Assembly: GCF_026343295.1 (NCBI RefSeq)
Contig: NZ_JAPELY010000001.1
Coordinates: 1,178,001-1,242,000 of the forward strand
Direction of reading: 5' to 3'
DNA length: 64,000 nt
Source: Streptomyces sp. NBC_00083
GTDB taxonomy: Bacteria > Actinomycetota > Actinomycetes > Streptomycetales > Streptomycetaceae
Below, in pieces: positions 1 to 64,000 of this stretch. Positions within the stretch are counted from its first letter, which is position 1, and each line of letters starts with the position of its first letter. The position numbers were made by a program, and so were the translations under genes. The notes under the pieces are model-generated. The model saw nothing but the letters and a program-made list of their open reading frames with translations. It searched no databases and was not told the origin of the DNA.

Positions 1-783
1 GGCTCGGGCATCCGTCGGGAACTCCACCGCTTCGGGCACGCCGTCGTGGGCCGCGGCCGAGGCGAGGGAGCGCAGCGGGGAGCACGAGCCGGCCGCCCGG
101 CCGAGGGGCTCGGACGGGAGCCGCCCCGTGCCGTAGGGGGGCGCCGTCACCCGGGTCAGGCGCTGTCCTCCCGACGTCCGGCAGCCATGCCGGCCCGCCG
201 CATCGAGCGCCGTCTCGGCGGTGACGCGGCCGAGCCCGGTGAGCACGGCCGGGTCCGACTGCGCGCCGGGCGGCGGCCCCGTCAGGGTGCCCGTGACGAC
301 CAACGACTTGGCGGGGTCGTCCGCGCAGTCGAGCGAAACCAGGACACTGGGGGTGCCGTCGTTCCGTACAACGCCCGGCCAGCCCGCGCCGAGTGGTGCG
401 ACCGCGCCCCTGTATCCGTTGCGGAGGTCCCCGAACCGGGCGCGCGTTTCGGCGGTGGAGACCGCGTCCGCACTCCACCGCAGGGTCATCTGCAGGGCGG
501 AGTGAGGCCCGGAGGACCCCTTCACCAGACAGTCGCCCAGCGCGCCGTCGCCGGACCCGAGATCCTCGGCATGCGAGTGCGAGGAGCCGAGCGCCCCTTC
601 CAGCCCGCCCTGCGCCAGGTTCCCGCCACAGGCGCGGTCCACCGACCGGCCGTCGCGCCAGGCGCCGTACATGCCGGTGCTGTAGAGGACTTGGGCCACG
701 ACGGCCAGTACGACGACGAAGGTGCCCGCGTACCAGCCCGGGTGGATCCGCCGTGGCCTGGAGGTCTTCTGCATGGTGCTCAT
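1..783 (-). CDS. Membrane-anchored hypothetical protein (3' end cut by window edge)
   Basis: The reading frame opens at an ATG at 783 and stays open to base 1, so the C-terminus is missing. The first 20 or so residues are basic, followed by one hydrophobic segment (around WYAGTFVVVLAVVAQVLY). The rest is a soluble, probably extracytoplasmic domain with several Cys residues (RACGG, GDCLV, LDCAD, AACRT). It begins 35 nt after the stop of the large WXG-like gene on the same strand, so the two are probably co-transcribed. No family was recognised. Given its neighbours it may be a cell-envelope component of a type VII-like locus, but that is inference only. Confidence 0.6.
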   Translation of the reverse strand, partial: MSTMQKTSRPRRIHPGWYAGTFVVVLAVVAQVLYSTGMYGAWRDGRSVDRACGGNLAQGGLEGALGSSHSHAEDLGSGDGALGDCLVKGSSGPHSALQMTLRWSADAVSTAETRARFGDLRNGYRGAVAPLGAGWPGVVRNDGTPSVLVSLDCADDPAKSLVVTGTLTGPPPGAQSDPAVLTGLGRVTAETALDAAGRHGCRTSGGQRLTRVTAPPYGTGRLPSEPLGRAAGSCSPLRSLASAAAHDGVPEAVEFPTDARA

Positions 784-818
784 TCCGTCGAGTGCCGGCG
801 GGGCAGTTGCGCCCTGGG

Positions 819-3047
819 TCAGCGGTCGGCCCGCAGGTAGCGCAGCGAGTCGTTGCGGCTGAGGTCGTACTGGTCCTGCCCCGCGTGCAGGAAGTACTTG
901 GTGTAGTCGCTGTCGATGTCGTGGCCCCGGCTCTGGCCCCACATGCGGACCATGTGGTCGACGTCCCGCTGGCCCGCGTCGTAGGACTTGGCGTTCGCGT
1001 CGGTCGCCGCGAGGTTCGCCTCCGCGGTGTGCTCCTTGTTGGACTCGTACGTCCACACGTCGACGCTCTTCGTGGCGAGGTCCCCGACGGGGCTGAGGTC
1101 GGCCACGGGGTTGAACATGAGCGCCGTCCCGAGCGACGTGCCGATGCCGTGGTTGAAGTCGGCAGCCCACTGGGTCTTCTTGAACCGCTCGTCGAAGATG
1201 ATGTCCGCCCTGACGCCGTCGTAGGCGCCGACGGCGCGGGACGACTCCACGATGCGGTCGTGGACCGTCTTCTCGCCCGCGTCCTGCGGAAGGGCGGCCA
1301 GCACGTCGTGCGCGTGCTGCTGCTCCGCGCCGTAGAGGTGCCCGTAGGCCTCCGGGTCGTTGGCGATGCCCCGCAGCAGCTTCGTGAGGTGGTCGGGGGC
1401 GAGGGCCAGGTGCGCGCCGTCCTTGTCCTCCCAGACCGTGCCCTGGCTGTTGTAGGGGATGTCGTAGTGCGAGTCCGACTTCGCGAACGTCTGGTGGGTG
1501 TCGGGGGTGTACGAGGTCATGATGTGCGCCAGCGGTTCCGTCAGGTTCTTGGGCAACTCCTGGGCGTGGTTGTCCGCGTTCAGCGTGTCGATCGTCTGCC
1601 GCAGGATGTCTGCCTGGGTCGCCGTGTGATGTCCGGCGGGGTGGTAGGAGCCCGGGGCGTCGCCGGTCGTGGCGGCCTCGAGGGCCGCGCCGAAGCCCTT
1701 GCGGACGTCGCCGTCCTCCACCGTGACCGGCATGCCCTGGGTGGTGCCGCCGGGCGGAGTCGCGAAGTGGTCCACGACGGTGTCCCAGTCGCGGCCGTGC
1801 AGAAGGTAGTTGAGGTTGTCGTTGTGCGCCGGGTCCAGATAGGCGGTACTGGTCGCCGGGTCGTGGGACATGATGCCGAGGACGCCGTCGAGGGGGTCGT
1901 TGGCGAACCAGCCCCGGTCGCCGCCGCTGAACTGGTCCCGGAGCGACCAGACGGAGCCGAGGTTGCCCTTGGCGGTGAAGGACGTCTCGGCGTGCCGGAT
2001 GTCGTCCGCGGTGTCCTTGAGGAACTGCCCGTTGTAGCCGCCCCCGTGCTGCATGAGCGTCACCAGGCTCTGGTAGCCCCTGACCCGTTCGCCGGGGATC
2101 TTGCTGACGCCGTCCAGCGTGAACTCCTCCGTACCGGCATTCCTCAGTTCGTTGCGGAAACGCTGGTAGAAGGCGGAGGTGGGGTCGGCGGTGGCTGTCG
2201 CCAGTGTCGTGGCGAGGCCCTTCTGGATGTCCAGGTACTGGCCGCTCTGCTTCTTGTCCTTGATATAGGCAAGGCTGTCGAGGGAGTTGGAGAGCTTCAG
2301 GGTGCCCTTGGCACCCAGGTCGTCCAGCAGGGTCCGGCTGAAGGCGGTGTCGCCGGAATTGTCGCGGAACAGGCGCTGCAGCTCCTGGTAGTCGTGGGCA
2401 CTCGCGTCTCCCGCGTCGATGCGCAGCGCGATGTCCCTGCCCTCGTCCGCCTCGTACTGCTCGATGTCGCCCTTGGCCTGCCCGTTGAAGCCGTTCCTGG
2501 TGCCGTCGCTGACGACGGCGTCCTTGACCACTTGGGTGAGGGCCACCTCGAACCCCTCGTCCGCGTCGCTCACGCCGCGGACGGCGTTGTCGATGCGGGT
2601 CTGCCAGGCTCCCGCCTTCTCCCGCGCGGACTGCTGGTAGTCGGGGTCGTGGTGATAGGCGGTCAGCTCGCCCTGGTCGAGCTTCGAGGCGTCGAAGGTG
2701 ACGTAGCCGGTGGGCGAGACGGCCATGCCGTCCTTGATGGCGGCGTCCCGTTCCGACTCCACCTTCCTGCGCAGGTCGACGAACTGGGTGTGTGCGTCCC
2801 GCAGCAGCGAGGCCATGGCCCTTGCCTCGGTCTGGGCGTTCTTGTACTCGTTCAAGGTGATGGTGAACGTGGCGTTGGCGGCCCCGGCACTCTCACCCAC
2901 CCACCGCGCGGGGAGCGAGACGGTGTGCACCTTGTCGTGGTACAGCGTCTCGTGTTCCTTGAACTGGCCCGCCATCTCGTCCCACTTCGCCGCCGCGGTG
3001 GTCAGGGTGGTCAGATCGGTCGCCAATATTTCCTGGTACGTGGGCAT
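819..3047 (-). CDS. Large protein with N-terminal WXG100-like helical hairpin (probable ESX/type VII-associated protein)
   Basis: 742 aa. The first 120 residues are predicted alpha-helical and look like a WXG100/LXG-type hairpin: an amphipathic helix, a W-V-G turn near residue 50, then a second helix rich in Ala, Gln and Arg. The remaining 600 residues are hydrophilic and helical, with no signal peptide and no membrane segment. Streptomyces genomes carry many large proteins of this type beside small WXG-like partners, and they are usually annotated as DUF-containing or hypothetical. It follows the 142-aa WXG-like gene by 35 nt and precedes the membrane gene by 35 nt, which suggests one operon. 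No catalytic motif could be identified. A secreted effector or a structural role are both possible. Confidence 0.75.
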   Translation of the reverse strand: MPTYQEILATDLTTLTTAAAKWDEMAGQFKEHETLYHDKVHTVSLPARWVGESAGAANATFTITLNEYKNAQTEARAMASLLRDAHTQFVDLRRKVESERDAAIKDGMAVSPTGYVTFDASKLDQGELTAYHHDPDYQQSAREKAGAWQTRIDNAVRGVSDADEGFEVALTQVVKDAVVSDGTRNGFNGQAKGDIEQYEADEGRDIALRIDAGDASAHDYQELQRLFRDNSGDTAFSRTLLDDLGAKGTLKLSNSLDSLAYIKDKKQSGQYLDIQKGLATTLATATADPTSAFYQRFRNELRNAGTEEFTLDGVSKIPGERVRGYQSLVTLMQHGGGYNGQFLKDTADDIRHAETSFTAKGNLGSVWSLRDQFSGGDRGWFANDPLDGVLGIMSHDPATSTAYLDPAHNDNLNYLLHGRDWDTVVDHFATPPGGTTQGMPVTVEDGDVRKGFGAALEAATTGDAPGSYHPAGHHTATQADILRQTIDTLNADNHAQELPKNLTEPLAHIMTSYTPDTHQTFAKSDSHYDIPYNSQGTVWEDKDGAHLALAPDHLTKLLRGIANDPEAYGHLYGAEQQHAHDVLAALPQDAGEKTVHDRIVESSRAVGAYDGVRADIIFDERFKKTQWAADFNHGIGTSLGTALMFNPVADLSPVGDLATKSVDVWTYESNKEHTAEANLAATDANAKSYDAGQRDVDHMVRMWGQSRGHDIDSDYTKYFLHAGQDQYDLSRNDSLRYLRADR

Positions 3048-3082
3048 GGAGTGCTCGGGTTTCTCCGTCGGTGCGAACGAGG

Positions 3083-3511
3083 TCAGTACAGGTCCAGGGA
3101 CGAGCCGGGCCGCTTGATGTCGCCGTAAACTCCCAAATCCGTATGGAAGAAGAGGGAGTTGGTGCCACGCAGGGCCGACTTCTCGCCGCCCAGGCGGTTC
3201 ATGAGCGCCTGCACCTGTTCGCTCCAGGTCTGGTGCGCCTTCTTCAGAGCCCCGGAGGTCGCCCAGCCGTGCCCGTCGTGCGGCCCGAACGCTTTGACGG
3301 CCGCTTCCGTCGACTCATCGGCGTGGTTGCCGGACTTCTTGGTGTCCGGTTCGAGATGGGTCTCGATGGTGTCGGCCGCAGACTTCTTCGCCGCCGGCGT
3401 GGAGAGGAAGTCTGATTGGCCGGGGCCCGTCAAGAGGGGTGGCCCCGGCGGCTGGTGATCCAGGCTCATGCGGGACTGGCCGCCGTTCCCGCCCGTCGTA
3501 TCCACGGTCAT
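3083..3511 (-). CDS. WXG100-like small protein
   Basis: 142 aa. Residues 80-130 contain an amphipathic helix pattern (HQTWSEQVQALMNRLGGEKS) followed by ALRGTNSLF. This resembles the second half of WXG-type proteins that Streptomyces encodes beside ESX-like loci. The N-terminal 40 residues are Gly/Pro-rich and probably disordered. The ATG at 3511 has a GGGGGAG ribosome binding site about 8 nt upstream. It is the first gene of the three-gene minus-strand operon, and a candidate promoter/operator lies at 3572-3597. The likely role is as a small partner or chaperone of the following 742-aa protein, by analogy with paired WXG proteins. No experimental link is visible. Confidence 0.7.
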   Translation of the reverse strand: MTVDTTGGNGGQSRMSLDHQPPGPPLLTGPGQSDFLSTPAAKKSAADTIETHLEPDTKKSGNHADESTEAAVKAFGPHDGHGWATSGALKKAHQTWSEQVQALMNRLGGEKSALRGTNSLFFHTDLGVYGDIKRPGSSLDLY

Positions 3512-3571
3512 GCGACATGCTCCCCCGGTCCGCTGGCGGCGGCCGGAGCGTCCTGCCGTCCTCGGGCCGCC

Positions 3572-3597
3572 TCATGACTGACAGGGTCATGATCCTA
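3572..3597 (-). promoter_or_regulatory. Candidate -10 box and perfect inverted repeat upstream of the WXG-like operon
   Basis: On the minus strand a TAGGAT hexamer (3592-3597) is followed directly by a perfect inverted repeat TCATGAC-N7-GTCATGA (3572-3578 and 3586-3592). The repeat would overlap the transcription start, a typical repressor position. The first gene starts at 3511, leaving a leader of about 75 nt. No obvious -35 was found and no regulator gene is adjacent. Confidence 0.45.
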
Positions 3598-3759
3598 AGG
3601 GCCCTGGGGCTCAGGAGGGGGTGACCGAGAGCACATCCCGGGCGAGCGGGGCGAGAGAGCGGGTCGTGCGTGGACGGAGTGGACGAAGACTCCCGGTGGC
3701 GGGCACGGGGAGTGCGGCTGCCGGGAGCCTTCGGCCAGGAGCCTGGGATTACGAATCTT

Positions 3760-3939
3760 TCACAGGGCGGACTGGAAGGCCGAGGCGCTCGGGACGTTGG
3801 CGGCGGCCGTCGTGACGCGGCCGAGGGCGGCGGGGACGTGGCCGGCGTGCTGGGCGGCGGCGCGGGCGGTGAGCGGGACGCGGCGGGCGGTGCGCGGGGT
3901 GGCGGTGGTGCGGGCGGTGGCGGAGATCAGGGTGTTCAT
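3760..3939 (-). CDS. Small basic ORF, possible 59-aa peptide
   Basis: 59 aa, rich in Arg, Ala and Thr, beginning MNTLISATARTTATPRTARR. The ATG at 3939 has a GAGAGG ribosome binding site 6 nt upstream. A perfect 14-bp hairpin lies immediately before that site. There is no membrane segment and no recognised family. Composition is biased, so the ORF could be fortuitous. The good ribosome binding site and the clean stop are the only support for translation. Confidence 0.35.
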   Translation of the reverse strand: MNTLISATARTTATPRTARRVPLTARAAAQHAGHVPAALGRVTTAAANVPSASAFQSAL

Positions 3940-3962
3940 GGTGGGCCTCTCGGCGAGATGCG

Positions 3963-3997
3963 TCGCCGCCCCCGCCTGATGAAGGCGGGGGCGGCGA
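3963..3997. other. Perfect 14-bp hairpin in the leader of the small ORF
   Basis: Bases 3963-3976 pair perfectly with 3984-3997 around a 7-nt loop (TGATGAA). Neither side carries a T-run. It sits just upstream of the ribosome binding site of the ORF at 3760-3939. It could be an attenuator-like element, a processing site, or a terminator for transcription arriving from either side. The 3940-4290 gap holds nothing else recognisable apart from a leaderless -10 box at its end. Confidence 0.5.
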
Positions 3998-4279
3998 TGA
4001 CGTTTACTGATCGGGGGAAGCGTAGCGGCGGGTGGGGGGTTCGGCGCGCGCGTGCAGGCGTGGCGCGGAGGCGGCCCCGGCAACCGGTTCGGACCGTCGG
4101 GGCCCGGACCTGAGGCGATGGATGCGCGGCGGCTCCCCGGCCGATCCGAGCGGCCGCACAACCGTCGCGAAACTGTTGTCCAGCCCGTTGACCCGGCCGG
4201 GGTACGACCACCCGGCTCCGCCCCCTCCAGGCACACCCCCCTGTGAAGTCGGCCCTACCTCCCCCCGCCCGGCCGGGGT

Positions 4280-4285
4280 TAGCAT
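4280..4285 (+). promoter_or_regulatory. -10 box of a probable leaderless transcript (MFS gene)
   Basis: TAGCAT ends 5 nt before the GTG start at 4291. No ribosome binding site precedes that start. This spacing is typical of leaderless Streptomyces mRNAs. Confidence 0.45.
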
Positions 4286-4290
4286 CCCGC

Positions 4291-5619
4291 GTGAGCGAAC
4301 AAGCCGAGCAGCCTGCCCAGACCACCCCCGTGCCGCCGTCCGGTGCGGGCGGAGCCGACCCGGGGGAGGGGGGCGCCGCCGCGCGGGCCCGGGGGCGGAT
4401 ATTCGCCGATCTCACCCCGTTCCGGATATCCGCCGACTACCGCAGGCTCTGGTTCGGCAACATGGTCTCCTGGGTCGGCAGCGGCATGACCGCGCTCGCG
4501 ATCTCGCTCCAGGTCTACGACCTCACCGGCTCCAGCTTCTACGTCGGCCTGGTCGGCATCTTCACCCTCGTACCGCTGGTCGCGTTCGGACTGTACGGCG
4601 GTGCCATCGCCGACACGGTGGACCGTCGCAAGCTCGGCCTCTACAGCGCGCTCGGATCCGCCGTGCTCTCCGCGGTGCTCTCGGCCGGGACGTTCGCCGG
4701 CGTCGCCGACGTGTGGTTCCTGTACGCCGTCATCGCGCTCCAGTCGATCTGCCAGGCGCTGAACGGGCCCGCCCGCTCGGCGATGATCCCCAAGCTGCTG
4801 CCGCCCGAGCACCTGCCCGCCGCCAACGCCCTCAACTCGATGATCATGACGACCGGCACGCTCGTCGGCCCGATGCTGGGCGGCCTCGTCGTCGGCTTCG
4901 CCGGGTACAGGACGGCGTACCTCATCGACGCGATCACCTTCGCCGCCTCCCTCTACGCGATGTGGCGGCTGCCCGCGATGCTGCCGGAGCGCGCCGCCGG
5001 CACCAAGCGGCCCTCCGTCATGGAGGGGCTCCGGTTCCTGGCGACCCGGCCCAACCTGCGGATGACGTTCTTCAGCGACTTCTGCGCGATGATCCTGGCC
5101 CACCCGCGCGCGCTGTTCCCGGCCGTCGCCGTCCTCTGGTACGGCGGCGACGCCCGCACCACCGGCCTGCTCGTCGCCGCGCCCGCGATCGGCGCGCTGC
5201 TCGGCGGGGTGTTCTCCGGCTGGCAGGGCCGCGTCCACCGGCACGGGCTCGCGGTGCTGATCTCGGTGGGCGGATGGGGCGCCGCGATCGCGGCGTTCGG
5301 CCTGACCCGGCAGTTGTGGCTGGGCCTGTTCATGCTCGCCGTCGCCGGGTTCTCGGACACCGTCTCCATGGTGTTCCGCAACACGATGATGCAGGTCGCC
5401 GCGCCGGACGAGATGCGGGGCCGGCTCCAGGGCGTCTTCATCGTGGTCGTCGCGGGCGGGCCGAGGCTCGGTGACTTCCTCGCGGGGACGGTTGCCGATC
5501 TCACCTCGCCCACGGTGATGGTGGTGGGCGGGGGGTTGGCCTGTGTCCTCGCGGTGACGGTGCTCGGGGTGAGCCGGCGGAGCTTTGCGCGGTACGACGC
5601 GCGGTGGCCTGCGGCGTAG
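4291..5619 (+). CDS. MFS transporter, DHA3/EntS-like exporter
   Basis: 442 aa from a GTG start. About 12 hydrophobic segments are spread along the chain. The cytoplasmic loop between segments 2 and 3 has the MFS signature (GGAIADTVDRRKLG). The N-terminal layout (a short hydrophilic stretch, then FRISADYRRLWFGNMVSWVGSGM) is typical of the DHA3 group, which includes the enterobactin exporter EntS and macrolide exporters. A longer ORF reaches back to 4243, but GTG 4291 was preferred because TAGCAT lies 5 nt before it and the extra residues are not MFS-like. The likely role is proton-driven efflux of a small molecule; the substrate is unknown. It is convergent with the carboxyltransferase gene. 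Confidence 0.85.
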   Translation: MSEQAEQPAQTTPVPPSGAGGADPGEGGAAARARGRIFADLTPFRISADYRRLWFGNMVSWVGSGMTALAISLQVYDLTGSSFYVGLVGIFTLVPLVAFGLYGGAIADTVDRRKLGLYSALGSAVLSAVLSAGTFAGVADVWFLYAVIALQSICQALNGPARSAMIPKLLPPEHLPAANALNSMIMTTGTLVGPMLGGLVVGFAGYRTAYLIDAITFAASLYAMWRLPAMLPERAAGTKRPSVMEGLRFLATRPNLRMTFFSDFCAMILAHPRALFPAVAVLWYGGDARTTGLLVAAPAIGALLGGVFSGWQGRVHRHGLAVLISVGGWGAAIAAFGLTRQLWLGLFMLAVAGFSDTVSMVFRNTMMQVAAPDEMRGRLQGVFIVVVAGGPRLGDFLAGTVADLTSPTVMVVGGGLACVLAVTVLGVSRRSFARYDARWPAA

Positions 5620-5655
5620 GGGGCGGCTCGTGCGGCTACTTGCGGGTGCGGCTCC

Positions 5656-5779
5656 CTGGGGCTGCGCCCCAGACCCCCCCGAGGGGCTCCGCCCCTCGAA
5701 CCCCGGCGGGGGCTCCGCCCCCTGCACCCCCGTTCGCGCCTGAAGGGCGCTCGTCCTCAAACGCCGGACGGGCTGAGGG
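5656..5779 (-). repeat. Dispersed Streptomyces GC-rich intergenic repeat (copy 1) with three hairpins
   Basis: Three short palindromes (5656-5672, 5681-5697, 5708-5722), each with a GGGGCT/CCGCCCC-type core, are followed by a conserved tail ending in CAAACGCCGGACGGGCTGAG. The same tail occurs in the opposite orientation at 22422, 35487, 35646 (diverged) and 58119. It lies between two convergent genes, so it may also act as a bidirectional terminator. Confidence 0.8.
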
Positions 5780-5800
5780 TGCCCACCCCACCCCGCAGGG

Positions 5801-7138
5801 CTACTCGCCCAGTACCCCCCGCGCCACCCCCAGCTCCACCAAGTCCTGTGGGCGCAGGCGCAGTTGGGCGGCTGTGTGGTGGATCTCGGACGGGGGGCGC
5901 TTCAGGATGGCTGCCGCGAGCTCCGGGGCGATCACCGAGAAGTAGCTGTCGGCCGTCACCCACGTCCGGTCGGGGGAGGTCAGGGCCAGGGCGCCGCCCG
6001 AGCCGCCCTCGCCGATGACCAGGGTGGTGACCGGGACGCGCGCGGCGGCCACCGCGGCGAACGCCTCCGCGATCGCCGCGCCCTGCCCGGCGCGTTCCGC
6101 CGCCGCGTCGTTCGCGGCGCCCGGCGTGTCGACGAGGGTCAGGACCGGGATGCCGAGACGGTCGGCGAGGCGGATGACGCGGGCCGCGGTGCGGTAGCCC
6201 GCCGGGCGGGTCGCGGTGCCGGTCTGCGCGGCGTACGCGTAACTCGCCCCCCGGTGCAGGCCGAAGCCGCACAGCATCCCGGGGTCCACGCCCCCGCACC
6301 GGTCGCCCACCAGTTCCTGGCGGTGCGGGAAGTACGCGTCGAGGTAGGCGTCCGCGCGGGGCCGGCCCGCCGCGCGGGCCCGGCTCACCGCCTCCCAGCC
6401 GTCCGCCGGCAGGCCCGACTCCCCGAACGGGGCCGGGGGCGGCGCCGGTTGGGACCCGCCGGAGCCGAGGAGGGTCAGCCAGCCCGCGAGCACGCCCCGC
6501 AGATCCTCCGTGCGTACGATCGCGTCGATCTGCCCCGCCGCGAGCTGGCCCTTCGCCCGGTAGGCCGCCGGATCCGCGTCCGCCGGGCGGACCCGGGAGC
6601 CCGCGAAGCCGATCTGGGCGCCCGGCAGGGCGAGGACCACATCGGCGCCCGCGCCGAGCGTGGCCCAGCCGCCGCCCGTCGTCGGGTCGCGCACCACCGC
6701 GATCTGTGGCAGGCCCGCCTCCTTGAGCAGCGCCGACTGCCGTGCCACGCGCTGGAGTTGGACCAGTGCGAGCATGCCCTCCTGCATGCGGCTGCCGCCC
6801 GTGGCGATCAGCGAGACGAGCGGCAGCCGGCGCTTGCGTGCCGTCTCGTACGCCAGCTCCAGGCGGTCACCCGTCCGCTGCCCGAGCGAGCCGCCCAGGA
6901 AGCCGAACTCGAAGGAGACCAGCACACACGGCCGCCCCTCGACCGAGGCCACCCCGCACACCACCGACTCGCTCTCGCCGGTCGCCTCCGCGGCCCGCGC
7001 GCGGGAGGCGCCGTAGCCCGTCCAGGAGAGCGGGCCGTCCTCGGGGAAGTCCCGTGCGGGCGGCGGCAGTTCGACGAAGTCGCCGGTCACCAGGGCGATC
7101 GCCGCCCGCGCCGGGATCCGCCGGGAGCTGTCAGGCAT
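5801..7138 (-). CDS. Carboxyl transferase domain protein (fused beta-alpha acyl-CoA carboxyltransferase)
   Basis: 445 aa. The N-terminal half carries the AccD-like crotonase fold (FEFGFLGGSLGQRTGDRL, then ATGGSRMQEGMLALVQL and GGGWATLGAGADV). The C-terminal half is AccA-like (LVDTPGAANDAAAERAGQG, then VIGEGGSGGALAL). The two halves of a carboxyltransferase are therefore in one chain. There is no N-terminal zinc finger and no biotin carboxylase or biotin carrier domain. At 445 aa it is shorter than typical actinobacterial AccB/PccB-type subunits. The ATG at 7138 overlaps the end of matB by 8 bp, so translation is probably coupled. Expected chemistry is carboxyl transfer between carboxybiotin and an acyl-CoA, but the biotin partner must lie elsewhere and the substrate is unknown. 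Confidence 0.8.
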   Translation of the reverse strand: MPDSSRRIPARAAIALVTGDFVELPPPARDFPEDGPLSWTGYGASRARAAEATGESESVVCGVASVEGRPCVLVSFEFGFLGGSLGQRTGDRLELAYETARKRRLPLVSLIATGGSRMQEGMLALVQLQRVARQSALLKEAGLPQIAVVRDPTTGGGWATLGAGADVVLALPGAQIGFAGSRVRPADADPAAYRAKGQLAAGQIDAIVRTEDLRGVLAGWLTLLGSGGSQPAPPPAPFGESGLPADGWEAVSRARAAGRPRADAYLDAYFPHRQELVGDRCGGVDPGMLCGFGLHRGASYAYAAQTGTATRPAGYRTAARVIRLADRLGIPVLTLVDTPGAANDAAAERAGQGAAIAEAFAAVAAARVPVTTLVIGEGGSGGALALTSPDRTWVTADSYFSVIAPELAAAILKRPPSEIHHTAAQLRLRPQDLVELGVARGVLGE

Positions 7139-8543
7139 GCAGGGCTCGCTTCATGATCTTGCCCATGTCGTTGCGGGGCAGTTCGGCCAGGTAGCGCACC
7201 ACGCGCGGGCGCTTGTGCGGGGCGAGCTGGGCCGCGACGTGATCGCTCAACTCGGCGGCGTGCGGCGGAGACTGGGGGTCGCTCGGCACGATCCACGCCA
7301 CGATGCGCTCGCCCAGGTCGGCGTCGGGTTCGCCCGTCACCGCGGCCTCGCGGACACCGGGGTGGTCGAGCAGGACGTTCTCGATCTCGCCCGCGCCGAT
7401 CTTGTAGCCGCCGCTCTTGATGAGGTCGGTGGCCTTGCGGCCGACGATCCGTACCTGACCGTCCGCGTCGACGCTCGCCATGTCGCCGGTGCGGAACCAG
7501 CCGTCGTCGGTGAAGGCCGCGGCGCTCGCGTCCGGGCGGTTCAGATAGCCGCTGAACAGGTTCGGGCCGCGCACCTGGATCTCGCCGATGCCGTCGGCCT
7601 CGTCGGCGAGGCGCAGGCCGACGCCCGGGAGCGGGGCGCCGACCGTGCCGGGGCGGGCCCCGCCGTCCGCGCGCTCGGCGCACAGCATCAGCGTCTCCGT
7701 CATGCCGTACCGTTCGATCACCGCGCGGCCCGTCGCCCTCGTGATGCGCCGGTGATCGGGCGCGGTCAGCGCCGCCGAGCCGGACACGAGCAGCCGCGCG
7801 CCGGCCAGCGCCCTCGTCAACTCCCGGTCGTCGTCGACGGCTTCGGCGATCCGGTGGTACATCGTCGGCACCCCGAACAGCATGGTCGCGCCCGTCGACA
7901 GCTCCCGCGTCACCCCTTCGACGGAGAAGCGGCCGAGGTGGCGCACCGAGCCGCCGCGGCGCAGCGGGCCGAGGACGCCCAGGATCAGGCCGTGCACGTG
8001 GAACAGGGGAAGGCCGTGCACCAGGACGTCGTCCGCCGTCCAGTCCCAGGCCTCCCGCAGCGCGTCGAGGGTCGCGGCGATCGCCCGGCGGGGCAGCACC
8101 GCGCCCTTCGGCGGGCCGGTCGTCCCCGAGGTGTAGACGATCAGCGCGGGCGTCTCGTCGCCGGGCTCGGCGGGCAGCTCGCCCGCCGTCCCGGACAGGG
8201 GCACGTCGATCCGGGTCAGGCCGTCCAGCGCGGCGGGGAGCCGGTCATCGGGTGAGGCGAGGACCACGCTCGGCTCGCTGTCGCCGACGATGTGCGCCAG
8301 CTCCCGCTCGCCGGTCTTCGGATTCAGCGGCACCACCGGCACGCCCGCGACGAGCGCCGCCACCACACCCACCACGGTCCGCGGGGTCGGGGTCGCCCAG
8401 AGGGCGACCCGCCCGGCGCCCGCGATCCGGGACGCCAACGAGCCTGCCGCGCCGGCCAGTTCGGCATAGGTCAGCACCTGATCGCCGAAGCGCACGGCCT
8501 CCCGGGGCTCGGCTGCGGACAGGGAGGGGAAGAGAGGGGACAC
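7131..8543 (-). CDS. matB: Malonyl/methylmalonyl-CoA synthetase, MatB-like (AMP-forming)
   Basis: 470 aa ANL-superfamily enzyme that adenylates a carboxylate and transfers it to CoA. Visible motifs are IVYTSGTTGPPKGAVLP (P-loop, near residue 135), RYGMTETLM (A5), GWFRTGD (A7), KSGGYKIGAGEIE (A8 hinge) and the catalytic C-terminal Lys in NDMGKIMK. The short chain and the MSPLFPSLS start resemble the Streptomyces coelicolor malonyl-CoA synthetase from memory. The GTG at 8543 has GAGGAG 9 nt upstream. Immediate coupling to a carboxyltransferase gene suggests a joint role in malonyl- or methylmalonyl-CoA supply. Assignment to MatB rather than another acyl-CoA ligase is likely but not proven by sequence reading. 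Confidence 0.75.
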   Translation of the reverse strand: MSPLFPSLSAAEPREAVRFGDQVLTYAELAGAAGSLASRIAGAGRVALWATPTPRTVVGVVAALVAGVPVVPLNPKTGERELAHIVGDSEPSVVLASPDDRLPAALDGLTRIDVPLSGTAGELPAEPGDETPALIVYTSGTTGPPKGAVLPRRAIAATLDALREAWDWTADDVLVHGLPLFHVHGLILGVLGPLRRGGSVRHLGRFSVEGVTRELSTGATMLFGVPTMYHRIAEAVDDDRELTRALAGARLLVSGSAALTAPDHRRITRATGRAVIERYGMTETLMLCAERADGGARPGTVGAPLPGVGLRLADEADGIGEIQVRGPNLFSGYLNRPDASAAAFTDDGWFRTGDMASVDADGQVRIVGRKATDLIKSGGYKIGAGEIENVLLDHPGVREAAVTGEPDADLGERIVAWIVPSDPQSPPHAAELSDHVAAQLAPHKRPRVVRYLAELPRNDMGKIMKRALHA

Positions 8544-8801
8544 GTACGGGACTCCTCGGCGTCGACGGCTCGGCGGCGCCCGAACCGTGCCGGGCCCCAG
8601 GTCGTCGACCCTACGCGGCGTCGTCCGGACGCATGATCCGCATCCTGCCGTACGGCTCCCCGCGTTCCGCTGGAGTCGGGGGAAAGGGTGAGCGCCGTCA
8701 CGGGAACGGGCCGCGGGGCGGTGGCGTACGGGACGGGATTTCGCTCGCGGGGCCGGGGCGGGTGTGGCCGCCCCGCGCCGGGGTGGTGTGCGGCCGGCGG
8801 G

Positions 8802-10589
8802 CTACTGGAGCGGGGCCTGCCAGGTCAGGGTGGTGCCGCGGATGCCGTCGTCGCGCATGCCGTTGTCGACGACGGTGAGCCGTACCGCGGGCCGCCCGTC
8901 CGGCAGTTCGGCGCCCGCGTCGACGACGACGCGCACCGAGGACACCCCGGCCCTGCGGTGTGCCGCGGCGAGCGCGCCGCGCAGGGCCGCGACCAGCTGG
9001 CTGTCGACGGGCTCGCCGACCAGCGCGTCGACCGCGCCGTCGAAGCGCACCGAGGGCCGGAAGCCGAGGAGGGCGCCCGCCCCCGCCGTCTCGCGCAGGA
9101 CCCGGCCGCGCAGCGTCGTCGGGGCCTCGGCGGGCGGCTGCTGGAGCGCGAAGATCGCGGTGCGTACCTCCTGGATGGTGGAGTCGAGCTCGTCGACGGC
9201 CCGGGTGAGCAGCTCGTCCGTGTCGTCGGCCGCCGTCTTCTCGGCCCGGCGCCGCGTCGACTCCAGCATCATCTCGGTGGCGAACAGCCGCTGGACGACC
9301 AGGTCGTGGAGGTCGCGGGCGATCCGGTCGCGGTCCTCGTACACGGCGAGCTGCTCGCGGTTGTGCTGGGCGTCGGCCAGGACGAGCGCGAGGGCCGCCT
9401 GCGAGGCGAACTGGGAGGCGAGCAGCCGGTCCACCGCGGTGTAGGGGCGGGCGCCGCGCCTGCGGGGCAGCGCCAGGGTGCCGATGAGCTTGCCGCCGCT
9501 CTGGAGGGGGAGCATCATGCTCGGCCCGAACCGGGCGCGCACGTGGGTGGTCATACGGGGGTCGGTCGCCGAGTCCTCCAGGAACACCGGCTCGCCGCCC
9601 AGGAGTTGGACCAGGACCGGCGAGCCGGGCTCGATGGTCGTGCCGACGATGTCGTCGGGATCGTCCGGCGCGGACGCGGCGACGATCTCCATGCCGCCCG
9701 CGGGGGTGGGCTGGAGCACGACCCCGGCGGCGGCGTCCGCGAGCAGCCTCGCCCGTTCGGCCACCGTCGTCAGGGCGTTGGCGGCGGTGTCGCCGGTGAG
9801 CAGGGAGGTGGTGACGGCGGCGGCGCCGTCGATCCAGCGCTCCCGCAGCCGTACGGTCTCGTAGAGCCGGGCGTTGCCGACGGCGATGCCCGCCTGCGCG
9901 GCGAGGACCCGCAGCAGCGCCAGGTCGTCCTCGGTGAAGGGGCCGCCGTGCTTCTCGGTGAGGTAGAGGTTGCCGAAGACCTGGGTGTGCACGCGGATCG
10001 GTACGCCGAGGAACGAGCGCATCGGCGGATGGCCGGGCGGCAGGCCGGCCGAGCGGGGGTCGTCGCGCCGGTCGCCGAGGCGCAGCGGCTGCGGGTCGTG
10101 GATGAGGGCGCCGAGCAGCCCGGTACGGCCGTCGGGGAGCGGGCCGATCCGCTCGCGTTCGGCGTCGGTGAGCCCGGAGGTGAACAGGTCGGTGAGCCGC
10201 CCGCGCTCGGGGTCGACCACACCGAGCGCCCCGTACTTGGCGCCGGTCAGCTCGGTCGCGGTGTCCACGATGTGCTGGAGCGTGGTGCGCAGTTCGAGAT
10301 CGGTCCCGACGCTGAGCACGGCCTGCAACAACATCGGCAGACGGGGCGCCGCGCTCTGGGCGGCGGCGGGCGCGTCAGCGGGGGCATCGGGCCTCCCGGC
10401 CATCCCGGGTGCGTCGGCCACCCCGGCCGCGTCGCCCGGGGCTTCGTGCCGTGTCGGGTCCGCGTCGGCCGGGGCTTCGTGCCGTGTCGGGTCCGCGGTG
10501 CCCGGGACGTCTCGCCGCACCGGGCCCGCGGCGCTCGGGACTGACCGCGCCGCGGGTGCCGGTCCGGTCGGCCTCTCCGCGTCACTCAT
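8802..10589 (-). CDS. Tandem-GAF sensor histidine kinase homologue with degenerate ATPase domain
   Basis: 595 aa from the ATG at 10589 (GAGGG 11 nt upstream). Residues 1-80 are low-complexity with two tandem copies of a TRHEAP repeat. Two GAF domains follow (about 90-235 and 250-390), then a HisKA_3 helix with the phospho-acceptor in RIARDLHDLVVQRLF (His near 428). The C-terminal HATPase region is abnormal. The N-box position reads GALAAAHRRA, without the usual Asn. After VVDNG the lid with the G boxes is missing, and the chain ends DDGIRGTTLTWQAPLQ. No response regulator is adjacent. Upstream is mbl and downstream is matB. It may be a pseudokinase or a phosphotransfer partner rather than an autokinase. 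Confidence 0.8.
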   Translation of the reverse strand: MSDAERPTGPAPAARSVPSAAGPVRRDVPGTADPTRHEAPADADPTRHEAPGDAAGVADAPGMAGRPDAPADAPAAAQSAAPRLPMLLQAVLSVGTDLELRTTLQHIVDTATELTGAKYGALGVVDPERGRLTDLFTSGLTDAERERIGPLPDGRTGLLGALIHDPQPLRLGDRRDDPRSAGLPPGHPPMRSFLGVPIRVHTQVFGNLYLTEKHGGPFTEDDLALLRVLAAQAGIAVGNARLYETVRLRERWIDGAAAVTTSLLTGDTAANALTTVAERARLLADAAAGVVLQPTPAGGMEIVAASAPDDPDDIVGTTIEPGSPVLVQLLGGEPVFLEDSATDPRMTTHVRARFGPSMMLPLQSGGKLIGTLALPRRRGARPYTAVDRLLASQFASQAALALVLADAQHNREQLAVYEDRDRIARDLHDLVVQRLFATEMMLESTRRRAEKTAADDTDELLTRAVDELDSTIQEVRTAIFALQQPPAEAPTTLRGRVLRETAGAGALLGFRPSVRFDGAVDALVGEPVDSQLVAALRGALAAAHRRAGVSSVRVVVDAGAELPDGRPAVRLTVVDNGMRDDGIRGTTLTWQAPLQ

Positions 10590-10659
10590 CCTTCGAGGAT
10601 CCCTCACCGCCGCCCCTCGCCCCGGGCGGCACCGCTGTCGTGCCGCTCACTCGGCCATC

Positions 10660-11706
10660 TCAATCGGCCATCGGGCTGAGGGGGCTGAGGACCATCGGCT
10701 GGATCTTGCCTTCGAGCATCGCGCCGAGGCCCTGGATCGCGCACACGTCGGGGCGTTCCGCGATGTGCACCGGTACGCCCGTCGAGTCCCGCAGCATCTG
10801 GTCGAGGCCGGGGAGCAGCGCGCTGCCGCCGACCATCATGATGCCGCGCTCGGCGAGGTCGGCGACCAGGTCGGGCGGGCACTCGCGGAGCACCTTGCCG
10901 ATGCCGTCGAGTACCGCGGTGAGCGGCGTGTGGATCGCGTTGCGGACGGCGGCGGTGTCGACCTGCACCGAGCGGGCGAGGCCGGTCGCCACGTCGCGGC
11001 CGTGGATCTCGGTGGACGCGGGCCCCTGCGGGGTGAGTCCATTGCCGCGCAGGGCCAGCTGCAGCGGGCGTACCGACTGGCTCGGCAGCATCAACTCGTG
11101 CTGGTGGCGCAGGTGTTGGATGACGGCGTGGTCGATGGCCTCGCCGCCGACCGGGATGCGTACGGCCGTGACGATGGCGCCGAGCGACAGCACCGCGATC
11201 TGCGTGGTGGCGGCGCCGCACACCATGATCATGGTGGCGGTGGGCTGCTCCACGGGGAGCCCGCACCCCACGGCCGCCGCGATCAGTGTGTCGACGAGCT
11301 CGACGCGGCGTGCGCCGAGCCCCACCAGCGTCTCCATCGCGGCGCGCTGCGCGAGCGGGTCGCTGCCGTGCGGGGTGCAGGCGGCGGCGCGCAGCCGGGG
11401 CTTGCGGCGCAGCTGGCGGCGCAGCTTCTCGCCGAGCAGGTGGCGCAGCATGCGCTGGGCCATCTCGATGTCGACGACCGTGCCGCCGGACACCGGGCGG
11501 GCCACGCGGATGTAGTCGGGGGTGCGGCCGGTCATCTGCTCGGCGAAGGTGCCGACCGCGATGAGCGCACCGGTGCGCGTATTGACGGCGGCCACGCTCG
11601 GCTCGTCCACGACGAGCCCGGCGCCCTTGATGTAGACCCGGGTCCTGGCGGCTCCGAGGTCTACGGCTACATGGCAACGGCGCAACTGCTCAAGACTGAC
11701 GGTCAC
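10660..11706 (-). CDS. mbl: MreB-like actin homologue Mbl
   Basis: 348 aa. The actin-fold motifs of the MreB family are present: phosphate-1 (AVDLGAARTRVYIKG, near residue 13), phosphate-2 (MVCGAATTQIAVLSLG) and the adenosine motif (IMMVGGSALLPGLDQML). The GTG at 11706 was chosen over the longer ORF because GGGAGGA lies 6 nt upstream. Streptomyces carry an MreB in the mre operon plus a shorter Mbl elsewhere. The isolated position and the divergent, Arg-rich middle fit Mbl, which acts with MreB in spore-wall synthesis. It would form filaments under the membrane. Confidence 0.8.
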   Translation of the reverse strand: MTVSLEQLRRCHVAVDLGAARTRVYIKGAGLVVDEPSVAAVNTRTGALIAVGTFAEQMTGRTPDYIRVARPVSGGTVVDIEMAQRMLRHLLGEKLRRQLRRKPRLRAAACTPHGSDPLAQRAAMETLVGLGARRVELVDTLIAAAVGCGLPVEQPTATMIMVCGAATTQIAVLSLGAIVTAVRIPVGGEAIDHAVIQHLRHQHELMLPSQSVRPLQLALRGNGLTPQGPASTEIHGRDVATGLARSVQVDTAAVRNAIHTPLTAVLDGIGKVLRECPPDLVADLAERGIMMVGGSALLPGLDQMLRDSTGVPVHIAERPDVCAIQGLGAMLEGKIQPMVLSPLSPMAD

Positions 11707-11879
11707 GGCAGATCCTCCCGAGAGCGGTACGTGTTTCGCTTTCTGCGACCGGTACGTAGTTCGCATCATGCGTTCGCGCGAAGACCGGCGCGCGCTGGGA
11801 TGCGCCGGTAGGGGAGGGGCCGGCTGACGGGCAGCCAGAAACCGGGAGGAGGACGGCTGGGCCCACCGGCCGCCGCTCG

Positions 11880-11990
11880 GCGCGCAGCCGCAACGCGCCG
11901 CACCCGGAGCCGCCCCGCCCGGAGCACGTCCCGCCGCAGCCGGAGCCGCCCCGCCGACCCGGAGCCGCCCCGCTCGGAACCGCTACGGCA
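11880..11990. repeat. Short degenerate tandem repeat upstream of mbl
   Basis: A CGGAGCCGCCCCGC-like unit recurs about four times with slight variation. This stretch lies between the end of the DUF-like gene at 11983 and the mbl start. The rest of the 11707-11982 gap shows no RNA gene or ORF with coding character. Confidence 0.5.
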
Positions 11991-12549
11991 GGAGCCGTTG
12001 CAGCAGGCCCCATGTGAACTCCGCCACCCGGGTGCCGCCCCCCGGCAGGGTGATCTCCAGCTGCCAGCGTGTCGGGGCCGAGCCCTCCATCGGGCGGGCC
12101 GGGGGGAAGGCGCGTGCTGCCTCGTCGACCGTGCAGGACCAGGGGCGCAGGTCGTCCTCGGCGCGCAGCTCCGGGCCCGGCAGGCCGGGGGTCCGGATCA
12201 GCCACTCGTTCCACACCGCGCCGCCGGGCCCGGCGAGCACCTCGAACCGCAGCTCCGGCCAGAGCGGCACCGGCCACAGGTGGGCCTCGCACTCCAGGTC
12301 GCCGATGGTGCGCGGCACGACCGCCTCGGGTGCGCCGAGCACCGAGCGGTAGCGGGAGAGCGCCCCTCGGGAGCGCGCCGAGCGGAGCATGGCCTGCCAG
12401 CGCTTGTTGGCCTCGCGCATGTCCGCGAGGGAGGCGCCGAGCCGCTGACGGGCGTCCTCGACGAGACCCGGCTGGTGGTCGGCCATCCGCCGCAGCAGCA
12501 CGAGTTGGAACTCCATCGGGCCGAACGGCCGCGTCCCGGTTTCCGTCAT
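11983..12549 (-). CDS. Conserved hypothetical protein
   Basis: 188 aa, soluble and rich in Trp, Arg and Pro, with no signal peptide or membrane segment. Residues 10-60 are helical (MADHQPGLVEDARQRLGASL). The rest contains several Trp-centred strands (HLWPVPLWPELRFEVL, WNEWLIRTPG, WSCTVDEAARAF). No known family was recognised. The ATG at 12549 was chosen because GGGCAGG lies about 9 nt upstream; an ATG at 12558 is possible but too close to that site. The gene is divergent from the zinc-ribbon membrane gene. Confidence 0.7.
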   Translation of the reverse strand: MTETGTRPFGPMEFQLVLLRRMADHQPGLVEDARQRLGASLADMREANKRWQAMLRSARSRGALSRYRSVLGAPEAVVPRTIGDLECEAHLWPVPLWPELRFEVLAGPGGAVWNEWLIRTPGLPGPELRAEDDLRPWSCTVDEAARAFPPARPMEGSAPTRWQLEITLPGGGTRVAEFTWGLLQRLLP

Positions 12550-12696
12550 GACGTCCATCCTGCCCGGCCCCACTGACAACGCCCCGGTGCATGGCGATTC
12601 GTCACGCGGCCACGCCCGCGCCGCGATCCTTCCGCACAAGATCCACACATCTCCGGCCCCTTTTGTTGCCCGGCCGCCGCATAGCCTCCCGGAGCC

Positions 12697-13389
12697 ATGG
12701 ATTACTGCCACGCCTGCCGACGGCACCTCAACGGCGCCCTGGCCTGCGCCGGATGCGGGACCCCCGCGCAAGAGCTGGCGCCCGCACCCGAGGACGAGCT
12801 CCTCGTGCATGCCGGCGCGCCGCCGTCCCGCCGCGGCGCGGAGGTGCTCGCGCCGTCCGGTCACCGGCGTGCCCGCAAGGGGCGCCGGGCCCGGCGCAAG
12901 CGGGGGAAGGCGGTCCTGTTCGGCTCCGCGGGCCTGGTCCTGGTGGCCGGCGCGGTGGGCTTCGTACAGATGGCGATGGAGCCCCCGGTCAACGACCGCG
13001 CCTCCTCCGTGCAGGAGGACGAGACGATCTCCGACCCCCAGCCCCTGCCCTCGGGCAGCGCGGTGACGGGTCCGTCGAGACCCACCGCCGAGCCGGTCTC
13101 CTCGCGCAGACGGGGCTCCGGCGCGGGCGCCGGGTCGCCCGGTGGTGCCGACGGGCCGCGGCATGCCGGTCCCGCGCCGAAGGAGACGCCGTCGGGGTCC
13201 GTGGACCCCCGGCCCTCGTCGGCCCGGCCCTCCGACTCCGTTGCGCCGGGCGTGTCCGACCCGCCCGGCCCGGGTGGGCCCGCGCCCTCCGCGTCGCCGT
13301 CCTCGGCCGCGCCGCCGCCTCCGCCCCCACCGTCGCCGTCGCCCTCGCCCAGCGCGACGTGCCACCGCTTCCTGTGGTGGTGCGCGTGA
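12697..13389 (+). CDS. Zinc-ribbon, single-membrane-segment protein with Pro/Ser-rich tail
   Basis: 230 aa. The N-terminus holds two Cys pairs (YCHAC and LACAGC, residues 4-19), a likely zinc ribbon. An Arg-rich stretch (RRARKGRRARRKRGK) precedes one transmembrane helix (around residues 73-93). The C-terminal 130 residues are Pro/Ser/Ala-rich, ending in a short Cys/Trp motif (TCHRFLWWCA). The topology is probably cytoplasmic zinc ribbon and extracytoplasmic disordered tail. Function unknown. A TAGCCT hexamer lies 9 nt before the ATG. Confidence 0.75.
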   Translation: MDYCHACRRHLNGALACAGCGTPAQELAPAPEDELLVHAGAPPSRRGAEVLAPSGHRRARKGRRARRKRGKAVLFGSAGLVLVAGAVGFVQMAMEPPVNDRASSVQEDETISDPQPLPSGSAVTGPSRPTAEPVSSRRRGSGAGAGSPGGADGPRHAGPAPKETPSGSVDPRPSSARPSDSVAPGVSDPPGPGGPAPSASPSSAAPPPPPPPSPSPSPSATCHRFLWWCA

Positions 13390-13448
13390 CCCGGCGGGCC
13401 CCCGCCCGTCCGGGTTGGCCGGGAGAGCGCGGGGTCAGGGCTCCCGCG

Positions 13449-13871
13449 TCACGTGCCCAGCATTCTCTTCAGTAGGTCCCGCAGCACCCTGCGCTCGTCC
13501 GGCGACAGCTCCGCCAGCGGCTCCCTCGCGAAGTCGAGGGACTCGCGCAGATGGGTCGCGACGGTGCCGCCCTCGGCGGTGGGCGCGGCCAGCTTCACCC
13601 GGCGGTCGGCCGGGTCGGGGCGGCGTTCCACCAGGCCCCGGGCTTCGAGGCGGTCGACGATGCCCGTGATGTTCGACGGCTCGCACTTCAGTTTCTGGGC
13701 GATCTGCCGCATCGGCAGCGGCTCGTGCGCCAGCAGCCCGAGCACCCGCGCCTGCGCGCCGGTGAGGGAGTGCGCGGCGGCGGCCCGCTCGTACTCCTCG
13801 TAGTAGCGGCTGACGATCGTGCCGATCAGCTCGACGACTTCGAGGCTCAGGGGATCCGTTCGGGGGGCCAT
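13449..13871 (-). CDS. MarR-family transcriptional regulator
   Basis: 140 aa, the normal MarR length. A winged helix-turn-helix is clear at residues 50-110 (LPMRQIAQKLKCEPSNITGIVDRLEARGLVERRPDPADRRV). OhrR-type regulators have a reactive Cys near the N-terminus, but this protein has none there. Its only Cys (KLKCEPS) is in the DNA-reading region. It is divergent from an NADPH-dependent oxidoreductase, and two inverted repeats lie in the shared region. Likely role: repressor of that oxidoreductase and of itself. Confidence 0.88.
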   Translation of the reverse strand: MAPRTDPLSLEVVELIGTIVSRYYEEYERAAAAHSLTGAQARVLGLLAHEPLPMRQIAQKLKCEPSNITGIVDRLEARGLVERRPDPADRRVKLAAPTAEGGTVATHLRESLDFAREPLAELSPDERRVLRDLLKRMLGT

Positions 13872-13890
13872 GCCCTCAGCCTACCGACTT

Positions 13891-13938
13891 ACTTGACAAT
13901 CTCAAATATATGGGAGCATGGTTCTTTCAGTACCTGAA
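13891..13938. promoter_or_regulatory. Shared MarR/oxidoreductase control region
   Basis: A perfect -35 hexamer TTGACA (13893-13898) begins an inverted repeat TTGA-CAATC-TCAA (13893-13905) that extends imperfectly to 13891-13907. A second inverted repeat, TTCAG-TAC-CTGAA, lies at 13926-13938. An arrangement of operator over -35 and operator at the start is typical of MarR autoregulation. Confidence 0.5.
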
Positions 13939-14047
13939 GTATTCGGCCCGTGCCGCCACCGACGCGATGTGTGTCGCGTGCCCGGCCCCAAGGTACTGAT
14001 GTGCCCGATGTACCCGTCAGTTTTTGCTTCGCAGGAGGACGCACCCC

Positions 14048-15076
14048 ATGGCCACCTCGTCCGCACTCCCCACCACCAGCCGCGCCTGGCACCTCGTCGC
14101 CCGCCCGAACGGCTGGCCCGTGCCGTCCGACTTCGCGCTGCGGGAGACCCCCGTCGCCGAGCCGGGCCCCGGCCGCATCCTGGTCCGCAACGTGGCCATG
14201 TCGGTCGACCCGTACATGCGCGGCCGCATGAACGACACGAAGTCGTACGTCGCGCCGTTCAAGCTGGAGCAGCCCATGGAGGGCGGCGCGGTCGGCGAGG
14301 TCATCGCCTCCGCCGACGACCGGTTCGCCGTCGGCGACCACGTCCTGCACGGGCTCGGCTGGCGCGAGTACGCCGACCTGGACGCCCAGCACGCCGTCAA
14401 GGTCGACGCCGGGCTCGCCCCGCTCTCCGCCTACCTCGGCGTCCTCGGCATGCCGGGTCTGACCGCGTACGCGGGCCTCCTGGAGGTCGGCTCCTTCAAG
14501 GAGGGCGACGTCGTGTTCGTCTCCGGCGCGGCCGGCGCCGTCGGCAGCCAGGTCGGCCAGATCGCCCGCCTCAAGGGCGCCTCCCGGGTCATCGGCTCCG
14601 CCGGCTCCGACGAGAAGGTCAAGTGGCTCGTGGAGGAGCTCGGCTTCGACGCCGCCTTCAACTACAAGAAGGGCCCGGTCCTGGAGCAGCTGCGCGCGGC
14701 CGCCCCCGACGGCATCGACGTCTACTTCGACAACGTCGGCGGCGACCACCTCGAAGCCGCCATCTCGGCGCTCAACGTGCACGGCCGCGCCACCCTCTGC
14801 GGTGCGATCGCGGGCTACAACGACACCGAGCCCACCCCCGGCCCGCGCAACATGATGATGATCATCGGCAAGCGCCTCCAGCTCAAGGGCGTCCTGGTCG
14901 GCGACCACTACGGCATGCAGCAGCAGTTCGTCGGCGAGGTCGCGGGCTGGCTGGCCTCCGGCGAGCTCAAGTACAACGAGACCGTCGTCGAGGGCATCGA
15001 GAACGGCGTCGAGGCGTTCCTCGGCATGCTGCGCGGCGAGAACACCGGAAAGATGGTCGTCTCGCTCGGCAAGTAG
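14048..15076 (+). CDS. Zinc-independent NADPH-dependent oxidoreductase (MDR superfamily, CurA/leukotriene reductase-like)
   Basis: 342 aa. The N-terminus has the alkenal/leukotriene reductase pattern (SVDPYMRGRMNDTKSYV). The Rossmann fold shows VVFVSGAAGAVGSQVGQIARLKGASRVIGSAGS, and DVYFDNVGGDHLEAAI follows. The Cys ligands for catalytic and structural zinc are absent. The expected reaction is NADPH-dependent reduction of the double bond of reactive enones or alkenals. The ATG at 14048 has AGGAGG 9 nt upstream. Divergence from a MarR gene suggests induction by electrophiles or phenolics. It is followed by an OsmC-like peroxidase. Confidence 0.85.
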   Translation: MATSSALPTTSRAWHLVARPNGWPVPSDFALRETPVAEPGPGRILVRNVAMSVDPYMRGRMNDTKSYVAPFKLEQPMEGGAVGEVIASADDRFAVGDHVLHGLGWREYADLDAQHAVKVDAGLAPLSAYLGVLGMPGLTAYAGLLEVGSFKEGDVVFVSGAAGAVGSQVGQIARLKGASRVIGSAGSDEKVKWLVEELGFDAAFNYKKGPVLEQLRAAAPDGIDVYFDNVGGDHLEAAISALNVHGRATLCGAIAGYNDTEPTPGPRNMMMIIGKRLQLKGVLVGDHYGMQQQFVGEVAGWLASGELKYNETVVEGIENGVEAFLGMLRGENTGKMVVSLGK

Positions 15077-15305
15077 CTCCCCGGGGAGTGCGTCCTGGCG
15101 CGACGGGTACGCGGTCGGGTGTCCGGAGGCGAGTGAGCCGCCGGGCCACTCGCCGCGCGGTCCGGGCCGCGTGAGCCGGCGGACGGCCGCATCGAGTGAG
15201 CCATCGCACACTCCGCCTCACGGTTTCCGCGATCCGATAAGGTTTTTCCACATCCCGGCGGCCGTGAGGCGCGAGCGGCCGCGTACCCAGGAGGAGCACC
15301 CCAGC

Positions 15306-15731
<426 letters not shown>

Positions 15732-15766
15732 TCCCGTGTCACGCATCGCGTGATTCCGTGTCATCG

Positions 15767-15794
15767 AAGGGCCGTGCCGGTGCGCGGCCCTTTT
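15767..15794 (+). terminator. Intrinsic terminator after the OsmC/Ohr gene
   Basis: AAGGGCCG pairs with CGGCCCTT (15785-15792) around a 10-nt loop and runs into TTTT. It ends only about 15 nt before the next start codon. Confidence 0.75.
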
Positions 15795-15809
15795 GTGATG
15801 ATGGCCCGC

Positions 15810-16772
15810 ATGACCTTCCCCGAGACGGCCCCGTACGACCACGGCATGCTCGACACCGGTGACGGCAACCTCGTCCACTGGGAGGTGTGCGGACACCCGG
15901 AGGGCAAGCCCGCCGTGGTGGTGCACGGCGGCCCGGGATCCGGCGCGACACCGTACTGGCGGCGCTACTTCGACCCCGACCGCTACCGCGTCGTCCTCTT
16001 CGACCAGCGCGGCTGCGGCCGCTCCACGCCACCGGTCAGTGACGCCTCGACGAGCCTCGCCACCAACACCACGCACCACCTCGTCGCCGACATGGAGCGG
16101 CTGCGCGAGCACCTGGCCGTCGACACGTGGCTGGTGTTCGGCGGCTCCTGGGGCGCCACCCTCGGCATGGCGTACGCCGAGGCGCACCCGGAGCGGGTCA
16201 GCGAGGTCGTCCTCGTGTCGGTCACGACGACCGGCCGCGCCGAGGTGGAGTGGGTCACCGAGGGCGTCGGCGTCCACTTCCCCGAGGCGTGGGCCGCCTA
16301 CCGCGCCGCGGGACGGCCCCGCGCGGGGGAGCGGGTGGTCGACGCGTACGCCCGGCTGCTCGCCGACCCCGATCCGGCGGTGCGCGAGAGGGCGGCGTAC
16401 GACTGGTGCCGCTGGGAGGAGACCCACGTACGGCCGCCGGGGGCCCGGCTCCCGGACTCCTTCGGCGACTCCCGGTACGCCGACCCGGCCGTACGCATGA
16501 CCATCGCCCGCCTCGTCACCCACTACTGGCGGCACGCCGCATGGCTGGAGGAAGGCCAACTCGTCGCGGGCGCCGCCGCGTTGGCCGGCATACCCGGGGT
16601 ACTGATCACCGGGGCGCAGGACCTGAGCTCGCCGCCCGACCCGGCCCGCGCGCTCGCGGCCCGCTGGCCGGGGTGCGAACTCCACGTGATCGACGACGCG
16701 CGCCACGGTTTCGGCCACCCGGAGACGAACGCCGCCGCGCAGGCCGCGCTCGACCGGTTCGCGCGCCGCTGA
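15810..16772 (+). CDS. pip: Proline iminopeptidase
   Basis: 320 aa alpha/beta hydrolase of peptidase family S33, cleaving N-terminal Pro from peptides. Motifs are HGGPGSG (oxyanion, residues 39-45), FDQRGCGRS (64-72), the nucleophile Ser113 in GGSWG, the Asp after ITGAQD and the His in DDARHGFGHP. Both length and motif order are normal for the family. ATGs at 15798 and 15801 are also possible; 15810 gives the family-like start MTFPETAPYD. The gene starts just behind the OsmC terminator. Confidence 0.9.
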   Translation: MTFPETAPYDHGMLDTGDGNLVHWEVCGHPEGKPAVVVHGGPGSGATPYWRRYFDPDRYRVVLFDQRGCGRSTPPVSDASTSLATNTTHHLVADMERLREHLAVDTWLVFGGSWGATLGMAYAEAHPERVSEVVLVSVTTTGRAEVEWVTEGVGVHFPEAWAAYRAAGRPRAGERVVDAYARLLADPDPAVRERAAYDWCRWEETHVRPPGARLPDSFGDSRYADPAVRMTIARLVTHYWRHAAWLEEGQLVAGAAALAGIPGVLITGAQDLSSPPDPARALAARWPGCELHVIDDARHGFGHPETNAAAQAALDRFARR

Positions 16773-16811
16773 GACGTCCCCGCGGCGGATTCCCTCATCC
16801 GGGTGGCCGGA

Positions 16812-16817
16812 TAGGGT
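16812..16817 (+). promoter_or_regulatory. -10 box of a probable leaderless transcript (EI24 gene)
   Basis: TAGGGT ends exactly 7 nt before the ATG at 16825. Confidence 0.45.
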
Positions 16818-16824
16818 CGGAGCC

Positions 16825-17655
16825 ATGCGTGACATAGGGGCGGGCTTCGGATATCTGGTCAAGGGGCAGCGGTGGGCGGCCGGGCACGGCAGGTCGCTCG
16901 GCATCGGACTGCTCCCCGGCCTCATCACGCTCGTCCTGTACGCGGGCGCGCTGATCGGGCTCGCCTACGGCGCGGACGACGTCGTCGGCTGGGCGACCCC
17001 GTTCGCCGACGGCTGGTCCTCGCCCTGGCTCGCCCTGTTCCGCGGCTTCCTGACCGTCCTCGTCTTCGCGCTCGGCGTGTTCCTCGCGGTCGTCTCCTTC
17101 ACCGCGGTGACCCTCCTCGTCGGCCAGCCCTTCTACGAGAAGCTCTCCGCCGACGTCGACCGCGCCGAGAGCGGCGGCGAGGCTCCCGAGTCGGGCCTGC
17201 CGCTCTGGCGCGAGCTGTGGATCTCCGCGCGTGACTCCCTGCGCGTCCTGGTCCGCGTCGCGTTCTACGGTGTCCTGCTCTTCGGCCTCGGCTTCGTCCC
17301 GGTGATCGGGCAGAGCGTGATCCCGGCGATCGGGTTCTGCGTCACCGGCTTCTTCCTCGCCGAGGAGCTCACCGCGGTCGCCCTCCAGCGCCGCGGCATG
17401 GAACTGCGCCCCCGCCTGGCGCTGCTGCGCTCGCGCCGCCTGCTGGTCCTCGGCTTCGGTGTGCCGCTCGCCGTCGCCTTCGTCGTCCCGCTGGTCGCGG
17501 TCTTCCTGATGCCGGGGGCCGTCGCGGGCGCGACCCTGATGGTGCGCGACCTGCTCGACGAGCCGGCCGGGTCCGACGGCGACGACCCGGACGCCGACGG
17601 CCGGGCGCGGCGCGGGGACGTCGGCGCGCCCGGAGCGGCGCCGGCCGCCTGCTGA
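16825..17655 (+). CDS. EI24-domain integral membrane protein (CysZ-like)
   Basis: 276 aa. Four to six hydrophobic segments are visible: about residues 27-50, 72-105, 145-185 and 210-235. The pattern GFGYLVKGQRW at the start and LLVGQPFYEKLSADVD after the third segment match the EI24/CysZ fold. CysZ itself is linked to sulfate uptake, but actinobacterial members are mostly uncharacterised. The tail is acidic and disordered. It is probably leaderless and convergent with the secreted peptidase-like gene. The transport role is inferred from the family only. Confidence 0.8.
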   Translation: MRDIGAGFGYLVKGQRWAAGHGRSLGIGLLPGLITLVLYAGALIGLAYGADDVVGWATPFADGWSSPWLALFRGFLTVLVFALGVFLAVVSFTAVTLLVGQPFYEKLSADVDRAESGGEAPESGLPLWRELWISARDSLRVLVRVAFYGVLLFGLGFVPVIGQSVIPAIGFCVTGFFLAEELTAVALQRRGMELRPRLALLRSRRLLVLGFGVPLAVAFVVPLVAVFLMPGAVAGATLMVRDLLDEPAGSDGDDPDADGRARRGDVGAPGAAPAAC

Positions 17656-17671
17656 CCCCCCGGGGTCCGTG

Positions 17672-18946
17672 CTACCCGGCCGCCACCGCCACGATCGCCC
17701 GCATCTGGGCCACGATGTCCAGGCGGTTGCGGACGAACTGCGGATCGCTCACCGTGCCCGTCTCCGGGTCGGTGTTGCCGGGGCCGAACTCCAGGACCGG
17801 CGTGTGCACATGGCCGCCCGGGACGGTGCGGCCGAGGCGGTCGCGGAGCAGCGTGGCCCGGTAGGCGATCTCGTTGGAGAGGTAGTCGCCGCCGCCCCCG
17901 GCCCGCGCCGCCGACCCCGGGGTCGGCCCGTCGGGCCGGTCGACGGGGGTGGTCGCGCCCGCCGGGATCTCGGTCACGTCGGTGTGGTCGTAGACCGGGA
18001 AGCGGCCGGTGTTCGCGGCCACGATGCTTTGGTACGGGAGTGTCGTGCGGGTCCACTGGGGCTGCGTGGCCGGATCGCTCACCGGGACCGGGCCCGTGTC
18101 CGAGGCGTTGACGTTGTCCGGGAAGCCGCCCCGCCAGGCCCCGTTGAAGCGCTCCACGTCGATGCGGCCGACCCGGCCCTGGCTCACCGTGGTGAAGGCG
18201 TCCACCTCCGGCAGGACCGGCGTGAGGGCCCGCTCCACGGCGCCGTCCGCGAAGTCCTGCCAGCGCACCGGGAACGTCATGGTCTCGATCCGGGCGCGCT
18301 GCCCGTCGGCGGTGCGGATCCACGTGCCGTCCAGGGCGAGCGCGGTCGCGCCCGACGGGTTGCTGATGCGGATGTCGCTGTCCAGCGTGAACGGGTCGAA
18401 GCCGGTCACCAGGATGCGCTTGAAGCCCTTGCCCGCGGGATAGTCGACGCTCTTCTGGCCGCGCGAGGTCTGTTCGACGCGGTCGACGAGCGCGGCCCGG
18501 CCGGCGTCGGAGAGGGTGAACGACGGCTGCCAGAGCCGCAGTTCACGAGTGAGGCCGAGCCTGGCCCAGTACAGCGGGCGGTCGTCGTCGCGGCTCAGGT
18601 CGCCGCCGGCCGGGCCCCGGCCCTGTACCCGGTCGACCGCCCGCTGCCACAGCCGTGTTCCCTCGCGCCCGACGAGCCGCCGGGCCGCGTCGTAGGACCG
18701 TACGTCCCGGAGGGCGCGGGTGAACTCCGGTGCCACGTCGGCGAATCCGCTCCGGGCCAGGATCTCCTTCGGTACCGCGCCGTCGAGGCGCAGCTCCTCG
18801 ACGGTGGCGGTCCGGGGCGCCGTCGCCGGCCCTCCCGGCGGTGCCTGTCCCGTCGCCGCCCGCGCGGGGGCCGGGCCGAGCAGCGCGCCGCACGTCAGCG
18901 CCGCCAGGGCCAGGCCGAACCGTGCCGCCCGTACACGTCGTCGCAC
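17672..18946 (-). CDS. Secreted pyroglutamyl-peptidase (C15)-like protein with Ser at the catalytic Cys position
   Basis: 424 aa with a Sec signal peptide (residues 1-30, ending ARA-AT). Residues 175-400 match the pyroglutamyl peptidase I fold: KRILVTGFDPF, then the Glu265 region GRIDVERFNGAW, then GGGGDYLSNEIAYRA, then GGHVHTPV. In family C15 the third motif normally carries the nucleophile Cys (Y-x-C-N). Here the residue is Ser357, while the Glu and His positions are kept. The N-terminal 140 residues are an unrecognised extension. C15 enzymes are usually about 215 aa and cytoplasmic, so secretion, length and Cys-to-Ser change are all unusual. It may use Ser, or be a non-catalytic binder. 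Confidence 0.7.
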   Translation of the reverse strand: MRRRVRAARFGLALAALTCGALLGPAPARAATGQAPPGGPATAPRTATVEELRLDGAVPKEILARSGFADVAPEFTRALRDVRSYDAARRLVGREGTRLWQRAVDRVQGRGPAGGDLSRDDDRPLYWARLGLTRELRLWQPSFTLSDAGRAALVDRVEQTSRGQKSVDYPAGKGFKRILVTGFDPFTLDSDIRISNPSGATALALDGTWIRTADGQRARIETMTFPVRWQDFADGAVERALTPVLPEVDAFTTVSQGRVGRIDVERFNGAWRGGFPDNVNASDTGPVPVSDPATQPQWTRTTLPYQSIVAANTGRFPVYDHTDVTEIPAGATTPVDRPDGPTPGSAARAGGGGDYLSNEIAYRATLLRDRLGRTVPGGHVHTPVLEFGPGNTDPETGTVSDPQFVRNRLDIVAQMRAIVAVAAG

Positions 18947-19015
18947 CGTGGATCCTTCCGTCGGGGTCGGGTGGCGCCCAGTATTCGCAAGGAAGTCCCG
19001 TGTGGATAGAGGGAG

Positions 19016-19600
19016 TTATGAGCCGTCGGGGCCGTGGAGCAGCGTCACGAAGTCTCGGAAGGCGCCCGCCATGTCCACCGCGTCCGGGTCGAGGAGCCAC
19101 TGGTACTGCAGGCCGTCCATCACCGCGGCGAGCAGCGGCGCGGCGCGCTCCGGGGGGAGGCCGCCGGGCAGCCGGTCGCCGAACTCGGCCCGCAGCACCG
19201 TCGCCATCTCCTCGCGCACCTGGGTGTAGCGGTGGGTGAAGAAGGGGCGGGCGGGGTGGCCGTCGGTCACCGATTCGCCGAGCAGCGCCGAGAAGGTCTG
19301 GACGATGCCGGGCCGCATGGCGTTGTACTCGACCAGGGAGGCGAGCAGTTCGAGCCGCCAGCCGTCGGCCGCCGCGCGCCGCCCGCTGGTGTCCCACTGG
19401 TCGCGCTCCTCCAGAACGGCGACGAGCAGCGCCTCCTTGGTGGGGAAGTAGTGGAGCAGCCCCTGCTGGGTGAGGCCGACCCGCTCGGCTACCGCGCCGA
19501 GCGACGCTCCGCGGTAGCCGCGCTCCGCGATCACCTCAAGGGCGGCGCGCAGGATCTCCGCGCGCCGTTCCTCGCTCCTGGCGCTCCTGGTCCTCGCCAT
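19016..19600 (-). CDS. TetR-family regulator, probable repressor of the divergent beta-glucosidase
   Basis: 194 aa. The N-terminal helix-turn-helix is typical (RRAEILRAALEVIAERGYRGASLGAVAERVGLTQQGLLHYF, residues 10-50). The C-terminal ligand domain is helical and has a TetR_C-like pattern. The ATG at 19600 (MARTRS) was chosen over the longer ORF because it matches the usual distance to the HTH. It is divergent from a GH3 gene, with a near-perfect 25-bp palindrome between them. This layout suggests repression relieved by a glycoside or sugar. Confidence 0.88.
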   Translation of the reverse strand: MARTRSARSEERRAEILRAALEVIAERGYRGASLGAVAERVGLTQQGLLHYFPTKEALLVAVLEERDQWDTSGRRAAADGWRLELLASLVEYNAMRPGIVQTFSALLGESVTDGHPARPFFTHRYTQVREEMATVLRAEFGDRLPGGLPPERAAPLLAAVMDGLQYQWLLDPDAVDMAGAFRDFVTLLHGPDGS

Positions 19601-19663
19601 GTCTGCCCCCGCTTCGTGCTGGTCCGTCGGTGTTCCGAGAGGACCGTACGGCATCCTATTATC

Positions 19664-19688
19664 ACGGTAAGGTAACTAACCCTACCGT
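19664..19688. promoter_or_regulatory. TetR operator candidate between tetR and the GH3 gene
   Basis: Two 10-bp arms, ACGGTAAGGT (19664-19673) and ACCCTACCGT (19679-19688), are inverted around 5 nt with one mismatch. They lie centrally in the 147-bp divergent region. Confidence 0.65.
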
Positions 19689-19747
19689 TCTACAGGTAAA
19701 CCGGTCACCATGGGCCCATCAGCGGACTTCTCCGAGGAGGTACGGCC

Positions 19748-22195
19748 GTGGCCGGCGCATCCGAATCCACCCCCGACTACACCGAGGCCGTCGAGGCGGC
19801 CCTGGGCAAACTCGACCTGGAGGCCAAGACCCGGCTCCTCGCCGGGCAGGACATGTGGTCACTGCCCGCGCTTCCCGAGATCGGGCTGCGGTCCCTGGTC
19901 ATGTCCGACGGGCCGATCGGAGTGCGCGGCGTGCGCTGGACCGCCGACGACCCCTCGATCGCACTGCCCTCGCCGACCGCGCTCGCGGCGACCTGGGACC
20001 CGGAGCTCGCCCACCGGGCCGGCACGGTGCTCGCCCAGGAGGCCCGCCGCAAGGGCGTCCACGTGCTGCTCGCGCCCACGGTCAACCTGCACCGCACCCC
20101 GCTCGGCGGCCGGCACTTCGAGTGCTACTCCGAGGACCCCTGCCTCACCGGCGAGATCGCCTCCGGCTACGTCAACGGCGTCCAGGGCGGCGGCGTCGGC
20201 ACCACCGTCAAGCACTTCGTCGCCAACGACGCCGAGACCGACCGCTTCACCGTCGACAACGTCATCGCGCCGCGCCCCCTGCGCGAGCTCTACCTCGCCC
20301 CCTTCGAGGCGATCGTCGAGAACGCCCACCCCTGGGGCATCATGTCGGCCTACAACCAGGTCAACGGCGTCACCATGACCGAGAACAGCCGCCTCCAGAA
20401 CGAGGTGCTGCGCGGCGAGTGGGGCTTCGACGGGTTCGTCGTGTCCGACTGGATGGCCGCCCGCTCCACCGTCGGCGACATCCTCGGCGGCCTCGACGTC
20501 GCGATGCCGGGCCCGGCGACCGTGTACGGCGACGCGCTCGCCGCGGCCGTCCGCTCCGGCGACGTCGACGAATCGGTGGTCGACGACGCGGTACGCAACG
20601 TGCTGCGGCTCGCCGCCCGTGTCGGCATCCTCGACGGCGTCGAGCCGGCCGTCACCGAACTGCCCGCCCCCCTCGACGGCCAGGCCCTGGCCCGCGAGGT
20701 CGCGCGCCGCGCCTTCGTCCTCGTACGCAACGAACGCGACACCCTGCCCATCGACCCGGCGCGGGTGCGCACCGTGGCGCTCATCGGCGCCGCGGCCCGT
20801 GACGCGCGGGTGCTCGGCGGCGGCTCCGCCACCGTCTTCCCCGAACGGATCGTCTCCCCGCTCGCCGGGCTCACCGCCGCGCTGCCCGAGGGCGCCCTCA
20901 CCTACACCGTCGGAGCCGACCCCAGCGACGAACTCGCCCCCGCCGAGCAGGGGTTCGAGCTGCGGGCCGTGTGCCGCGACGCCGAGGGCGCCGTCCTCGG
21001 CACCGGCTCGCTGCCCTCCGGCCAGGTCCAGTGGATCGGCGACGACCTGCCCGCCGGGGTCACCCACGAGTCGCTGCACTCCATCGAGGTCACCGGCACC
21101 TTCACCCCGCGCGAGAGCGGCGAGCACACCTTCGGGACCCGAGGCATCGGCGCGTTCACGCTCACCGTCGACGGCGGTGCCCTGTGGGAGGGCACGCAGG
21201 AACTGCGCGAGGGCGCCGACCCGTTCGAGGCGTTCTTCGGCGCCCCCGCCGAACGCGGCCGCACCCACCTCACCGCGGGGGAGCCCGTCGAGGTGTCCCT
21301 GCTGCACACCGTGCACCGGATGCCCGGCGCCGCGCTCACCGCCGTGATGTTCTCGCTCACCCACCTCGGGCCGCAGCGCGACGCGGACGAGCTGATCGCC
21401 GAGGCCGTCGAGGCGGCGCGCTCCGCCGAGGTCGCGGTGGTGGTGGTCGCCACCACCGACCGCGTCGAGTCCGAGGGCTTCGACCGGAGCGACCTGCGGC
21501 TGCCCGGCCGTCAGGACGACCTGGTGTCCGCCGTCGCCGCCGTCAACCCGAACACCGTGGTGATCGTCAACTCCGGTTCCCCGGTGGAGCTTCCGTGGCG
21601 CGAGGAGGTCGCGGCGGTGCTCCTGAGCTGGTTCCCCGGGCAGGAGGGCGGCGCGGCCCTCGCCGACGTGCTGCTCGGCCACGCCGAGCCCGGCGGGCGC
21701 CTGCCCACCACGTGGCCGGCCCGCCTGGCCGACGCCCCCGTCACCGAGGTCCGCCCCTCCGACGGCCAACTCGCCTACTCCGAAGGCCTGTTCATCGGCT
21801 ACCGGGCGTACGACCGCTCCGCGGTGACGCCGGCGTACTCCTTCGGACACGGGCTCGGATACACGATCTGGGAGTACGAGTCCCTGGAGGTGACCCCGGC
21901 GCTCGCCACGGTCCGGGTCCGCAACGCGGGGGCGCGGGCCGGACGCGAGACCGTGCAGATCTATCTGGCGCCGGTCGCCGACGCGGTCGAGCGGCCGCGG
22001 CGCTGGCTCGCCGGGTTCGCCTCCGTGGAGGCCGGTCCCGGCGAGACGGTCGAGGTCGACATCCCGCTGCGGGGGAGGGCGTTCGAGATCTGGGACGAGT
22101 CGGCGGGCTCCTTCCGCTTCGTCCCCGGCCAGTACGAGGTGCGGGCGTGCCACTCCCTCGTGGACGCGCGGCTCAGCGCGACGCTGGAGGTCTAG
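19748..22195 (+). CDS. Glycoside hydrolase family 3 beta-glucosidase with PA14 insertion
   Basis: 815 aa. The GH3 N-terminal barrel carries SDGPIGVRG, KHFVAND (155-161) and the nucleophile Asp234 in VVSDWMAARS. The C-terminal sandwich has VGGGSATVF-type and ESEGFDRSDLRLP motifs. A PA14-like domain is inserted at about 395-540 (TFTPRESGEHTFGTRGIGAFTLTVDG). A fibronectin III-like domain ends the chain. There is no signal peptide, so it probably acts in the cytoplasm on imported oligosaccharides. The GTG at 19748 has GAGGAGG 7 nt upstream. It is divergent from tetR. Specificity (gluco-, xylo- or others) cannot be told from this reading. Confidence 0.88.
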   Translation: MAGASESTPDYTEAVEAALGKLDLEAKTRLLAGQDMWSLPALPEIGLRSLVMSDGPIGVRGVRWTADDPSIALPSPTALAATWDPELAHRAGTVLAQEARRKGVHVLLAPTVNLHRTPLGGRHFECYSEDPCLTGEIASGYVNGVQGGGVGTTVKHFVANDAETDRFTVDNVIAPRPLRELYLAPFEAIVENAHPWGIMSAYNQVNGVTMTENSRLQNEVLRGEWGFDGFVVSDWMAARSTVGDILGGLDVAMPGPATVYGDALAAAVRSGDVDESVVDDAVRNVLRLAARVGILDGVEPAVTELPAPLDGQALAREVARRAFVLVRNERDTLPIDPARVRTVALIGAAARDARVLGGGSATVFPERIVSPLAGLTAALPEGALTYTVGADPSDELAPAEQGFELRAVCRDAEGAVLGTGSLPSGQVQWIGDDLPAGVTHESLHSIEVTGTFTPRESGEHTFGTRGIGAFTLTVDGGALWEGTQELREGADPFEAFFGAPAERGRTHLTAGEPVEVSLLHTVHRMPGAALTAVMFSLTHLGPQRDADELIAEAVEAARSAEVAVVVVATTDRVESEGFDRSDLRLPGRQDDLVSAVAAVNPNTVVIVNSGSPVELPWREEVAAVLLSWFPGQEGGAALADVLLGHAEPGGRLPTTWPARLADAPVTEVRPSDGQLAYSEGLFIGYRAYDRSAVTPAYSFGHGLGYTIWEYESLEVTPALATVRVRNAGARAGRETVQIYLAPVADAVERPRRWLAGFASVEAGPGETVEVDIPLRGRAFEIWDESAGSFRFVPGQYEVRACHSLVDARLSATLEV

Positions 22196-22227
22196 CGACC
22201 CCGCCCCGCCGACGGGGCCGCCCTTCG

Positions 22228-22421
22228 CAGGGTGCCTGGCATCGGCATCCCTCACCCTTGGCGGGGCGCCCAGCCTCGGCATCCTCGCGTGCCCTTGGCA
22301 GGGCGCTTGGTCTCGGCATCTCTCCCCCTTGGCGGGGTGCCTGGTCTCGGCATGCCTCTCCCTTGGCGGGGTGCCTGGCATCGGCATGCCTCTCCCTTGG
22401 CAGGGCGCCTGGTCTCGGCCT
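22228..22421. repeat. Tandem array of about 33-36 bp units
   Basis: Five to six degenerate copies with the core CTTGGCGGGGTGCCTGG and a TCGGCATGCCTCTCCC stretch follow each other without unique spacers, which excludes a CRISPR array. It starts 32 bp after the GH3 stop and runs into repeat copy 2. Confidence 0.75.
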
Positions 22422-22490
22422 CCTCAGCCCGTCCGGCGTTTGAGGACGAGCGCCTTTCGGGCGCGAACGGGGTCTGGGGCGGAGCCCCAG
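22422..22490 (+). repeat. Dispersed GC-rich intergenic repeat (copy 2)
   Basis: Starts CCTCAGCCCGTCCGGCGTTT, continues with a GCGCCTTTCGGGCGC palindrome and ends in a GGGGCGGAGCCCC hairpin. It is nearly identical to the copies at 35487 and 58119. Confidence 0.85.
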
Positions 22491-22589
22491 GTCCTGAACC
22501 CCAGCCCCCCTCTTCCCGCCCCCGGAGGGTTTAGGGAAGGGGCGGGGTGGGGTCATCCCCGGCCGTCGGGTGCGGACCGTGCTGGGTCA

Positions 22590-22925
22590 CCCGCGCAGTT
22601 CCCCGCGCCCCTGTAGGTGACCCGGAGTCGACCGGTCGCACCCACCGCGGCGGAGGCGCGCCAAGGGCACAGCCCCGCGCCCCTAGTAGGGCACCCGGCA
22701 CCGAACGGATCACCCGCGCCCACCGCGGCGGAGGCGCGCAAAAGGATGCAGCCCCGCGCCCCTGTAGGTGACCCGGCACCAAGCCCGGCACCCGCGCCCA
22801 CCGCGGCGGAGCCGCGCAAAAGGCACAGCCCCGCGCCCCTAGTAGGTGACCCGGCACCGAGCCCGGCACCCGCGCCCACCGTGGCGGAGCCGCGCAAAGT
22901 GCACAGCCCCGCGCCCCGGTAGCGC
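22590..22925. repeat. Tandem array of about 78-bp units
   Basis: Roughly four copies have boundaries near 22600, 22673, 22752, 22830 and 22908. Each holds CAGCCCCGCGCCCCT, then a GGTGACCCGGCACC-like part, then CACCGCGGCGGAG. As 78 is 26 codons, the array stays open in several frames and produces spurious 26-aa repeat ORFs. It lies downstream of the SGNH gene, and nothing else was found in 22196-22966. Confidence 0.8.
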
Positions 22926-22966
22926 ACCCGGAGTCGAGCTGATGGCATCGCAGGCGGCCCCCGGGG

Positions 22967-23860
22967 TCAGCCGGGGTTGGTGATGTTCTGGTAGGCGATT
23001 TCGGCCAGGCGGGCCTGGCCGTCGCGGCTGGGGTGGAACCAGTCCCACGGGCTGAGCTGCGTGCCGGTGAAGCCGTAGCCGAAGACCGCGCCCCCGTCGT
23101 ACCGGCACGCCCGATCCTTCGCGCACACCTCCGCGAGAACCCGGTTGTACGCCACGACCCGCTCGTACACCGCCTCCCGCCGCGCCGACGCCGCCGCCCC
23201 CAGATCATCCGCGTCGGCCAGCATCGACTGGCAGATGCCCAGCTTCCAGATCTGCTTGCCCAGCGGGCTGCCCCGCCCGGTCGACCACAGCCGCTTCAGG
23301 TCCGGCACGCTCGCCACGTACACCTGCGACGCGGGGGAGCCGGCGCGCAGCTCGCGCAGGGCCTGCTCGAACTCCGTACGGAACGTCGCCACCGGCGTCA
23401 TCGCCGACACATCGTCGCGGCAGGCGTCGTTGGCCCCCGTCATCACCGTGACGAGCCCGGGGTGCTCGGCCGCGGCCCGGCCCATCTGGGCCGGCAGCTC
23501 GGACATGCGCGCGCCGGACTTCGCGAAGTTCCAGCTGTGCGTGGGCGCCGCGGGGCCCAGCAGACGTACCGCGAGCGAGTCGACGCCGGTGTCGCTGCCG
23601 GTCGCCCAGGACACCTCGGGGCAGTCGGCGAGGACCGAACAGGCGTCGAAGCCGCGGGTTATCGAGTCGCCGACCGCCGCGAGCGAGGCGGGGCTGCGGT
23701 TCCAGGCCGGCGAAGGGCTCGGGGAGGGCTTCGCCGGGGCGGAGGGGCGCGCCGAGGGGTGCCCGCCGCCCGATGAGCAGCCCGCGGCCAGGGCGAGCGC
23801 GCCCGCGACGAGCGCGGCGGCCGTGACGCGGACACGACGGCTTCGGCGGCTGTCCGGCAT
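22967..23860 (-). CDS. SGNH/GDSL-family hydrolase, lipoprotein
   Basis: 297 aa. A lipoprotein signal peptide ends in the lipobox LAAGC (Cys28) and is followed by a Pro/Ser-rich linker. The SGNH blocks are GDSIT (Ser66), the Gly block FAKSGARMSEL, GAND (MTGANDACRD) and WFHPS near the C-terminus with the catalytic His. Six or more Cys residues in the mature part suggest disulfides. It is an extracytoplasmic esterase or lipase anchored to the membrane; the substrate is unknown. The 23861-24186 gap upstream, shared with the DUF3145 gene, holds two TACTGT hexamers 38 bp apart. Confidence 0.88.
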   Translation of the reverse strand: MPDSRRSRRVRVTAAALVAGALALAAGCSSGGGHPSARPSAPAKPSPSPSPAWNRSPASLAAVGDSITRGFDACSVLADCPEVSWATGSDTGVDSLAVRLLGPAAPTHSWNFAKSGARMSELPAQMGRAAAEHPGLVTVMTGANDACRDDVSAMTPVATFRTEFEQALRELRAGSPASQVYVASVPDLKRLWSTGRGSPLGKQIWKLGICQSMLADADDLGAAASARREAVYERVVAYNRVLAEVCAKDRACRYDGGAVFGYGFTGTQLSPWDWFHPSRDGQARLAEIAYQNITNPG

Positions 23861-24043
23861 CAGGGGTCCCTCTCCGTGCGGCGGTCGGCGGGCTTTCGCG
23901 GCGTCCTCGCGGGTGAAAGCTTGGTGTCCGAAGACGCTCCGACCGACATTACGACACCCTTGGCGGGGCTCCGCGCGGTAGCTTTGGGCCGTCCAGCCAG
24001 AGGAACCACGCCAGACGGCTCCGGTAAATTACATCACGTCACA

Positions 24044-24087
24044 TACTGTCCCTTTTCTGGAGATTAGCTCCCGATGCTGTTTACTGT
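24044..24087 (+). promoter_or_regulatory. Candidate promoter boxes upstream of the DUF3145 gene
   Basis: Two TACTGT hexamers (24044-24049 and 24082-24087) have -10 (TANNNT) character in an AT-richer stretch. Neither has a convincing -35. The start codon is at 24187, giving a leader of about 90-135 nt. Confidence 0.3.
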
Positions 24088-24186
24088 TGATCCCAGGGGC
24101 AGATGGACAAGTGCTGTCCTGACCGGGAACGGCAGGGGCGCGAGGCCGCTGGGGAAGGCGAACCTCGAACCGCACTGGAGGTCCCG

Positions 24187-24681
24187 GTGACGACACGTGG
24201 AGTTCTCTACGTCCACTCCGCCCCGCGCGCGCTGTGCCCGCACGTCGAGTGGGCCGTGGCCGGCGTCCTGGGGGTGCGCGTCCAGCTCGACTGGATCCGC
24301 CAGCCCGCCTCGCCCGGCACCTGGAGAGCCGAGTTCTCCTGGCGCGGCGAACCCGGCACCGCCTCCAAGCTCGCCTCCGCGCTGCGCGGCTGGCACCTGC
24401 TGCGCTTCGAGGTCACGGCCGAGCCCTGCGCCACCGCCGAGGGCGAGCGCTACAGCGCCACGCCCGACCTCGGCATCTTCCACGCCGTGACCGGCATGCA
24501 CGGCGACATCCTGATCCCGGAGGACCGGCTGCGGGCCGCCCTCGCCCGCTCCGTCCAGGGCGAGACCGACCTGGAGGCCGAGATCGCCAAGCTGCTCGGC
24601 AAGCCCTGGGACGACGAGTTGGAGCCCTTCCGCTACGCGGGAGAGGGCGCCCCGGTGCGCTGGCTGCACCAGGTCGTCTGA
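24187..24681 (+). CDS. DUF3145 family protein
   Basis: 164 aa with a compact, highly conserved actinobacterial pattern: TTRGVLYVHSAPRALCPHVEWAVAGVLG, then GTWRAEFSWRGEPGTASKLASALRGW, then LGIFHAVTGMHGDILIPEDRLRAAL. No signal peptide or membrane segment is present. The function of the family is unknown. The GTG at 24187 has GGAGG 5-6 nt upstream. It sits next to the fatty acid synthesis operon in convergent orientation, separated by a strong bidirectional terminator. Confidence 0.9.
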   Translation: MTTRGVLYVHSAPRALCPHVEWAVAGVLGVRVQLDWIRQPASPGTWRAEFSWRGEPGTASKLASALRGWHLLRFEVTAEPCATAEGERYSATPDLGIFHAVTGMHGDILIPEDRLRAALARSVQGETDLEAEIAKLLGKPWDDELEPFRYAGEGAPVRWLHQVV

Positions 24682-24709
24682 CCCCACCCCCCCCAACCCC
24701 GCGTACGCG

Positions 24710-24740
24710 AAAGGGCCCCACCGGAGCGGTGGGGCCCTTT
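24710..24740. terminator. Bidirectional terminator between the DUF3145 gene and fabF
   Basis: A perfect 13-bp stem AAAGGGCCCCACC / GGTGGGGCCCTTT closes a GGAGC loop. A-runs and T-runs flank both sides, so it can serve both converging genes. Confidence 0.85.
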
Positions 24741-24775
24741 CAGCTGCGTACGGAACCCGATCGGGCCGGATCCGT

Positions 24776-26038
24776 TCAGACGGAGCGGAAGGCGAGCACC
24801 ACGTTGTGGCCGCCGAAGCCGAACGAGTTGTTGATCGCGGAGATCGAACCCTCGGGCAGGGCGCGGGGCTCGCTGCTGATCAGGGCCGCGTCGACCTCGT
24901 CGTCGAGGTCGACGACGTTGATGGTCGGCGGGGCCGTGCGGTGGTACAGGGCGAGGACCGTGGCAACGGTCTCGATGCCGCCCGCGCCGCCCAGGAGGTG
25001 ACCGGTCATCGACTTCGTCGCGGAAATGGCCACGTGGTCCAGGTCGTCGCCGAGGACCTTGCGCAGCGCCTTGATCTCGGCGATGTCGCCCTGCGGCGTC
25101 GACGTGGCGTGCGCGTTGAGGTGGACCACCTCGGACGGCTTCAGGTCGGTGGAGTCGAGCAGGTTCTGCACCGCGGCGGCGACGCCCCGGCCGGTCGGCT
25201 CGGGCTGCGCGATGTGGTGGCTGTCGGCTGAGAGGCCCTGGCCGAGCACCTCGCAGTAGACCCGCGCGCCACGCTTCTTCGCGTGCTCGGCGGACTCCAG
25301 GACCACCACGCCGGCGCCCTCGCCCAGGACGAAGCCGTCACGGGCCTTGTCGTAGGGGCGCGAGGCCTGCTCGGGGTGGTCGTTGTTCTTGGACATCGCC
25401 ATCATGTTGGCGAACGCCGCGATGGGCAGCGGGTGGATCGCGGCCTCGGTGCCGCCGGCGACCACGACATCGGCGCGCCCGGTGCGGATCATCTCGACGG
25501 CGTACCCGATGGCCTCGGCGCCCGAAGCGCACGCGGATACGGGGGTGTGGACACCGGCGCGGGCGTTGACCTCGAGGCCGACGTTGGCCGAGGGGCCGTT
25601 CGGCATGAGCATGGGCACGGTGTGCGGGGAGACGCGGCGTACGCCCTTCTCCTTCAGCACGTCGTACTGGTCGAGCAGGGTGGTGACACCGCCGATGCCC
25701 GACGCGATGACCGTGCCGAGCCGCTCCGGCGCGATGCCCGCCTCGTCACCCGCGGGGGCGGTGAAACCGGCGTCCGCCCAGGCCTCCTTGGCCGCGATCA
25801 GCGCGAACTGCGCCGAGCGGTCCAGCTTGCGGGCGAGCGGGCGGGGCAGCACCTCACCGGGGTCGACCGCGGCCGGAGCCGCGATCCTGACCGGCAGTTC
25901 GGCGAAGCGCTCACCCTCCAGGGGGCGGACACCGGAGCGTCCCGCCAGCAGACCTTCCCAGGTCGAGGCGGTGTCGCCACCCAGCGGTGTGGTTGCGCCG
26001 ATACCGGTGACGACCACGGTGCGATTGGTCGAGCTCAC
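24776..26038 (-). CDS. fabF: 3-oxoacyl-[acyl-carrier-protein] synthase II (FabF)
   Basis: 420 aa. The condensing-enzyme triad is visible: Cys170 (TPVSACASGAEAIG), His310 (HLNAHATSTPQGD) and His347 (KSMTGHLLGGAGG). It elongates acyl-ACP with malonyl-ACP in the cytoplasm. The GTG at 26038 (VSSTNRT) was chosen because GTGGAG lies 9-10 nt upstream; a second GTG at 26053 is possible. It is the last gene of fabD-fabH-acpP-fabF, 78 nt after acpP, and a terminator follows. Confidence 0.95.
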   Translation of the reverse strand: MSSTNRTVVVTGIGATTPLGGDTASTWEGLLAGRSGVRPLEGERFAELPVRIAAPAAVDPGEVLPRPLARKLDRSAQFALIAAKEAWADAGFTAPAGDEAGIAPERLGTVIASGIGGVTTLLDQYDVLKEKGVRRVSPHTVPMLMPNGPSANVGLEVNARAGVHTPVSACASGAEAIGYAVEMIRTGRADVVVAGGTEAAIHPLPIAAFANMMAMSKNNDHPEQASRPYDKARDGFVLGEGAGVVVLESAEHAKKRGARVYCEVLGQGLSADSHHIAQPEPTGRGVAAAVQNLLDSTDLKPSEVVHLNAHATSTPQGDIAEIKALRKVLGDDLDHVAISATKSMTGHLLGGAGGIETVATVLALYHRTAPPTINVVDLDDEVDAALISSEPRALPEGSISAINNSFGFGGHNVVLAFRSV

Positions 26039-26116
26039 AGGAAGTTTCTCCACGTGTGTAAGGGACGTGAATAAGCGGCGCCACCGCTGGGTGGCAGCCC
26101 GAATTCAGGTCCTGAA

Positions 26117-26365
26117 TCAGGCCTGGTGGTTCAGGATGTAGCTGGCGGCGTCGCCAACGGTCTTCAGGTTCTTGACGTCCTCGTCGGGGATCTTGACGTC
26201 GAAGCGCTCTTCGGCGGCGACGACGACCTCGACCATGGACAGCGAGTCGACATCCAGGTCGTCGGTGAAGGACTTGTCCAGCTGGACGTCCTCGACCGGG
26301 ATACCAGCGATCTCGTTGACGATCTCGGCGAGACCCTCGACGATCTCTTCCTGCGTGGCGGCCAT
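26117..26365 (-). CDS. acpP: Acyl carrier protein
   Basis: 82 aa, the standard ACP size. The phosphopantetheine attachment Ser41 is in DLDVDSLSMVEVVVAAEERF. The chain is acidic, as expected. The ATG at 26365 follows a GAAGGAG site. It lies 59 nt after fabH and carries acyl intermediates for FabD, FabH and FabF. Confidence 0.97.
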   Translation of the reverse strand: MAATQEEIVEGLAEIVNEIAGIPVEDVQLDKSFTDDLDVDSLSMVEVVVAAEERFDVKIPDEDVKNLKTVGDAASYILNHQA

Positions 26366-26424
26366 GTTGGCGCTCCTTCGGTGTTAATGCTTCGAATTAC
26401 GGGCTTCCGGAAGATCCGGAGTGC

Positions 26425-27420
26425 CTAGGGGAGGGTAACGACCGTCGCGGCGTACACGAGACCCGCCCCGAAGCCGATGACGAGCGCGGTGTCGCCGCTC
26501 TTCGCCTGTCCGGTCGCCAGGAGCCGCTCCATTGCGAGCGGGATCGAGGCGGCCGAGGTGTTGCCGGTGGTTTCCACGTCGCGGGCGACCGTGACGTGGT
26601 CCGGCAGCTTGAGAGTCTTCACCATCGAGTCGATGATCCGCATGTTGGCCTGGTGCGGGATGAAGACGTCCAGGTCGTCCGGGCTGATTCCGGCCGCGTC
26701 CAGCGCCTGCTGGGCGACCTTCGCCATCTCGAACACGGCCCAGCGGAAGACCGCCTGGCCCTCCTGCGTGATCGCGGGGAACTTGCCCGAGCTGTCGTAC
26801 TCGGTCCACGGCACGGTCTGCTTGATGGTCTCCGACTTGTCGCCCTCGGAACCCCAGATCGTGGGGCCGATGGCCGGCTCGTCGCAAGGGCCCACCACGA
26901 CCGCGCCCGCGCCGTCGCCGAACAGGAACGCCGTCGCGCGGTCCTGGAGGTCGGTCAGGTCGCTGAGCCGCTCCACGCCGATGACCAGGACGTACTCGGC
27001 GGAACCTTCGACGATCATGCCCTTGGCCAGGGTCAGACCGTAGCCGAAGCCCGCGCAGCCGGCCGAGATGTCGAACGCGGCGGCCTTGCCGGTGCCCAGC
27101 TTGTCGGCGATCTCGGTCGCGACGGCGGGGGTCTGCTTGAAGTGCGAGACGGTGGAGACGATCACACCGCCGATCTGGTCGGCGGAGATCCCGGCGTCGG
27201 CGATCGCCTTGCCCGAGGCCTCGATCGACATCGCGGCCACGGTCTCCTCGGGGGAGGCCCAGTGCCGCGTGGCGATGCCGGAGCGCGAACGGATCCACTC
27301 GTCGGACGAGTCGATCGTCTCCAGGATCACCTCGTTGGGCACCACCCGCACGGGCCGGTAGCCGCCCACGCCCATGATGCGCGCGTACGGAGCGCCCTTG
27401 CTGGGCCGGATCTTCGACAT
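26425..27420 (-). CDS. fabH: 3-oxoacyl-[acyl-carrier-protein] synthase III (FabH)
   Basis: 331 aa. Catalytic residues are Cys122 (ISAGCAGFGYGL), His in FIPHQANMRIID and Asn in TGNTSAASIPLAM. FabH condenses an acyl-CoA primer (in Streptomyces often branched) with malonyl-ACP and starts fatty acid synthesis. It begins 12 nt after the fabD stop, so it is co-transcribed. Length and motifs are normal. Confidence 0.96.
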   Translation of the reverse strand: MSKIRPSKGAPYARIMGVGGYRPVRVVPNEVILETIDSSDEWIRSRSGIATRHWASPEETVAAMSIEASGKAIADAGISADQIGGVIVSTVSHFKQTPAVATEIADKLGTGKAAAFDISAGCAGFGYGLTLAKGMIVEGSAEYVLVIGVERLSDLTDLQDRATAFLFGDGAGAVVVGPCDEPAIGPTIWGSEGDKSETIKQTVPWTEYDSSGKFPAITQEGQAVFRWAVFEMAKVAQQALDAAGISPDDLDVFIPHQANMRIIDSMVKTLKLPDHVTVARDVETTGNTSAASIPLAMERLLATGQAKSGDTALVIGFGAGLVYAATVVTLP

Positions 27421-27432
27421 GGCTCTCGCTCC

Positions 27433-28350
27433 TTAGGCGGATGCGTGCTCGGCGATGAGCGCGCGAGCCGCGTCGAGGTCGGCGGGGGTCTTCAGGGCGA
27501 CGGTCTTGACGCCGGGCATCGCACGCTTGGCGAGGCCGGTCAGGGTGCCCCCCGGGCACAGCTCGATCAGCGCCGTCGCGCCGAGCTGGGTGAACGTCTC
27601 CATGCACAGGTCCCAACGGACCGGATTGGAGACCTGGTTGACCAGGCGGTCCACGATCTCCTGGCCGCTCGTCACGGCCCTGCCGTCGGCGTTCGACACG
27701 TACGTGAGCTTCGGGTCGGCGATGGTGAGCGCCTTGGCCGCCTCGCCGAGGGAGGCCACGGCCGGACTCATGTGGTGCGTGTGGAACGCGCCGGCCACCT
27801 TCAGGGCCACCACGCGGCGCACGCCCTCGGGCTTGTCGGCCTCCAGGGCGGCGAGCTGCTCGGCGGTGCCGGCGGCCACGATCTGGCCCGCGCCGTTCAC
27901 ATTGGCCGGGGTGAGGCCGAGCTTCTCCAGGTGCGGCAGCACGGTCTCGGGCTCGCCGCCGAGCAGCGCGGCCATGCCGGTCGGCGTGACGGCCGCGGCC
28001 TCGGCCATGCCCAGACCCCGCTTGCGCACGAAGCCCAGCGCGGCCTCCTCGGACAGGACGCCCGCGAACGCGGTGGCGGTGATCTCGCCGACGCTGTGCC
28101 CGGCGACGGCGCCGGGGGAGACATCACCCAGGGCCGTCGCGGACAGCAGGCCCGCGGCGACCAGCAGGGGCTGGGCCACGGCGGTGTCGCGGATCGCGTC
28201 GGCGTCGGCCTGCGTGCCGTAGTGGACGAGGTCGAGACCGATGGCGTCCGACCACGCGGCGAGCCGGTCGGCAGCGCCGGGAAGGTCGAGCCAAGGAGTC
28301 AGGAAGCCGGGCGTCTGAGCGCCTTGGCCGGGAGCGACGAGTACGAGCAC
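27433..28350 (-). CDS. fabD: Malonyl-CoA:ACP transacylase (FabD)
   Basis: 305 aa. The active-site Ser86 is in VAGHSVGE, and the partner His is in AGAFHTHHMSP. Arg is in RKRGLGMAEAA, the usual carboxylate-binding position. The GTG at 28350 gives MLVLVAPGQGAQTPGF, the same start as the characterised S. coelicolor enzyme from memory. A GTG two codons upstream (28356) is also possible. It is first in the fab operon, 89 nt after the gene for its PucR-type activator. In Streptomyces the same enzyme also feeds polyketide synthases. Confidence 0.96.
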   Translation of the reverse strand: MLVLVAPGQGAQTPGFLTPWLDLPGAADRLAAWSDAIGLDLVHYGTQADADAIRDTAVAQPLLVAAGLLSATALGDVSPGAVAGHSVGEITATAFAGVLSEEAALGFVRKRGLGMAEAAAVTPTGMAALLGGEPETVLPHLEKLGLTPANVNGAGQIVAAGTAEQLAALEADKPEGVRRVVALKVAGAFHTHHMSPAVASLGEAAKALTIADPKLTYVSNADGRAVTSGQEIVDRLVNQVSNPVRWDLCMETFTQLGATALIELCPGGTLTGLAKRAMPGVKTVALKTPADLDAARALIAEHASA

Positions 28351-28418
28351 TCTCACACTCTCTCTTGTGGACGGCTCGGTTCGCCCGTGGGGACAGGGAC
28401 GAAGAACCGTCGGGGGAA

Positions 28419-28435
28419 TTGTGGGTGTCCGACAA
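28419..28435. promoter_or_regulatory. Imperfect palindrome in the fasR-fabD gap, candidate FasR site
   Basis: TTGTGGG (28419-28425) and CCGACAA (28429-28435) are inverted around 3 nt with one mismatch. It is about 70 bp upstream of fabD. FasR is known to act on the fab promoter in S. coelicolor; assignment of this exact site is inference. Confidence 0.35.
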
Positions 28436-28439
28436 AAGT

Positions 28440-29636
28440 CTAGGACTGCGAATCTCCGTCGGCCAGGCGCCCCAGGATCAGCGCGATCCTCAGCGTGAAC
28501 GCGGAGCGCACATCGGACGGCGACCACCCGGTGACGTCCGTCACACGTCGGAGCCGGTAGCGAACGGTATTGGGGTGGACGAACAACATCCGGGCCGCGC
28601 CCTCAAGGCTGCTCGCCTGCTCCAGATAAACGCTCAAGGTTTCCAGGAGCGCGGAGCCGGCTTCCTCCAGCGGTCTGTAGATCTCCTCCACCAGCTGGTC
28701 GCGCGCGGCAGGATCGGAGGCGATCGCGCGCTCCGGCAGCAGATCGTCCGCGAGAACCGGCCGGGGAGCGTCCTGCCACGCCGAACACGCCTTCAGGCCG
28801 GCCGCCGCCGCCTGCGCCGAGCGCGTCGCCGCCAGCAGGTCCGGTACGACGGGGCCGGCCACCACGGGGCCCGCCGCGTACGGCCCGATCAGGCCCTTCG
28901 CCACCTGGAGCGGATTGTCGCTGCCGCCCGCGATGACGACGAGCCGGTTGCCGAGCACCCCGGTGAGCACCTGGAGCTTGGTGTGCCGGGCGGCCCGCCG
29001 GATCGCCTCCACGGTCAGCTCGCTGTCGCCGTCCGGCGCCGTGCCGAGCACCACGCACACGTGCTCGGGCGAGTTCCAGCCGAGCGCCGCGGCCCGCGAC
29101 ACCGCGCCCTCGTCGGCCTCGCCGGAGAGCACCGCGTTGACGACGAGGGATTCGAGCCGGGCGTCCCACGCGCCGCGCGCCTCGGCGGCCTGCGCGTACA
29201 CCTGGGCCGTCGCGAAGGCGATCTCGCGGGCGTACACGAGCAGCGCCTCGCGCAGGATCGACTCGTCGCCCGGCGCCGCGACCTCGTCGATCGCCGTCTC
29301 CATGACCTCGATGGTGGTGCGCACCATCTCCACGGTCTGGCGCAGGGTGATCGCCCGCGTGAGCTCGCGCGGCGCCGTGCCGAAGACGTCGGTCGAGATC
29401 GCCTGGGGCGTCTCGGGATGCCGGAACCACTCGGTGAACGCCGCGATGCCGGCCTGGGCGACCAGACCGATCCACGAGCGGTTCTCCGGCGGCATCGCCC
29501 GGTACCACGGCAGCGTCGCGTCCATGCGGGCGATCGCGTTCGCCGCGAGCCGGCCGGAGGACTGCTCAAGTCGCTTCAGGGTCGCTGCGTGCGGATGGGC
29601 ATTCTTCGCGGGGTGTACGGGATCGGGTGCTGGCAC
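28440..29636 (-). CDS. fasR: PucR-type transcriptional activator of fatty acid synthesis (FasR)
   Basis: 398 aa. The C-terminal helix-turn-helix of the PucR/HTH_30 class is clear (GAARMLFVHPNTVRYRLRRVTDVTGW, near residues 340-370). The middle is a GGDEF-like/CdaR-type domain. Position directly upstream of fabD and this architecture match FasR of S. coelicolor, an activator of the fab operon. The start is a GTG at 29636 without a clear ribosome binding site. It is divergent from the pirin gene. Confidence 0.9.
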   Translation of the reverse strand: MPAPDPVHPAKNAHPHAATLKRLEQSSGRLAANAIARMDATLPWYRAMPPENRSWIGLVAQAGIAAFTEWFRHPETPQAISTDVFGTAPRELTRAITLRQTVEMVRTTIEVMETAIDEVAAPGDESILREALLVYAREIAFATAQVYAQAAEARGAWDARLESLVVNAVLSGEADEGAVSRAAALGWNSPEHVCVVLGTAPDGDSELTVEAIRRAARHTKLQVLTGVLGNRLVVIAGGSDNPLQVAKGLIGPYAAGPVVAGPVVPDLLAATRSAQAAAAGLKACSAWQDAPRPVLADDLLPERAIASDPAARDQLVEEIYRPLEEAGSALLETLSVYLEQASSLEGAARMLFVHPNTVRYRLRRVTDVTGWSPSDVRSAFTLRIALILGRLADGDSQS

Positions 29637-29736
29637 GGGGACAAGAGTGCCTTATCGGGAACCCTCTTCGCCGGGCCGGGGTGAGTCCCGGCGCCACACG
29701 GGCGCCGCCGGCGCCGCCGGGTCTACGGTGGTGGGC

Positions 29737-30396
29737 GTGATTTCAGTCAGGCGCGGCGACGAGCGCTACCCGGGCGGCGACACCGACGCCGGCATCGAGT
29801 CCCTGCACGCCTTCTCCTTCGGCCGGTTCTACGACCCGGACAACCTCCGCTTCGGGCCCGTCCTCGCCTGCAACGAGGAGCGGCTCGCCCCCGGCGCCGG
29901 GTTCGACGAGCATCCGCACAGCCACACCGAGATCCTGACCTGGGTGATCGAGGGCGAGCTGACCCACCGCGACTCGGCGGGCCACACCACCCTGGTGCGC
30001 CCCGGCGACGTGCAGTGCCTGAGCGCCGCGGGGGGCGTGCGGCACGAGGAGCGCAACGAGGGCCGGGCCCCGCTGGTCTTCCTCCAGATGTGGCTCGCCC
30101 CGGCCGATCCCGGCGGCACCCCCGCGTACGACATCGTGCGCGGCATCGCCGACTCCACGCCCTACGCGGTGCGCCCCGCCGCGGCCGCGCTCCATGTGCG
30201 CCGTCTCGCGGCCGGCGAGCGCACCGCCGTGCCGGACGCGCCGGGGGTGTACGTCCATGTCGTACGCGGCCGGGTCCGCCTGGCGCGCGAGGAGCTCGCG
30301 CCGGGCGACTCGGCGCGGATCACCGGCGCCGCCGGCCTGGAACTGACGGCGGACGGGACCGCCGAAGTGCTGCTGTGGGAGTTCGCCTCCGTGTGA
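29737..30396 (+). CDS. Pirin family protein (bicupin)
   Basis: 219 aa. The N-terminal cupin keeps the metal ligands of pirins: His residues in FDEHPHSHTEILTWV and His/Glu in GGVRHEERNE. The second cupin half is more divergent. Pirins bind Fe(II); bacterial members are linked to quercetin dioxygenase activity or to protein interaction, and the role here is open. The GTG at 29737 has TACGGT 7 nt upstream and no ribosome binding site, so the message is probably leaderless. It is divergent from fasR with 100 bp between. Confidence 0.88.
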   Translation: MISVRRGDERYPGGDTDAGIESLHAFSFGRFYDPDNLRFGPVLACNEERLAPGAGFDEHPHSHTEILTWVIEGELTHRDSAGHTTLVRPGDVQCLSAAGGVRHEERNEGRAPLVFLQMWLAPADPGGTPAYDIVRGIADSTPYAVRPAAAALHVRRLAAGERTAVPDAPGVYVHVVRGRVRLAREELAPGDSARITGAAGLELTADGTAEVLLWEFASV

Positions 30397-30415
30397 CGCG
30401 CCCGGTGGGGCCCGC

Positions 30416-31234
30416 TCAGCCGCGGGTGAACTCGGTGAGCACCGCGTCGGTGAAGGCCGGCCACGCCTCGGCCGCCCACGGCCCGAACGCGCGGTCCGTC
30501 AGCGCCACACAGGCGAGGCCCGCGTCGGGGTCGACCCACAGGAACGTTCCGGCCTGGCCGAAGTGGCCGAAGGTGCGCGGCGAGGACGAACTGCCCGTCC
30601 AGTGCGGCGACTTGGAGCCGCGGATCTCGAAGCCGAGCCCCCAGTCGTTGGGGTTCTGGTGGCCGTACCCCGGCAGGACGCCCTTGAGGCCCGGGTACTG
30701 CACCTGCATCGCCTCGGCGACGGTGGCCGGGTGCAGCAGCCGGGGCGCCTGCACCTCGGCGGCGAACCGTACGAGGTCCTCGACGGTGGACACGCCGTCC
30801 TTGGCGGGGGAGCCCTCCACCGTGGTGGACGCCATGCCGAGCGGCTCGAACACCGCCTGGCGCACGTAGTCGGCGAAGGGGATGCCCGACTGCTTCGCGA
30901 TGTGGTCGCCGAGGATCTCGAAGCCCGCGTTGGAGTACAGCCGCCGGTCGCCGGGCGGCGCCATCACCCGGTGCTCGTCGAAGGCGAGCCCCGAGGTGTG
31001 CGCGAGCAGGTGGCGGACGGTGGCTCCGGGGGGACCGGCCGGCTCGTCGAGCTCGACCGCGCCCTCCTCGTACGCGACGAGCGCCGCGTAGGCGGCGAGC
31101 GGCTTGGTGACGGAGGCGAGGGGGAACCGGTGGTCCACCGGTCCGTGGGTGCCGGCAAGCGTTCCGTCGGCCCGCACCACGGCCGCCGCCGCGGTCGGTA
31201 CGGGCCAGGTCTCGATGATCCGCAGGCTCTCCAT
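30416..31234 (-). CDS. Serine hydrolase of the beta-lactamase/D,D-peptidase fold
   Basis: 272 aa. The class C-type motifs are present: Ser41-x-x-Lys44 (SVTK), Tyr100-Ser-Asn102 (YSN) and HFGQAG as the third box. There is no signal peptide, so it is probably cytoplasmic, as in many EstB-like esterases. TAGGCT lies exactly 7 nt before the ATG at 31234, suggesting a leaderless message. It is convergent with the pirin gene and divergent from merR. Antibiotic hydrolysis is not implied by these motifs alone. Confidence 0.85.
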   Translation of the reverse strand: MESLRIIETWPVPTAAAAVVRADGTLAGTHGPVDHRFPLASVTKPLAAYAALVAYEEGAVELDEPAGPPGATVRHLLAHTSGLAFDEHRVMAPPGDRRLYSNAGFEILGDHIAKQSGIPFADYVRQAVFEPLGMASTTVEGSPAKDGVSTVEDLVRFAAEVQAPRLLHPATVAEAMQVQYPGLKGVLPGYGHQNPNDWGLGFEIRGSKSPHWTGSSSSPRTFGHFGQAGTFLWVDPDAGLACVALTDRAFGPWAAEAWPAFTDAVLTEFTRG

Positions 31235-31319
31235 GCGTACGAGCCTAGTAGGCCCGGTACGCGGACCGCGTGGCGGGCGGCCGGCCGGCGGCGCGTCATG
31301 AGAACGTCACGCGACGGGC

Positions 31320-31350
31320 TTGCTTGGAGTGCACTCAAGGGTTCTAGCGT
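31320..31350 (+). promoter_or_regulatory. MerR-type promoter with 19-bp spacer and palindrome
   Basis: TTGCTT (31320-31325) and TAGCGT (31345-31350) are separated by 19 bp. The spacer holds the perfect palindrome GAGTGCACTC (31327-31336). An overlong 19-bp spacer carrying the operator is the hallmark of MerR-activated promoters. Confidence 0.7.
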
Positions 31351-31357
31351 GGAGGGC

Positions 31358-31828
31358 ATGACGGTGATCGACAGCACGGCGGTGAAGGTGGCGGCACGGG
31401 TCCGGCAGGGCCTCGGCGCGACGGAGCCGCCCCATCCGCGCCCCGACGGTCAGGACCGCTACACCATCAGCGAGGTGGTGGCGTGCACCGGACTCACCGC
31501 GCACACCCTGCGCTGGTACGAGCGGATCGGCCTCATGCCGCACGTGGACCGCTCGCACACCGGCCAGCGCCGGTTCACCAACAAGGACCTCGACTGGCTC
31601 TCCTTCGTCGGCAAGCTCCGCCTGACCGGCATGCCGGTCGCCGGCATGGTCCGCTACGCCGAACTCGTTCGCGAGGGCGAGCACACCTTCGAGGCGCGCC
31701 AAGAGCTTCTGGAGCAGACCCGGCGTGATGTGATCGCGCGCATGGCGGAACTCCAGGACACGCTCGCCGTACTCGACTACAAGATCGACTATTACGCGGA
31801 TGCCCGCAAGGCGTCGGAAAGGGTCTGA
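31358..31828 (+). CDS. MerR-family transcriptional regulator
   Basis: 156 aa. The MerR HTH is at residues 35-75 (YTISEVVACTGLTAHTLRWYERIGLM, then RRFTNKDLDWL). A long dimerisation helix follows (residues 105-150). The C-terminus has no Cys, so metal sensing or a 2Fe-2S cluster is unlikely. It is the first gene of a two-gene operon with an aldo/keto reductase and is preceded by a MerR-type promoter, so it probably activates its own operon. ATG at 31358 follows GGAGGG. Confidence 0.9.
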   Translation: MTVIDSTAVKVAARVRQGLGATEPPHPRPDGQDRYTISEVVACTGLTAHTLRWYERIGLMPHVDRSHTGQRRFTNKDLDWLSFVGKLRLTGMPVAGMVRYAELVREGEHTFEARQELLEQTRRDVIARMAELQDTLAVLDYKIDYYADARKASERV

Positions 31829-31834
31829 ACACCC

Positions 31835-32863
31835 ATGAGCAACACCCCGGTTGAGAAGATCAGCACCGTACGCCTCGGCACCGACGGCCCCCGGATCGGC
31901 GTCCAGGGCTTCGGCGCCATGGGCATCAGCGAGTTCTACGGCTCCACCGACGAGTCCGCCGCCCGCGACACCCTGGAGGCGACCGTCGAGGCGGGCGTCA
32001 CCCTCATCGACACCGCCGACATCTACGGCTCCGGCGCCAACGAGGAGTTCCTCGCCCCGTTCCTCGCCGCCCACCGCGACGAGGTGACCCTGGCCACCAA
32101 GTTCTCCATCGAGCGCCGCGCCGACGACCCCTCCTACCGCGGCATCAACAACAGCCCCGCGTACATCAAGGAGGCCGTCGAGGCGAGCCTGCGCCGGCTG
32201 AACACCGACGTCATCGACCTGTACTACATGCACCGCCGCAACCCGGACGTGCCGCTCGCCGAGTCCGTCGGCGCCATGGCCGACCTGGTGCGCGAGGGCA
32301 AGGTCAAGCACCTCGGCCTCAGCGAGGTCACCGGCGCCGAACTGCGCGAGGCGTACGCCGTGCACCCGATCGCCGCCCTCCAGTCGGAGTGGTCGGTCTT
32401 CAGCCGCGACGTGGAGCGCAGCGCCGTGCCGGCCGCGGCCGAACTCGGCGTCACCTTCGTGCCGTACTCGCCGCTCGGCCGCGGCTTCCTCACCGGCGCC
32501 TTCGCCGACGCCGGCAAGGACCTGAGCGAGGGCGACTTCCGGAAGTTCCAGCCGCGCTTCACCGGCGACAACGCCGCGACCAACGCGGCGCTGCTCGAAC
32601 CCCTCCACAAGATCGCGGCGGCACACGGCGCGACGACCGCGCAGATCGCCCTCGCGTGGGTGCAGCAGCGGGCCCAGGTGCACCACCTGACCGTCGTGCC
32701 GATCCCCGGCACCCGCAAGCGCAGCCGCCTCCTGGAGAACGCCGGCGCCACCCGCATCACGTTGAGCGCCGAGGAGCTGGTGCTCCTGGAGCCGATCGCC
32801 GGGAAGGTGGCGGGCGACCGCTACCCGGACATGTCCTCCACCTCGGCGGCCCGCGAGCAGTAG
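31835..32863 (+). CDS. Aldo/keto reductase
   Basis: 342 aa. The AKR tetrad is visible: Asp and Tyr in LIDTADIYGSG, Lys in TLATKFS and His in LYYMHRRNPDVP. The NADPH-binding end is IPGTRKRSRLLENAGA. It starts 6 nt after merR. The enzyme would reduce aldehydes or ketones with NADPH in the cytoplasm. Control by an adjacent MerR fits a response to reactive carbonyls, which is inference. Confidence 0.92.
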   Translation: MSNTPVEKISTVRLGTDGPRIGVQGFGAMGISEFYGSTDESAARDTLEATVEAGVTLIDTADIYGSGANEEFLAPFLAAHRDEVTLATKFSIERRADDPSYRGINNSPAYIKEAVEASLRRLNTDVIDLYYMHRRNPDVPLAESVGAMADLVREGKVKHLGLSEVTGAELREAYAVHPIAALQSEWSVFSRDVERSAVPAAAELGVTFVPYSPLGRGFLTGAFADAGKDLSEGDFRKFQPRFTGDNAATNAALLEPLHKIAAAHGATTAQIALAWVQQRAQVHHLTVVPIPGTRKRSRLLENAGATRITLSAEELVLLEPIAGKVAGDRYPDMSSTSAAREQ

Positions 32864-32880
32864 GCGACCGCCCCGGTACG

Positions 32881-34089
32881 TCACGCGAGCCCCAGCGCGA
32901 ACACCGCGAAGCCCGCCGCGAGCAGCCCCGCCGCTGCCCGGCGGGCCTTCGTCGCCTTCGTCCAGGGCGCCTCGAAACCGCGCGCGTACCGGGCGATCAC
33001 CACGAGGAGCACCGCGAACACCGGCATCCAGGCGAGCCGTTCACCGATCCAGGCCACCGTGCCGGGCGCGGTGGTGAGACCCGGCACCCGTCCGGCGAGC
33101 GAGGCCGGCACGGCGGCGGCGAGCAACGCCGTCTGGTGCCAGCACAGGATGGTCATCGCGGACAGGTTGACGACCACGACCGGCGCCCACAGCGCGGGCC
33201 GGCGCAGCCATCCGGCGATCCGGTCCCGCAGCAGGATCGCGGCGCCCGACTGGGCCGCGGCGAGCGCGAGCACGAGCAGCGACGGCGGATGCGAGTTGGT
33301 ACGGGCCTCACCGGGCACGCCGACCATGGACGCCGGGTAGTGGAAGACGACGAGCAGCGCCGCGAAGAGCAGTGCCCCGCCGGCCAGCAGCAGCCGTCCG
33401 CCGCGCCGCCCGATCCTCTTCTCGCCCCAGCAGACGCCGAGTTGGTAGGCGAACATCCACCCGGGCAGGATGTTGACGAGGGACAGCCACGACGGCATGG
33501 CGTCCGCGAAGGGCCCGTACCGCAGGAGGTCGACGAGGCCGACCACGGCGAGCAGCGGCGCCGCGGCCCATCCGCCGAGCGTGCGGGCGGCGCGCACGCA
33601 GTACGGCGTGAGCGCGGTGACCACGACGTACACCCCCACGAACCACAGGGGCTGGATGACGAGCGTCGACCCGGTGCGCAGGGTGTCGTGGGACACGCCG
33701 AGCGCGTAGAGCACCGGGATCATCGCCGCCCAGACCGCGGTGACACCGAGCACCGGCCGGCCCAGGCGGGCGACCCGCCCCTTCAGCCACTGGGCCGTCG
33801 ACTCCTTCCTGCGGTGGAAGGAGAGCACGGAGGCGTAGCCGCCGACGAGGAAGAAGATCCCGAGCATCTGCAGGATCCAGCTGACCGGGGCGAGGCCGCC
33901 GAACGCGGAGAGCGGGCTCGCGTTGTGCAGCGCGCCCGCGCCGTCGCGGGTGAATCCGCCGAGCAGCCAGTGTCCGGTCGGCACGGCGAGCAGCGCGAGG
34001 GCGCGCAGCCCGTCGATGGCACGGTCGCGGCCGGGCGGCGTCTTCTGCTCGATGTCCGAAACGAGCCTGCTCAGCGCTGTGTTGCTCAT
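32881..34089 (-). CDS. Acyltransferase 3 family membrane protein
   Basis: 402 aa with about ten hydrophobic segments. The N-terminus has the acyltransferase-3 pattern (RDRAIDGLRALALLAVPTGHWLLGGF), with the catalytic His in the first membrane segment. A typical FFLVGGYAS motif follows. The family moves acyl groups onto cell-surface sugars or other envelope molecules. The ATG at 34089 overlaps the stop of the upstream DUF1023 hydrolase (ATGA), so the two are translationally coupled. Confidence 0.85.
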   Translation of the reverse strand: MSNTALSRLVSDIEQKTPPGRDRAIDGLRALALLAVPTGHWLLGGFTRDGAGALHNASPLSAFGGLAPVSWILQMLGIFFLVGGYASVLSFHRRKESTAQWLKGRVARLGRPVLGVTAVWAAMIPVLYALGVSHDTLRTGSTLVIQPLWFVGVYVVVTALTPYCVRAARTLGGWAAAPLLAVVGLVDLLRYGPFADAMPSWLSLVNILPGWMFAYQLGVCWGEKRIGRRGGRLLLAGGALLFAALLVVFHYPASMVGVPGEARTNSHPPSLLVLALAAAQSGAAILLRDRIAGWLRRPALWAPVVVVNLSAMTILCWHQTALLAAAVPASLAGRVPGLTTAPGTVAWIGERLAWMPVFAVLLVVIARYARGFEAPWTKATKARRAAAGLLAAGFAVFALGLA

Positions 34090-35132
34090 CGGAGCTCTCC
34101 CGTGGCGATGGCGGCGAAGGCGGTGAGGGACTCGGTGCCGGGGGCGAAGTAGCCGGTGTGGCCCGTGGCGTCGGCGGCGGGCACGCGGCGCGCGCCGAAC
34201 GCCGGGTCGGTGGGGTCGGCGCCGTGGCCGAGCCCGGCGAGCTCGATGTGCGGTACGTCGTCGATCCAGTCCGAGGGGTCCTTGGCCGCCCACACCCGGG
34301 CGTCCGTGCCGAGCCCCGCGACGTTGTCGGCCCGCATGCCGGGGGAGCCGAGGGCGACGATGTCGGACGCGTCGGTGTCCCGGGCGGCGAGGCCGCACAC
34401 CACGGAGCCGTAGCTGTGGCAGAACAGCACGGGGTCGGGCGCGCCCACGGCGTCGAGCCCCTCGGTGAGCCGCGCGAGCCGCCCGGCCCCCGCCTCGGCG
34501 AGCCGCCCCGACGCGGCGTCGATGCCAAGACCGACGGGGGTGGTGTACCCCGCCCACGCGATCACGGCGGTCCCGCCGTGCGTGGCGTCCCGCAAGGAGC
34601 GGGCCATTCCGGTGGGGGTGCCGTACGGGTCGGTGGCGCGGTCGAAGGACGCGGCGTCGATGTCCGAACCGGGAACGATGACGGAGACGTGTGCGGCGCC
34701 CTCCAACTCCCCGTACACGGCCGCCACTTGGCCCCGGCCGCGCGGGTCGAAGGCGAGGATCCGGCGACCGGGGGCGGTGAGGTGGGCGTAGCGGGGGTCG
34801 TGGGTCGCGGCGATGGCGATCCGGTTCGCCTCGTAGCGCAGCCGCACGGGGGCGCCGTCCAGGTTCCCGACGACGCCGGGGTGGCGGCGGGCCAGCGTCT
34901 GCTGCTCCGTCGGGCTCAACGCGGCGAAGAATGCGGCGACTTGGCGGGGGCGGGCGGTGGCGGGGTCGGGAAGGTGACGCCCCTCCCACGTGTCGGCGCG
35001 CCAGGCGGCGGTGCCCGGGGGCGGGCCGGTCATGGCCGTCTGCGCGTCCGCCGCGGCCCAGCCGGCCGTCCCGGCGACCGCGACACCCACCAGCACGGCG
35101 GCGGCCACCGCCCTCCCCAACCGTCGTCGCAT
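34086..35132 (-). CDS. Secreted or anchored alpha/beta hydrolase, DUF1023 family (paralogue A)
   Basis: 348 aa. The N-terminus is a signal sequence or anchor (basic, then AVAAAVLVGVAVAGTAGWAAA). The nucleophile is Ser in LFCHSYGSVVC, and the acid/base part is GLGHGADPTDPAFG and GHTGYF. DUF1023 proteins are actinobacterial hydrolases of unknown substrate. A paralogue lies at 38826. It is coupled to an acyltransferase, which suggests that the pair adds or removes acyl groups on an envelope compound. A G-rich tract lies about 40 bp upstream of the start. Confidence 0.85.
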   Translation of the reverse strand: MRRRLGRAVAAAVLVGVAVAGTAGWAAADAQTAMTGPPPGTAAWRADTWEGRHLPDPATARPRQVAAFFAALSPTEQQTLARRHPGVVGNLDGAPVRLRYEANRIAIAATHDPRYAHLTAPGRRILAFDPRGRGQVAAVYGELEGAAHVSVIVPGSDIDAASFDRATDPYGTPTGMARSLRDATHGGTAVIAWAGYTTPVGLGIDAASGRLAEAGAGRLARLTEGLDAVGAPDPVLFCHSYGSVVCGLAARDTDASDIVALGSPGMRADNVAGLGTDARVWAAKDPSDWIDDVPHIELAGLGHGADPTDPAFGARRVPAADATGHTGYFAPGTESLTAFAAIATGELR

Positions 35133-35172
35133 GAGCCGACTCCCCTTTTCCGTCCGTGTGTTGACGAGGAGG

Positions 35173-35203
35173 AAGGTAGGGAGGGGGTGGGGGCGGGGGC
35201 GTC
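35173..35203 (+). other. G-quadruplex-forming G-tract upstream of DUF1023 gene A
   Basis: Four runs of 3-5 G separated by single bases (GGG-A-GGGGG-T-GGGGG-C-GGGGG) lie about 40-70 bp upstream of the start codon. They are on the strand opposite to the gene's sense strand. Confidence 0.5.
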
Positions 35204-35344
35204 ACGCTGGGGGGTTGGGTGGGGAGTGCTACTGGGGTAGGGGGTGGGTGAGCCTCTCCTGGCGGGGCAGGGGGTGAGCCTCCCTTGGCCCGCTGGGCGC
35301 CGAACCGAGCCCACCGCTTTCGTCTGCGGATCGTGCTCGCGTCT

Positions 35345-35722
35345 CGCGCAGTTCCCCGCGCCCCTATCGGGGTTGGCCTGGGCGGCATGCGCATCCCGGG
35401 GCACCTCAGCCTGTCCGGTTGCTCGACCCCGGCCCATGCGGGCCACCTCGCCTGTCCGGCTGCTCGACGCCGGCCGACATGGGCCACCTCAGCCCGTCCG
35501 GCGTTTGAGGACGAGCGCCTTTCGGGCGCGAACGGGGTCTGGGGCGGAGCCCCGGGCGCCCCCGTTTTCGGGTGCGGGCCGTGCATGGCTGGTCGCGCAG
35601 TTCCCCGCGCCCCTGGGCGGGATCGGTGCCGGGCGGCATGGACATCCTCAGCCTGTCCGGCGATTGCGGACGAGGGCCATCAAGGCGCGATCGGGGTGTG
35701 GGGCGGAGCCCCGGGGGGTTGG
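35345..35722. repeat. Block of dispersed repeats (copies 3 and 4) between two minus-strand genes
   Basis: Contains CGCAGTTCCCCGCGCCCCT at about 35347 and 35595, two degenerate units of about 43 bp with CACCTC(AG)CCTGTCCGG, a near-identical repeat copy (35487-35554) and a diverged copy (35646-35713). No coding ORF is convincing in 35133-35724. Confidence 0.8.
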
Positions 35723-35724
35723 GG

Positions 35725-36405
35725 TCAGCCGGGGTCGCCGGGGCGGACTACTCCCGCTTCGTAGGCGAAGATCACCGCCTGGGCCCGGTCCCGAAGCCCG
35801 AGCTTCGCCAGCACCCGCCCGATATGCGTCTTCACCGTCTGCTCCGCGAGCACGAGCCGCCCCGCGATCTCCTGATTGGAAAGCCCCCGGGCGATCAGTT
35901 CGAGCACCTCCGCCTCCCGGGGCGTGAGCCCGTTCAGACGTACCGCCGACGCCCCCCGCCGCGGCGCCGGCCGCGCCGCGAAGTCCGCGATGAGCCGCCG
36001 CGTCACGGACGGCGCGAGCAGCGCCTCGCCCGCCGCGACGACCCGTACCGCCCCGATGAGATCCGCCGGCGGCGCGTCCTTGAGCAGAAATCCGGACGCC
36101 CCGGCGCGCAGCGCCTCGTACACGTAGTCGTCGACGTCGAAGGTGGTCAGCATCAGCACCTTCGGGCGGTGCACGACACCCACCGGCGGGTCGAGGATCT
36201 CGCGGGCCGCGGTGAGCCCGTCCATCTCGGGCATGCGGACGTCCATGAGGACCACGTCGGGGTGGGTGGAGCGGGCCACCTCCACGCCCCGGCGGCCGTC
36301 GGGCGCCTCGCCCACCACATCGATGTCGGCCTGCGCGGAGAGCAGCGCGGCGAACCCCGCACGCACCATGGCCTGGTCGTCGACGATGATCACGCGGATG
36401 GTCAA
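35725..36405 (-). CDS. NarL/FixJ-type response regulator
   Basis: 226 aa. The receiver has DD at positions 9-10, phospho-acceptor Asp55 (VVLMDVRMPEMDGL) and Lys in FLLKDAPP. The LuxR-type HTH is at about 155-215 (LTPREAEVLELIARGLSNQEIAGRLVLAEQTVKTHIGRVL). A TTG start at 36405 was chosen because GAGGA lies 6 nt upstream and the protein then begins at the usual place. An ATG at 36423 without a ribosome binding site is the alternative. It overlaps the kinase stop, so the two are coupled. Confidence 0.92.
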   Translation of the reverse strand: MTIRVIIVDDQAMVRAGFAALLSAQADIDVVGEAPDGRRGVEVARSTHPDVVLMDVRMPEMDGLTAAREILDPPVGVVHRPKVLMLTTFDVDDYVYEALRAGASGFLLKDAPPADLIGAVRVVAAGEALLAPSVTRRLIADFAARPAPRRGASAVRLNGLTPREAEVLELIARGLSNQEIAGRLVLAEQTVKTHIGRVLAKLGLRDRAQAVIFAYEAGVVRPGDPG

Positions 36406-37682
36406 CTCGGGTCCTCGGTGCATGAGTCGGGGGTGTCGAGCGGGAGACGGGCGGCGACCCGGAAGCCGCCGTCCGGCAGCGGCCCGGTGTCGAGCGAGCC
36501 GCCGGTCAACCGTACGCGTTCGCGCATGCCGACGAGCCCGTGCCCCGTACCCGACGCTTCGAGCGGCGAAGTGCGTTCGGCCGCGCGGGCGTTGACGACG
36601 ACGACCGTGAGGTGCCGCTCGTCGCAGGTGACGGAGACGCGGGTCGTGGCGCCCGGCGCGTGCCGTACGACATTGGCGAGCGCCTCCTGCACGATGCGGT
36701 ACGCGGACAGGTCGACGGCCGGCGCAAGCGCGGGCAGGTCCGCCGCGAGCGAGAGCCGGGCGGGCAGCCCGGCCCGTACGGTCGCCTCCACCAGCTGCTG
36801 GATGCGGTCGACGCCGGGCTGCGGCGCCCGCTCGGCGCCGTCCTCGCCGCTGCCGTCGCTGCGCAGCACCGCGAGCAGCCGGCGCATCTCGCTCAGCGAC
36901 TCGCGGGCGCTCGACGCGATCGACGCGAACTCCCCGCGCACCGCGTCGTCGAGCCCGGTCAGCCGGTACGGCGCCGAGTCGGCCTGCACGGTGATCACCG
37001 ACATGTGGTGGGCCACCACGTCGTGCAGCTCGCGCGCGATGCGGGCGCGCTCCTCCAGGAGGGTGCGCTGGGCGCGCTCGGCTTCGCTGATCGTCTCCTG
37101 CTCGGCGAGGAGCCGCACCGCCTCCTCACGACGGCGCACCGCGCCCGTGAAGGCGAGCACGACACCGGCCAGGACCAGCAGCAGGACGTCGGTGCTGGAG
37201 GTGCCGTCCGGCGGGAAGACGGCGACCGCGAGGCCGGCCGCGCACGTCACGAGCCATACGGTGACCAGGGTGCGGGTGGTCTCGCGCAGCCCGAGGCAGG
37301 CCATGACGAGCAGGTAGCCGATGATCACCGTCGGCGTCCAGGGCCAGGCGTGGCCGGCCGGCTCTGCCTGCGCCATCACGACGGCGCCCAGGACGTCGGC
37401 GCAGAGGACGATCAGCCACGCCTGCAGGGGCCGGGCCACGGCGAGGACCAGCGGCACCGTCTGGGCGACGCCCAGCGCCCCCGCCCAGCCGCCGCCCACC
37501 CGGTATTCGGTGCTGAGCACGGTGATGGTGATGGGCAGGAGCGCCGCCACGGAGCCGCCTGCGACGACGTAGGGACTCCATCGCTGCCAGCGTTTGGGCG
37601 CCCGCGAGAACAGGGGCCGCACGGAGGCGGGCGGGGGCCGCAGCAGGGCGGACGCGTGGTGCGACAGGGATGCGATCTTCAT
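36402..37682 (-). CDS. Sensor histidine kinase (HisKA_3, NarX/DesK-like)
   Basis: 426 aa. Five or six membrane segments fill residues 35-190. They lead to a coiled-coil, the HisKA_3 helix with His220 (RIARELHDVVAHHMSVITVQ) and an intact ATPase domain with N-box EALANVVRHA and G-box SGTGHGLVGMRERV. No extracytoplasmic sensor domain is visible, so it may sense the membrane itself or a membrane partner. It is partner of the overlapping NarL-type regulator. The pair lies between the two DUF1023 hydrolase genes. Confidence 0.9.
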   Translation of the reverse strand: MKIASLSHHASALLRPPPASVRPLFSRAPKRWQRWSPYVVAGGSVAALLPITITVLSTEYRVGGGWAGALGVAQTVPLVLAVARPLQAWLIVLCADVLGAVVMAQAEPAGHAWPWTPTVIIGYLLVMACLGLRETTRTLVTVWLVTCAAGLAVAVFPPDGTSSTDVLLLVLAGVVLAFTGAVRRREEAVRLLAEQETISEAERAQRTLLEERARIARELHDVVAHHMSVITVQADSAPYRLTGLDDAVRGEFASIASSARESLSEMRRLLAVLRSDGSGEDGAERAPQPGVDRIQQLVEATVRAGLPARLSLAADLPALAPAVDLSAYRIVQEALANVVRHAPGATTRVSVTCDERHLTVVVVNARAAERTSPLEASGTGHGLVGMRERVRLTGGSLDTGPLPDGGFRVAARLPLDTPDSCTEDPS

Positions 37683-37814
37683 GACCCGGCCAGCCTAGGC
37701 AGCGCGCGCCCCGCGAAGCGTCATACCGGGGTGCCACCCCGGACCCCGACCTGGGTACTACCCCGGGGTCCCGGCCGGCACCCCGCGCCCACCGCCGCCG
37801 GGCCCGCGCGGGCG

Positions 37815-38708
37815 CTACAGCTCCGCCAGCAGCTCCGCCTTCTTCGCGGTGAACTCGTCGTCGGTCACCAGACCGGCCTCGTGCAGGTCTCCGAGGTGGC
37901 GGATCCGTTCCGCGATGTCCGCGGGATCGCGCCGGGCCGACGCCACGGTGACCAGCTGGTGCGGGATCGAGGGCGAGCCGCCGCCTGTGCCCCGTACGGC
38001 CGCGAGGACCGCCGCCGCGAAGGGCAGCGACTCGTGCACGGGCCCGTAGCCGAGGCCGAAGACGACCGAGGCGGGATCGCGGTCGGCCGGCCCGGCACCG
38101 CCGTGTCCGCCGCCGTCCGGCTGCTCCGTCTCGCGGCGCAGCAGCCGCAGATGCCCGTCGAAGACCTCGGGGGAGCGCCATTCCACGCCGCTGAGCGCGG
38201 CGACGGGGAAGGTCTGGTCGCCGGCCTTCCACTTCTCCGACGACGCTCCCGTCCAGAACCAGCGGAAGCTGACCTGCCGCCCGTCGAAGACGGCCCTGCC
38301 GTCGTACGCCTTGAAGTTCAGCGGGGCCTCGGGCGCCGCGACCAGATGACGGTCGGCGGGTTTCGAGGCGTACGGCACCAGCGACGACCGCAGCTCGTCC
38401 GCGTAGTACTCGGCGAGCATCTCGCGCTCGGCCGGCAGCACCAGGCGGTAGGGGTCGCAGCCCTCCTTCAGCTGGCCCGCCGCGGCCTCCATCAGCGGAT
38501 CGGCGCCCGGTCTCGGCACCGCGTGCAGCACCACCGTGCCGCGTTTGCCCGGGGAGAGCGTCACCGACTCCAACGCCTCGTGGGGGATGCGCCGTTCGCG
38601 CAGCGCCTGGAAGAGCTTCGGCGCACGGATCCCCCGTTCGAAGCGGATGAGCACGGAGTCGGTATCGAACTCCCAGGTGGCATGAATTCCGGCCAGCACA
38701 TCACCCAT
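37815..38708 (-). CDS. DUF4429 protein with C-terminal SHOCT domain
   Basis: 297 aa. Two DUF4429-like halves are visible (ATWEFDTDSVLIRFERG, residues 8-30, and FKAYDGRAVFDGRQVSFRWFW, near 135). The C-terminal 35 residues form a SHOCT motif (RIRHLGDLHEAGLVTDDEFTAKKAELLAEL). SHOCT is a short oligomerisation or binding module common in Streptomyces. Function unknown. The start at ATG 38708 is supported by TACGAT 7 nt upstream, so the message is probably leaderless. Confidence 0.85.
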   Translation of the reverse strand: MGDVLAGIHATWEFDTDSVLIRFERGIRAPKLFQALRERRIPHEALESVTLSPGKRGTVVLHAVPRPGADPLMEAAAGQLKEGCDPYRLVLPAEREMLAEYYADELRSSLVPYASKPADRHLVAAPEAPLNFKAYDGRAVFDGRQVSFRWFWTGASSEKWKAGDQTFPVAALSGVEWRSPEVFDGHLRLLRRETEQPDGGGHGGAGPADRDPASVVFGLGYGPVHESLPFAAAVLAAVRGTGGGSPSIPHQLVTVASARRDPADIAERIRHLGDLHEAGLVTDDEFTAKKAELLAEL

Positions 38709-38825
38709 GTGCCTCATCGTAGGCGGCGCACGCCCGCGCGTCCCCCCTCGGAGGAAACCCCGTCGTCACGCCGTCCCACGGGCGATCACGCGGTGTCTAC
38801 GCGTGTCAGCCCGCCACGGTGCCCG

Positions 38826-40037
38826 TCAAGCCGCCGAACGGTCGGAGATTCCGTCGGCGCAGTCGGCGTCGGTGCTGCTGCATCCGACCGTGCGGTATGC
38901 GCCAACTCCGATCGCGGCGAAGTTGGCGAGGCTCTGCGTGCCCGGCTCGAAATAGCCGGTGTGGCCGACCGCTCCGGCGGCCGAGAGGACGCGGGAACCG
39001 AAGGCCGGTGAGACCGGGTCGGCGCCGTGGCCGAGGCCCGCGACGTCCAGGTACGGCACGTCCTGGATCCAGTCGTCCCGGTCCCGCATCGCCCAGACCT
39101 GGGCCTTGGTGCCCAGCTGGGCGGCGTTGCGCACCCGCATGCCGGGGCTGCCGGCCACCGCGATGTCGCTGACGCGGGGCGGCAGTTCACGCGTGGAGAC
39201 CCCGCACACCACGGAGCCGTAGCTGTGGCAGAACAGTTCGACGGGCGCGGTTCCGGGCAGTGCGCGCACCATGGCGGAAAGCCGCACCGCACCCTCTTCG
39301 GCCAGTCTGCCGATCGCCGCGTCCATGCCGAGACCGGCCGGCGCCGTGTAGTCGGCCCAGGCGATCACGGCGGTCCTGGTGCCGGGCGCCGCGGCGTGCT
39401 CGGCCGTGTACAGCGACTCGGCCATGCCGGCCGGGGCGGTGTTCTTGCGGCTGGTCTTCTCGAAGGTGAGGACGTTGGTGTCGACTCCGGGGATGATCAC
39501 CGAGATCCGCCGGGCGTGGTCGAGGTCACCGAAGACCTCCGCGACCCGGCCGGTGTCGGAGGGGTCGAAGGCGAGGATCTGCCGGTCGTCGTCGAGCAGC
39601 GAATCGAACCGGTGCATCCGGCGGGACGCGTCCTGGCGGCCGTCGGCGGAGAGCCGTGGGTCGACCGTGCGTTTCTCCTCGACGGTGCGCGCCTCGGCGA
39701 GCGCCACCCGGTTGGCCCGGTAGCGCAGCGTCACGGGGGCGCCGTTGAGGTTGCCCACGACCAGCGGGTAGCGGTCGGCGAGCCGGTCGCGCTCGGCGGC
39801 GGTGATCGAGCCGAAGAACTGCGCGAGCTGCTGGGCGGTGCCGTCCGCCTTGGGCAGCTTGTGGCCGTCTATGGTGTCGCGCGCCCAGGCGGCGAGGGCC
39901 TTGGCACGGGGCTCGGAGTCGCCGGAGTGGCCGCGGATCGCCGTCCAGCCGGAGGTCGCGAGCATGACGAACACGACGGCGAGCGCGAGCAGCGCGCGCC
40001 AGGCGTTCAACGTGGGGGAGGAGTCGAAGGAAGTCAC
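38826..40037 (-). CDS. Anchored alpha/beta hydrolase, DUF1023 family (paralogue B)
   Basis: 403 aa from a GTG at 40037. One N-terminal membrane segment (ALLALAVVFVMLATSGW) is followed by the same core as paralogue A: LFCHSYGSVVCG, GSPGMR, GLGHGADPVSPAFG and GHTGYFEPGTQSL. It has a 45-residue longer N-terminus and a Cys-rich tail (VGCSSTDADCADG). The leaderless -10 TACTGT lies 8 nt before the start. Unlike A, it is not coupled to an acyltransferase. The 40038-40255 gap before tetR shows no other feature. Confidence 0.85.
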   Translation of the reverse strand: MTSFDSSPTLNAWRALLALAVVFVMLATSGWTAIRGHSGDSEPRAKALAAWARDTIDGHKLPKADGTAQQLAQFFGSITAAERDRLADRYPLVVGNLNGAPVTLRYRANRVALAEARTVEEKRTVDPRLSADGRQDASRRMHRFDSLLDDDRQILAFDPSDTGRVAEVFGDLDHARRISVIIPGVDTNVLTFEKTSRKNTAPAGMAESLYTAEHAAAPGTRTAVIAWADYTAPAGLGMDAAIGRLAEEGAVRLSAMVRALPGTAPVELFCHSYGSVVCGVSTRELPPRVSDIAVAGSPGMRVRNAAQLGTKAQVWAMRDRDDWIQDVPYLDVAGLGHGADPVSPAFGSRVLSAAGAVGHTGYFEPGTQSLANFAAIGVGAYRTVGCSSTDADCADGISDRSAA

Positions 40038-40255
40038 TGCTGAACACAGTAGGAGACCCGGAAGGTCCACTGGGCTGACAGTGACTCAGATCACGTTTGA
40101 GCGGGGAGTGGTCTCACCAACAGCGCGCGCGGGCGCACGCTGCGTACGATTTTCGCGCGATCCCGCCCCCGGTGGTGGCCTCGCTGTGATCCCGCTGTGC
40201 CGCGGCTCCCGGATCCCCGTGCGGCGCGGCCCCCGGCGCCGCCGGACCGCGGGAT

Positions 40256-40909
40256 TCAGGCCCGCCAGTCGTCGGCGAGCGCGGGGCCGAGATGGTCCAG
40301 ATAGGCGGAGGTCAGCTCGCGGATCGACGCGACACTGGGCTCGCCGCCCTGGCCCCACAGGCCGCCCGCGACGCGCATGACGCCGGTGAAGGCGGCCACG
40401 GCCACCCGGGGCCGCGGGTCGGCGTCGATGTCGAGGCCCTCGCGCTCGGCGATCAGCTGCGCGATGTGCTCCTCGATCTCCGCGGAGCGCCGCAGATGGA
40501 CCGCGAGCAGCGCCGGGGTCGACTCGATCACCTGGTACGTCCGCATGTAGAGCGTGACCGGCACCACGGGCGAGAGCCGCTCCTCGATGGTGTCCCAGGC
40601 CGAGAGCACCGCCCGGCGCATCGCGGTGAACGGACCCTCGGCGGGCGGCCGTTCGCGCAGCGCGTCGACGAAGTGCCACTCGACGGTGGACTGCGCCGCG
40701 AAGACCACGGCCTCCTTGTTGGCGAAGTAGCGGAAGAAGGTGCGCTGCGAGACGTCGACGGCGTCCGCGATCTCGTCGACCGTCGTCTGCTCGTACCCCT
40801 TGGTGGTGAAGAGCTCCAGAGCCACTCGCAGCAGTGCGTCGCGGGTGCGCTGCTTCTTCAGCTCGCGCAGGCCGCCCGCGGGCGTCACCGGCTGCTGCTC
40901 CACCGTCAC
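40256..40909 (-). CDS. TetR-family regulator of the divergent MFS pump
   Basis: 217 aa. The HTH is at residues 22-66 (RTRDALLRVALELFTTKGYEQTTVDEIADAVDVSQRTFFRYF). A TetR_C-like ligand domain follows. The GTG at 40909 has AGGA 7 nt upstream. The promoter on the minus strand has TAGACT at about 40946-40951, overlapped by an inverted repeat. It is divergent from a 14-segment drug transporter, the classical layout for a drug-responsive repressor. Confidence 0.9.
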   Translation of the reverse strand: MTVEQQPVTPAGGLRELKKQRTRDALLRVALELFTTKGYEQTTVDEIADAVDVSQRTFFRYFANKEAVVFAAQSTVEWHFVDALRERPPAEGPFTAMRRAVLSAWDTIEERLSPVVPVTLYMRTYQVIESTPALLAVHLRRSAEIEEHIAQLIAEREGLDIDADPRPRVAVAAFTGVMRVAGGLWGQGGEPSVASIRELTSAYLDHLGPALADDWRA

Positions 40910-40948
40910 TTCAGGGTCCTCTTTCGGTCATATTGGCGTGTTCAGTCT

Positions 40949-41018
40949 AGCTGTGAGCTACGTGACAGTTACCGACTTGTGAAATGGTTTGTCAACTGTC
41001 AGTGGCTGACACTAGCCT
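40949..41018. promoter_or_regulatory. Divergent tetR/MFS promoters with two operator-like inverted repeats
   Basis: Site A (40949-40970) has arms AGCTGTGA and TGACAGTT and overlaps the tetR -10. Site B (40994-41015) starts AACTGTCA and contains the perfect repeat TGTCAG-TGG-CTGACA (40997-41011); it runs into TAGCCT (41013-41018), which is 7 nt before the MFS ATG. The 8-bp arms TGACAGTT and AACTGTCA of the two sites are themselves inverted to each other. Confidence 0.65.
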
Positions 41019-41025
41019 CCCTCGC

Positions 41026-42624
41026 ATGACTAGTCAGACCACCGTCGAAAAGGCGCCACAGGACGAGATACCGGTGCCGGCCAAGGGGCTGCGCGGCCAC
41101 CCCTGGCTGACGCTCTTCGCCGTGGCCATCGGCGTGATGATGGTCGCGCTCGACGGCACCATCGTGGCGATCGCGAACCCCGCCATCCAGCACAACCTCG
41201 GAGCCTCGCTCCAGGACGTCCAATGGATCACCAACGGCTACATGCTGGCCCTGGCCGTCTCACTGATCACCGCGGGCAAGCTCGGTGACCGGTTCGGCCA
41301 CCGCCAGACCTTCCTCATCGGTGTCGTCGGCTTCGGCGCGGCGTCCGGCGCCATCGGCCTGTCCCACAGCGTCACCTTCGTCATCGCGTTCCGCGTCCTT
41401 CAGGGACTGTTCGGCGCGCTCCTCATGCCGGCCGCGCTCGGCCTGCTGCGGGCCACCTTCCCGGCCGAGAAGCTGAACATGGCGATCGGCATCTGGGGCA
41501 TGGTCATCGGCGCCTCCACCGCGGGCGGCCCGATCCTCGGCGGCGTGCTCGTCGAGCACGTCAACTGGCAGTCCGTCTTCTTCATCAACGTGCCGGTCGG
41601 CGTGATCGCGCTCCTCCTCGGCCTCGTGATCCTGCGCGACCACCGCGCGGAGAACGCCCCGAAGTCGTTCGACATCCTCGGCATCGTGCTGCTGTCGGTG
41701 GCGATGTTCTGCATGATCTACGCCCTCATCAAGGGATCGGAGTGGGGCTGGACCAGCGGCGGCATCCTGGTGCTCATCGCGGCCGCCGTGGTCTGCTTCG
41801 TGCTCTTCGCCCTGTGGGAGACCAAGGTCAGGGAGCCGCTGATCCCGCTCGGCCTGTTCCGCTCCGTCCCGCTCTCGGCGGGCACGGTCCTGATGATCCT
41901 CATGGCGTTCGCCTTCATGGGCGGCCTCTTCTTCGTCACCTTCTACCTGCAGAACGTGCACCGCATGTCCGCCGTCAACAGCGGACTCCACCTGCTTCCG
42001 CTCACCGGCATGATGATCGTCGCCTCGCCGATCGCGGGCGTCCTGATCACCAAGCTCGGCCCGCGCATCCCGCTGGTCGGCGGCATGGTCTGCACCGCCG
42101 TCGCCATGTTCGGCATGTCCCGTCTGACCATCGACACGGGCACCGTCACCATGTCGATCTGGTTCGCGCTGCTCGGCATGGGCCTCGCGCCGGTCATGGT
42201 CGGCGCCACCGAGGTCATCGTCGGCAACGCGCCGCTCGAACTGTCCGGCGTCGCCGGCGGCCTCCAGCAGGCCGGCATGCAGGTCGGCGGGTCGCTCGGC
42301 ACCGCGGTGCTCGGCGCCGTGATGTCCTCGGTGGTCACGTCGAAGCTCCCGGACAACTGGGCCGCGGCCAAGCTGCCGGCCATGACGCCCGAGCAGCTCT
42401 CCGGCTCCTCCAAGCTCGTCGAGGTCGGCCTCGGCCCGATACAGCCGAACACCCCGCCGCAGGTCGCGGCCAAGATCGCGGACGTCGCGCACGACACGTT
42501 CGTGTCGGGCATGAGCACCGCCTTCACCGTCGCCGGGATCGTGGCGGTGCTCGCCGCCGTGGTCGCCCTGTTCACCAAGCGCGGCGAGAACGCGCAGGCG
42601 GGCGCCGGCGCGGGTCACATCTGA
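41026..42624 (+). CDS. DHA2-family MFS drug transporter (14 membrane segments)
   Basis: 532 aa. The DHA2 signatures are clear: LDGTIVAIANPAIQ in segment 1, WITNGYMLALAVSLITAGKLGDRFGHRQ (motif A), and the GGPILGGVLVEHVNWQSVFFINVPVG stretch (motif C). The ATG at 41026 is 7 nt after TAGCCT, so the message is probably leaderless. It is probably a proton-driven multidrug efflux pump in the cytoplasmic membrane, controlled by the adjacent TetR. A strong terminator follows. Confidence 0.92.
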   Translation: MTSQTTVEKAPQDEIPVPAKGLRGHPWLTLFAVAIGVMMVALDGTIVAIANPAIQHNLGASLQDVQWITNGYMLALAVSLITAGKLGDRFGHRQTFLIGVVGFGAASGAIGLSHSVTFVIAFRVLQGLFGALLMPAALGLLRATFPAEKLNMAIGIWGMVIGASTAGGPILGGVLVEHVNWQSVFFINVPVGVIALLLGLVILRDHRAENAPKSFDILGIVLLSVAMFCMIYALIKGSEWGWTSGGILVLIAAAVVCFVLFALWETKVREPLIPLGLFRSVPLSAGTVLMILMAFAFMGGLFFVTFYLQNVHRMSAVNSGLHLLPLTGMMIVASPIAGVLITKLGPRIPLVGGMVCTAVAMFGMSRLTIDTGTVTMSIWFALLGMGLAPVMVGATEVIVGNAPLELSGVAGGLQQAGMQVGGSLGTAVLGAVMSSVVTSKLPDNWAAAKLPAMTPEQLSGSSKLVEVGLGPIQPNTPPQVAAKIADVAHDTFVSGMSTAFTVAGIVAVLAAVVALFTKRGENAQAGAGAGHI

Positions 42625-42645
42625 TCCCGTCAACTCCCGTACGCG

Positions 42646-42678
42646 AAAGCCCCGCCGGACGCGATCCGGCGGGGCTTT
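42646..42678 (+). terminator. Intrinsic terminator after the MFS gene
   Basis: Perfect 14-bp stem AAAGCCCCGCCGGA / TCCGGCGGGGCTTT around a 5-nt loop. Confidence 0.85.
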
Positions 42679-42779
42679 CACCTATTCGGATGGTTGCGCG
42701 CACCACCCCCCACCTGCCGGAACCAGTCGCGGACGCCGACCGTTTCCGATTCCAACTGATCAAAAAATCACGGGGGTTG

Positions 42780-43184
42780 ATGTCCATGCGCAAGACCACG
42801 ACCACGGCGACGACCACATCCGCGTCCATGACCGCGGCGGCGCTGCTCGCCGCGACCGCCCTCCTGCTGCCCGCCGCCGCCCCTGCCGCGGCGACCCCGC
42901 GGATGGGGGAGTGCGCACCGGGCGAGCTCTGCCTCTGGGCGAAGGGCGCCTTCAAGGGACCGAGGCAGGTGTACGACCTGACGCGCATCGACATCGAGAG
43001 CTGCACCCCGCTGCCCCCGGGCACCGACGTCCAGTCCCTCGCCAACCGCACCGGACGGCCCGTCACCACGTACCAGTCCGACGAGTGCGCGGAGACCGCC
43101 GAGTTCGACACGTATCCGGGCGGCGGGACCTGGGTCCCACAAGTTCCCTATCGAGTGCGGGCGTTCAAGGTGTGGGAGAGCTGA
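42780..43184 (+). CDS. Secreted small Cys-containing protein, peptidase inhibitor I36-like
   Basis: 134 aa (or 132 from a second ATG at 42786). A Sec signal peptide ends near APAAA. The mature part has the beta/gamma-crystallin-like pattern seen in I36 inhibitors of Streptomyces: GECAPGELCLWAKGAFKGPRQVYDL, and later DECAETAEFDTYPGGG. Four to five Cys residues suggest disulfides. Expected to be extracellular. Inhibition of a protease is inferred only from family resemblance. Confidence 0.75.
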   Translation: MSMRKTTTTATTTSASMTAAALLAATALLLPAAAPAAATPRMGECAPGELCLWAKGAFKGPRQVYDLTRIDIESCTPLPPGTDVQSLANRTGRPVTTYQSDECAETAEFDTYPGGGTWVPQVPYRVRAFKVWES

Positions 43185-43237
43185 GACGTGGTACCCGATC
43201 CTCAAGGAGGCCGAGCCGACAACCTCAGGGAGTGATG

Positions 43238-43546
43238 ATGGCGGGCTTCGGACACAGCACCCACCCGCGCAGGACCCCCCGGTCACGGAACCGCATGTGG
43301 CCCCGGACCGGGCAGGACCGCGCGACGCTGGGCATCGTCGGACTGGTCTGCGCGGTCGCGGGATTCTTCGTCCTCGGGATCGTGCTCGGCCCGGTGGCGA
43401 TCGCCTGCGGCTGGCTGGCCATGGAACGCCGCTGGAACTCCGGCTCGGTGCCGGCCCTGATAGCCGTGGTCCTCGGAGCCATCGACACGCTGCTGTCCAT
43501 CATCGCGCTGATAGCGGCGGCATCCTTGGGCAACGGCATCTTCTGA
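43238..43546 (+). CDS. DUF4190-like small membrane protein
   Basis: 102 aa. A basic N-terminus is followed by two membrane segments (LGIVGLVCAVAGFFVLGIVLG and ALIAVVLGAIDTLLSIIALI). The pattern (A/T)LGIVGLV...G(I/V)VLGPVAI matches DUF4190 proteins. AGGGAG lies 5 nt before ATG 43238; nearby in-frame starts at 43232 and 43235 are equally possible. Function unknown. Confidence 0.75.
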   Translation: MAGFGHSTHPRRTPRSRNRMWPRTGQDRATLGIVGLVCAVAGFFVLGIVLGPVAIACGWLAMERRWNSGSVPALIAVVLGAIDTLLSIIALIAAASLGNGIF

Positions 43547-43563
43547 CCGTGCCGTGAACGGCC

Positions 43564-43598
43564 GAAGGGTGGCGGCCCCCAGGGGCCCGCCACCCTTC
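43564..43598. terminator. Strong hairpin terminator between DUF4190 gene and aceE
   Basis: GAAGGGTGGCGG (43564-43575) and CCGCCACCCTTC (43587-43598) form a perfect 12-bp stem with an inner CCCC/GGGG. Both adjacent genes converge here. Behind it, at about 43620-43645, is an inverted copy of the dispersed CGCAGTTCCCCGCGCCCC motif. Confidence 0.75.
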
Positions 43599-43809
43599 AC
43601 CCACGCATCCAGGCCCCGCCTACAAGGGGCGCGGGGAACTGCGCGCCCAGCCCCCTCAACCGGCACGTGACGGCCGCAAACGCCGGAGGGGCGCTGAGCT
43701 GCGCGACGAACCCCACCCGACCGGCACCCGACACCCGGACCGGCGGGAGCGGCAGGGGCCCGGGGAGGAACCCCGCAGCACCCGCCACCCCGCCGCACTC
43801 CGCCAAAAG

Positions 43810-46539
43810 CTACGCGTCGCCGCCCGCCGCCCCCGGGTCGGCCGAGGCGACGTCCAGCAGCCGGTAGCGGTCGACCGCCTGCTTGAGCGCCGACCGGTCG
43901 ACCTTCCCCTCGCGGGCCAGCTCCGTGAGGACGGACAGCACGATCGACTGCGCGTCGATGTGGAAGAAGCGCCGCGCCGCACCCCGCGTGTCCGCGAAGC
44001 CGAACCCGTCCGCGCCGAGCGACTGGTACGTGCCCGGCACCCAACGCGCGATCTGGTCGGGAACGGCCCGCATCCAGTCGGAGACGGCCACGAACGGACC
44101 CTGCGCACCCTGGAGCTTGCGCGTCACATACGGGACGCGCTGCTCCTCCTCGGGGTGCAGCAGGTTGTGCTCCTCCACCGCCACGGCCTCGCGGCGCAGC
44201 TCGTTCCAGGAGGTCGCGGACCAGACGTCGGCCCGTACGTTCCACTCCTCGGCGAGGATCCGCTGCGCCTCGACGGCCCACGGCACGGCCACGCCGGACG
44301 CCATGATCTGCGCCGGGATGGCTCCCGCCGTGCCCGGGGCGAAGCGGTGGATGCCCTTGAGGATGCCCTCGACATCGACGTCGGCCGGCTCCGCCGGGTG
44401 CTGGATCGGCTCGTTGTAGACGGTGAGGTAGTAGAAGACGTCCTCACTCTCGGGCCCGTACATCCGGCGCAGACCGTCCTGGACGATGTGCGCGATCTCG
44501 TAGCCGAACGCGGGGTCGTAGGCGACACAGGCCGGGTTGGTCGAGGCGAGCAGCTGCGAGTGCCCGTCCGCGTGCTGCAGACCCTCACCGGTCAGCGTCG
44601 TCCGGCCCGCGGTCGCGCCGAGCACGAAGCCGCGCGCCAGCTGGTCGGCCATCTGCCAGAACTGGTCGCCGGTGCGCTGGAACCCGAACATCGAGTAGAA
44701 GACGTACACCGGGATCAGCGGCTCGCCGTGCGTGGCGTACGCCGAACCCGCGGCGATCAGCGACGCGGTGCAGCCGGCCTCGGAGATGCCGTCGTGCAGC
44801 ATCTGCCCGGTCGGCGACTCCTTGTAGGCGAGCAGCAGTTCGCGGTCGACCGCCTCGTACTGCTGGCCCAGCGGGTTGTAGATCTTGGCGCTCGGGAAGA
44901 ACGCGTCCATGCCGAAGGTGCGGTACTCGTCGGGCGCGATCAGCACGAACCGCTTGCCGATCTCCTTGTCCCGCATCAGGTCCTTCAGGATGCGGACGAA
45001 CGCCATCGTCGTGGCGATCGACTGCTGGCCCGAGCCCTTCTTGGCGACCGCGTACGTCTTGTCCTCGGGCAGCGCCAGCGGCTTCGAGCGCACCACACGG
45101 GTCGGCACGTAGCCGCCGAGCCCGAGCCGGCGGTCGTGCATGTACTGGATCTCCTCGGACTTGCGCCCGGGGTGGTAGTACGGCGGCGCGCCGGACTCCA
45201 GCTCCTGGTCCGTGATCGGGATGTGCAGCCGGTCCCGGAAGCCCTTGAGGTCGTCGACCGTCAGCTTCTTCATCTGGTGGGTCGCGTTGCGGCCCTCGAA
45301 GTTCGGGCCGAGCGTCCAGCCCTTGACGGTGTGGGCGAGGATCACGGTCGGCTGGCCCTTGTGGGCCTTGGCCGCCGAGAACGCCGCGAAGATCTTCTTG
45401 TGGTCGTGGCCGCCGCGCCCCAGGTGCAGGATCTGCTGATCGGTCATGCCCTCGACCATGGCGCGCAGCCGCTGGTCGTCGCCGAAGAAGTGGTCGCGGA
45501 TGTAGCCGCCGGTCTCGGTGGCGTACGTCTGGAACTGGCCGTCCGGCGTGGTGTTCATCCGGTTGACCAGGATGCCGTCGCGGTCCTGGGCCAGCAGCGG
45601 GTCCCAACTGCGGTCCCAGATCAGCTTGATGACGTTCCATCCGGCGCCGCGGAACTGCGACTCCAGCTCCTGGATGATCTTGCCGTTGCCGCGCACCGGG
45701 CCGTCGAGGCGCTGGAGGTTGCAGTTGACGACGAAGGTCAGGTTGTCCAGGTTCTCGCGGGCCGCGATGGAGAGCTGGCCGAGCGACTCGGGCTCGTCCA
45801 TCTCGCCGTCGCCGAGGAAGGCCCACACGTGCGAGTTGGAGGTGTCGGCGATGCCGCGCGCCTCCATGTAGCGGTTCATCCGGGCCTGGTAGATCGCGCC
45901 GAGCGGGCCGAGGCCCATCGAGACGGTCGGGAACTCCCAGAAGTCCGGCATGAGCCGCGGGTGCGGATACGACGAGAGGCCGTAGGGGGCCTTCGACTTC
46001 TCCTGGCGGAAGGCGTCGAGCTGCTGCTCGCTGAGCCGGTCGAGCAGGAAGGCGCGGGCGTAGATGCCGGGCGAGGCGTGGCCCTGGAAGAAGATCTGGT
46101 CGCCGCCGTCCTCCTCCTTGCCGCGGAAGAAGTGGTTGAAGCCCACGTCGTACAGCGAGGCGGAGGAGGCGAAGGTCGCGATGTGTCCGCCGACGCCGAT
46201 GCCGGGGCGCTGGGCCCGTGACACCATCACGGCCGCGTTCCAGCGGGTCGCGTTGAGGACCTTGCGCTCGATCTCCTCGTTGCCGGGGAAGAACGGCTCG
46301 TCCTTGGTGGCGATCGTGTTGACATAGTCCGAGCTGCGCATCTCGGGCACGGCCACGCGCTTCTCGCGGGCCCGCTCGATCAGCCGGAGCATCAGATAGC
46401 GGGCCCGTTCCCGGCCGCGTTCGTCGACGGCGGCGTCCAGGGAGTCGAGCCACTCCTGGGTCTCTTCGGGATCGAAGTCCGGGACCTGGCTCGGCAGGCC
46501 GCCAATGATGATCGGGTTGCGATCGGATCCGGAAGCCAC
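43810..46539 (-). CDS. aceE: Pyruvate dehydrogenase E1 component, homodimeric type
   Basis: 909 aa, the usual length for single-chain E1. The thiamine diphosphate motif is at about 243-275 ([20 protein letters not shown]... NCNLQ). The active-site His region is [21 protein letters not shown] (118-138). It decarboxylates pyruvate and loads the acetyl group on E2 lipoyl domains. E2 and E3 genes are not adjacent. The GTG at 46539 has AAGGA about 6 nt upstream. The 46540-46978 gap holds no convincing ORF. It contains the inverted repeat CTGAG-N6-CTCAG (46629-46644), which could be an operator. Confidence 0.96.
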
Positions 46540-46978
46540 GCTGTTCCTTCACTGTCGGGGGATGCGGAAGACAGCCAATTCTGCGCCGCATCCCATCGTG
46601 TACCGCTGGGGCGCAAACGTCATCTCTACTGAGAGGTAACTCAGAGGCAACCGTCACCGGAGCAGGAAGTAGGCTCAGGGCCTGGACGGGTCGGGCCAAA
46701 TCGCAACCTTACGCTCAACCCGGCCATCAGTTCCCGAAGGGTGTTCGGCCCCGAATGGAGTACCCGGAAGAACAGAACGGCACAAACAGTCACCAATGGT
46801 GTGGGATGAATCACCGACGGGGATGCGGATTCCCCTGAACACGGCCACACTGGCCCCCAAAGGGCGGGTTCGGGTGCCGGGTACTTGCGAGATTCGTCCC
46901 GCCCGTGTGGACTACGCCCCATGCCACGCGTATGCGCGAGGCTGCAGAACTTACCGAATCAAGATCAGGAGGCAAGCC

Positions 46979-47401
46979 GTGAGCGCGACCGCGGACCACG
47001 CGGAGGAGCGGACCAACCCGGCCATGAGGCTGGGGTTCGAGCCCGGACAGGTGGTCCAGGAGATCGGTTACGACGAAGACGTCGACCAGGATCTCCGCGA
47101 GGGCATCGAGTCCATTATTGGCCAGGACCTCGTCGACGAGGAGTATGACGACACAGCTGACGTCGTGGTGCTCTGGTTCCGGGACGAGGACGGCGACCTT
47201 ACGGACGCCCTGGTGGACGCCATCGGTCTCCTTGAGGACGGTGGCGCTGTGCTGCTGCTGACCCCGAAGACCGGCCGGGACGGGTACGTCGAGCCCAGCG
47301 ACGTCAACGACGCCGCGCAGACGGCCGGCCTGTCGGCGGCCAAGAGCGTCAGCGTCGGGAAGGACTGGTCGGGCACGCGCCTGAAGTCCCCCAAGCGCTG
47401 A
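46979..47401 (+). CDS. DUF3052 family protein
   Basis: 140 aa, acidic and compact. The family pattern is MRLGFEPGQVVQEIGYDEDVDQDLREGIESIIG, then DVVVLWFRDEDGDLTDALVDAIGLLEDGGAVLLLTPK. No membrane segment. The GTG at 46979 has an excellent AGGAGG 7 nt upstream. Function unknown. It is divergent from aceE, an order conserved in Streptomyces from memory. A very strong terminator follows. Confidence 0.92.
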   Translation: MSATADHAEERTNPAMRLGFEPGQVVQEIGYDEDVDQDLREGIESIIGQDLVDEEYDDTADVVVLWFRDEDGDLTDALVDAIGLLEDGGAVLLLTPKTGRDGYVEPSDVNDAAQTAGLSAAKSVSVGKDWSGTRLKSPKR

Positions 47402-47416
47402 TCCCTCCTCACGCCC

Positions 47417-47456
47417 CACAGGGCCCCCTCAGGCAGCAGCCTGAGGGGGCCCTGTG
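47417..47456 (+). terminator. Very strong terminator after the DUF3052 gene
   Basis: A perfect 18-bp stem (47417-47434 with 47439-47456) around a 4-nt AGCA loop. Confidence 0.85.
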
Positions 47457-47516
47457 CATGGCGGGGTGCGTAGGGTGGGTGTCACCAGATCGGCCCATTG
47501 AAGGGAAGGCGTTTCC

Positions 47517-47975
47517 ATGGCTATCGAGGTCGGCACCAAGGCCCCGGAGTTCGAGCTCAAGGACAACCACGGCCGGACCGTGAAGCTCAGCGACTTCCGC
47601 GGCGAGAAGAACGTGGTGCTGCTCTTCTACCCGTTCGCCTTCACCGGCGTCTGCACGGGCGAGCTGTGCGAACTGCGCGACAACCTGCCGAAGTTCGTCA
47701 ACGACGACACCCAGCTGCTCGCCGTCTCCAACGACTCCATCCACACCCTGCGCGTCTTCGCCGAGCAGGAGGGCCTGGAGTACCCGCTGGTCTCCGACTT
47801 CTGGCCGCACGGCGAGGTGAGCCGCTCCTACGGCGTCTTCGACGAGGACAAGGGCTGCGCGGTGCGCGGCACCTTCATCATCGACAAGGAGGGTGTGGTC
47901 CGCTGGACCGTAGTGAACGGTCTTCCGGACGCCCGCGACCTCGACGAGTACCTCAAGGCGCTCGACACCATCTGA
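47517..47975 (+). CDS. Peroxiredoxin, AhpE-like with an additional PrxQ-spaced Cys
   Basis: 152 aa thioredoxin fold. The peroxidatic Cys46 is in [19 protein letters not shown]. AhpE of Mycobacterium has PLAFTGICQGEL without a second Cys; here Cys51 gives a C-x4-C spacing as in PrxQ/BCP. A third Cys is at 114. Likely reduces peroxides in the cytoplasm. The ATG at 47517 follows GGAAGG. A TAGGGT box lies about 40 bp upstream. It stands at the head of the Ter region and is probably transcribed separately. Confidence 0.92.
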
Positions 47976-48140
47976 GGCCACGGCACCCGGTCCCGACGCA
48001 CGGCCGACACCCTGGTCGCCGTTCGGCCGAATCGTCTGTTTGACCCGGGAACCGGTCACTAGGATCCATTCGTTGATCCGATGCCAACGCACGACGGGGA
48101 CGCTGACCAGGCTTGCCCCCTCACACCATTGGGAGGACTC

Positions 48141-48716
48141 GTGGGAGTCAGCCTCAGCAAGGGCGGAAACGTCTCGCTGACCAAGGCCGCCCCCAACCTG
48201 ACCGCGGTCATCGTCGGTCTGGGATGGGACGCACGCACCACCACCGGGGGTGACTTCGACCTGGACGCCAGTGCCCTGCTGACCAACGACCAGGGCAAGG
48301 TCACCAACGACTCGAACTTCGTGTTCTTCAACAACCTCAAGAGCCCCGACGGCTCCGTCGAGCACACCGGTGACAACCTCACCGGTGAGGGCGAGGGCGA
48401 CGACGAGGTCATCAAGGTGAACCTGGCCGGAGTCCCGGCTGACGTCGCCAAGATCGTCTTCCCGGTCTCGATCTACGAGGCCGAGAGCCGCCAGCAGTCC
48501 TTCGGCCAGGTGCGCAACGCCTACATCCGCGTCGTGAACCAGGCCGACAACTCCGAGCTGGCCCGTTACGACCTGAGCGAGGACGCCTCGACGGAGACCG
48601 CGATGGTCTTCGGCGAGCTGTACCGCAACGGCGCGGAGTGGAAGTTCCGCGCCATCGGCCAGGGCTACGCCTCGGGCCTGCGCGGCATCGCGCAGGACTT
48701 CGGCGTCAACGTCTGA
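48141..48716 (+). CDS. terD: TerD family protein (copy 1)
   Basis: 191 aa, the standard TerD length. Conserved parts: [19 protein letters not shown] at the start, GWDART and [23 protein letters not shown] (likely calcium-binding acidic loop), [18 protein letters not shown], and [14 protein letters not shown]. TerD proteins bind calcium and are linked to tellurite, oxidative and other stress and to Streptomyces development. The GTG at 48141 has GGGAGG 4-5 nt upstream. A -10-like TAGGAT lies at about 48061. A hairpin separates it from the next copy. Confidence 0.95.
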
Positions 48717-48752
48717 GCCGACCCGCTCTTCCGTCCGGCGCCGCACCCCTGT

Positions 48753-48787
48753 GGTGCGGCGCCGGACGCGCTCACCACTTGTTCCAC
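48753..48787 (+). terminator. Hairpin between the two terD copies
   Basis: Perfect 15-bp stem GTCCGGCGCCGCACC / GGTGCGGCGCCGGAC with a CCTGT loop. No T-run, so it may reduce rather than stop read-through from terD copy 1 into copy 2. Confidence 0.7.
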
Positions 48788-48807
48788 TTCTCGGGGAGGA
48801 CACGATC

Positions 48808-49383
48808 ATGGGCGTCACGCTCGCCAAGGGGGGCAATGTCTCCCTCTCCAAGGCCGCACCGAACCTCACCCAGGTGCTCGTCGGTCTCGGCTGGGACGCG
48901 CGCTCCACCACCGGAGCCGACTTCGACCTCGACGCCAGCGCCCTGCTGTGCGCCAACGGACGGGTGCTCGGCGACGAGTACTTCGTCTTCTACAACAACC
49001 TCAAGAGCCCCGAGGGCTCCGTCGAGCACACCGGTGACAACTTGACGGGTGAGGGCGAGGGTGACGACGAGTCGCTGATCGTCGACCTGACGCAGGTCCC
49101 GGCCGGCTGCGACAAGATCGTCTTCCCGGTGTCCATCCACGACGCGGACAACCGCGGCCAGACGTTCGGCCAGGTGGCCAACGCGTTCATCCGCGTGGTC
49201 AACCAGGCCGACGGCCAGGAGCTGGCCCGCTACGACCTGAGCGAGGACGCCTCGACGGAGACCGCGATGATCTTCGGCGAGCTGTACCGCTACGGCGGCG
49301 AGTGGAAGTTCCGGGCCGTGGGCCAGGGGTACGCATCGGGGTTGCGGGGCATCGCTCTAGACTTCGGGGTCAACGTCTCCTAA
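48808..49383 (+). CDS. terD: TerD family protein (copy 2)
   Basis: 191 aa, closely similar to copy 1 along the whole length, so the pair arose by tandem duplication. It keeps [23 protein letters not shown] and the C-terminal [18 protein letters not shown]. Differences cluster after residue 45 ([18 protein letters not shown]), where it gains Cys residues. ATG at 48808 follows GGGGAGGA. Confidence 0.95.
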
Positions 49384-49542
49384 AGAGATCGCCCGGATGC
49401 CTTCAAATCGAGTGCCGTCGGGGCGGTCCCTGCCGGGGGTCCGGGGGTCCTCCTCCGGGAGACAGCAGCGTCAAGCCGTGCGCGGTGCGGGGGGAGACCC
49501 GCTCTACGTGGGGTCGGCCCGCTCTACACGATGGGGAAGTCA

Positions 49543-50685
49543 GTGCTTCTGAAAACCTTCGGCTGGTCATTCGTGATCACCGCGATCGGCTTGGCCCTGG
49601 CCGTGCTCTACGACGGCTGGACAGCGCTCGGGGTCGTCGCCATCCTGGCGGTCCTCGAAATCTCGCTGTCCTTCGACAACGCGGTGGTCAACGCCGGAAT
49701 CCTGAAGAAGATGAATGCCTTCTGGCAGAAGATCTTCCTCACGGTCGGCGTCCTGATCGCCGTGTTCGGCATGCGCCTGCTCTTCCCCGTCGTCATCGTG
49801 GCCATCAGCGCCAAGATCGGCCCCATCGACGCCGTCGACCTGGCGCTCAACGACGCCGACCGCTACCAGCAGCTGGTGACCGACGCACACCCGTCGATCG
49901 CCGCCTTCGGTGGCATGTTCCTGTTCATGATCTTCCTCGACTTCATCTTCGAGGACCGTGACATCAAGTGGCTCGCGTGGCTGGAGCGCCCGCTGGCCAA
50001 GCTCGGCAAGATCGACATGCTGTCGGTCTGCATCGCGCTGATCGCGCTGCTCGTCGCGTCCATGACGGTCGCCACCCACGCCCACCAGCACGGCGGCGGA
50101 CACGTCGACAAGGCGCAGACGGTCCTGATCTCCGGTATCGCCGGCCTCATCACCTACCTCGTCGTCGGCGGCCTCTCCGGCTACTTCGAGAACCGTCTCG
50201 AAGAGGACGAGGAGCGCGAGCACGAGCAGGAGGAGGAGGCCAGGCGCACCGGCAGCAAGGTGTCCGCCGTGGCCATGGCTGGCAAGGCCGCCTTCTTCAT
50301 GTTCCTCTACCTGGAGGTCCTGGACGCGTCGTTCTCCTTCGACGGCGTGATCGGCGCCTTCGCCATCACCAACGACATCGTCCTGATGGCGCTCGGCCTG
50401 GGCATCGGCGCGATGTACGTACGGTCGCTCACCGTCTACCTGGTCCGCCAGGGCACCCTGGACGACTACGTCTACCTGGAGCACGGAGCGCACTACGCGA
50501 TCGGTGCGCTGGCCGTGATTCTGCTCGTCACCATCCAGTACGAGATCAACGACGTGATCACGGGTCTGGTCGGCGTGGTCCTCATCGCCTGGTCCTTCCT
50601 GTCCTCCGTGCGCCGCAACCGCCGCATCGAGGCCGCCGGCGGCGAGGACGCGGGCGACCGGGCGGAAGTGGGCTCCGGGGTGTGA
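49543..50685 (+). CDS. DUF475/TerC-superfamily integral membrane protein
   Basis: 380 aa (384 if the ATG at 49531 is used). About nine hydrophobic segments are seen. Two TerC-like acidic motifs lie in the membrane: LEISLSFDNAVVNAGIL near the N-terminus and DASFSFDGVIGAFAIT near residue 260; they are probably metal-binding. A charged loop (EEDEEREHEQEEEARR) and a His-rich loop (THAHQHGGGHVD) face the aqueous side. TerC-type proteins are linked to metal efflux and Ter complexes. GTG 49543 was preferred because GGGGA lies 5 nt upstream. A strong terminator follows. Confidence 0.9.
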   Translation: MLLKTFGWSFVITAIGLALAVLYDGWTALGVVAILAVLEISLSFDNAVVNAGILKKMNAFWQKIFLTVGVLIAVFGMRLLFPVVIVAISAKIGPIDAVDLALNDADRYQQLVTDAHPSIAAFGGMFLFMIFLDFIFEDRDIKWLAWLERPLAKLGKIDMLSVCIALIALLVASMTVATHAHQHGGGHVDKAQTVLISGIAGLITYLVVGGLSGYFENRLEEDEEREHEQEEEARRTGSKVSAVAMAGKAAFFMFLYLEVLDASFSFDGVIGAFAITNDIVLMALGLGIGAMYVRSLTVYLVRQGTLDDYVYLEHGAHYAIGALAVILLVTIQYEINDVITGLVGVVLIAWSFLSSVRRNRRIEAAGGEDAGDRAEVGSGV

Positions 50686-50746
50686 CCCCGGTGCTTCCGG
50701 AGCGCACGCCCCGGGGCGTGTGATCCGGCTCCGAATGAGGAACGCT

Positions 50747-50795
50747 CTCTGCGGGGCGGCCACGAGGCTTCGGCCTCACCGGCCGCCCCGCAGAG
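50747..50795 (+). terminator. Two-level hairpin terminator after the DUF475 gene
   Basis: CTCTGCGGGGCGGCC (50747-50761) pairs perfectly with GGCCGCCCCGCAGAG (50781-50795). Inside lies a second stem GAGGC-TTCG-GCCTC. Confidence 0.85.
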
Positions 50796-50879
50796 CTGTA
50801 CGCGGAAGGAAGTCGTGCCGGCGGACCACCGCCGGCGCTGGTGTGCGGGGACAGTTCACGGACCTATGGGGTGGGGGCA

Positions 50880-51617
50880 ATGGCGTTCTGGGACGGCCTG
50901 TGGCGAGGCAGGGCCTCACAGTTCGACTCGGGCAGCGCGGCGACCAACACGATCGAGCTGACCCGACGGCACAACACGGTCTCGCTCGGCAAGCAGGGTG
51001 CCAACACCGGCAGCCTGCGCGTCAACCTGTCGTGGCGGATGCGCACCTCGGACTTCGGGGGCAAGCCCGAGCAGAGCGGACGGCTGCTGCGCCACCCGCT
51101 CCAGTTCTTCAAGCCGGAGATGGTCCAGGGCCACACCCAGTCCATGGTCAACGTCGACCTCGACCTGGGCTGCCTCTACGAACTCCAGGACGGCACCAAG
51201 GGCGTGGTCCAGCCGCTCGGCAACTTCCTGGGCGCCACCAACAAGCCGCCCTACGTGGAGTGCAGCGGAGACGACCGCTTCGGTTCGGCCTCCGGCGAGA
51301 CGGTCTTCGTCAACCTCGACCACCGGGACGAGATAAAGCGGCTGCTGATCTTCGTCTACATCTACGACCAGACCCCGGCCTTCGACCGCACCCACGCCAA
51401 GGTGACGCTCTACCCGAGCAACGGCCCGCGCATCGAGATCGAGCTCGACGAGCGCGCCCCCGAGGCCCGCTCCTGCGCCGTGGTCTCCATCGAGAACATC
51501 AAGGGCGACATGGTGGTGCGCCGCGAGGTGAAGTTCGTGTACGGCTTCCAGGCCGAGCTGGACCGCCTGTACGGCTGGGGCCTCCAGTGGGGCCGCGGCT
51601 ACAAGACCAAGGCCTGA
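50880..51617 (+). CDS. TerA/TerD-like stress protein, larger form
   Basis: 245 aa. A TerD-like beta-sandwich is recognisable (VNVDLDLGCLYELQDGTKGVVQPLGN, then SGDDRFGSASGETVFVNLD, then KRLLIFVYIYDQ). The calcium-loop motifs of the short TerD proteins are changed, and the N-terminal 50 residues (FWDGLWRGRASQFDSG) are unique. The C-terminus has KFVYGFQAELDRLYGWGLQWGRG. It fits the TerA-like subgroup of Ter proteins. The ATG at 50880 follows a G-rich site. Its adjacency to DUF475 and TerD genes supports a joint membrane-associated role. Confidence 0.85.
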   Translation: MAFWDGLWRGRASQFDSGSAATNTIELTRRHNTVSLGKQGANTGSLRVNLSWRMRTSDFGGKPEQSGRLLRHPLQFFKPEMVQGHTQSMVNVDLDLGCLYELQDGTKGVVQPLGNFLGATNKPPYVECSGDDRFGSASGETVFVNLDHRDEIKRLLIFVYIYDQTPAFDRTHAKVTLYPSNGPRIEIELDERAPEARSCAVVSIENIKGDMVVRREVKFVYGFQAELDRLYGWGLQWGRGYKTKA

Positions 51618-51641
51618 GCCGCGCCGCCCGCGCGCCGGTCC

Positions 51642-52427
51642 CTACGGGCGGATGAACTGCGGCCCCATGGGCGGCAGTACGAACGTGGGGTCCGGCGTCG
51701 GCGCCGGCACGGCGACGCCCTGCGGGTAGCCGTACGCGGGCTGCGGCGAGGTCGGCTGCGGATAGCCGTAGGCCGGCGGCTGCGCCGGGGGAGCGGGGTG
51801 CGGATAGCCGTACGCGGGCTGGGCGGCCTGCTGCGGCAGCGGCTGCGGCACGGACGGCGCGCTCGGCGCACCGGCAGCGCCCTCGCCGTCGTCCACCGAG
51901 ATGCCGTACTCGGTGGCCAGACCCACCAGACCCGTCGGGTAGCCCTGGCCCACCGCGCGGAACTTCCACCCGTCGCCGCGGCGGTACAGCTCGCCGCAGA
52001 TGATCGCGGTCTCCTCGCCGGTCTCCGGCTTCACGTCGAACAGCGCGAGCGGCTCCCCGCCCGACACCGCCGCGTCGAACAGCAGGATCCGCAGGTCGCG
52101 GACGGCGCGGAAGGTCGCCCCGTCCGACGAGGCGGTGATCAGCACCCGGTCGACGGACCGGTCGAGCGCCGCGAGATCGGCCTCGACGGTGTCGGTGAGG
52201 CCCTCCACCACCCGCTTCTTCGGCAGCCTGCGCACCAGTCCGGAGGGGTGGCGCGGCTGGTTGTAGAAGACGAAGTCCTCGTCGGAACGCACCCGGCCGT
52301 CGGCGGCGAGCAGCAGCGCCGAGGCATCCACGTCCGGGATGTCGGCGCCGGGCGACCAGCGGAGCACCGCCCGTACGGCCGGGGCGTCCAGCGGGACGTT
52401 CGATCCCTTCAGCATCGCGTGCGTCAT
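51642..52427 (-). CDS. TerD-domain protein with Pro/Tyr-rich repeat tail
   Basis: 261 aa. Residues 1-180 form a divergent TerD domain ([47 protein letters not shown]). The calcium-loop motif GDNLTG is missing. The last 75 residues carry repeated AYGYP units separated by Pro/Gln/Ala, similar in style to proteins that mediate protein-protein contacts. It is the only Ter gene on the minus strand here and is divergent from the CitE-like gene. ATG 52427 was chosen by its AGGA site; 52436 is possible. Confidence 0.85.
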   Translation of the reverse strand: MTHAMLKGSNVPLDAPAVRAVLRWSPGADIPDVDASALLLAADGRVRSDEDFVFYNQPRHPSGLVRRLPKKRVVEGLTDTVEADLAALDRSVDRVLITASSDGATFRAVRDLRILLFDAAVSGGEPLALFDVKPETGEETAIICGELYRRGDGWKFRAVGQGYPTGLVGLATEYGISVDDGEGAAGAPSAPSVPQPLPQQAAQPAYGYPHPAPPAQPPAYGYPQPTSPQPAYGYPQGVAVPAPTPDPTFVLPPMGPQFIRP

Positions 52428-52556
52428 GCCCGTCATCCTGCCTTCCCGCGCCCCCCTCGGACAACGCGGGGCCCGACCGGATCAGTCCCCCGGCGTACGC
52501 ACGAGGCCGACGAGGCGTGCTGATGCAGATGAGTTACCTGAACTTCACGCACTTGG

Positions 52557-52577
52557 GGAACTCTTGACACGTGTTCC
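52557..52577 (+). promoter_or_regulatory. Inverted repeat and -35 hexamer upstream of the CitE-like gene
   Basis: GGAAC (52557-52561) and GTTCC (52573-52577) form a perfect inverted repeat around 11 nt. The spacer includes TTGACA (52564-52569). The position about 60 bp upstream of the gene fits a regulated promoter; the -10 is unclear. Confidence 0.45.
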
Positions 52578-52635
52578 TACGTACTATTACCGGCCACCCA
52601 AATTCTCGGCCGTCCTGGCAGTACGGGGTATGTAT

Positions 52636-53799
52636 ATGCGTCATTTCGGGCACGTCCCGTCGGCTGTGCGGAAGGACCTCTTCCACCAGGAGCCCTGCGA
52701 ATTCACCGCGGGCTCCTCCGCACGCGTGCTGTCGGCCGCCCTGGGCGCAACCCTCTACAGCCCGGCGACCCGGCCGTCCCTCGCCGACGACGTCCTGAAA
52801 CAGGCTCGCCGCGGCGTCGTCTCCATGGTCCTCTGCCTGGAGGACTCGATCGACGACGCCGAGGTCGTGGCCGCCGAGGCCAACCTGGTCCGCCAGTTCG
52901 CCGACCTCGACGCCCGGGGCGAACAGACCCCGCTGCTCTTCGTGCGCGTCCGCGAGCCGCTCCAGATACCGGACCTGGTGCACCGCCTCGGCTCCTCCGC
53001 CCGGCTGCTCAGCGGCTTCGTCCTGCCGAAGTTCACCGAGGAGCGCGGCCTCGCCTTCCTCGAAGCGCTCACCAGCGCCGAGTCCGGGAGCGGGCGCCGC
53101 CTGTTCGCCATGCCGGTCCTCGAATCGCCCGAACTGCTCCACCTGGAGAGCCGCGCCGAGACCCTCGCGGGCATCGCGCGCACCGTGGAGAAGTACCGCG
53201 AGCGGATCCTCGCCCTCCGCCTCGGCGTCACCGACTTCTGCGCCGCCTACGGGCTGCGCCGCTCGCCCGACATGACGGCGTACGACGTCCACATCGTGGC
53301 CGGCGTCATCGCCGACGTGGTCAACATGCTCGGCCGCGCCGACGGCAGCGGCTTCACCATCACCGGCCCCGTATGGGAGTACTTCCGCCTCCAGGAGCGG
53401 ATGTTCAAGCCCCAGCTGCGCCGCAGCCCCTTCCTCGAAGGGCACGCCGAGAAGCTGCGCACCACCCTCATCGAGCACGACCTCGACGGGCTGCTCCGCG
53501 AGATCGAGCTCGACCGGGCCAACGGCCTGCTGGGCAAGACGTGCATCCACCCCTCGCACGTGGTGCCCGTCCACGCCCTCTCGGTGGTCAGCCACGAGGA
53601 GTTCAGCGACGCCCAGGACATCCTGCGCCCCGACCGGGACGGCGGCGGGGTGCTGCGCTCGGCGTACACGAACAAGATGAACGAGGTGAAGCCGCACCGC
53701 GCCTGGGCCGAGCGCACCCTGCTGCGGGCCGAGGTGTTCGGCGTCGCCGCCGAGGACATCGGCTTCGTGGACCTGCTCACGGCGGGCCTCGCGGCATGA
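52636..53799 (+). CDS. CitE-like (HpcH/HpaI) C-C bond lyase of the Ter-associated biosynthetic module
   Basis: 387 aa. The TIM-barrel aldolase signature includes VVSMVLCLEDSIDDAEV (metal-binding Glu/Asp region), PLLFVRVREP, LPKFTEERG and FAMPVLESPELL. It is longer than true CitE (about 300 aa) and has a C-terminal extension. It heads a three-gene plus-strand set with the PRTase-TRSP fusion and the HAD phosphatase. In published analysis of Ter systems (Anantharaman, Iyer and Aravind), a CitE-like enzyme of this kind is part of a predicted pathway to a nucleoside-like metabolite. ATG 52630 is an alternative start. The 52428-52635 gap holds the promoter region. Confidence 0.85.
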   Translation: MRHFGHVPSAVRKDLFHQEPCEFTAGSSARVLSAALGATLYSPATRPSLADDVLKQARRGVVSMVLCLEDSIDDAEVVAAEANLVRQFADLDARGEQTPLLFVRVREPLQIPDLVHRLGSSARLLSGFVLPKFTEERGLAFLEALTSAESGSGRRLFAMPVLESPELLHLESRAETLAGIARTVEKYRERILALRLGVTDFCAAYGLRRSPDMTAYDVHIVAGVIADVVNMLGRADGSGFTITGPVWEYFRLQERMFKPQLRRSPFLEGHAEKLRTTLIEHDLDGLLREIELDRANGLLGKTCIHPSHVVPVHALSVVSHEEFSDAQDILRPDRDGGGVLRSAYTNKMNEVKPHRAWAERTLLRAEVFGVAAEDIGFVDLLTAGLAA

Positions 53800-53892
53800 C
53801 GCGACCAGGAGCAGGCCGCGCCGCCCGGCGAACCAGCGGGACGTCCCAGTGGATCGTCCCGGCAGAACGTCCCAACAGAAAGACACAGCATC

Positions 53893-56352
53893 GTGGTTGA
53901 GTGGTCGGGAACGTGGGTCGCCGAGCGGCTCGGAGTCGAGCTCGTCGGGGACGAGGACCTGAGCGGGCTGCTCGGCCTCGCCCTGCGCCGCAACCCCAAG
54001 CGCGCCCATCTGCTCGTCTCCAACGTCCTCGGCAAACACGTCCCGCAGAGCCCGTCAGTGGTGTGGCGCGCCGGATACCAACTGGGCCTGCGGGTCAGGG
54101 AGTTGCTCGGCGACGAAACGGCCGCGCGGGCCGTGGTGCTCGGGTACGCCGAGACCGCGACCGGCCTCGGCCACTCGGTCGCCGACGGCCTGGCCCTCGC
54201 CCCCTGCCTCCACTCGACGCGCCGGCCGGTCCACGGCGTGGCCACGGCGGGCGGCTTCGAGGAGTCCCACTCCCACGCCACCTCCCACCTGCTGCTCCCC
54301 GAAGACCCCCGACTCCTCGCGGGGCAGGGCCCGTTGGTCCTCGTCGACGACGAGTTCTCGACCGGCAACACGGTCCTCAACACCATCCGTGACCTGCACG
54401 CCCGCCACCCGCGCGACCACTATGTGATCGTCGCCCTCGTCGACATGCGCTCCCCGCAGGACCGCGACCGCCTCACCGCCTTCGCGCGGGAGACCGGCGC
54501 CCGCGTCGACCTGATCGCCTCGGCGTCGGGCACGGTGCGGCTGCCGGAGGGGGTCCTGGAGAAGGGGCGGGCGCTGGTGGCGGAGTACGAGGCGGAGGAC
54601 CCGGGACATCTGCCGTCCGAGCGCAGTGCCCAGCCCCTCGGCTCCCTCACGCGCGTGGACCTCGGCTGGCCCGCGGGCCTGCCCGACGGCGGCCGGCACG
54701 GATTCACCCCGGACCACCGGGCGGAGCTGGAGGCGGCGCTGCCCGCCATGGCGGCGAGGCTGGCCGGAGCGCTCGGCGGCGCCGCCGAGCCCCCGCGCCG
54801 TGTGCTCGTCCTCGGCTTCGAGGAGCTGATGTACGCGCCGCTGCGCCTGGCCGTCGCGTTCGAAGAACGCGGCGGGGCCGAGGTCCGCTACTCCACGACG
54901 ACCCGCTCGCCCGTGCTCGCGGTCGACGACCCCGGCTACGCCATCCGCACCCGCCTCGCCTTCCCGGCGCACGACGACCCGGCCGACGGTCCCGGCGAGC
55001 GGTACGCGTACAACGTCGCGGGCGGCGGCTTCGACGCGGTCGTGGCGGTCGTCGACTCCGCCGCCGACACCGCGCAACTGCACGCACCCGACGGCCTGTT
55101 GGCGCGGCTCGCCGCCCACATCCCGCACGTCGTCCTCGCCGTACTGCCCTCGTACGTACCCCAAGGTGCCCCCATGCCCGAGCCGCTGCGCGGTCCCGCC
55201 TTCTCCTCCTACGCGCCCGACGAGGTGGGGTGGCTGCTCAAGGACCTGTCCGGGGTCGAGCTCGAAGCCCCCACCGAGGAGCGCGAGGAGGCCATCCAGA
55301 GCGGCGGCGCCCACTACGCGGAGTCGCTGCCGGTCGAGTACCAGCCGAGCCCGCAGTACCAGGAGCTGTTCCGGGCCGCGCTCGACGCCTCGGCGCCCCG
55401 GATTGCGCGGGCCGTCGGCGTGGTCACCGAGACGGTGCTCGCCGAGCTCCCCCAACGCCGTAGGCGCCGGGGGGACGCCCATCCGCGCCCGGTGCTCGTC
55501 TCGCTCGCCCGTGCCGGCACACCCGTGGGCGTCCTGATGCGCCGCTGGGCCCAGCACCGGCACGGCCTGGACCTGCCGCACTACGCGGTCTCCATCGTGC
55601 GCGGCCGGGGCATCGACCCCAACGCGCTGCGCTGGCTCGCCGCCCACCACGACCCGGCCGACGTCGTGTTCGTCGACGGGTGGACCGGCAAGGGCGCCAT
55701 CACCCGCGAACTGGCCGCCGCGATCGGCGAGTTCCCCGAGTTCGCCGGGTTCGTGCCGGACGTCGCGGTGCTCGCCGACCCCGGCTCCTGCGTGCGCACG
55801 TACGGCACCCGCGAGGACTTCCTGATCCCGTCCGCATGCCTCAACTCGACGGTGTCCGGGCTGATTTCGCGCACCGTGCTGCGCCAGGACCTCATAGGCC
55901 CCGGCGATTTCCACGGGGCCAAGTTCTACCGCGAGCTGGCCGGCGCCGACGTCTCGGGCGCCTTCCTCGACGCGGTCTCGGCGCGCTTCGACGAGGTCGG
56001 CGACGACGTGGACCGCGCGGCGAAGGAGCTGCGCGACACGGACCGCACCCCGAGCTGGGAGGGGTGGGCGGCGGTCGAGCGGATCAGCGAGGAGTACGGC
56101 ATCCACGACGTCAACCTGGTCAAGCCGGGCGTCGGCGAGACCACCCGGGTGCTCCTCCGCCGGGTCCCCTGGAAGATCCTCGCCGGGCGGGGCGCCGGGG
56201 CCGACCTCGACCACGTCAGGCTGCTCGCCGAGCAGCGCGGCGTGCCGGTGGAGGAGGTGGACGGGCTTCCGTACAGCTGTGTCGGCCTGATCCACCCGCG
56301 GTTCACGCGGGGCGCGACCGGCGCCGACGGCAAGGCGGTGGCCGCCAAGTGA
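53893..56352 (+). CDS. Four-part fusion: phosphoribosyltransferase, TRSP domain, StiP-like domain and PELOTA RNA-binding domain
   Basis: 819 aa. Residues 1-215 are an orotate-PRTase-like domain with the PRPP loop LVLVDDEFSTGNT (148-160). A TRSP-domain region follows, with the literal T-R-S-P at 337-340 and VLGFEELMYAPLRLA before it. Residues 440-665 resemble the StiP/second PRTase domain (SYAPDEVGWLLKDLS, LVSLARAGTPVGVLM, and a second loop VVFVDGWTGKGAI at 591-603). Residues 750-805 resemble the PELOTA_1 domain (WKILAGRGAGADLDHVRLLAE). In other bacteria these parts are often separate genes. The start is a GTG at 53893 with no clear ribosome binding site. The stop overlaps the HAD start. Confidence 0.85.
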   Translation: MVEWSGTWVAERLGVELVGDEDLSGLLGLALRRNPKRAHLLVSNVLGKHVPQSPSVVWRAGYQLGLRVRELLGDETAARAVVLGYAETATGLGHSVADGLALAPCLHSTRRPVHGVATAGGFEESHSHATSHLLLPEDPRLLAGQGPLVLVDDEFSTGNTVLNTIRDLHARHPRDHYVIVALVDMRSPQDRDRLTAFARETGARVDLIASASGTVRLPEGVLEKGRALVAEYEAEDPGHLPSERSAQPLGSLTRVDLGWPAGLPDGGRHGFTPDHRAELEAALPAMAARLAGALGGAAEPPRRVLVLGFEELMYAPLRLAVAFEERGGAEVRYSTTTRSPVLAVDDPGYAIRTRLAFPAHDDPADGPGERYAYNVAGGGFDAVVAVVDSAADTAQLHAPDGLLARLAAHIPHVVLAVLPSYVPQGAPMPEPLRGPAFSSYAPDEVGWLLKDLSGVELEAPTEEREEAIQSGGAHYAESLPVEYQPSPQYQELFRAALDASAPRIARAVGVVTETVLAELPQRRRRRGDAHPRPVLVSLARAGTPVGVLMRRWAQHRHGLDLPHYAVSIVRGRGIDPNALRWLAAHHDPADVVFVDGWTGKGAITRELAAAIGEFPEFAGFVPDVAVLADPGSCVRTYGTREDFLIPSACLNSTVSGLISRTVLRQDLIGPGDFHGAKFYRELAGADVSGAFLDAVSARFDEVGDDVDRAAKELRDTDRTPSWEGWAAVERISEEYGIHDVNLVKPGVGETTRVLLRRVPWKILAGRGAGADLDHVRLLAEQRGVPVEEVDGLPYSCVGLIHPRFTRGATGADGKAVAAK

Positions 56353-57164
56353 GCACGCCGCCCGTGCTGGTCGCCAGCGACCTCGACCGCACCCTGATCT
56401 ACTCCGCCGGAGCCCTCGCCCTCACCATGCCCGACGAGCGGGCGCCGCGGCTGCTCTGCGTCGAGGTGTACGAGCACAAGCCCCTCTCGTACGTCACGGA
56501 GGAGGCGGCGCGGCTGCTCACGGAGGTGAAGTCGGCGACGGTCTTCGTGCCCACCACGACCCGCACGCGCGCACAGTACGAGCGGATCCGACTGCCCGGC
56601 CCCGCCTCGCCGTTCGCGATCTGCGCCAACGGCGGCCACCTGCTCGTCGACGGCGTGTCCGATCCGGAGTGGGCCGGCGCGGTGGCGGCCCGCATCGCCG
56701 CCGAGTGCGCCCCGCTCGACGAGGTGCGCGCGCGGCTGCGGACCACCGCCGACCCGCGGTGGCTGCGCAAGGAGCGGACCGCGGAGGACCTTATCGCCTA
56801 CCTCGTGGTCGAGCGCGAGCTGCTGCCCGAGTCGTGGGTGAAGGAGTTCGTGGCCTGGGCCGAGCCGCGCGGCTGGACGGTCTCCCTCCAGGGCCGCAAG
56901 ATCTACGCCGTCCCGAAGCCGCTCACCAAGAGCGCGGCGATGCGGGAGGTCGCCCGGCGCACCGGGGCGCGGCTGACGCTGGCCGCGGGGGACTCGCTCC
57001 TGGACGCCGACCTGTTGCTCGCCGCCGACCTGGGCTGGCGCCCCGGCCACGGCGAACTCGCCGACGCGGGCTGGCAGGCGCCGGGCACCGAGGCGCTCGC
57101 CGAGCGCGGGGTGCTCGCCGGCGAGGAGATCCTGCGGCGCTTCCTGACCCGCGCCGCTCACTGA
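56349..57164 (+). CDS. HAD-family phosphatase of the Ter-associated module
   Basis: 271 aa. The HAD motifs are DLDRTL (nucleophile Asp in VASDLDRTLIYS), Thr in VPTTTRTRAQYERI, Lys in PKPLTKSAAMREV and AGDSLLDADLL (metal-binding Asp). The cap domain is of the Cof/C2 type. The GTG at 56349 overlaps the preceding stop (GTGA), so translation is coupled to the PRTase fusion. The expected job is removal of a phosphate from the intermediate made by the PRTase part; the substrate is inferred from context. Confidence 0.88.
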   Translation: MSTPPVLVASDLDRTLIYSAGALALTMPDERAPRLLCVEVYEHKPLSYVTEEAARLLTEVKSATVFVPTTTRTRAQYERIRLPGPASPFAICANGGHLLVDGVSDPEWAGAVAARIAAECAPLDEVRARLRTTADPRWLRKERTAEDLIAYLVVERELLPESWVKEFVAWAEPRGWTVSLQGRKIYAVPKPLTKSAAMREVARRTGARLTLAAGDSLLDADLLLAADLGWRPGHGELADAGWQAPGTEALAERGVLAGEEILRRFLTRAAH

Positions 57165-57197
57165 CGCAAAACGATCGGAAGGCGCCACGGGCCCGGG

Positions 57198-57203
57198 TAC
57201 GGT
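57198..57203 (+). promoter_or_regulatory. -10 box of a probable leaderless transcript (O-methyltransferase)
   Basis: TACGGT ends 6 nt before the ATG at 57210, with no ribosome binding site. Confidence 0.45.
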
Positions 57204-57209
57204 CGCCGC

Positions 57210-57869
57210 ATGACCAAGGGAAACAGCACCAAGATCACGGACGAGCTGTACGCCTACATGCTGGCCCACAACCCGCCGCTCGACGCGGTGCAGCGGGACC
57301 TGGTGGAGACCACGTACGCCCGCCTCCCCGACCACGCGGGCATGCAGTCGGCCGAGGAGCAGGGTCCGCTCCTCGCCTTCCTGGTGCGCCTGGTGAACGC
57401 GCGGCACGTGGTGGAGGTGGGCACCTTCACGGGCTTCTCCGCCCTCGCGATGGCGCAGGCCCTGCCGGCCGACGGCAAGCTGATCGCCTGCGACATCTCG
57501 GAGGAGTGGACGGCGTACGGCAAGGAGGCGTGGGCGAAGGCGGGTGTCGCGGACCGCATCGACCTGCGGATCGCGCCGGCACTCGACACGCTGCGGGCGA
57601 TGCCGGCGGAGCCGCACATCGATTTCGCCTATCTGGACGCGGACAAGGGGAACTACATCGCGTACTGGGAGGAGTTGGTGCCGCGGCTGCGGCCGGGCGG
57701 CCTGATCGCCACGGACAACGTGCTCTTCCACGGGGCGGTGCTGGATCCGGAGGTGGGGGGTGCGGCCGGGGGGATCCGGGCGTTCAACGAGCATGTGGCG
57801 GGGGATGGGCGGATGGACAGCGTGCTGCTGACGGTGGCGGACGGGTTGACGCTCTCGCGCAAGCGGTAG
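57210..57869 (+). CDS. Class I SAM-dependent O-methyltransferase (COMT-like)
   Basis: 219 aa. The SAM-binding motif is HVVEVGTFTGFSALAMAQAL, followed by LIACDISEEWTAYGKEAW. The metal-binding Asp/Asn pair is in DFAYLDADKGNYIAYWEEL and IATDNVLFHGAV. The family methylates catechol-type hydroxyls with a divalent metal. It lies 45 nt after the HAD gene but has its own leaderless promoter signal, so it need not belong to the Ter module. Confidence 0.9.
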   Translation: MTKGNSTKITDELYAYMLAHNPPLDAVQRDLVETTYARLPDHAGMQSAEEQGPLLAFLVRLVNARHVVEVGTFTGFSALAMAQALPADGKLIACDISEEWTAYGKEAWAKAGVADRIDLRIAPALDTLRAMPAEPHIDFAYLDADKGNYIAYWEELVPRLRPGGLIATDNVLFHGAVLDPEVGGAAGGIRAFNEHVAGDGRMDSVLLTVADGLTLSRKR

Positions 57870-57998
57870 CGGAGCTTGCGGCGCGGCGCGGCGCGGCTCG
57901 GCTCGGCTTGCGCAGTTCCCCGCGCCCCTGGGTGGGCTGCCCTCGGCAGGGTGGCCGGCATGGGCATCCTCAGCTACCCCGGCCCGTGCGGGCCACCT

Positions 57999-58121
57999 CA
58001 GCCCGTCCGGCTGTTCGCCCCAGGCCTGTGCGGCCACCTCAGCCCGTCCGACTGTTCGCCCCAGGCCTGTGCGGCCATCTCAGCCCGTCCGACTGTTAGC
58101 CCCAGGCCTGTGCGGCCACCT
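57999..58121 (+). repeat. Three exact-length 41-bp tandem repeats
   Basis: Units at 57999-58039, 58040-58080 and 58081-58121, each starting CAGCCCGTCCG and ending CTGTGCGGCCA(C/T)CT, with 1-3 differences. The last unit leads into dispersed repeat copy 5. No spacers, so it is not a CRISPR array. Confidence 0.85.
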
Positions 58122-58250
58122 CAGCCCGTCCGGCGTTTGAGGACGAGCGCCCTTCAGGCGCGAACCGGGGTCTGGGGCGGAGCCCCAGGGGCCCGGCCTC
58201 AGAGTGCGGACCGTGCTGGGTCACCCGCGCAGTTCCCCGCGCCCCTGTAG
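58119..58250 (+). repeat. Dispersed GC-rich intergenic repeat (copy 5) with CGCAGTTCCCCGCGCCCC motif
   Basis: 58119-58188 is nearly identical to copies at 22422 and 35487. Bases 58200-58250 then match about 45 bp from near 22570 (GCGGACCGTGCTGGGTCACC and onwards). No gene is visible in 57870-58280. Confidence 0.85.
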
Positions 58251-58280
58251 GGCACCCGGTGCCGAGCTGGCGGCGCGGGG

Positions 58281-58493
58281 TCAGCCGCAGCAGCCGCCTC
58301 CGCAGCAGCCGCCGCCACCCCCGTCACCACCCGCGGACGGCGCCGCGGAGCCACCCACCGCCACCGCGGACAGCAGCTTCACCGTGTCGGCGTGGCCCAC
58401 CGGGCACACCGCCGGCGCGGCGGACTCCGCCATCGGACGGCTGAGTTCGAACGTGTCGCCGCACGACCGGCAGCGGTATTCATAGCGAGGCAT
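58281..58493 (-). CDS. FmdB-type zinc-ribbon protein with Cys-rich tail
   Basis: 70 aa. The start MPRYEYRCRSCGDTFEL is the FmdB pattern, with Cys8 and Cys11. The second knuckle has Cys30 but reads C-P-V-G-H where C-P-x-C is usual, so His34 may replace the fourth ligand. The tail is a Gly run with two CC pairs. Possible zinc or metal binding. The ATG at 58493 was chosen over the longer ORF because it matches the family start. Confidence 0.8.
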   Translation of the reverse strand: MPRYEYRCRSCGDTFELSRPMAESAAPAVCPVGHADTVKLLSAVAVGGSAAPSAGGDGGGGGCCGGGCCG

Positions 58494-58554
58494 GGCCCCA
58501 GAGTAAGCCGTACCGGGAGCCGTCTGGCGGCCCCGGGCGGGGTGCCGGGGCGGG

Positions 58555-59070
58555 TCAGACGTCCTCGTGGACCTCGTGGCGGGCCTTCCAGTACGGGTTG
58601 TCGTGCGGCAGGAACCCGGTGACACGGCCGTACATGCCGAACACCATCAGAATCAGGCCGACCACGAAGCTGAACAGCACGTTCTGCATTTTGAAGGCCA
58701 GGAAGTTGTGCGTGGTGTCGAGCAGCGCCAGGTTCACGAAACCGCTGATCAGGAACAGCACGCCCAGCACGATGTTGAGGGTGGAGGCGAAGTTGCCGCC
58801 CCGGACCATCCCGTACAGGAGCAGCAGGCCGACCACGATGGACACCACGCTCAGCGCGCCGTTGGTGCTCAGGCCGGCGACCGTGTCACCGCCCGTGTCG
58901 AAGAAGCCGATCTGGTGGACCAGGCCGAGGATGCCGAAGACCAGCAGGGCGAGGCCCATGACTCCGGCGCTGAGGCGGTAGACCTGGTTGAGCCGGTGGT
59001 CCACCGGCAGGTGCTCGTTGAGCGAGACCCGGCTGTGGTTGAACCTCTGCGAGATCGTATGGGTGGCCAT
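58555..59070 (-). CDS. DUF4383 membrane protein
   Basis: 171 aa with four membrane segments (about residues 35-60, 75-98, 105-125 and 130-155). The family pattern includes LNQVYRLSAGVMGLALLVFGILGLV and LNIVLGVLFLISGFVNLALL. The C-terminus is PYWKARHEVHEDV, cytoplasmic. The ATG at 59070 (MATHTISQRF) was chosen by composition and a GGAGG-like site. Function unknown. Confidence 0.85.
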   Translation of the reverse strand: MATHTISQRFNHSRVSLNEHLPVDHRLNQVYRLSAGVMGLALLVFGILGLVHQIGFFDTGGDTVAGLSTNGALSVVSIVVGLLLLYGMVRGGNFASTLNIVLGVLFLISGFVNLALLDTTHNFLAFKMQNVLFSFVVGLILMVFGMYGRVTGFLPHDNPYWKARHEVHEDV

Positions 59071-59187
59071 GGTGGAGGCCCTCCTCATCCCTAGGCACGC
59101 ACGGCGTACGGCCCCCGGGCAGGTACCCGGGCGTACGTATTCCAGGGTGCGCCCGGGTATCGCGCGCAACAACTCAGCCGGGGCCGG

Positions 59188-60549
59188 TCAGGCGCCGTGG
59201 CCCCGCTCCTCGCGGATCCTGGCCACCACCTGCGCCACCGTCTGCCGCACCGCCTCGGTCTCCGTGAGGAAGTGCCAGTAGTCGGGGTGGCGCCCCTCCA
59301 GCGTGGCGATCGCCCGGTCCAGACGCGCCACCGAGTCGTCCAGGGGCCGGGCGTGCCGCGGCTCCGGGGTGGCGCGGCCGGACATCGCCAGGCGCTGGGC
59401 GTCGCGGATCGCGAACCGGGTGCGCTCGATCTCCTGCTGCGGGTCCTTCGCCACCGCGTCGAGCCGGCGCAGCCGGTCCCCGGCGGCCGAGACCGCCTCG
59501 TCGGTGGTGTTGAGCAGCGCCCGTACCGTACTCAGCCGTGCCGTCGCGTCCGCCCAGCGCTGCTCCGCGCGCGCCGCGGCGGCCTCCTTCAGTTTGTCCT
59601 CGGCCTGCCGTACGGAGACGGCGGCCTGCTCCGGGACCTGCTGGAGGTCCTGCCAGCAGGCGGCGGCGAACCGGCGGCGCAGCTCGCTCAGGACCGGATC
59701 GACCTGGCCGGCCCGGGTGGTGAGGGCCTGGGCGCGGGTGCGCAGCGAGACCAGCCGGCGGTCTATCTCGGCGGCCTTCTCGGGCAGCTGCCCGGCCTCG
59801 GCGCGCAGCGCCTCCGCGTCGCGCAGCACCCGGTCGGCGCGCTGGATCGTCTCGGGCACGCCGTGCTGTCCGGCGCCCTGGTTGAGCTTGGTCAGCTCCG
59901 GGCCGAGGGCGGCGAGCCGCGCCGCGAGCTCGTCGGCCCGCAGCCCCGAAGCGCGCACGGCGTCGAGCGCGGTGCTGGCGCCGAGCAACGCGTGCTTGGC
60001 CCGCTCCACGGCGGGGGCGAGCCGGGCGAGCTGGGCCTCGGCGGTGTCGAGGAGCGGACGCAGGCTCTGCTCGAACCGGTCGAGCTCGCCCTTCACCCGC
60101 ACCAGTTCGTCCTTGGCAGCGGTCAGCTCCGTCCGCGCCCGCGCGGCGACGGAGGCGTCGAGGTCGTCGCGGTCGAGGTCGTGGGCGTCGACCGCGGTGA
60201 TGTACTGGTTCGATACCTCGTCGATACGGCGCCCGAGTGCCGCGAAGTCGTCGACGGCCTTGCGGCCCGCGGGCGAACCGTCCACCGCCGTGATCGTCTC
60301 GATCGAGATCCGCAGGTCGCGCTGGGCGGTGTCGAGTTCGTAGAACGCGGCCGCCGCGGCGTCCTTGGCGGCCTGCGCGTCGGCCCGCACGCTCTCGCTG
60401 CGCCCGCCGAACCAGCGCCGCGTGCCGCCCCCGGCGAACGCCCCGGGCAGCACCGCGGCGCCGAGCACCACGGGAAACGCCATGAGCGCCAGCACGTCCC
60501 GGACGGTGGCACCCGCTCTGCTGTACGGCCGCGCGTGTGTCGCCGTCAC
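59188..60549 (-). CDS. Coiled-coil protein with N-terminal membrane segment
   Basis: 453 aa. One membrane segment (VRDVLALMAFPVVLGAAVLPGAFAGGG) is followed by about 380 residues of Ala/Arg/Glu/Leu-rich helix with heptad repeats. No catalytic motif. A cell-envelope or cytoskeletal scaffold is possible. The other minus-strand frame (59174-60610) was rejected because its protein is low-complexity Gly/Arg. GTG 60549 follows GAGAGGGAT. The 60550-60772 stretch upstream contains short GACCGGATCGGA-like repeats only. Confidence 0.75.
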   Translation of the reverse strand: MTATHARPYSRAGATVRDVLALMAFPVVLGAAVLPGAFAGGGTRRWFGGRSESVRADAQAAKDAAAAAFYELDTAQRDLRISIETITAVDGSPAGRKAVDDFAALGRRIDEVSNQYITAVDAHDLDRDDLDASVAARARTELTAAKDELVRVKGELDRFEQSLRPLLDTAEAQLARLAPAVERAKHALLGASTALDAVRASGLRADELAARLAALGPELTKLNQGAGQHGVPETIQRADRVLRDAEALRAEAGQLPEKAAEIDRRLVSLRTRAQALTTRAGQVDPVLSELRRRFAAACWQDLQQVPEQAAVSVRQAEDKLKEAAAARAEQRWADATARLSTVRALLNTTDEAVSAAGDRLRRLDAVAKDPQQEIERTRFAIRDAQRLAMSGRATPEPRHARPLDDSVARLDRAIATLEGRHPDYWHFLTETEAVRQTVAQVVARIREERGHGA

Positions 60550-60772
60550 ATCCCTCTCCCGTGCTGTGTCGCCTGCCCGGTCCATTCTCCCACCAGGTAA
60601 GGACGAACACACGGCCCGGTCAGTTCACGCTTGTCCCCCAGTTCTCGACGGGCTCCCGGAGCGAGGTGCCTCGGACGGCCCGAGAACGGACCGGATCGGA
60701 GGGGACGGGACGGGACCGGATCGGACGGGGCGAGGCGGGGCGGGGAGCCCCGGGGCTTCGGGCCCCGCCGCC

Positions 60773-61531
60773 TCAGCTGTGCCGGATGGTGACCCGGCCG
60801 TCGTCGCTGCGCGCGCTCAGTACGTGCGTACTGGAGTCGGACCGGTCCACATTCACATCGACGCGGCCGTCATCGGACCGTGCGGCGACCTTGTACGTAG
60901 CCCGGGGTACGGAGAGGTCCACGCGGCCGTCGTCGCTGGTGGCCACCACGCTGTCCGGGACGACTGCGAACGTCAGCGCCACGCGCCCGCTGTCCGAGCC
61001 GGCCCGCACGCTCCTCGCGCGGATGCCCTCGCCGTCGATCCGGCCGTTGTCGCTGGTCACGTCCAGCGGCCCGGAGGAGTCCTTGACCGTGACCCGGCCG
61101 TTGTCGCAGGCGATCTTCAGCGGGGTGTCGAACCCGCTCGCCTCGACCCGGCCGTCGGCGTCGTGCACGGTGACCGCCACCCCGCGCGGCACCTTCACGG
61201 TGTGCCGGGCCTCGCAGTTCTTGATCACCCCGCCGCACTTCACGGTGAGGTTCAGGGTGTGGCCGTCCAGCGCCCAGCTCGCGTCGGGCCCGCTGCCGAA
61301 GACGGCCCAGCCGTCCACCTGGCGGTCGACCTCGACGTCCTTGACGTCGGAGGGCGTCACGACGAGCGTGGAGGCTCCGGCCTCGATGGTCAGCGCCTGC
61401 CCGGCGAAGGCGAAGTTCTTGTGCTCGACGGGAGCGTCCGACGCGTCCGAACTCCCGCACCCCGTGAGCGCGAACGCGAGCAGCCCGGCCCCGCCGGCGG
61501 CGAGCAGCGTGGAGCGACGGCGAAACGCCAT
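60773..61531 (-). CDS. DUF4097-like beta-repeat lipoprotein
   Basis: 252 aa. A lipoprotein signal peptide ends in the lipobox LTGC (AGLLAFALTGCGSSD). The mature part is a run of about ten beta strands with the recurring motif S-D-D/N-G-R-V, typical of DUF4097 beta-helix or adhesin-like folds. Likely anchored outside the membrane. Function unknown; related proteins lie beside envelope-stress or regulator genes. ATG 61531 has GGGGGAAG 7 nt upstream. Confidence 0.85.
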   Translation of the reverse strand: MAFRRRSTLLAAGGAGLLAFALTGCGSSDASDAPVEHKNFAFAGQALTIEAGASTLVVTPSDVKDVEVDRQVDGWAVFGSGPDASWALDGHTLNLTVKCGGVIKNCEARHTVKVPRGVAVTVHDADGRVEASGFDTPLKIACDNGRVTVKDSSGPLDVTSDNGRIDGEGIRARSVRAGSDSGRVALTFAVVPDSVVATSDDGRVDLSVPRATYKVAARSDDGRVDVNVDRSDSSTHVLSARSDDGRVTIRHS

Positions 61532-61742
61532 GGTGATCTTCCCCCTGTGTGCCCCGCGGCCATGTGCCGCGTGCGGGCCGTTCGGCCGCACCCCCACGCT
61601 AGGCACTCCCGCCCCCGCCCGCCCTGGAGCCTGCCTCCGAACCCGCCCTGGTGCCAGCACCACCCCCGGCCCGCCCCCGTCCGCCCCGGAATCGGGTTTG
61701 CGGCGGCACCCCGTGGGCCATGTACGCTGTTCCTCCATCCAC

Positions 61743-61814
61743 GGGTGTGTAGCTCAGGGGTAGAGCGCTGCTCTTACAAAGCAGATGTCGGCGGTTCGAA
61801 ACCGTCCACGCCCA
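61743..61814 (+). tRNA. tRNA-Val (anticodon UAC)
   Basis: 72 nt. The acceptor stem GGGTGTG pairs with CACGCCC, including one G-U pair. The anticodon stem CTGCT/AGCAG closes the loop CTTACAA with anticodon TAC. The T-arm is GGCGG-TTCGAAA-CCGTC, and the discriminator base is A. The genomic 3' end is CCG, so CCA is added after transcription. It is followed by a hairpin terminator. Confidence 0.95.
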
Positions 61815-61844
61815 CCGGTAGTAAGCGCAGGCGAGAGCCTGTTG

Positions 61845-61878
61845 AGGCCCTCCAGCCGTGATCGGCTGGGGGGCCTTT
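61845..61878 (+). terminator. Terminator after the tRNA
   Basis: A 14-bp stem (61845-61858 with 61863-61876, one G-U pair) around a TGAT loop, ending TTT. Confidence 0.8.
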
Positions 61879-62029
61879 GCGTGCCCGCGGGCCGGCCCTT
61901 CCGTGGGTCAAGCCGGGCGCGGGGAAAGGCCGTTGATCGTCTGTTCCGCACCGCGACCCGGCGGATAGAGTCCCGACGCGCGGGGGCCCCGGTGCCGGGT
62001 CCCGGGACACGGTGGCGGAGGGAGAGCTC

Positions 62030-62479
62030 ATGACGGTGACGGTCGGTCGGGCGGGGGAGGCGGACGCCGGGGTGATCGCGGTGCTCCTGGGGGAGATCGA
62101 GGCGTACTACGGGGGCTCGCCCGCCCCCGGTGACCTCGGCCGGATCCGTGCCGCCCTGTTCTGCGAACACCCCGCCGCCACCGTGCTGCTGGCCCGCGAA
62201 GGCGACGACGTGCTCGGCTTCGCCTCGTACTCGCGGCTGTGGCCGGCCTCGGGCGCCGACACCTCGCTCTACCTCAAGGAGCTCTACGTACGAGAGTCGG
62301 CGCGTCGGCGCGGCGTGGCCGGGATGCTCATGGCGCGGCTCCGCGAGGAGGCCACCGCAGCCGGGTGTACCCGGGTCGAGTGGACGGCGGATCTCGACAA
62401 CCCGCCGGCGCTGGCGTTCTACGCGGCGCTGGGTGCGGTGCCCCGGGACGGGAAGGTGCTCTACCGGGTCGGGAAGTAG
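62030..62479 (+). CDS. GNAT-family N-acetyltransferase
   Basis: 149 aa. The acetyl-CoA site is LYLKELYVRESARRRGVAGMLMARL (the R-x-x-G-x-G/A loop), with a typical NPPALAFYAALGAV end. It acetylates a small amine or a protein N-terminus; the substrate is unknown. ATG 62030 was chosen over 62012 because it has GGAGGGAG upstream. Confidence 0.88.
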   Translation: MTVTVGRAGEADAGVIAVLLGEIEAYYGGSPAPGDLGRIRAALFCEHPAATVLLAREGDDVLGFASYSRLWPASGADTSLYLKELYVRESARRRGVAGMLMARLREEATAAGCTRVEWTADLDNPPALAFYAALGAVPRDGKVLYRVGK

Positions 62480-62519
62480 CGGCGCGGACCGCCCCGGCCC
62501 CGTCGCCGGACCTCAGCGG

Positions 62520-62551
62520 GAAGCCCCGTCAGTGGGTGCGGACGGGGCTTC
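62520..62551 (+). terminator. Terminator after the GNAT gene
   Basis: GAAGCCCCGTC (62520-62530) pairs perfectly with GACGGGGCTTC (62541-62551) around 10 nt. Confidence 0.75.
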
Positions 62552-62725
62552 ACGGCGGCGCCGCAGCGGGCTCGGGGAAACGCTCGACGCCGGTTTCCGG
62601 CGGGCCAGGAGCGGGGGAGGACGCCGCCGGATGGCTGAGATTACGCCTGTGGTTGGCTGAAATGTAACCCCTGTGCGGGGTGAGACTTAAGCCGTCGCGC
62701 GGGGCCTGCTGGAGTGGAGCGGATC

Positions 62726-63376
62726 ATGGATGTGCGGCGGGATCTGCGGGCGGCGTACGAACGCGCCCGCGCGAGCAAGCCCAGTTACGCGGAGGTCGGC
62801 GCTACCGGCGGCCCCCGGATGCCGGGGCCGGAGAACGGGTACCGGGTCTTTCGGCGCCGGATCACGGTCGGGTACGGAGCGGAGACGTTCGAGCGGGCCG
62901 GAGCGTACGTGCTGACGTGGGGCGTCCAGCGCGGCGCGGGCTTCGGGGTCTATCCGGGGCGGACCCCAACACCCGCGCCCCCGGCCGCACCCGGAACCCC
63001 GACCGCACCCGGCATGCCCACCGCGCCCACCGCCCCCGCCACACCCACCGCCCCCGGCGACACCGCGCTCGTCATTCTGCGGGCGGCCCCGTTCCGGTTT
63101 CCTCGGCTTGTCATCCCCTGTCGCGTCGTGTGGACCGTGCGGTCCGCCGAGCGGATCGGGTTCGCCTACGGGACCCTGCCGGGACATCCCGAGTGCGGGG
63201 AGGAGTCGTTCGTCGTGGGGCGGGAGGCGGACGGGCTCGTCTGGTTCGAGGTCGCCGCCTTCTCGCGGCCTGCGCGCTGGTACGCCCGGCTCGGCGGGCC
63301 CTTCACGCGCCTGCTCCAGGATCTGGCCACCCGGCGCTACCTCCGGGCCGTGGCCGCCGCTGCCGTACGCCGCTGA
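62726..63376 (+). CDS. DUF1990 protein with Pro/Thr/Ala-rich insertion
   Basis: 216 aa. The DUF1990 pattern is visible at both ends (YAEVGATGG, YRVFRRRITVGYGAETFERAGAYVLTWGVQRGAGF, then VWTVRSAERIGFAYGTLPGHPECGEESFVV). Residues about 85-118 are a low-complexity stretch of P/T/A units (TAPGMPTAPTAPATPTAPGD) that is unusual for the family. ATG 62726 follows GGAG. No membrane segment. Function unknown. Confidence 0.85.
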   Translation: MDVRRDLRAAYERARASKPSYAEVGATGGPRMPGPENGYRVFRRRITVGYGAETFERAGAYVLTWGVQRGAGFGVYPGRTPTPAPPAAPGTPTAPGMPTAPTAPATPTAPGDTALVILRAAPFRFPRLVIPCRVVWTVRSAERIGFAYGTLPGHPECGEESFVVGREADGLVWFEVAAFSRPARWYARLGGPFTRLLQDLATRRYLRAVAAAAVRR

Positions 63377-63489
63377 CGGGAGGGAACGCGTCCCCCGCGG
63401 ATCACGTCCCCCAGGGAGGTGTGAGGGCGGACGGCGTGCGATGGCACACTGGCCGCTCGTTCGGTGAAGGCGGGGAAGGGAAGCTTGTC

Positions 63490-64000
63490 GTGGCGATGAT
63501 GCGGAATCTGCGGAGGGTGGTGCGCCGCGCCTACCGCAGGAGCGTCGACCTCAGCCACCCCGCGCGCTCGCCGCTGGGGAGCGCCGTCGTCAACTGCGCC
63601 GTGTACATCGACGGCGTACGGCAGCAGGACGACGGGCCCGTGGAGGAGGCGCTGCGGCGCGTGCGCAAGACCGGCGGCGGCGCCTTCGTCTGGATCGGGC
63701 TGCACGAGCCGACCGAGGCGGAGTTCGCCGGGCTCGCCGAGCTGTTCGGGCTGCACCCGCTCGCCGTCGAGGACGCCGTCACCGCGCATCAGCGCCCCAA
63801 GGTCGTCCCGTACGACGACACGCTGTTCTCGGTCTTCAAGACGTGCCGGTACGTCGAGCACGAGGAACTGACCGCCACCAGCGAGGTGGTGGACACCGGC
63901 GAGCTGATGGTGTTCACCGGGGCCGACTTCGTCATCACCGTCCGGCACGGCATGAACGGCTCGCTCGGGCCGCTGCGGGAAGCCCTCGAATGTGAGCGCG
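63490..64000 (+). CDS. corA: CorA-family magnesium/divalent cation transporter (3' end cut by window edge)
   Basis: 170 residues of the N-terminal cytoplasmic funnel are in the window. The pattern matches CorA: GGAFVWIGLHEPTEAEFAGLAELFGLHPLAVEDAVTAHQRPKVVPYDDTLFSVFKT, then GADFVITVRHG. The membrane segments and GMN motif would lie beyond base 64000. The GTG at 63490 is preceded by GGAAGGGAAG; ATGs at 63496 and 63499 are alternatives. Confidence 0.85.
   Translation, partial: MAMMRNLRRVVRRAYRRSVDLSHPARSPLGSAVVNCAVYIDGVRQQDDGPVEEALRRVRKTGGGAFVWIGLHEPTEAEFAGLAELFGLHPLAVEDAVTAHQRPKVVPYDDTLFSVFKTCRYVEHEELTATSEVVDTGELMVFTGADFVITVRHGMNGSLGPLREALECER

Follow-up and report, generated by a model that had tools for sequence, protein, structure and literature searches.

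Within the 64,000-nt stretch of the Streptomyces sp. NBC_00083 genome analysed here (the window), a lyase, a four-domain fusion protein and a HAD phosphatase are encoded beside TerD, TerC and TerA-like proteins. We interpret these four predicted enzymes, two of them within the fusion, as an actinobacterial, ATP-grasp-free form of the Ter-linked module, likely making a ribosylated nucleoside-like molecule from PRPP that is sensed or acted on by TerD, TerA and TerC at the membrane under stress (a reading to which we assign a probability of about 0.5). Work on Ter genes has for many years centred on tellurite and phage phenotypes, and what the enzyme module makes is still hypothetical. In the available text of two earlier studies, the Ter enzyme set was read as making a nucleoside-like metabolite (PMC8115787; PMC7824862), and the literature matches listed showed no experiment that addressed what the module makes. 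The actinobacterial form is small, fused, near-universal in the Streptomyces genomes searched and free of ATP-grasp, making it a simple place to seek the molecule, and comparison with ATP-grasp-bearing loci would show what the ATP-grasp step adds.

Gene content of the locus

The initial annotation described a Ter-dependent stress locus at positions 47517 to 57164, and each gene that it named was found in place using Pfam and open reading frames (Table 1). This includes the full enzyme set whose published reading is nucleoside-like metabolite synthesis, and the PRTase_2, TRSP and TerD profiles all matched the proteins to which these names had been given. The solved TerD homologue 3ibz spans all 191 residues of TerD 1. 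The TerA-like protein matched no Pfam family over the cut-off (TerD just 13 bits) and shares 34% identity, over part of its length, with a gene in the Escherichia coli IncHI2 ter cluster; that gene is annotated merely as TerD family and is presumed to be TerA because it sits between TerB and TerZ. The tail of the opposite-strand TerD, previously described as adhesive-looking, is a Pro/Ala/Gln/Gly/Tyr-rich low-complexity stretch whose composition appears to suggest nothing adhesive.

Among the enzymes, the lyase has the invariant residues of a five-row alignment, and its start is likely near 52636, the point from which homologues can be aligned. Of 16 Streptomyces loci, the window counted, 15 encode the fusion as a single open reading frame. 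In the window it overlaps the phosphatase gene by four bases (GTGA at 56349, spanning the fusion stop). The phosphatase carries the HAD motifs DLDRT and GDSLLD, scored 42.8 bits against a solved trehalose phosphatase, and was recovered by an iterated profile search that started from the HAD protein of the E. coli ter cluster.

Table 1. Features of the Ter locus and its downstream neighbour (positions within the window).
Feature	Position	Strand	Basis
Peroxiredoxin (AhpC-TSA)	47517..47975	+	Pfam AhpC-TSA 138.9 bits; neighbour in 14/15 loci
TerD 1, 191 aa, GTG start	48141..48716	+	Pfam TerD 286.5 bits
TerD 2	48808..49383	+	Pfam TerD 278.1 bits
TerC-family membrane protein (DUF475)	49531..50685	+	DUF475 460.7 bits, TerC 70.7 bits
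TerA-like protein	50880..51617	+	Similarity to presumed TerA of E. coli IncHI2 plasmid
Divergent TerD with Pro/Ala/Gln-rich tail	51642..52436	-	Pfam TerD 150.6 bits; tail composition
CitE/HpcH-type C-C_Bond_Lyase	52636..53799	+	PF15617 402 bits; start inferred
Fusion PRTase_2-TRSP-StiP-PELOTA, 819 aa	53893..56352	+	Pfam matches to four domains
PRTase_2 domain, canonical PRPP loop VLVDDEFSTGNT	53968..54531	+	Pfam 226.5 bits
TRSP domain, PRPP loop lost	54685..55104	+	Pfam 136.6 bits; likely decayed PRTase_2 copy
StiP domain, unusual loop VFVDGWTGKG	55204..55977	+	Pfam 342.7 bits; PRTase fold predicted
PELOTA (L7Ae-like), predicted RNA-binding domain	56056..56295	+	PELOTA_1 PF15608 116.7 bits
HAD phosphatase	56349..57164	+	Motifs, profile match; no Pfam match over cut-off
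O-methyltransferase	57210..57869	+	Methyltransf_3 186.8 bits; 45 bp downstream of HAD

Conservation among Streptomyces

The locus is ordinary Streptomyces equipment. StiP was detected in 147 of 150 Streptomyces genomes. Of 15 further Streptomyces loci (a subset of 36 other genus genomes, picked for long contigs), 14 preserve the full order aceE-DUF3052-Prx-TerD-TerD-TerC-TerA-(TerD)-lyase-fusion-HAD, which bears out the co-occurrence that the initial annotation had proposed as a check. The conserved gene order is beyond chance.

Predicted domains of the fusion protein

By prediction, two or three domains of the 819-aa fusion are phosphoribosyltransferase-like, a view of StiP and TRSP that goes beyond the initial annotation. 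Fold-search rows cover residues 19-231. TRSP is likely a decayed copy of PRTase_2, judging from the profile comparison of the two (hhalign score 36.6, E 5e-5, 116 columns; maximum of 60 shuffles 19.3). Its comparison with the StiP profile gave no match (score 14.3).

Databases list StiP as a cysteine protease; the fold predicted for it is that of a phosphoribosyltransferase. Its predicted structure has the type I PRTase fold, and its best fold match was CriT, a PRPP-using ribofuranosyltransferase with which it shares 8% identity, the comparison being one at fold level. No match in a Foldseek search with StiP reached E 0.001, the best rows being a solute-binding protein (1.5e-3) and PyrR (2.1e-3). 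Against the PRTase_2 profile, StiP scored 22.1, compared with a maximum of 21.1 in 60 shuffles and up to 19.5 for unrelated profiles; this match is weak, and the PRTase reading of StiP therefore rests on the fold. The canonical PRPP loop with two acids is absent from StiP, where the residues D166, G167, W168 and G172 of the replacement loop (Table 1) are invariant. Since the second of the two canonical acids has no counterpart in DGWTGKG, StiP may bind PRPP rather than turn it over. The PRTase reading is probably not new, as PF11202 once bore the name PRTase_1. If StiP is a PRPP-using transferase, its family label is misleading.

Absence of a Ter-type ATP-grasp

A Ter-type ATP-grasp was found neither at the locus nor elsewhere in this genome. 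The window had no match among six-frame open reading frames of at least 100 aa, in agreement with the initial annotation, which nonetheless called the module complete-looking, a description that fails for ATP-grasp. It had also suggested that the pathway may be completed elsewhere, and this found no support in this genome: its sole ATPgrasp_Ter matches scored 29.0 bits, within a domain of carbamoyl-phosphate synthase, and 26.3 bits. The 8 ATP-grasp_4 places all lay more than 200 kb from any of the 15 TerD places. Its other suggestion, a reduced pathway, fits, but not as a local loss, as all actinobacterial loci of this type that were examined have it: 16 from Streptomyces and 4 Nocardia-type ones, none with a Ter-type ATP-grasp.

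More broadly, ATP-grasp was present in 51 of 64 complete loci, a mostly proteobacterial set, and the 13 loci without it indicate that the ATPgrasp_Ter gene is usual but not defining for the Ter-linked enzyme module. Actinobacterial loci form one clade in the StiP tree, on which at least 16 changes are needed to account for ATP-grasp presence and absence, implying that ATP-grasp may be a dispensable side step.

Proposed pathway and alternative readings

Together, the enzymes suggest an ATP-grasp-independent, PRPP-fed ribosylation pathway. The CitE/HpcH-type lyase would make or trim a small acid or base acceptor, which PRTase_2, with its canonical PRPP loop, would join to ribose-5-phosphate, TRSP serving as a non-catalytic partner. 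StiP, whose fold is closest to CriT, would then carry out a second PRPP-dependent ribosyl-phosphate transfer, possibly gated by RNA through PELOTA, and the HAD phosphatase would take off the 5'-phosphate, the part that CrpP plays after CriT. ATP-grasp ligation would be left out, so that the group which it adds at other loci would be what sets the actinobacterial product apart. TerD, TerA and TerC would sense the product or act on it at the membrane under stress, and sensing by Ter proteins is a published proposal. The PELOTA domain points toward RNA and not a small molecule alone, and counts against the pathway as drawn here.

The ligation could instead be supplied in trans by another ligase, in which case the actinobacterial pathway would lack no step and would yield what other loci make. 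An ATPgrasp_Ter homologue of at least 100 bits occurs in 63 of the 150 Streptomyces genomes, and this genome has its ATP-grasp_4 places to draw on; yet the other 87, this genome among them, have no such homologue even though StiP is near-universal. Where homologues do occur, 61 genomes have a StiP row, and the two genes lie at least 405 kb apart on the same contig (25) or on other contigs (36). The regions fetched around the distant homologues held no Ter-module gene besides ATP-grasp, and we regard supply in trans as improbable. Another view is that the enzymes and Ter genes are mere neighbours, the former being unrelated housekeeping salvage and the latter calcium and redox stress proteins, consistent with the link of TerD (SCO2368) to calcium homeostasis and redox stress in the source text available. 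This seems unlikely given that the TerD profile matched 94 of 104 sources scanned around the enzymes (mostly Proteobacteria and Actinobacteria).

A role for StiP as the cysteine protease of its Pfam/NCBI family name, which would bring regulated proteolysis into the module, is very improbable: no Cys is invariant across 51 rows, the best column has Cys in 35 of 49 with Ala in the window, and the predicted fold is that of a PRTase. Yeast Rit1 transfers ribose-5-phosphate from PRPP to RNA, and the fusion might likewise act on RNA, PELOTA placing StiP on structured RNA for a Rit1-like transfer before HAD trims the phosphate, as a stress RNA-modification system. PELOTA resembles L7Ae-type RNA-binding proteins (Foldseek rows with probability 1.00, E about 0.01), the acceptors of CriT are O-acceptors, and the StiP match extends into PELOTA in 99 of 102 loci. 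The three exceptions are two distant variants (L121, L122) and L168, whose open reading frame ends early. The two domains are still joined in a second copy in genome G023, in an 18.7-kb stretch that shows no lyase, PRTase_2 or HAD. However, action on RNA leaves unexplained the lyase and the APRT-like PRTase_2, which occur with StiP in 74 of 80 loci in a scan itself made with the lyase, and we consider it distinctly unlikely. An elaboration of the pathway proposed above, which we hold to be a long shot, has one polypeptide combine two working PRPP-dependent transferases, a dead third copy and an RNA-binding domain. StiP, as a CriT-type enzyme misnamed a protease, would add a second ribofuranose-5-phosphate to the PRTase_2 nucleotide or to PELOTA-held RNA. 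After dephosphorylation by HAD, the result throughout Streptomyces would be a stress messenger or an RNA mark that is ribosylated twice.

Comparison with known systems

Enterobacterial IncHI2/Klebsiella ter clusters (NZ_LC567843.1; PMC8115787, available text) likewise have TerD/TerC and a TerA-like gene next to PRTase_2-TRSP, StiP-PELOTA, a C-C lyase and HAD. In those clusters one gene encodes PRTase-TRSP, another StiP-PELOTA, and ATPgrasp_Ter heads the operon, whereas in the window the two are fused, ATP-grasp is absent and the lyase comes first; the IncHI2 cluster also has TerB, TerW and TerY-type genes. Nocardia-type Ter loci (L049, L118-L120) share the lyase, PRTase/TRSP, StiP/PELOTA and HAD and the lack of ATP-grasp, with fusion in three of four, enzyme identities of 44-64% and a TerD-TerC pair facing away from the enzymes. 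CriT-CrpP of Bcs3 (PDB 8a0c; PMC10299916) resembles the window in pairing a PRTase-like, PRPP-using ribosyltransferase with a HAD phosphatase, but belongs to a capsule polymerase, and no lyase, PELOTA or Ter part was seen in the available text. In Streptomyces coelicolor, SCO2368 is the likely orthologue of TerD 1, based on gene order and numbering (SCO2367-68 are listed together); the available text on it concerns calcium and stress, with nothing seen on the enzymes. SCO2366 is called FasR in PMC8981147, a name that plays no part in the present reading.

Regulatory signals and flanking genes

A sigma-E site has been published for SCO2368 (PMC6767563, available text), and its position falls within the peroxiredoxin gene. 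The window has GGCGAGG where that site has GGCAACG, which is kept in two (L108, L116) of the 8 of 15 relatives in which the place was found by pattern, and sigma-E control of the locus is not claimed. Consensus promoters (0) and terminators (4) were not above shuffled sequence. The O-methyltransferase was rejected as a core part since it lies within 150 bp of HAD in just 3 of 15 loci (L103, L112, L113); in two further loci (L111, L117) it lies a few kb from HAD. None of the 8 Ter-locus proteins scanned (TerD 2 being outside the scan) matched PADLOC defence models. The O-methyltransferase alone matched one, mad2, at 55 bits.

Gene content and genomic setting of the Ter locus

Every gene that the initial annotation had named for the Ter locus was confirmed in the window: a peroxiredoxin, two TerD genes, TerC/DUF475, a TerA-like gene, an opposite-strand TerD gene, a CitE/HpcH-type C-C bond lyase, a fusion protein and a HAD phosphatase. 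PRTase_2, TRSP, StiP and PELOTA are joined in the fusion, the folds of these domains being predicted, and its single chain holds two, probably three, PRTase-like domains, a feature that may be new. The window belongs to a Streptomyces: among the best 120 of 6,671 homologues of the fusion, all rows carrying an organism name, the window's own aside, came from Streptomyces, at 78 to 92% identity. The whole genome (7.8 Mb, 6 contigs) has 15 places with a TerD domain, three of them inside the Ter locus; several of the 15 sit in long frames.

Positions of the features discussed (G000, the genome of the window; G023, another genome; C, contig; L206, a fetched locus)
Feature	Position	Strand	Remark
Window	G000:C3:1178001-1242000	+	
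Ter locus	window 47517-57164		
Published SCO2368 sigma-E site, as mapped	window 47812-47840		within the peroxiredoxin gene
PRTase_2-TRSP-StiP-PELOTA fusion	window 53893-56352	+	819 aa
O-methyltransferase	window 57210-57869		PADLOC mad2 match, 55 bits
TerD-domain place in a long frame	C3:1692059		762 aa
Second StiP-PELOTA gene	L206:9320-10624 (G023:C2)		StiP 275.5 bits, 57% to the window's

ATP-grasp at Ter loci inside and outside actinobacteria

The module on an E. coli IncHI2 plasmid runs ATP-grasp, PRTase_2-TRSP, HAD, StiP-PELOTA, lyase. For comparison we took the best 80 of at least 544 loci, nearly all of them proteobacterial, from a genome-wide scan headed by the E. coli lyase, and counted module genes with iterated profiles over six-frame ORFs. 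All four enzymes (lyase, PRTase_2-TRSP, StiP-PELOTA and HAD) were present in 74 of these 80 loci and ATP-grasp in 57. Restricting the count to the 64 loci where the set of four was complete and flanked by 6 kb or more on either side left 51 with ATP-grasp. The same count found ATP-grasp in 0/16 Streptomyces loci and 0/4 Nocardia-type loci. A quick StiP tree, made without bootstrap and with its long branches flagged, covered 94 loci in which the four enzymes were all present; the 20 actinobacterial rows formed one side of a branch with an SH-aLRT of 100. On this tree the presence or absence of ATP-grasp cost at least 16 changes; contig ends may explain some of the absences. Based on these counts and the tree, therefore, ATP-grasp is usual yet often missing outside actinobacteria, and it is missing from every actinobacterial locus read.

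ATP-grasp elsewhere in the genome and genus

The initial annotation had allowed that the pathway might be completed elsewhere, and the genome did not bear this out: none of its eight ATP-grasp_4 places lay within 200 kb of any TerD place. Across the whole genome the ATPgrasp_Ter profile gave only 29.0 and 26.3 bits, the former falling within a carbamoyl-phosphate synthase domain, and a Streptomyces ATPgrasp_Ter protein used as query matched one place (25.3 bits). The profile likewise reached only 25 to 27 bits in three Nocardia-type whole genomes.

ATPgrasp_Ter matches of at least 100 bits were detected in 63/150 Streptomyces genomes, 61 of which also had a StiP row; in these 61, the two shared a contig in 25, at a distance of at least 405 kb, and lay on different contigs in 36. 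We fetched 20 Streptomyces ATP-grasp regions, from 19 of the 63 genomes and from G008 (a 73.5-bit match), and tblastn of the Ter-module proteins returned the ATP-grasp itself alone in 19 and nothing in G008. Gene families (clusters, named from region L087) that recurred around the distant ATP-grasp were GH4 (16/20), GH38 (14/20), a metallophosphatase (13/20) and a phosphopantetheinyl transferase (8/20); regions L101 and L102 had little in common with the others. Across L083-L101, the Streptomyces ATPgrasp_Ter homologues sit mostly in a recurring neighbourhood of their own, a putative pathway.

Proposed pathway

We propose, at roughly even odds (about 0.5), that the enzyme module is a PRPP-fed ribosylation pathway of putative product and activity, in which ribosylation would be fed by PRPP and HAD would then remove the phosphate as the last step. 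Compared with the published Ter scheme, the ligation step is missing from the actinobacterial locus. Gene content, gene order and the fusion are observed, as is the failure to find a Ter-type ATP-grasp; the flow of substrate, sensing by the Ter proteins and a role for RNA are presumed.

Conservation across Streptomyces and the phylum

In a 61-genome set, the full-length C-C lyase was present in 37/37 genus genomes (the window's own included), and its score never exceeded 45.5 bits in the 24 non-genus genomes. StiP was found in 147/150 genus genomes, the other three being assemblies of 550 to 1,420 contigs, and matched in 15 of 296 genomes drawn from the phylum: nine Streptomyces and three members of one other family matched strongly, two at ~105 bits and one below the cut-off. 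Gene order from aceE to HAD was unbroken in 14 of the 15 Streptomyces loci read, L113 being the one rearranged.

A distant actinobacterial variant (L121 and L122, in G347 and G187) carries TerD/TerA, PRTase and StiP-like genes (~105 bits), and neither a PELOTA part nor a lyase match was found in it. Three TerD genes, the lyase, StiP and PRTase also occur on a contig from the human gut that is recorded as 'Bacteriophage sp.' (L050, MT836648.1).

Regulation of putative orthologous genes

SCO2368 (TerD) is described as being among the targets of sigma-E and as increasing under vancomycin (PMC6767563), the -35 letters of its published site differing in the window, and is tied to calcium homeostasis by a title cited in PMC9600765 and PMC8123226. 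SCO2362, which by gene counting would be the orthologue of the fusion, appears among the GlnR-dependent genes whose induction in nitrogen-starved S. venezuelae exceeds 5-fold (PMC3087709, Table 2). A conserved antisense RNA is listed in PMC3765725 at sco2364, which the same kind of counting suggests is the opposite-strand TerD gene.

Second StiP-PELOTA gene and flanking methyltransferase

The second StiP-PELOTA gene, in G023, overlaps a gene for a zinc alcohol dehydrogenase, and its 555 kb contig carries IS21 and group II intron genes; the 18.7 kb read around it contained no lyase, PRTase_2 or HAD. The mad2 match of the O-methyltransferase in the window is probably a generic methyltransferase match.
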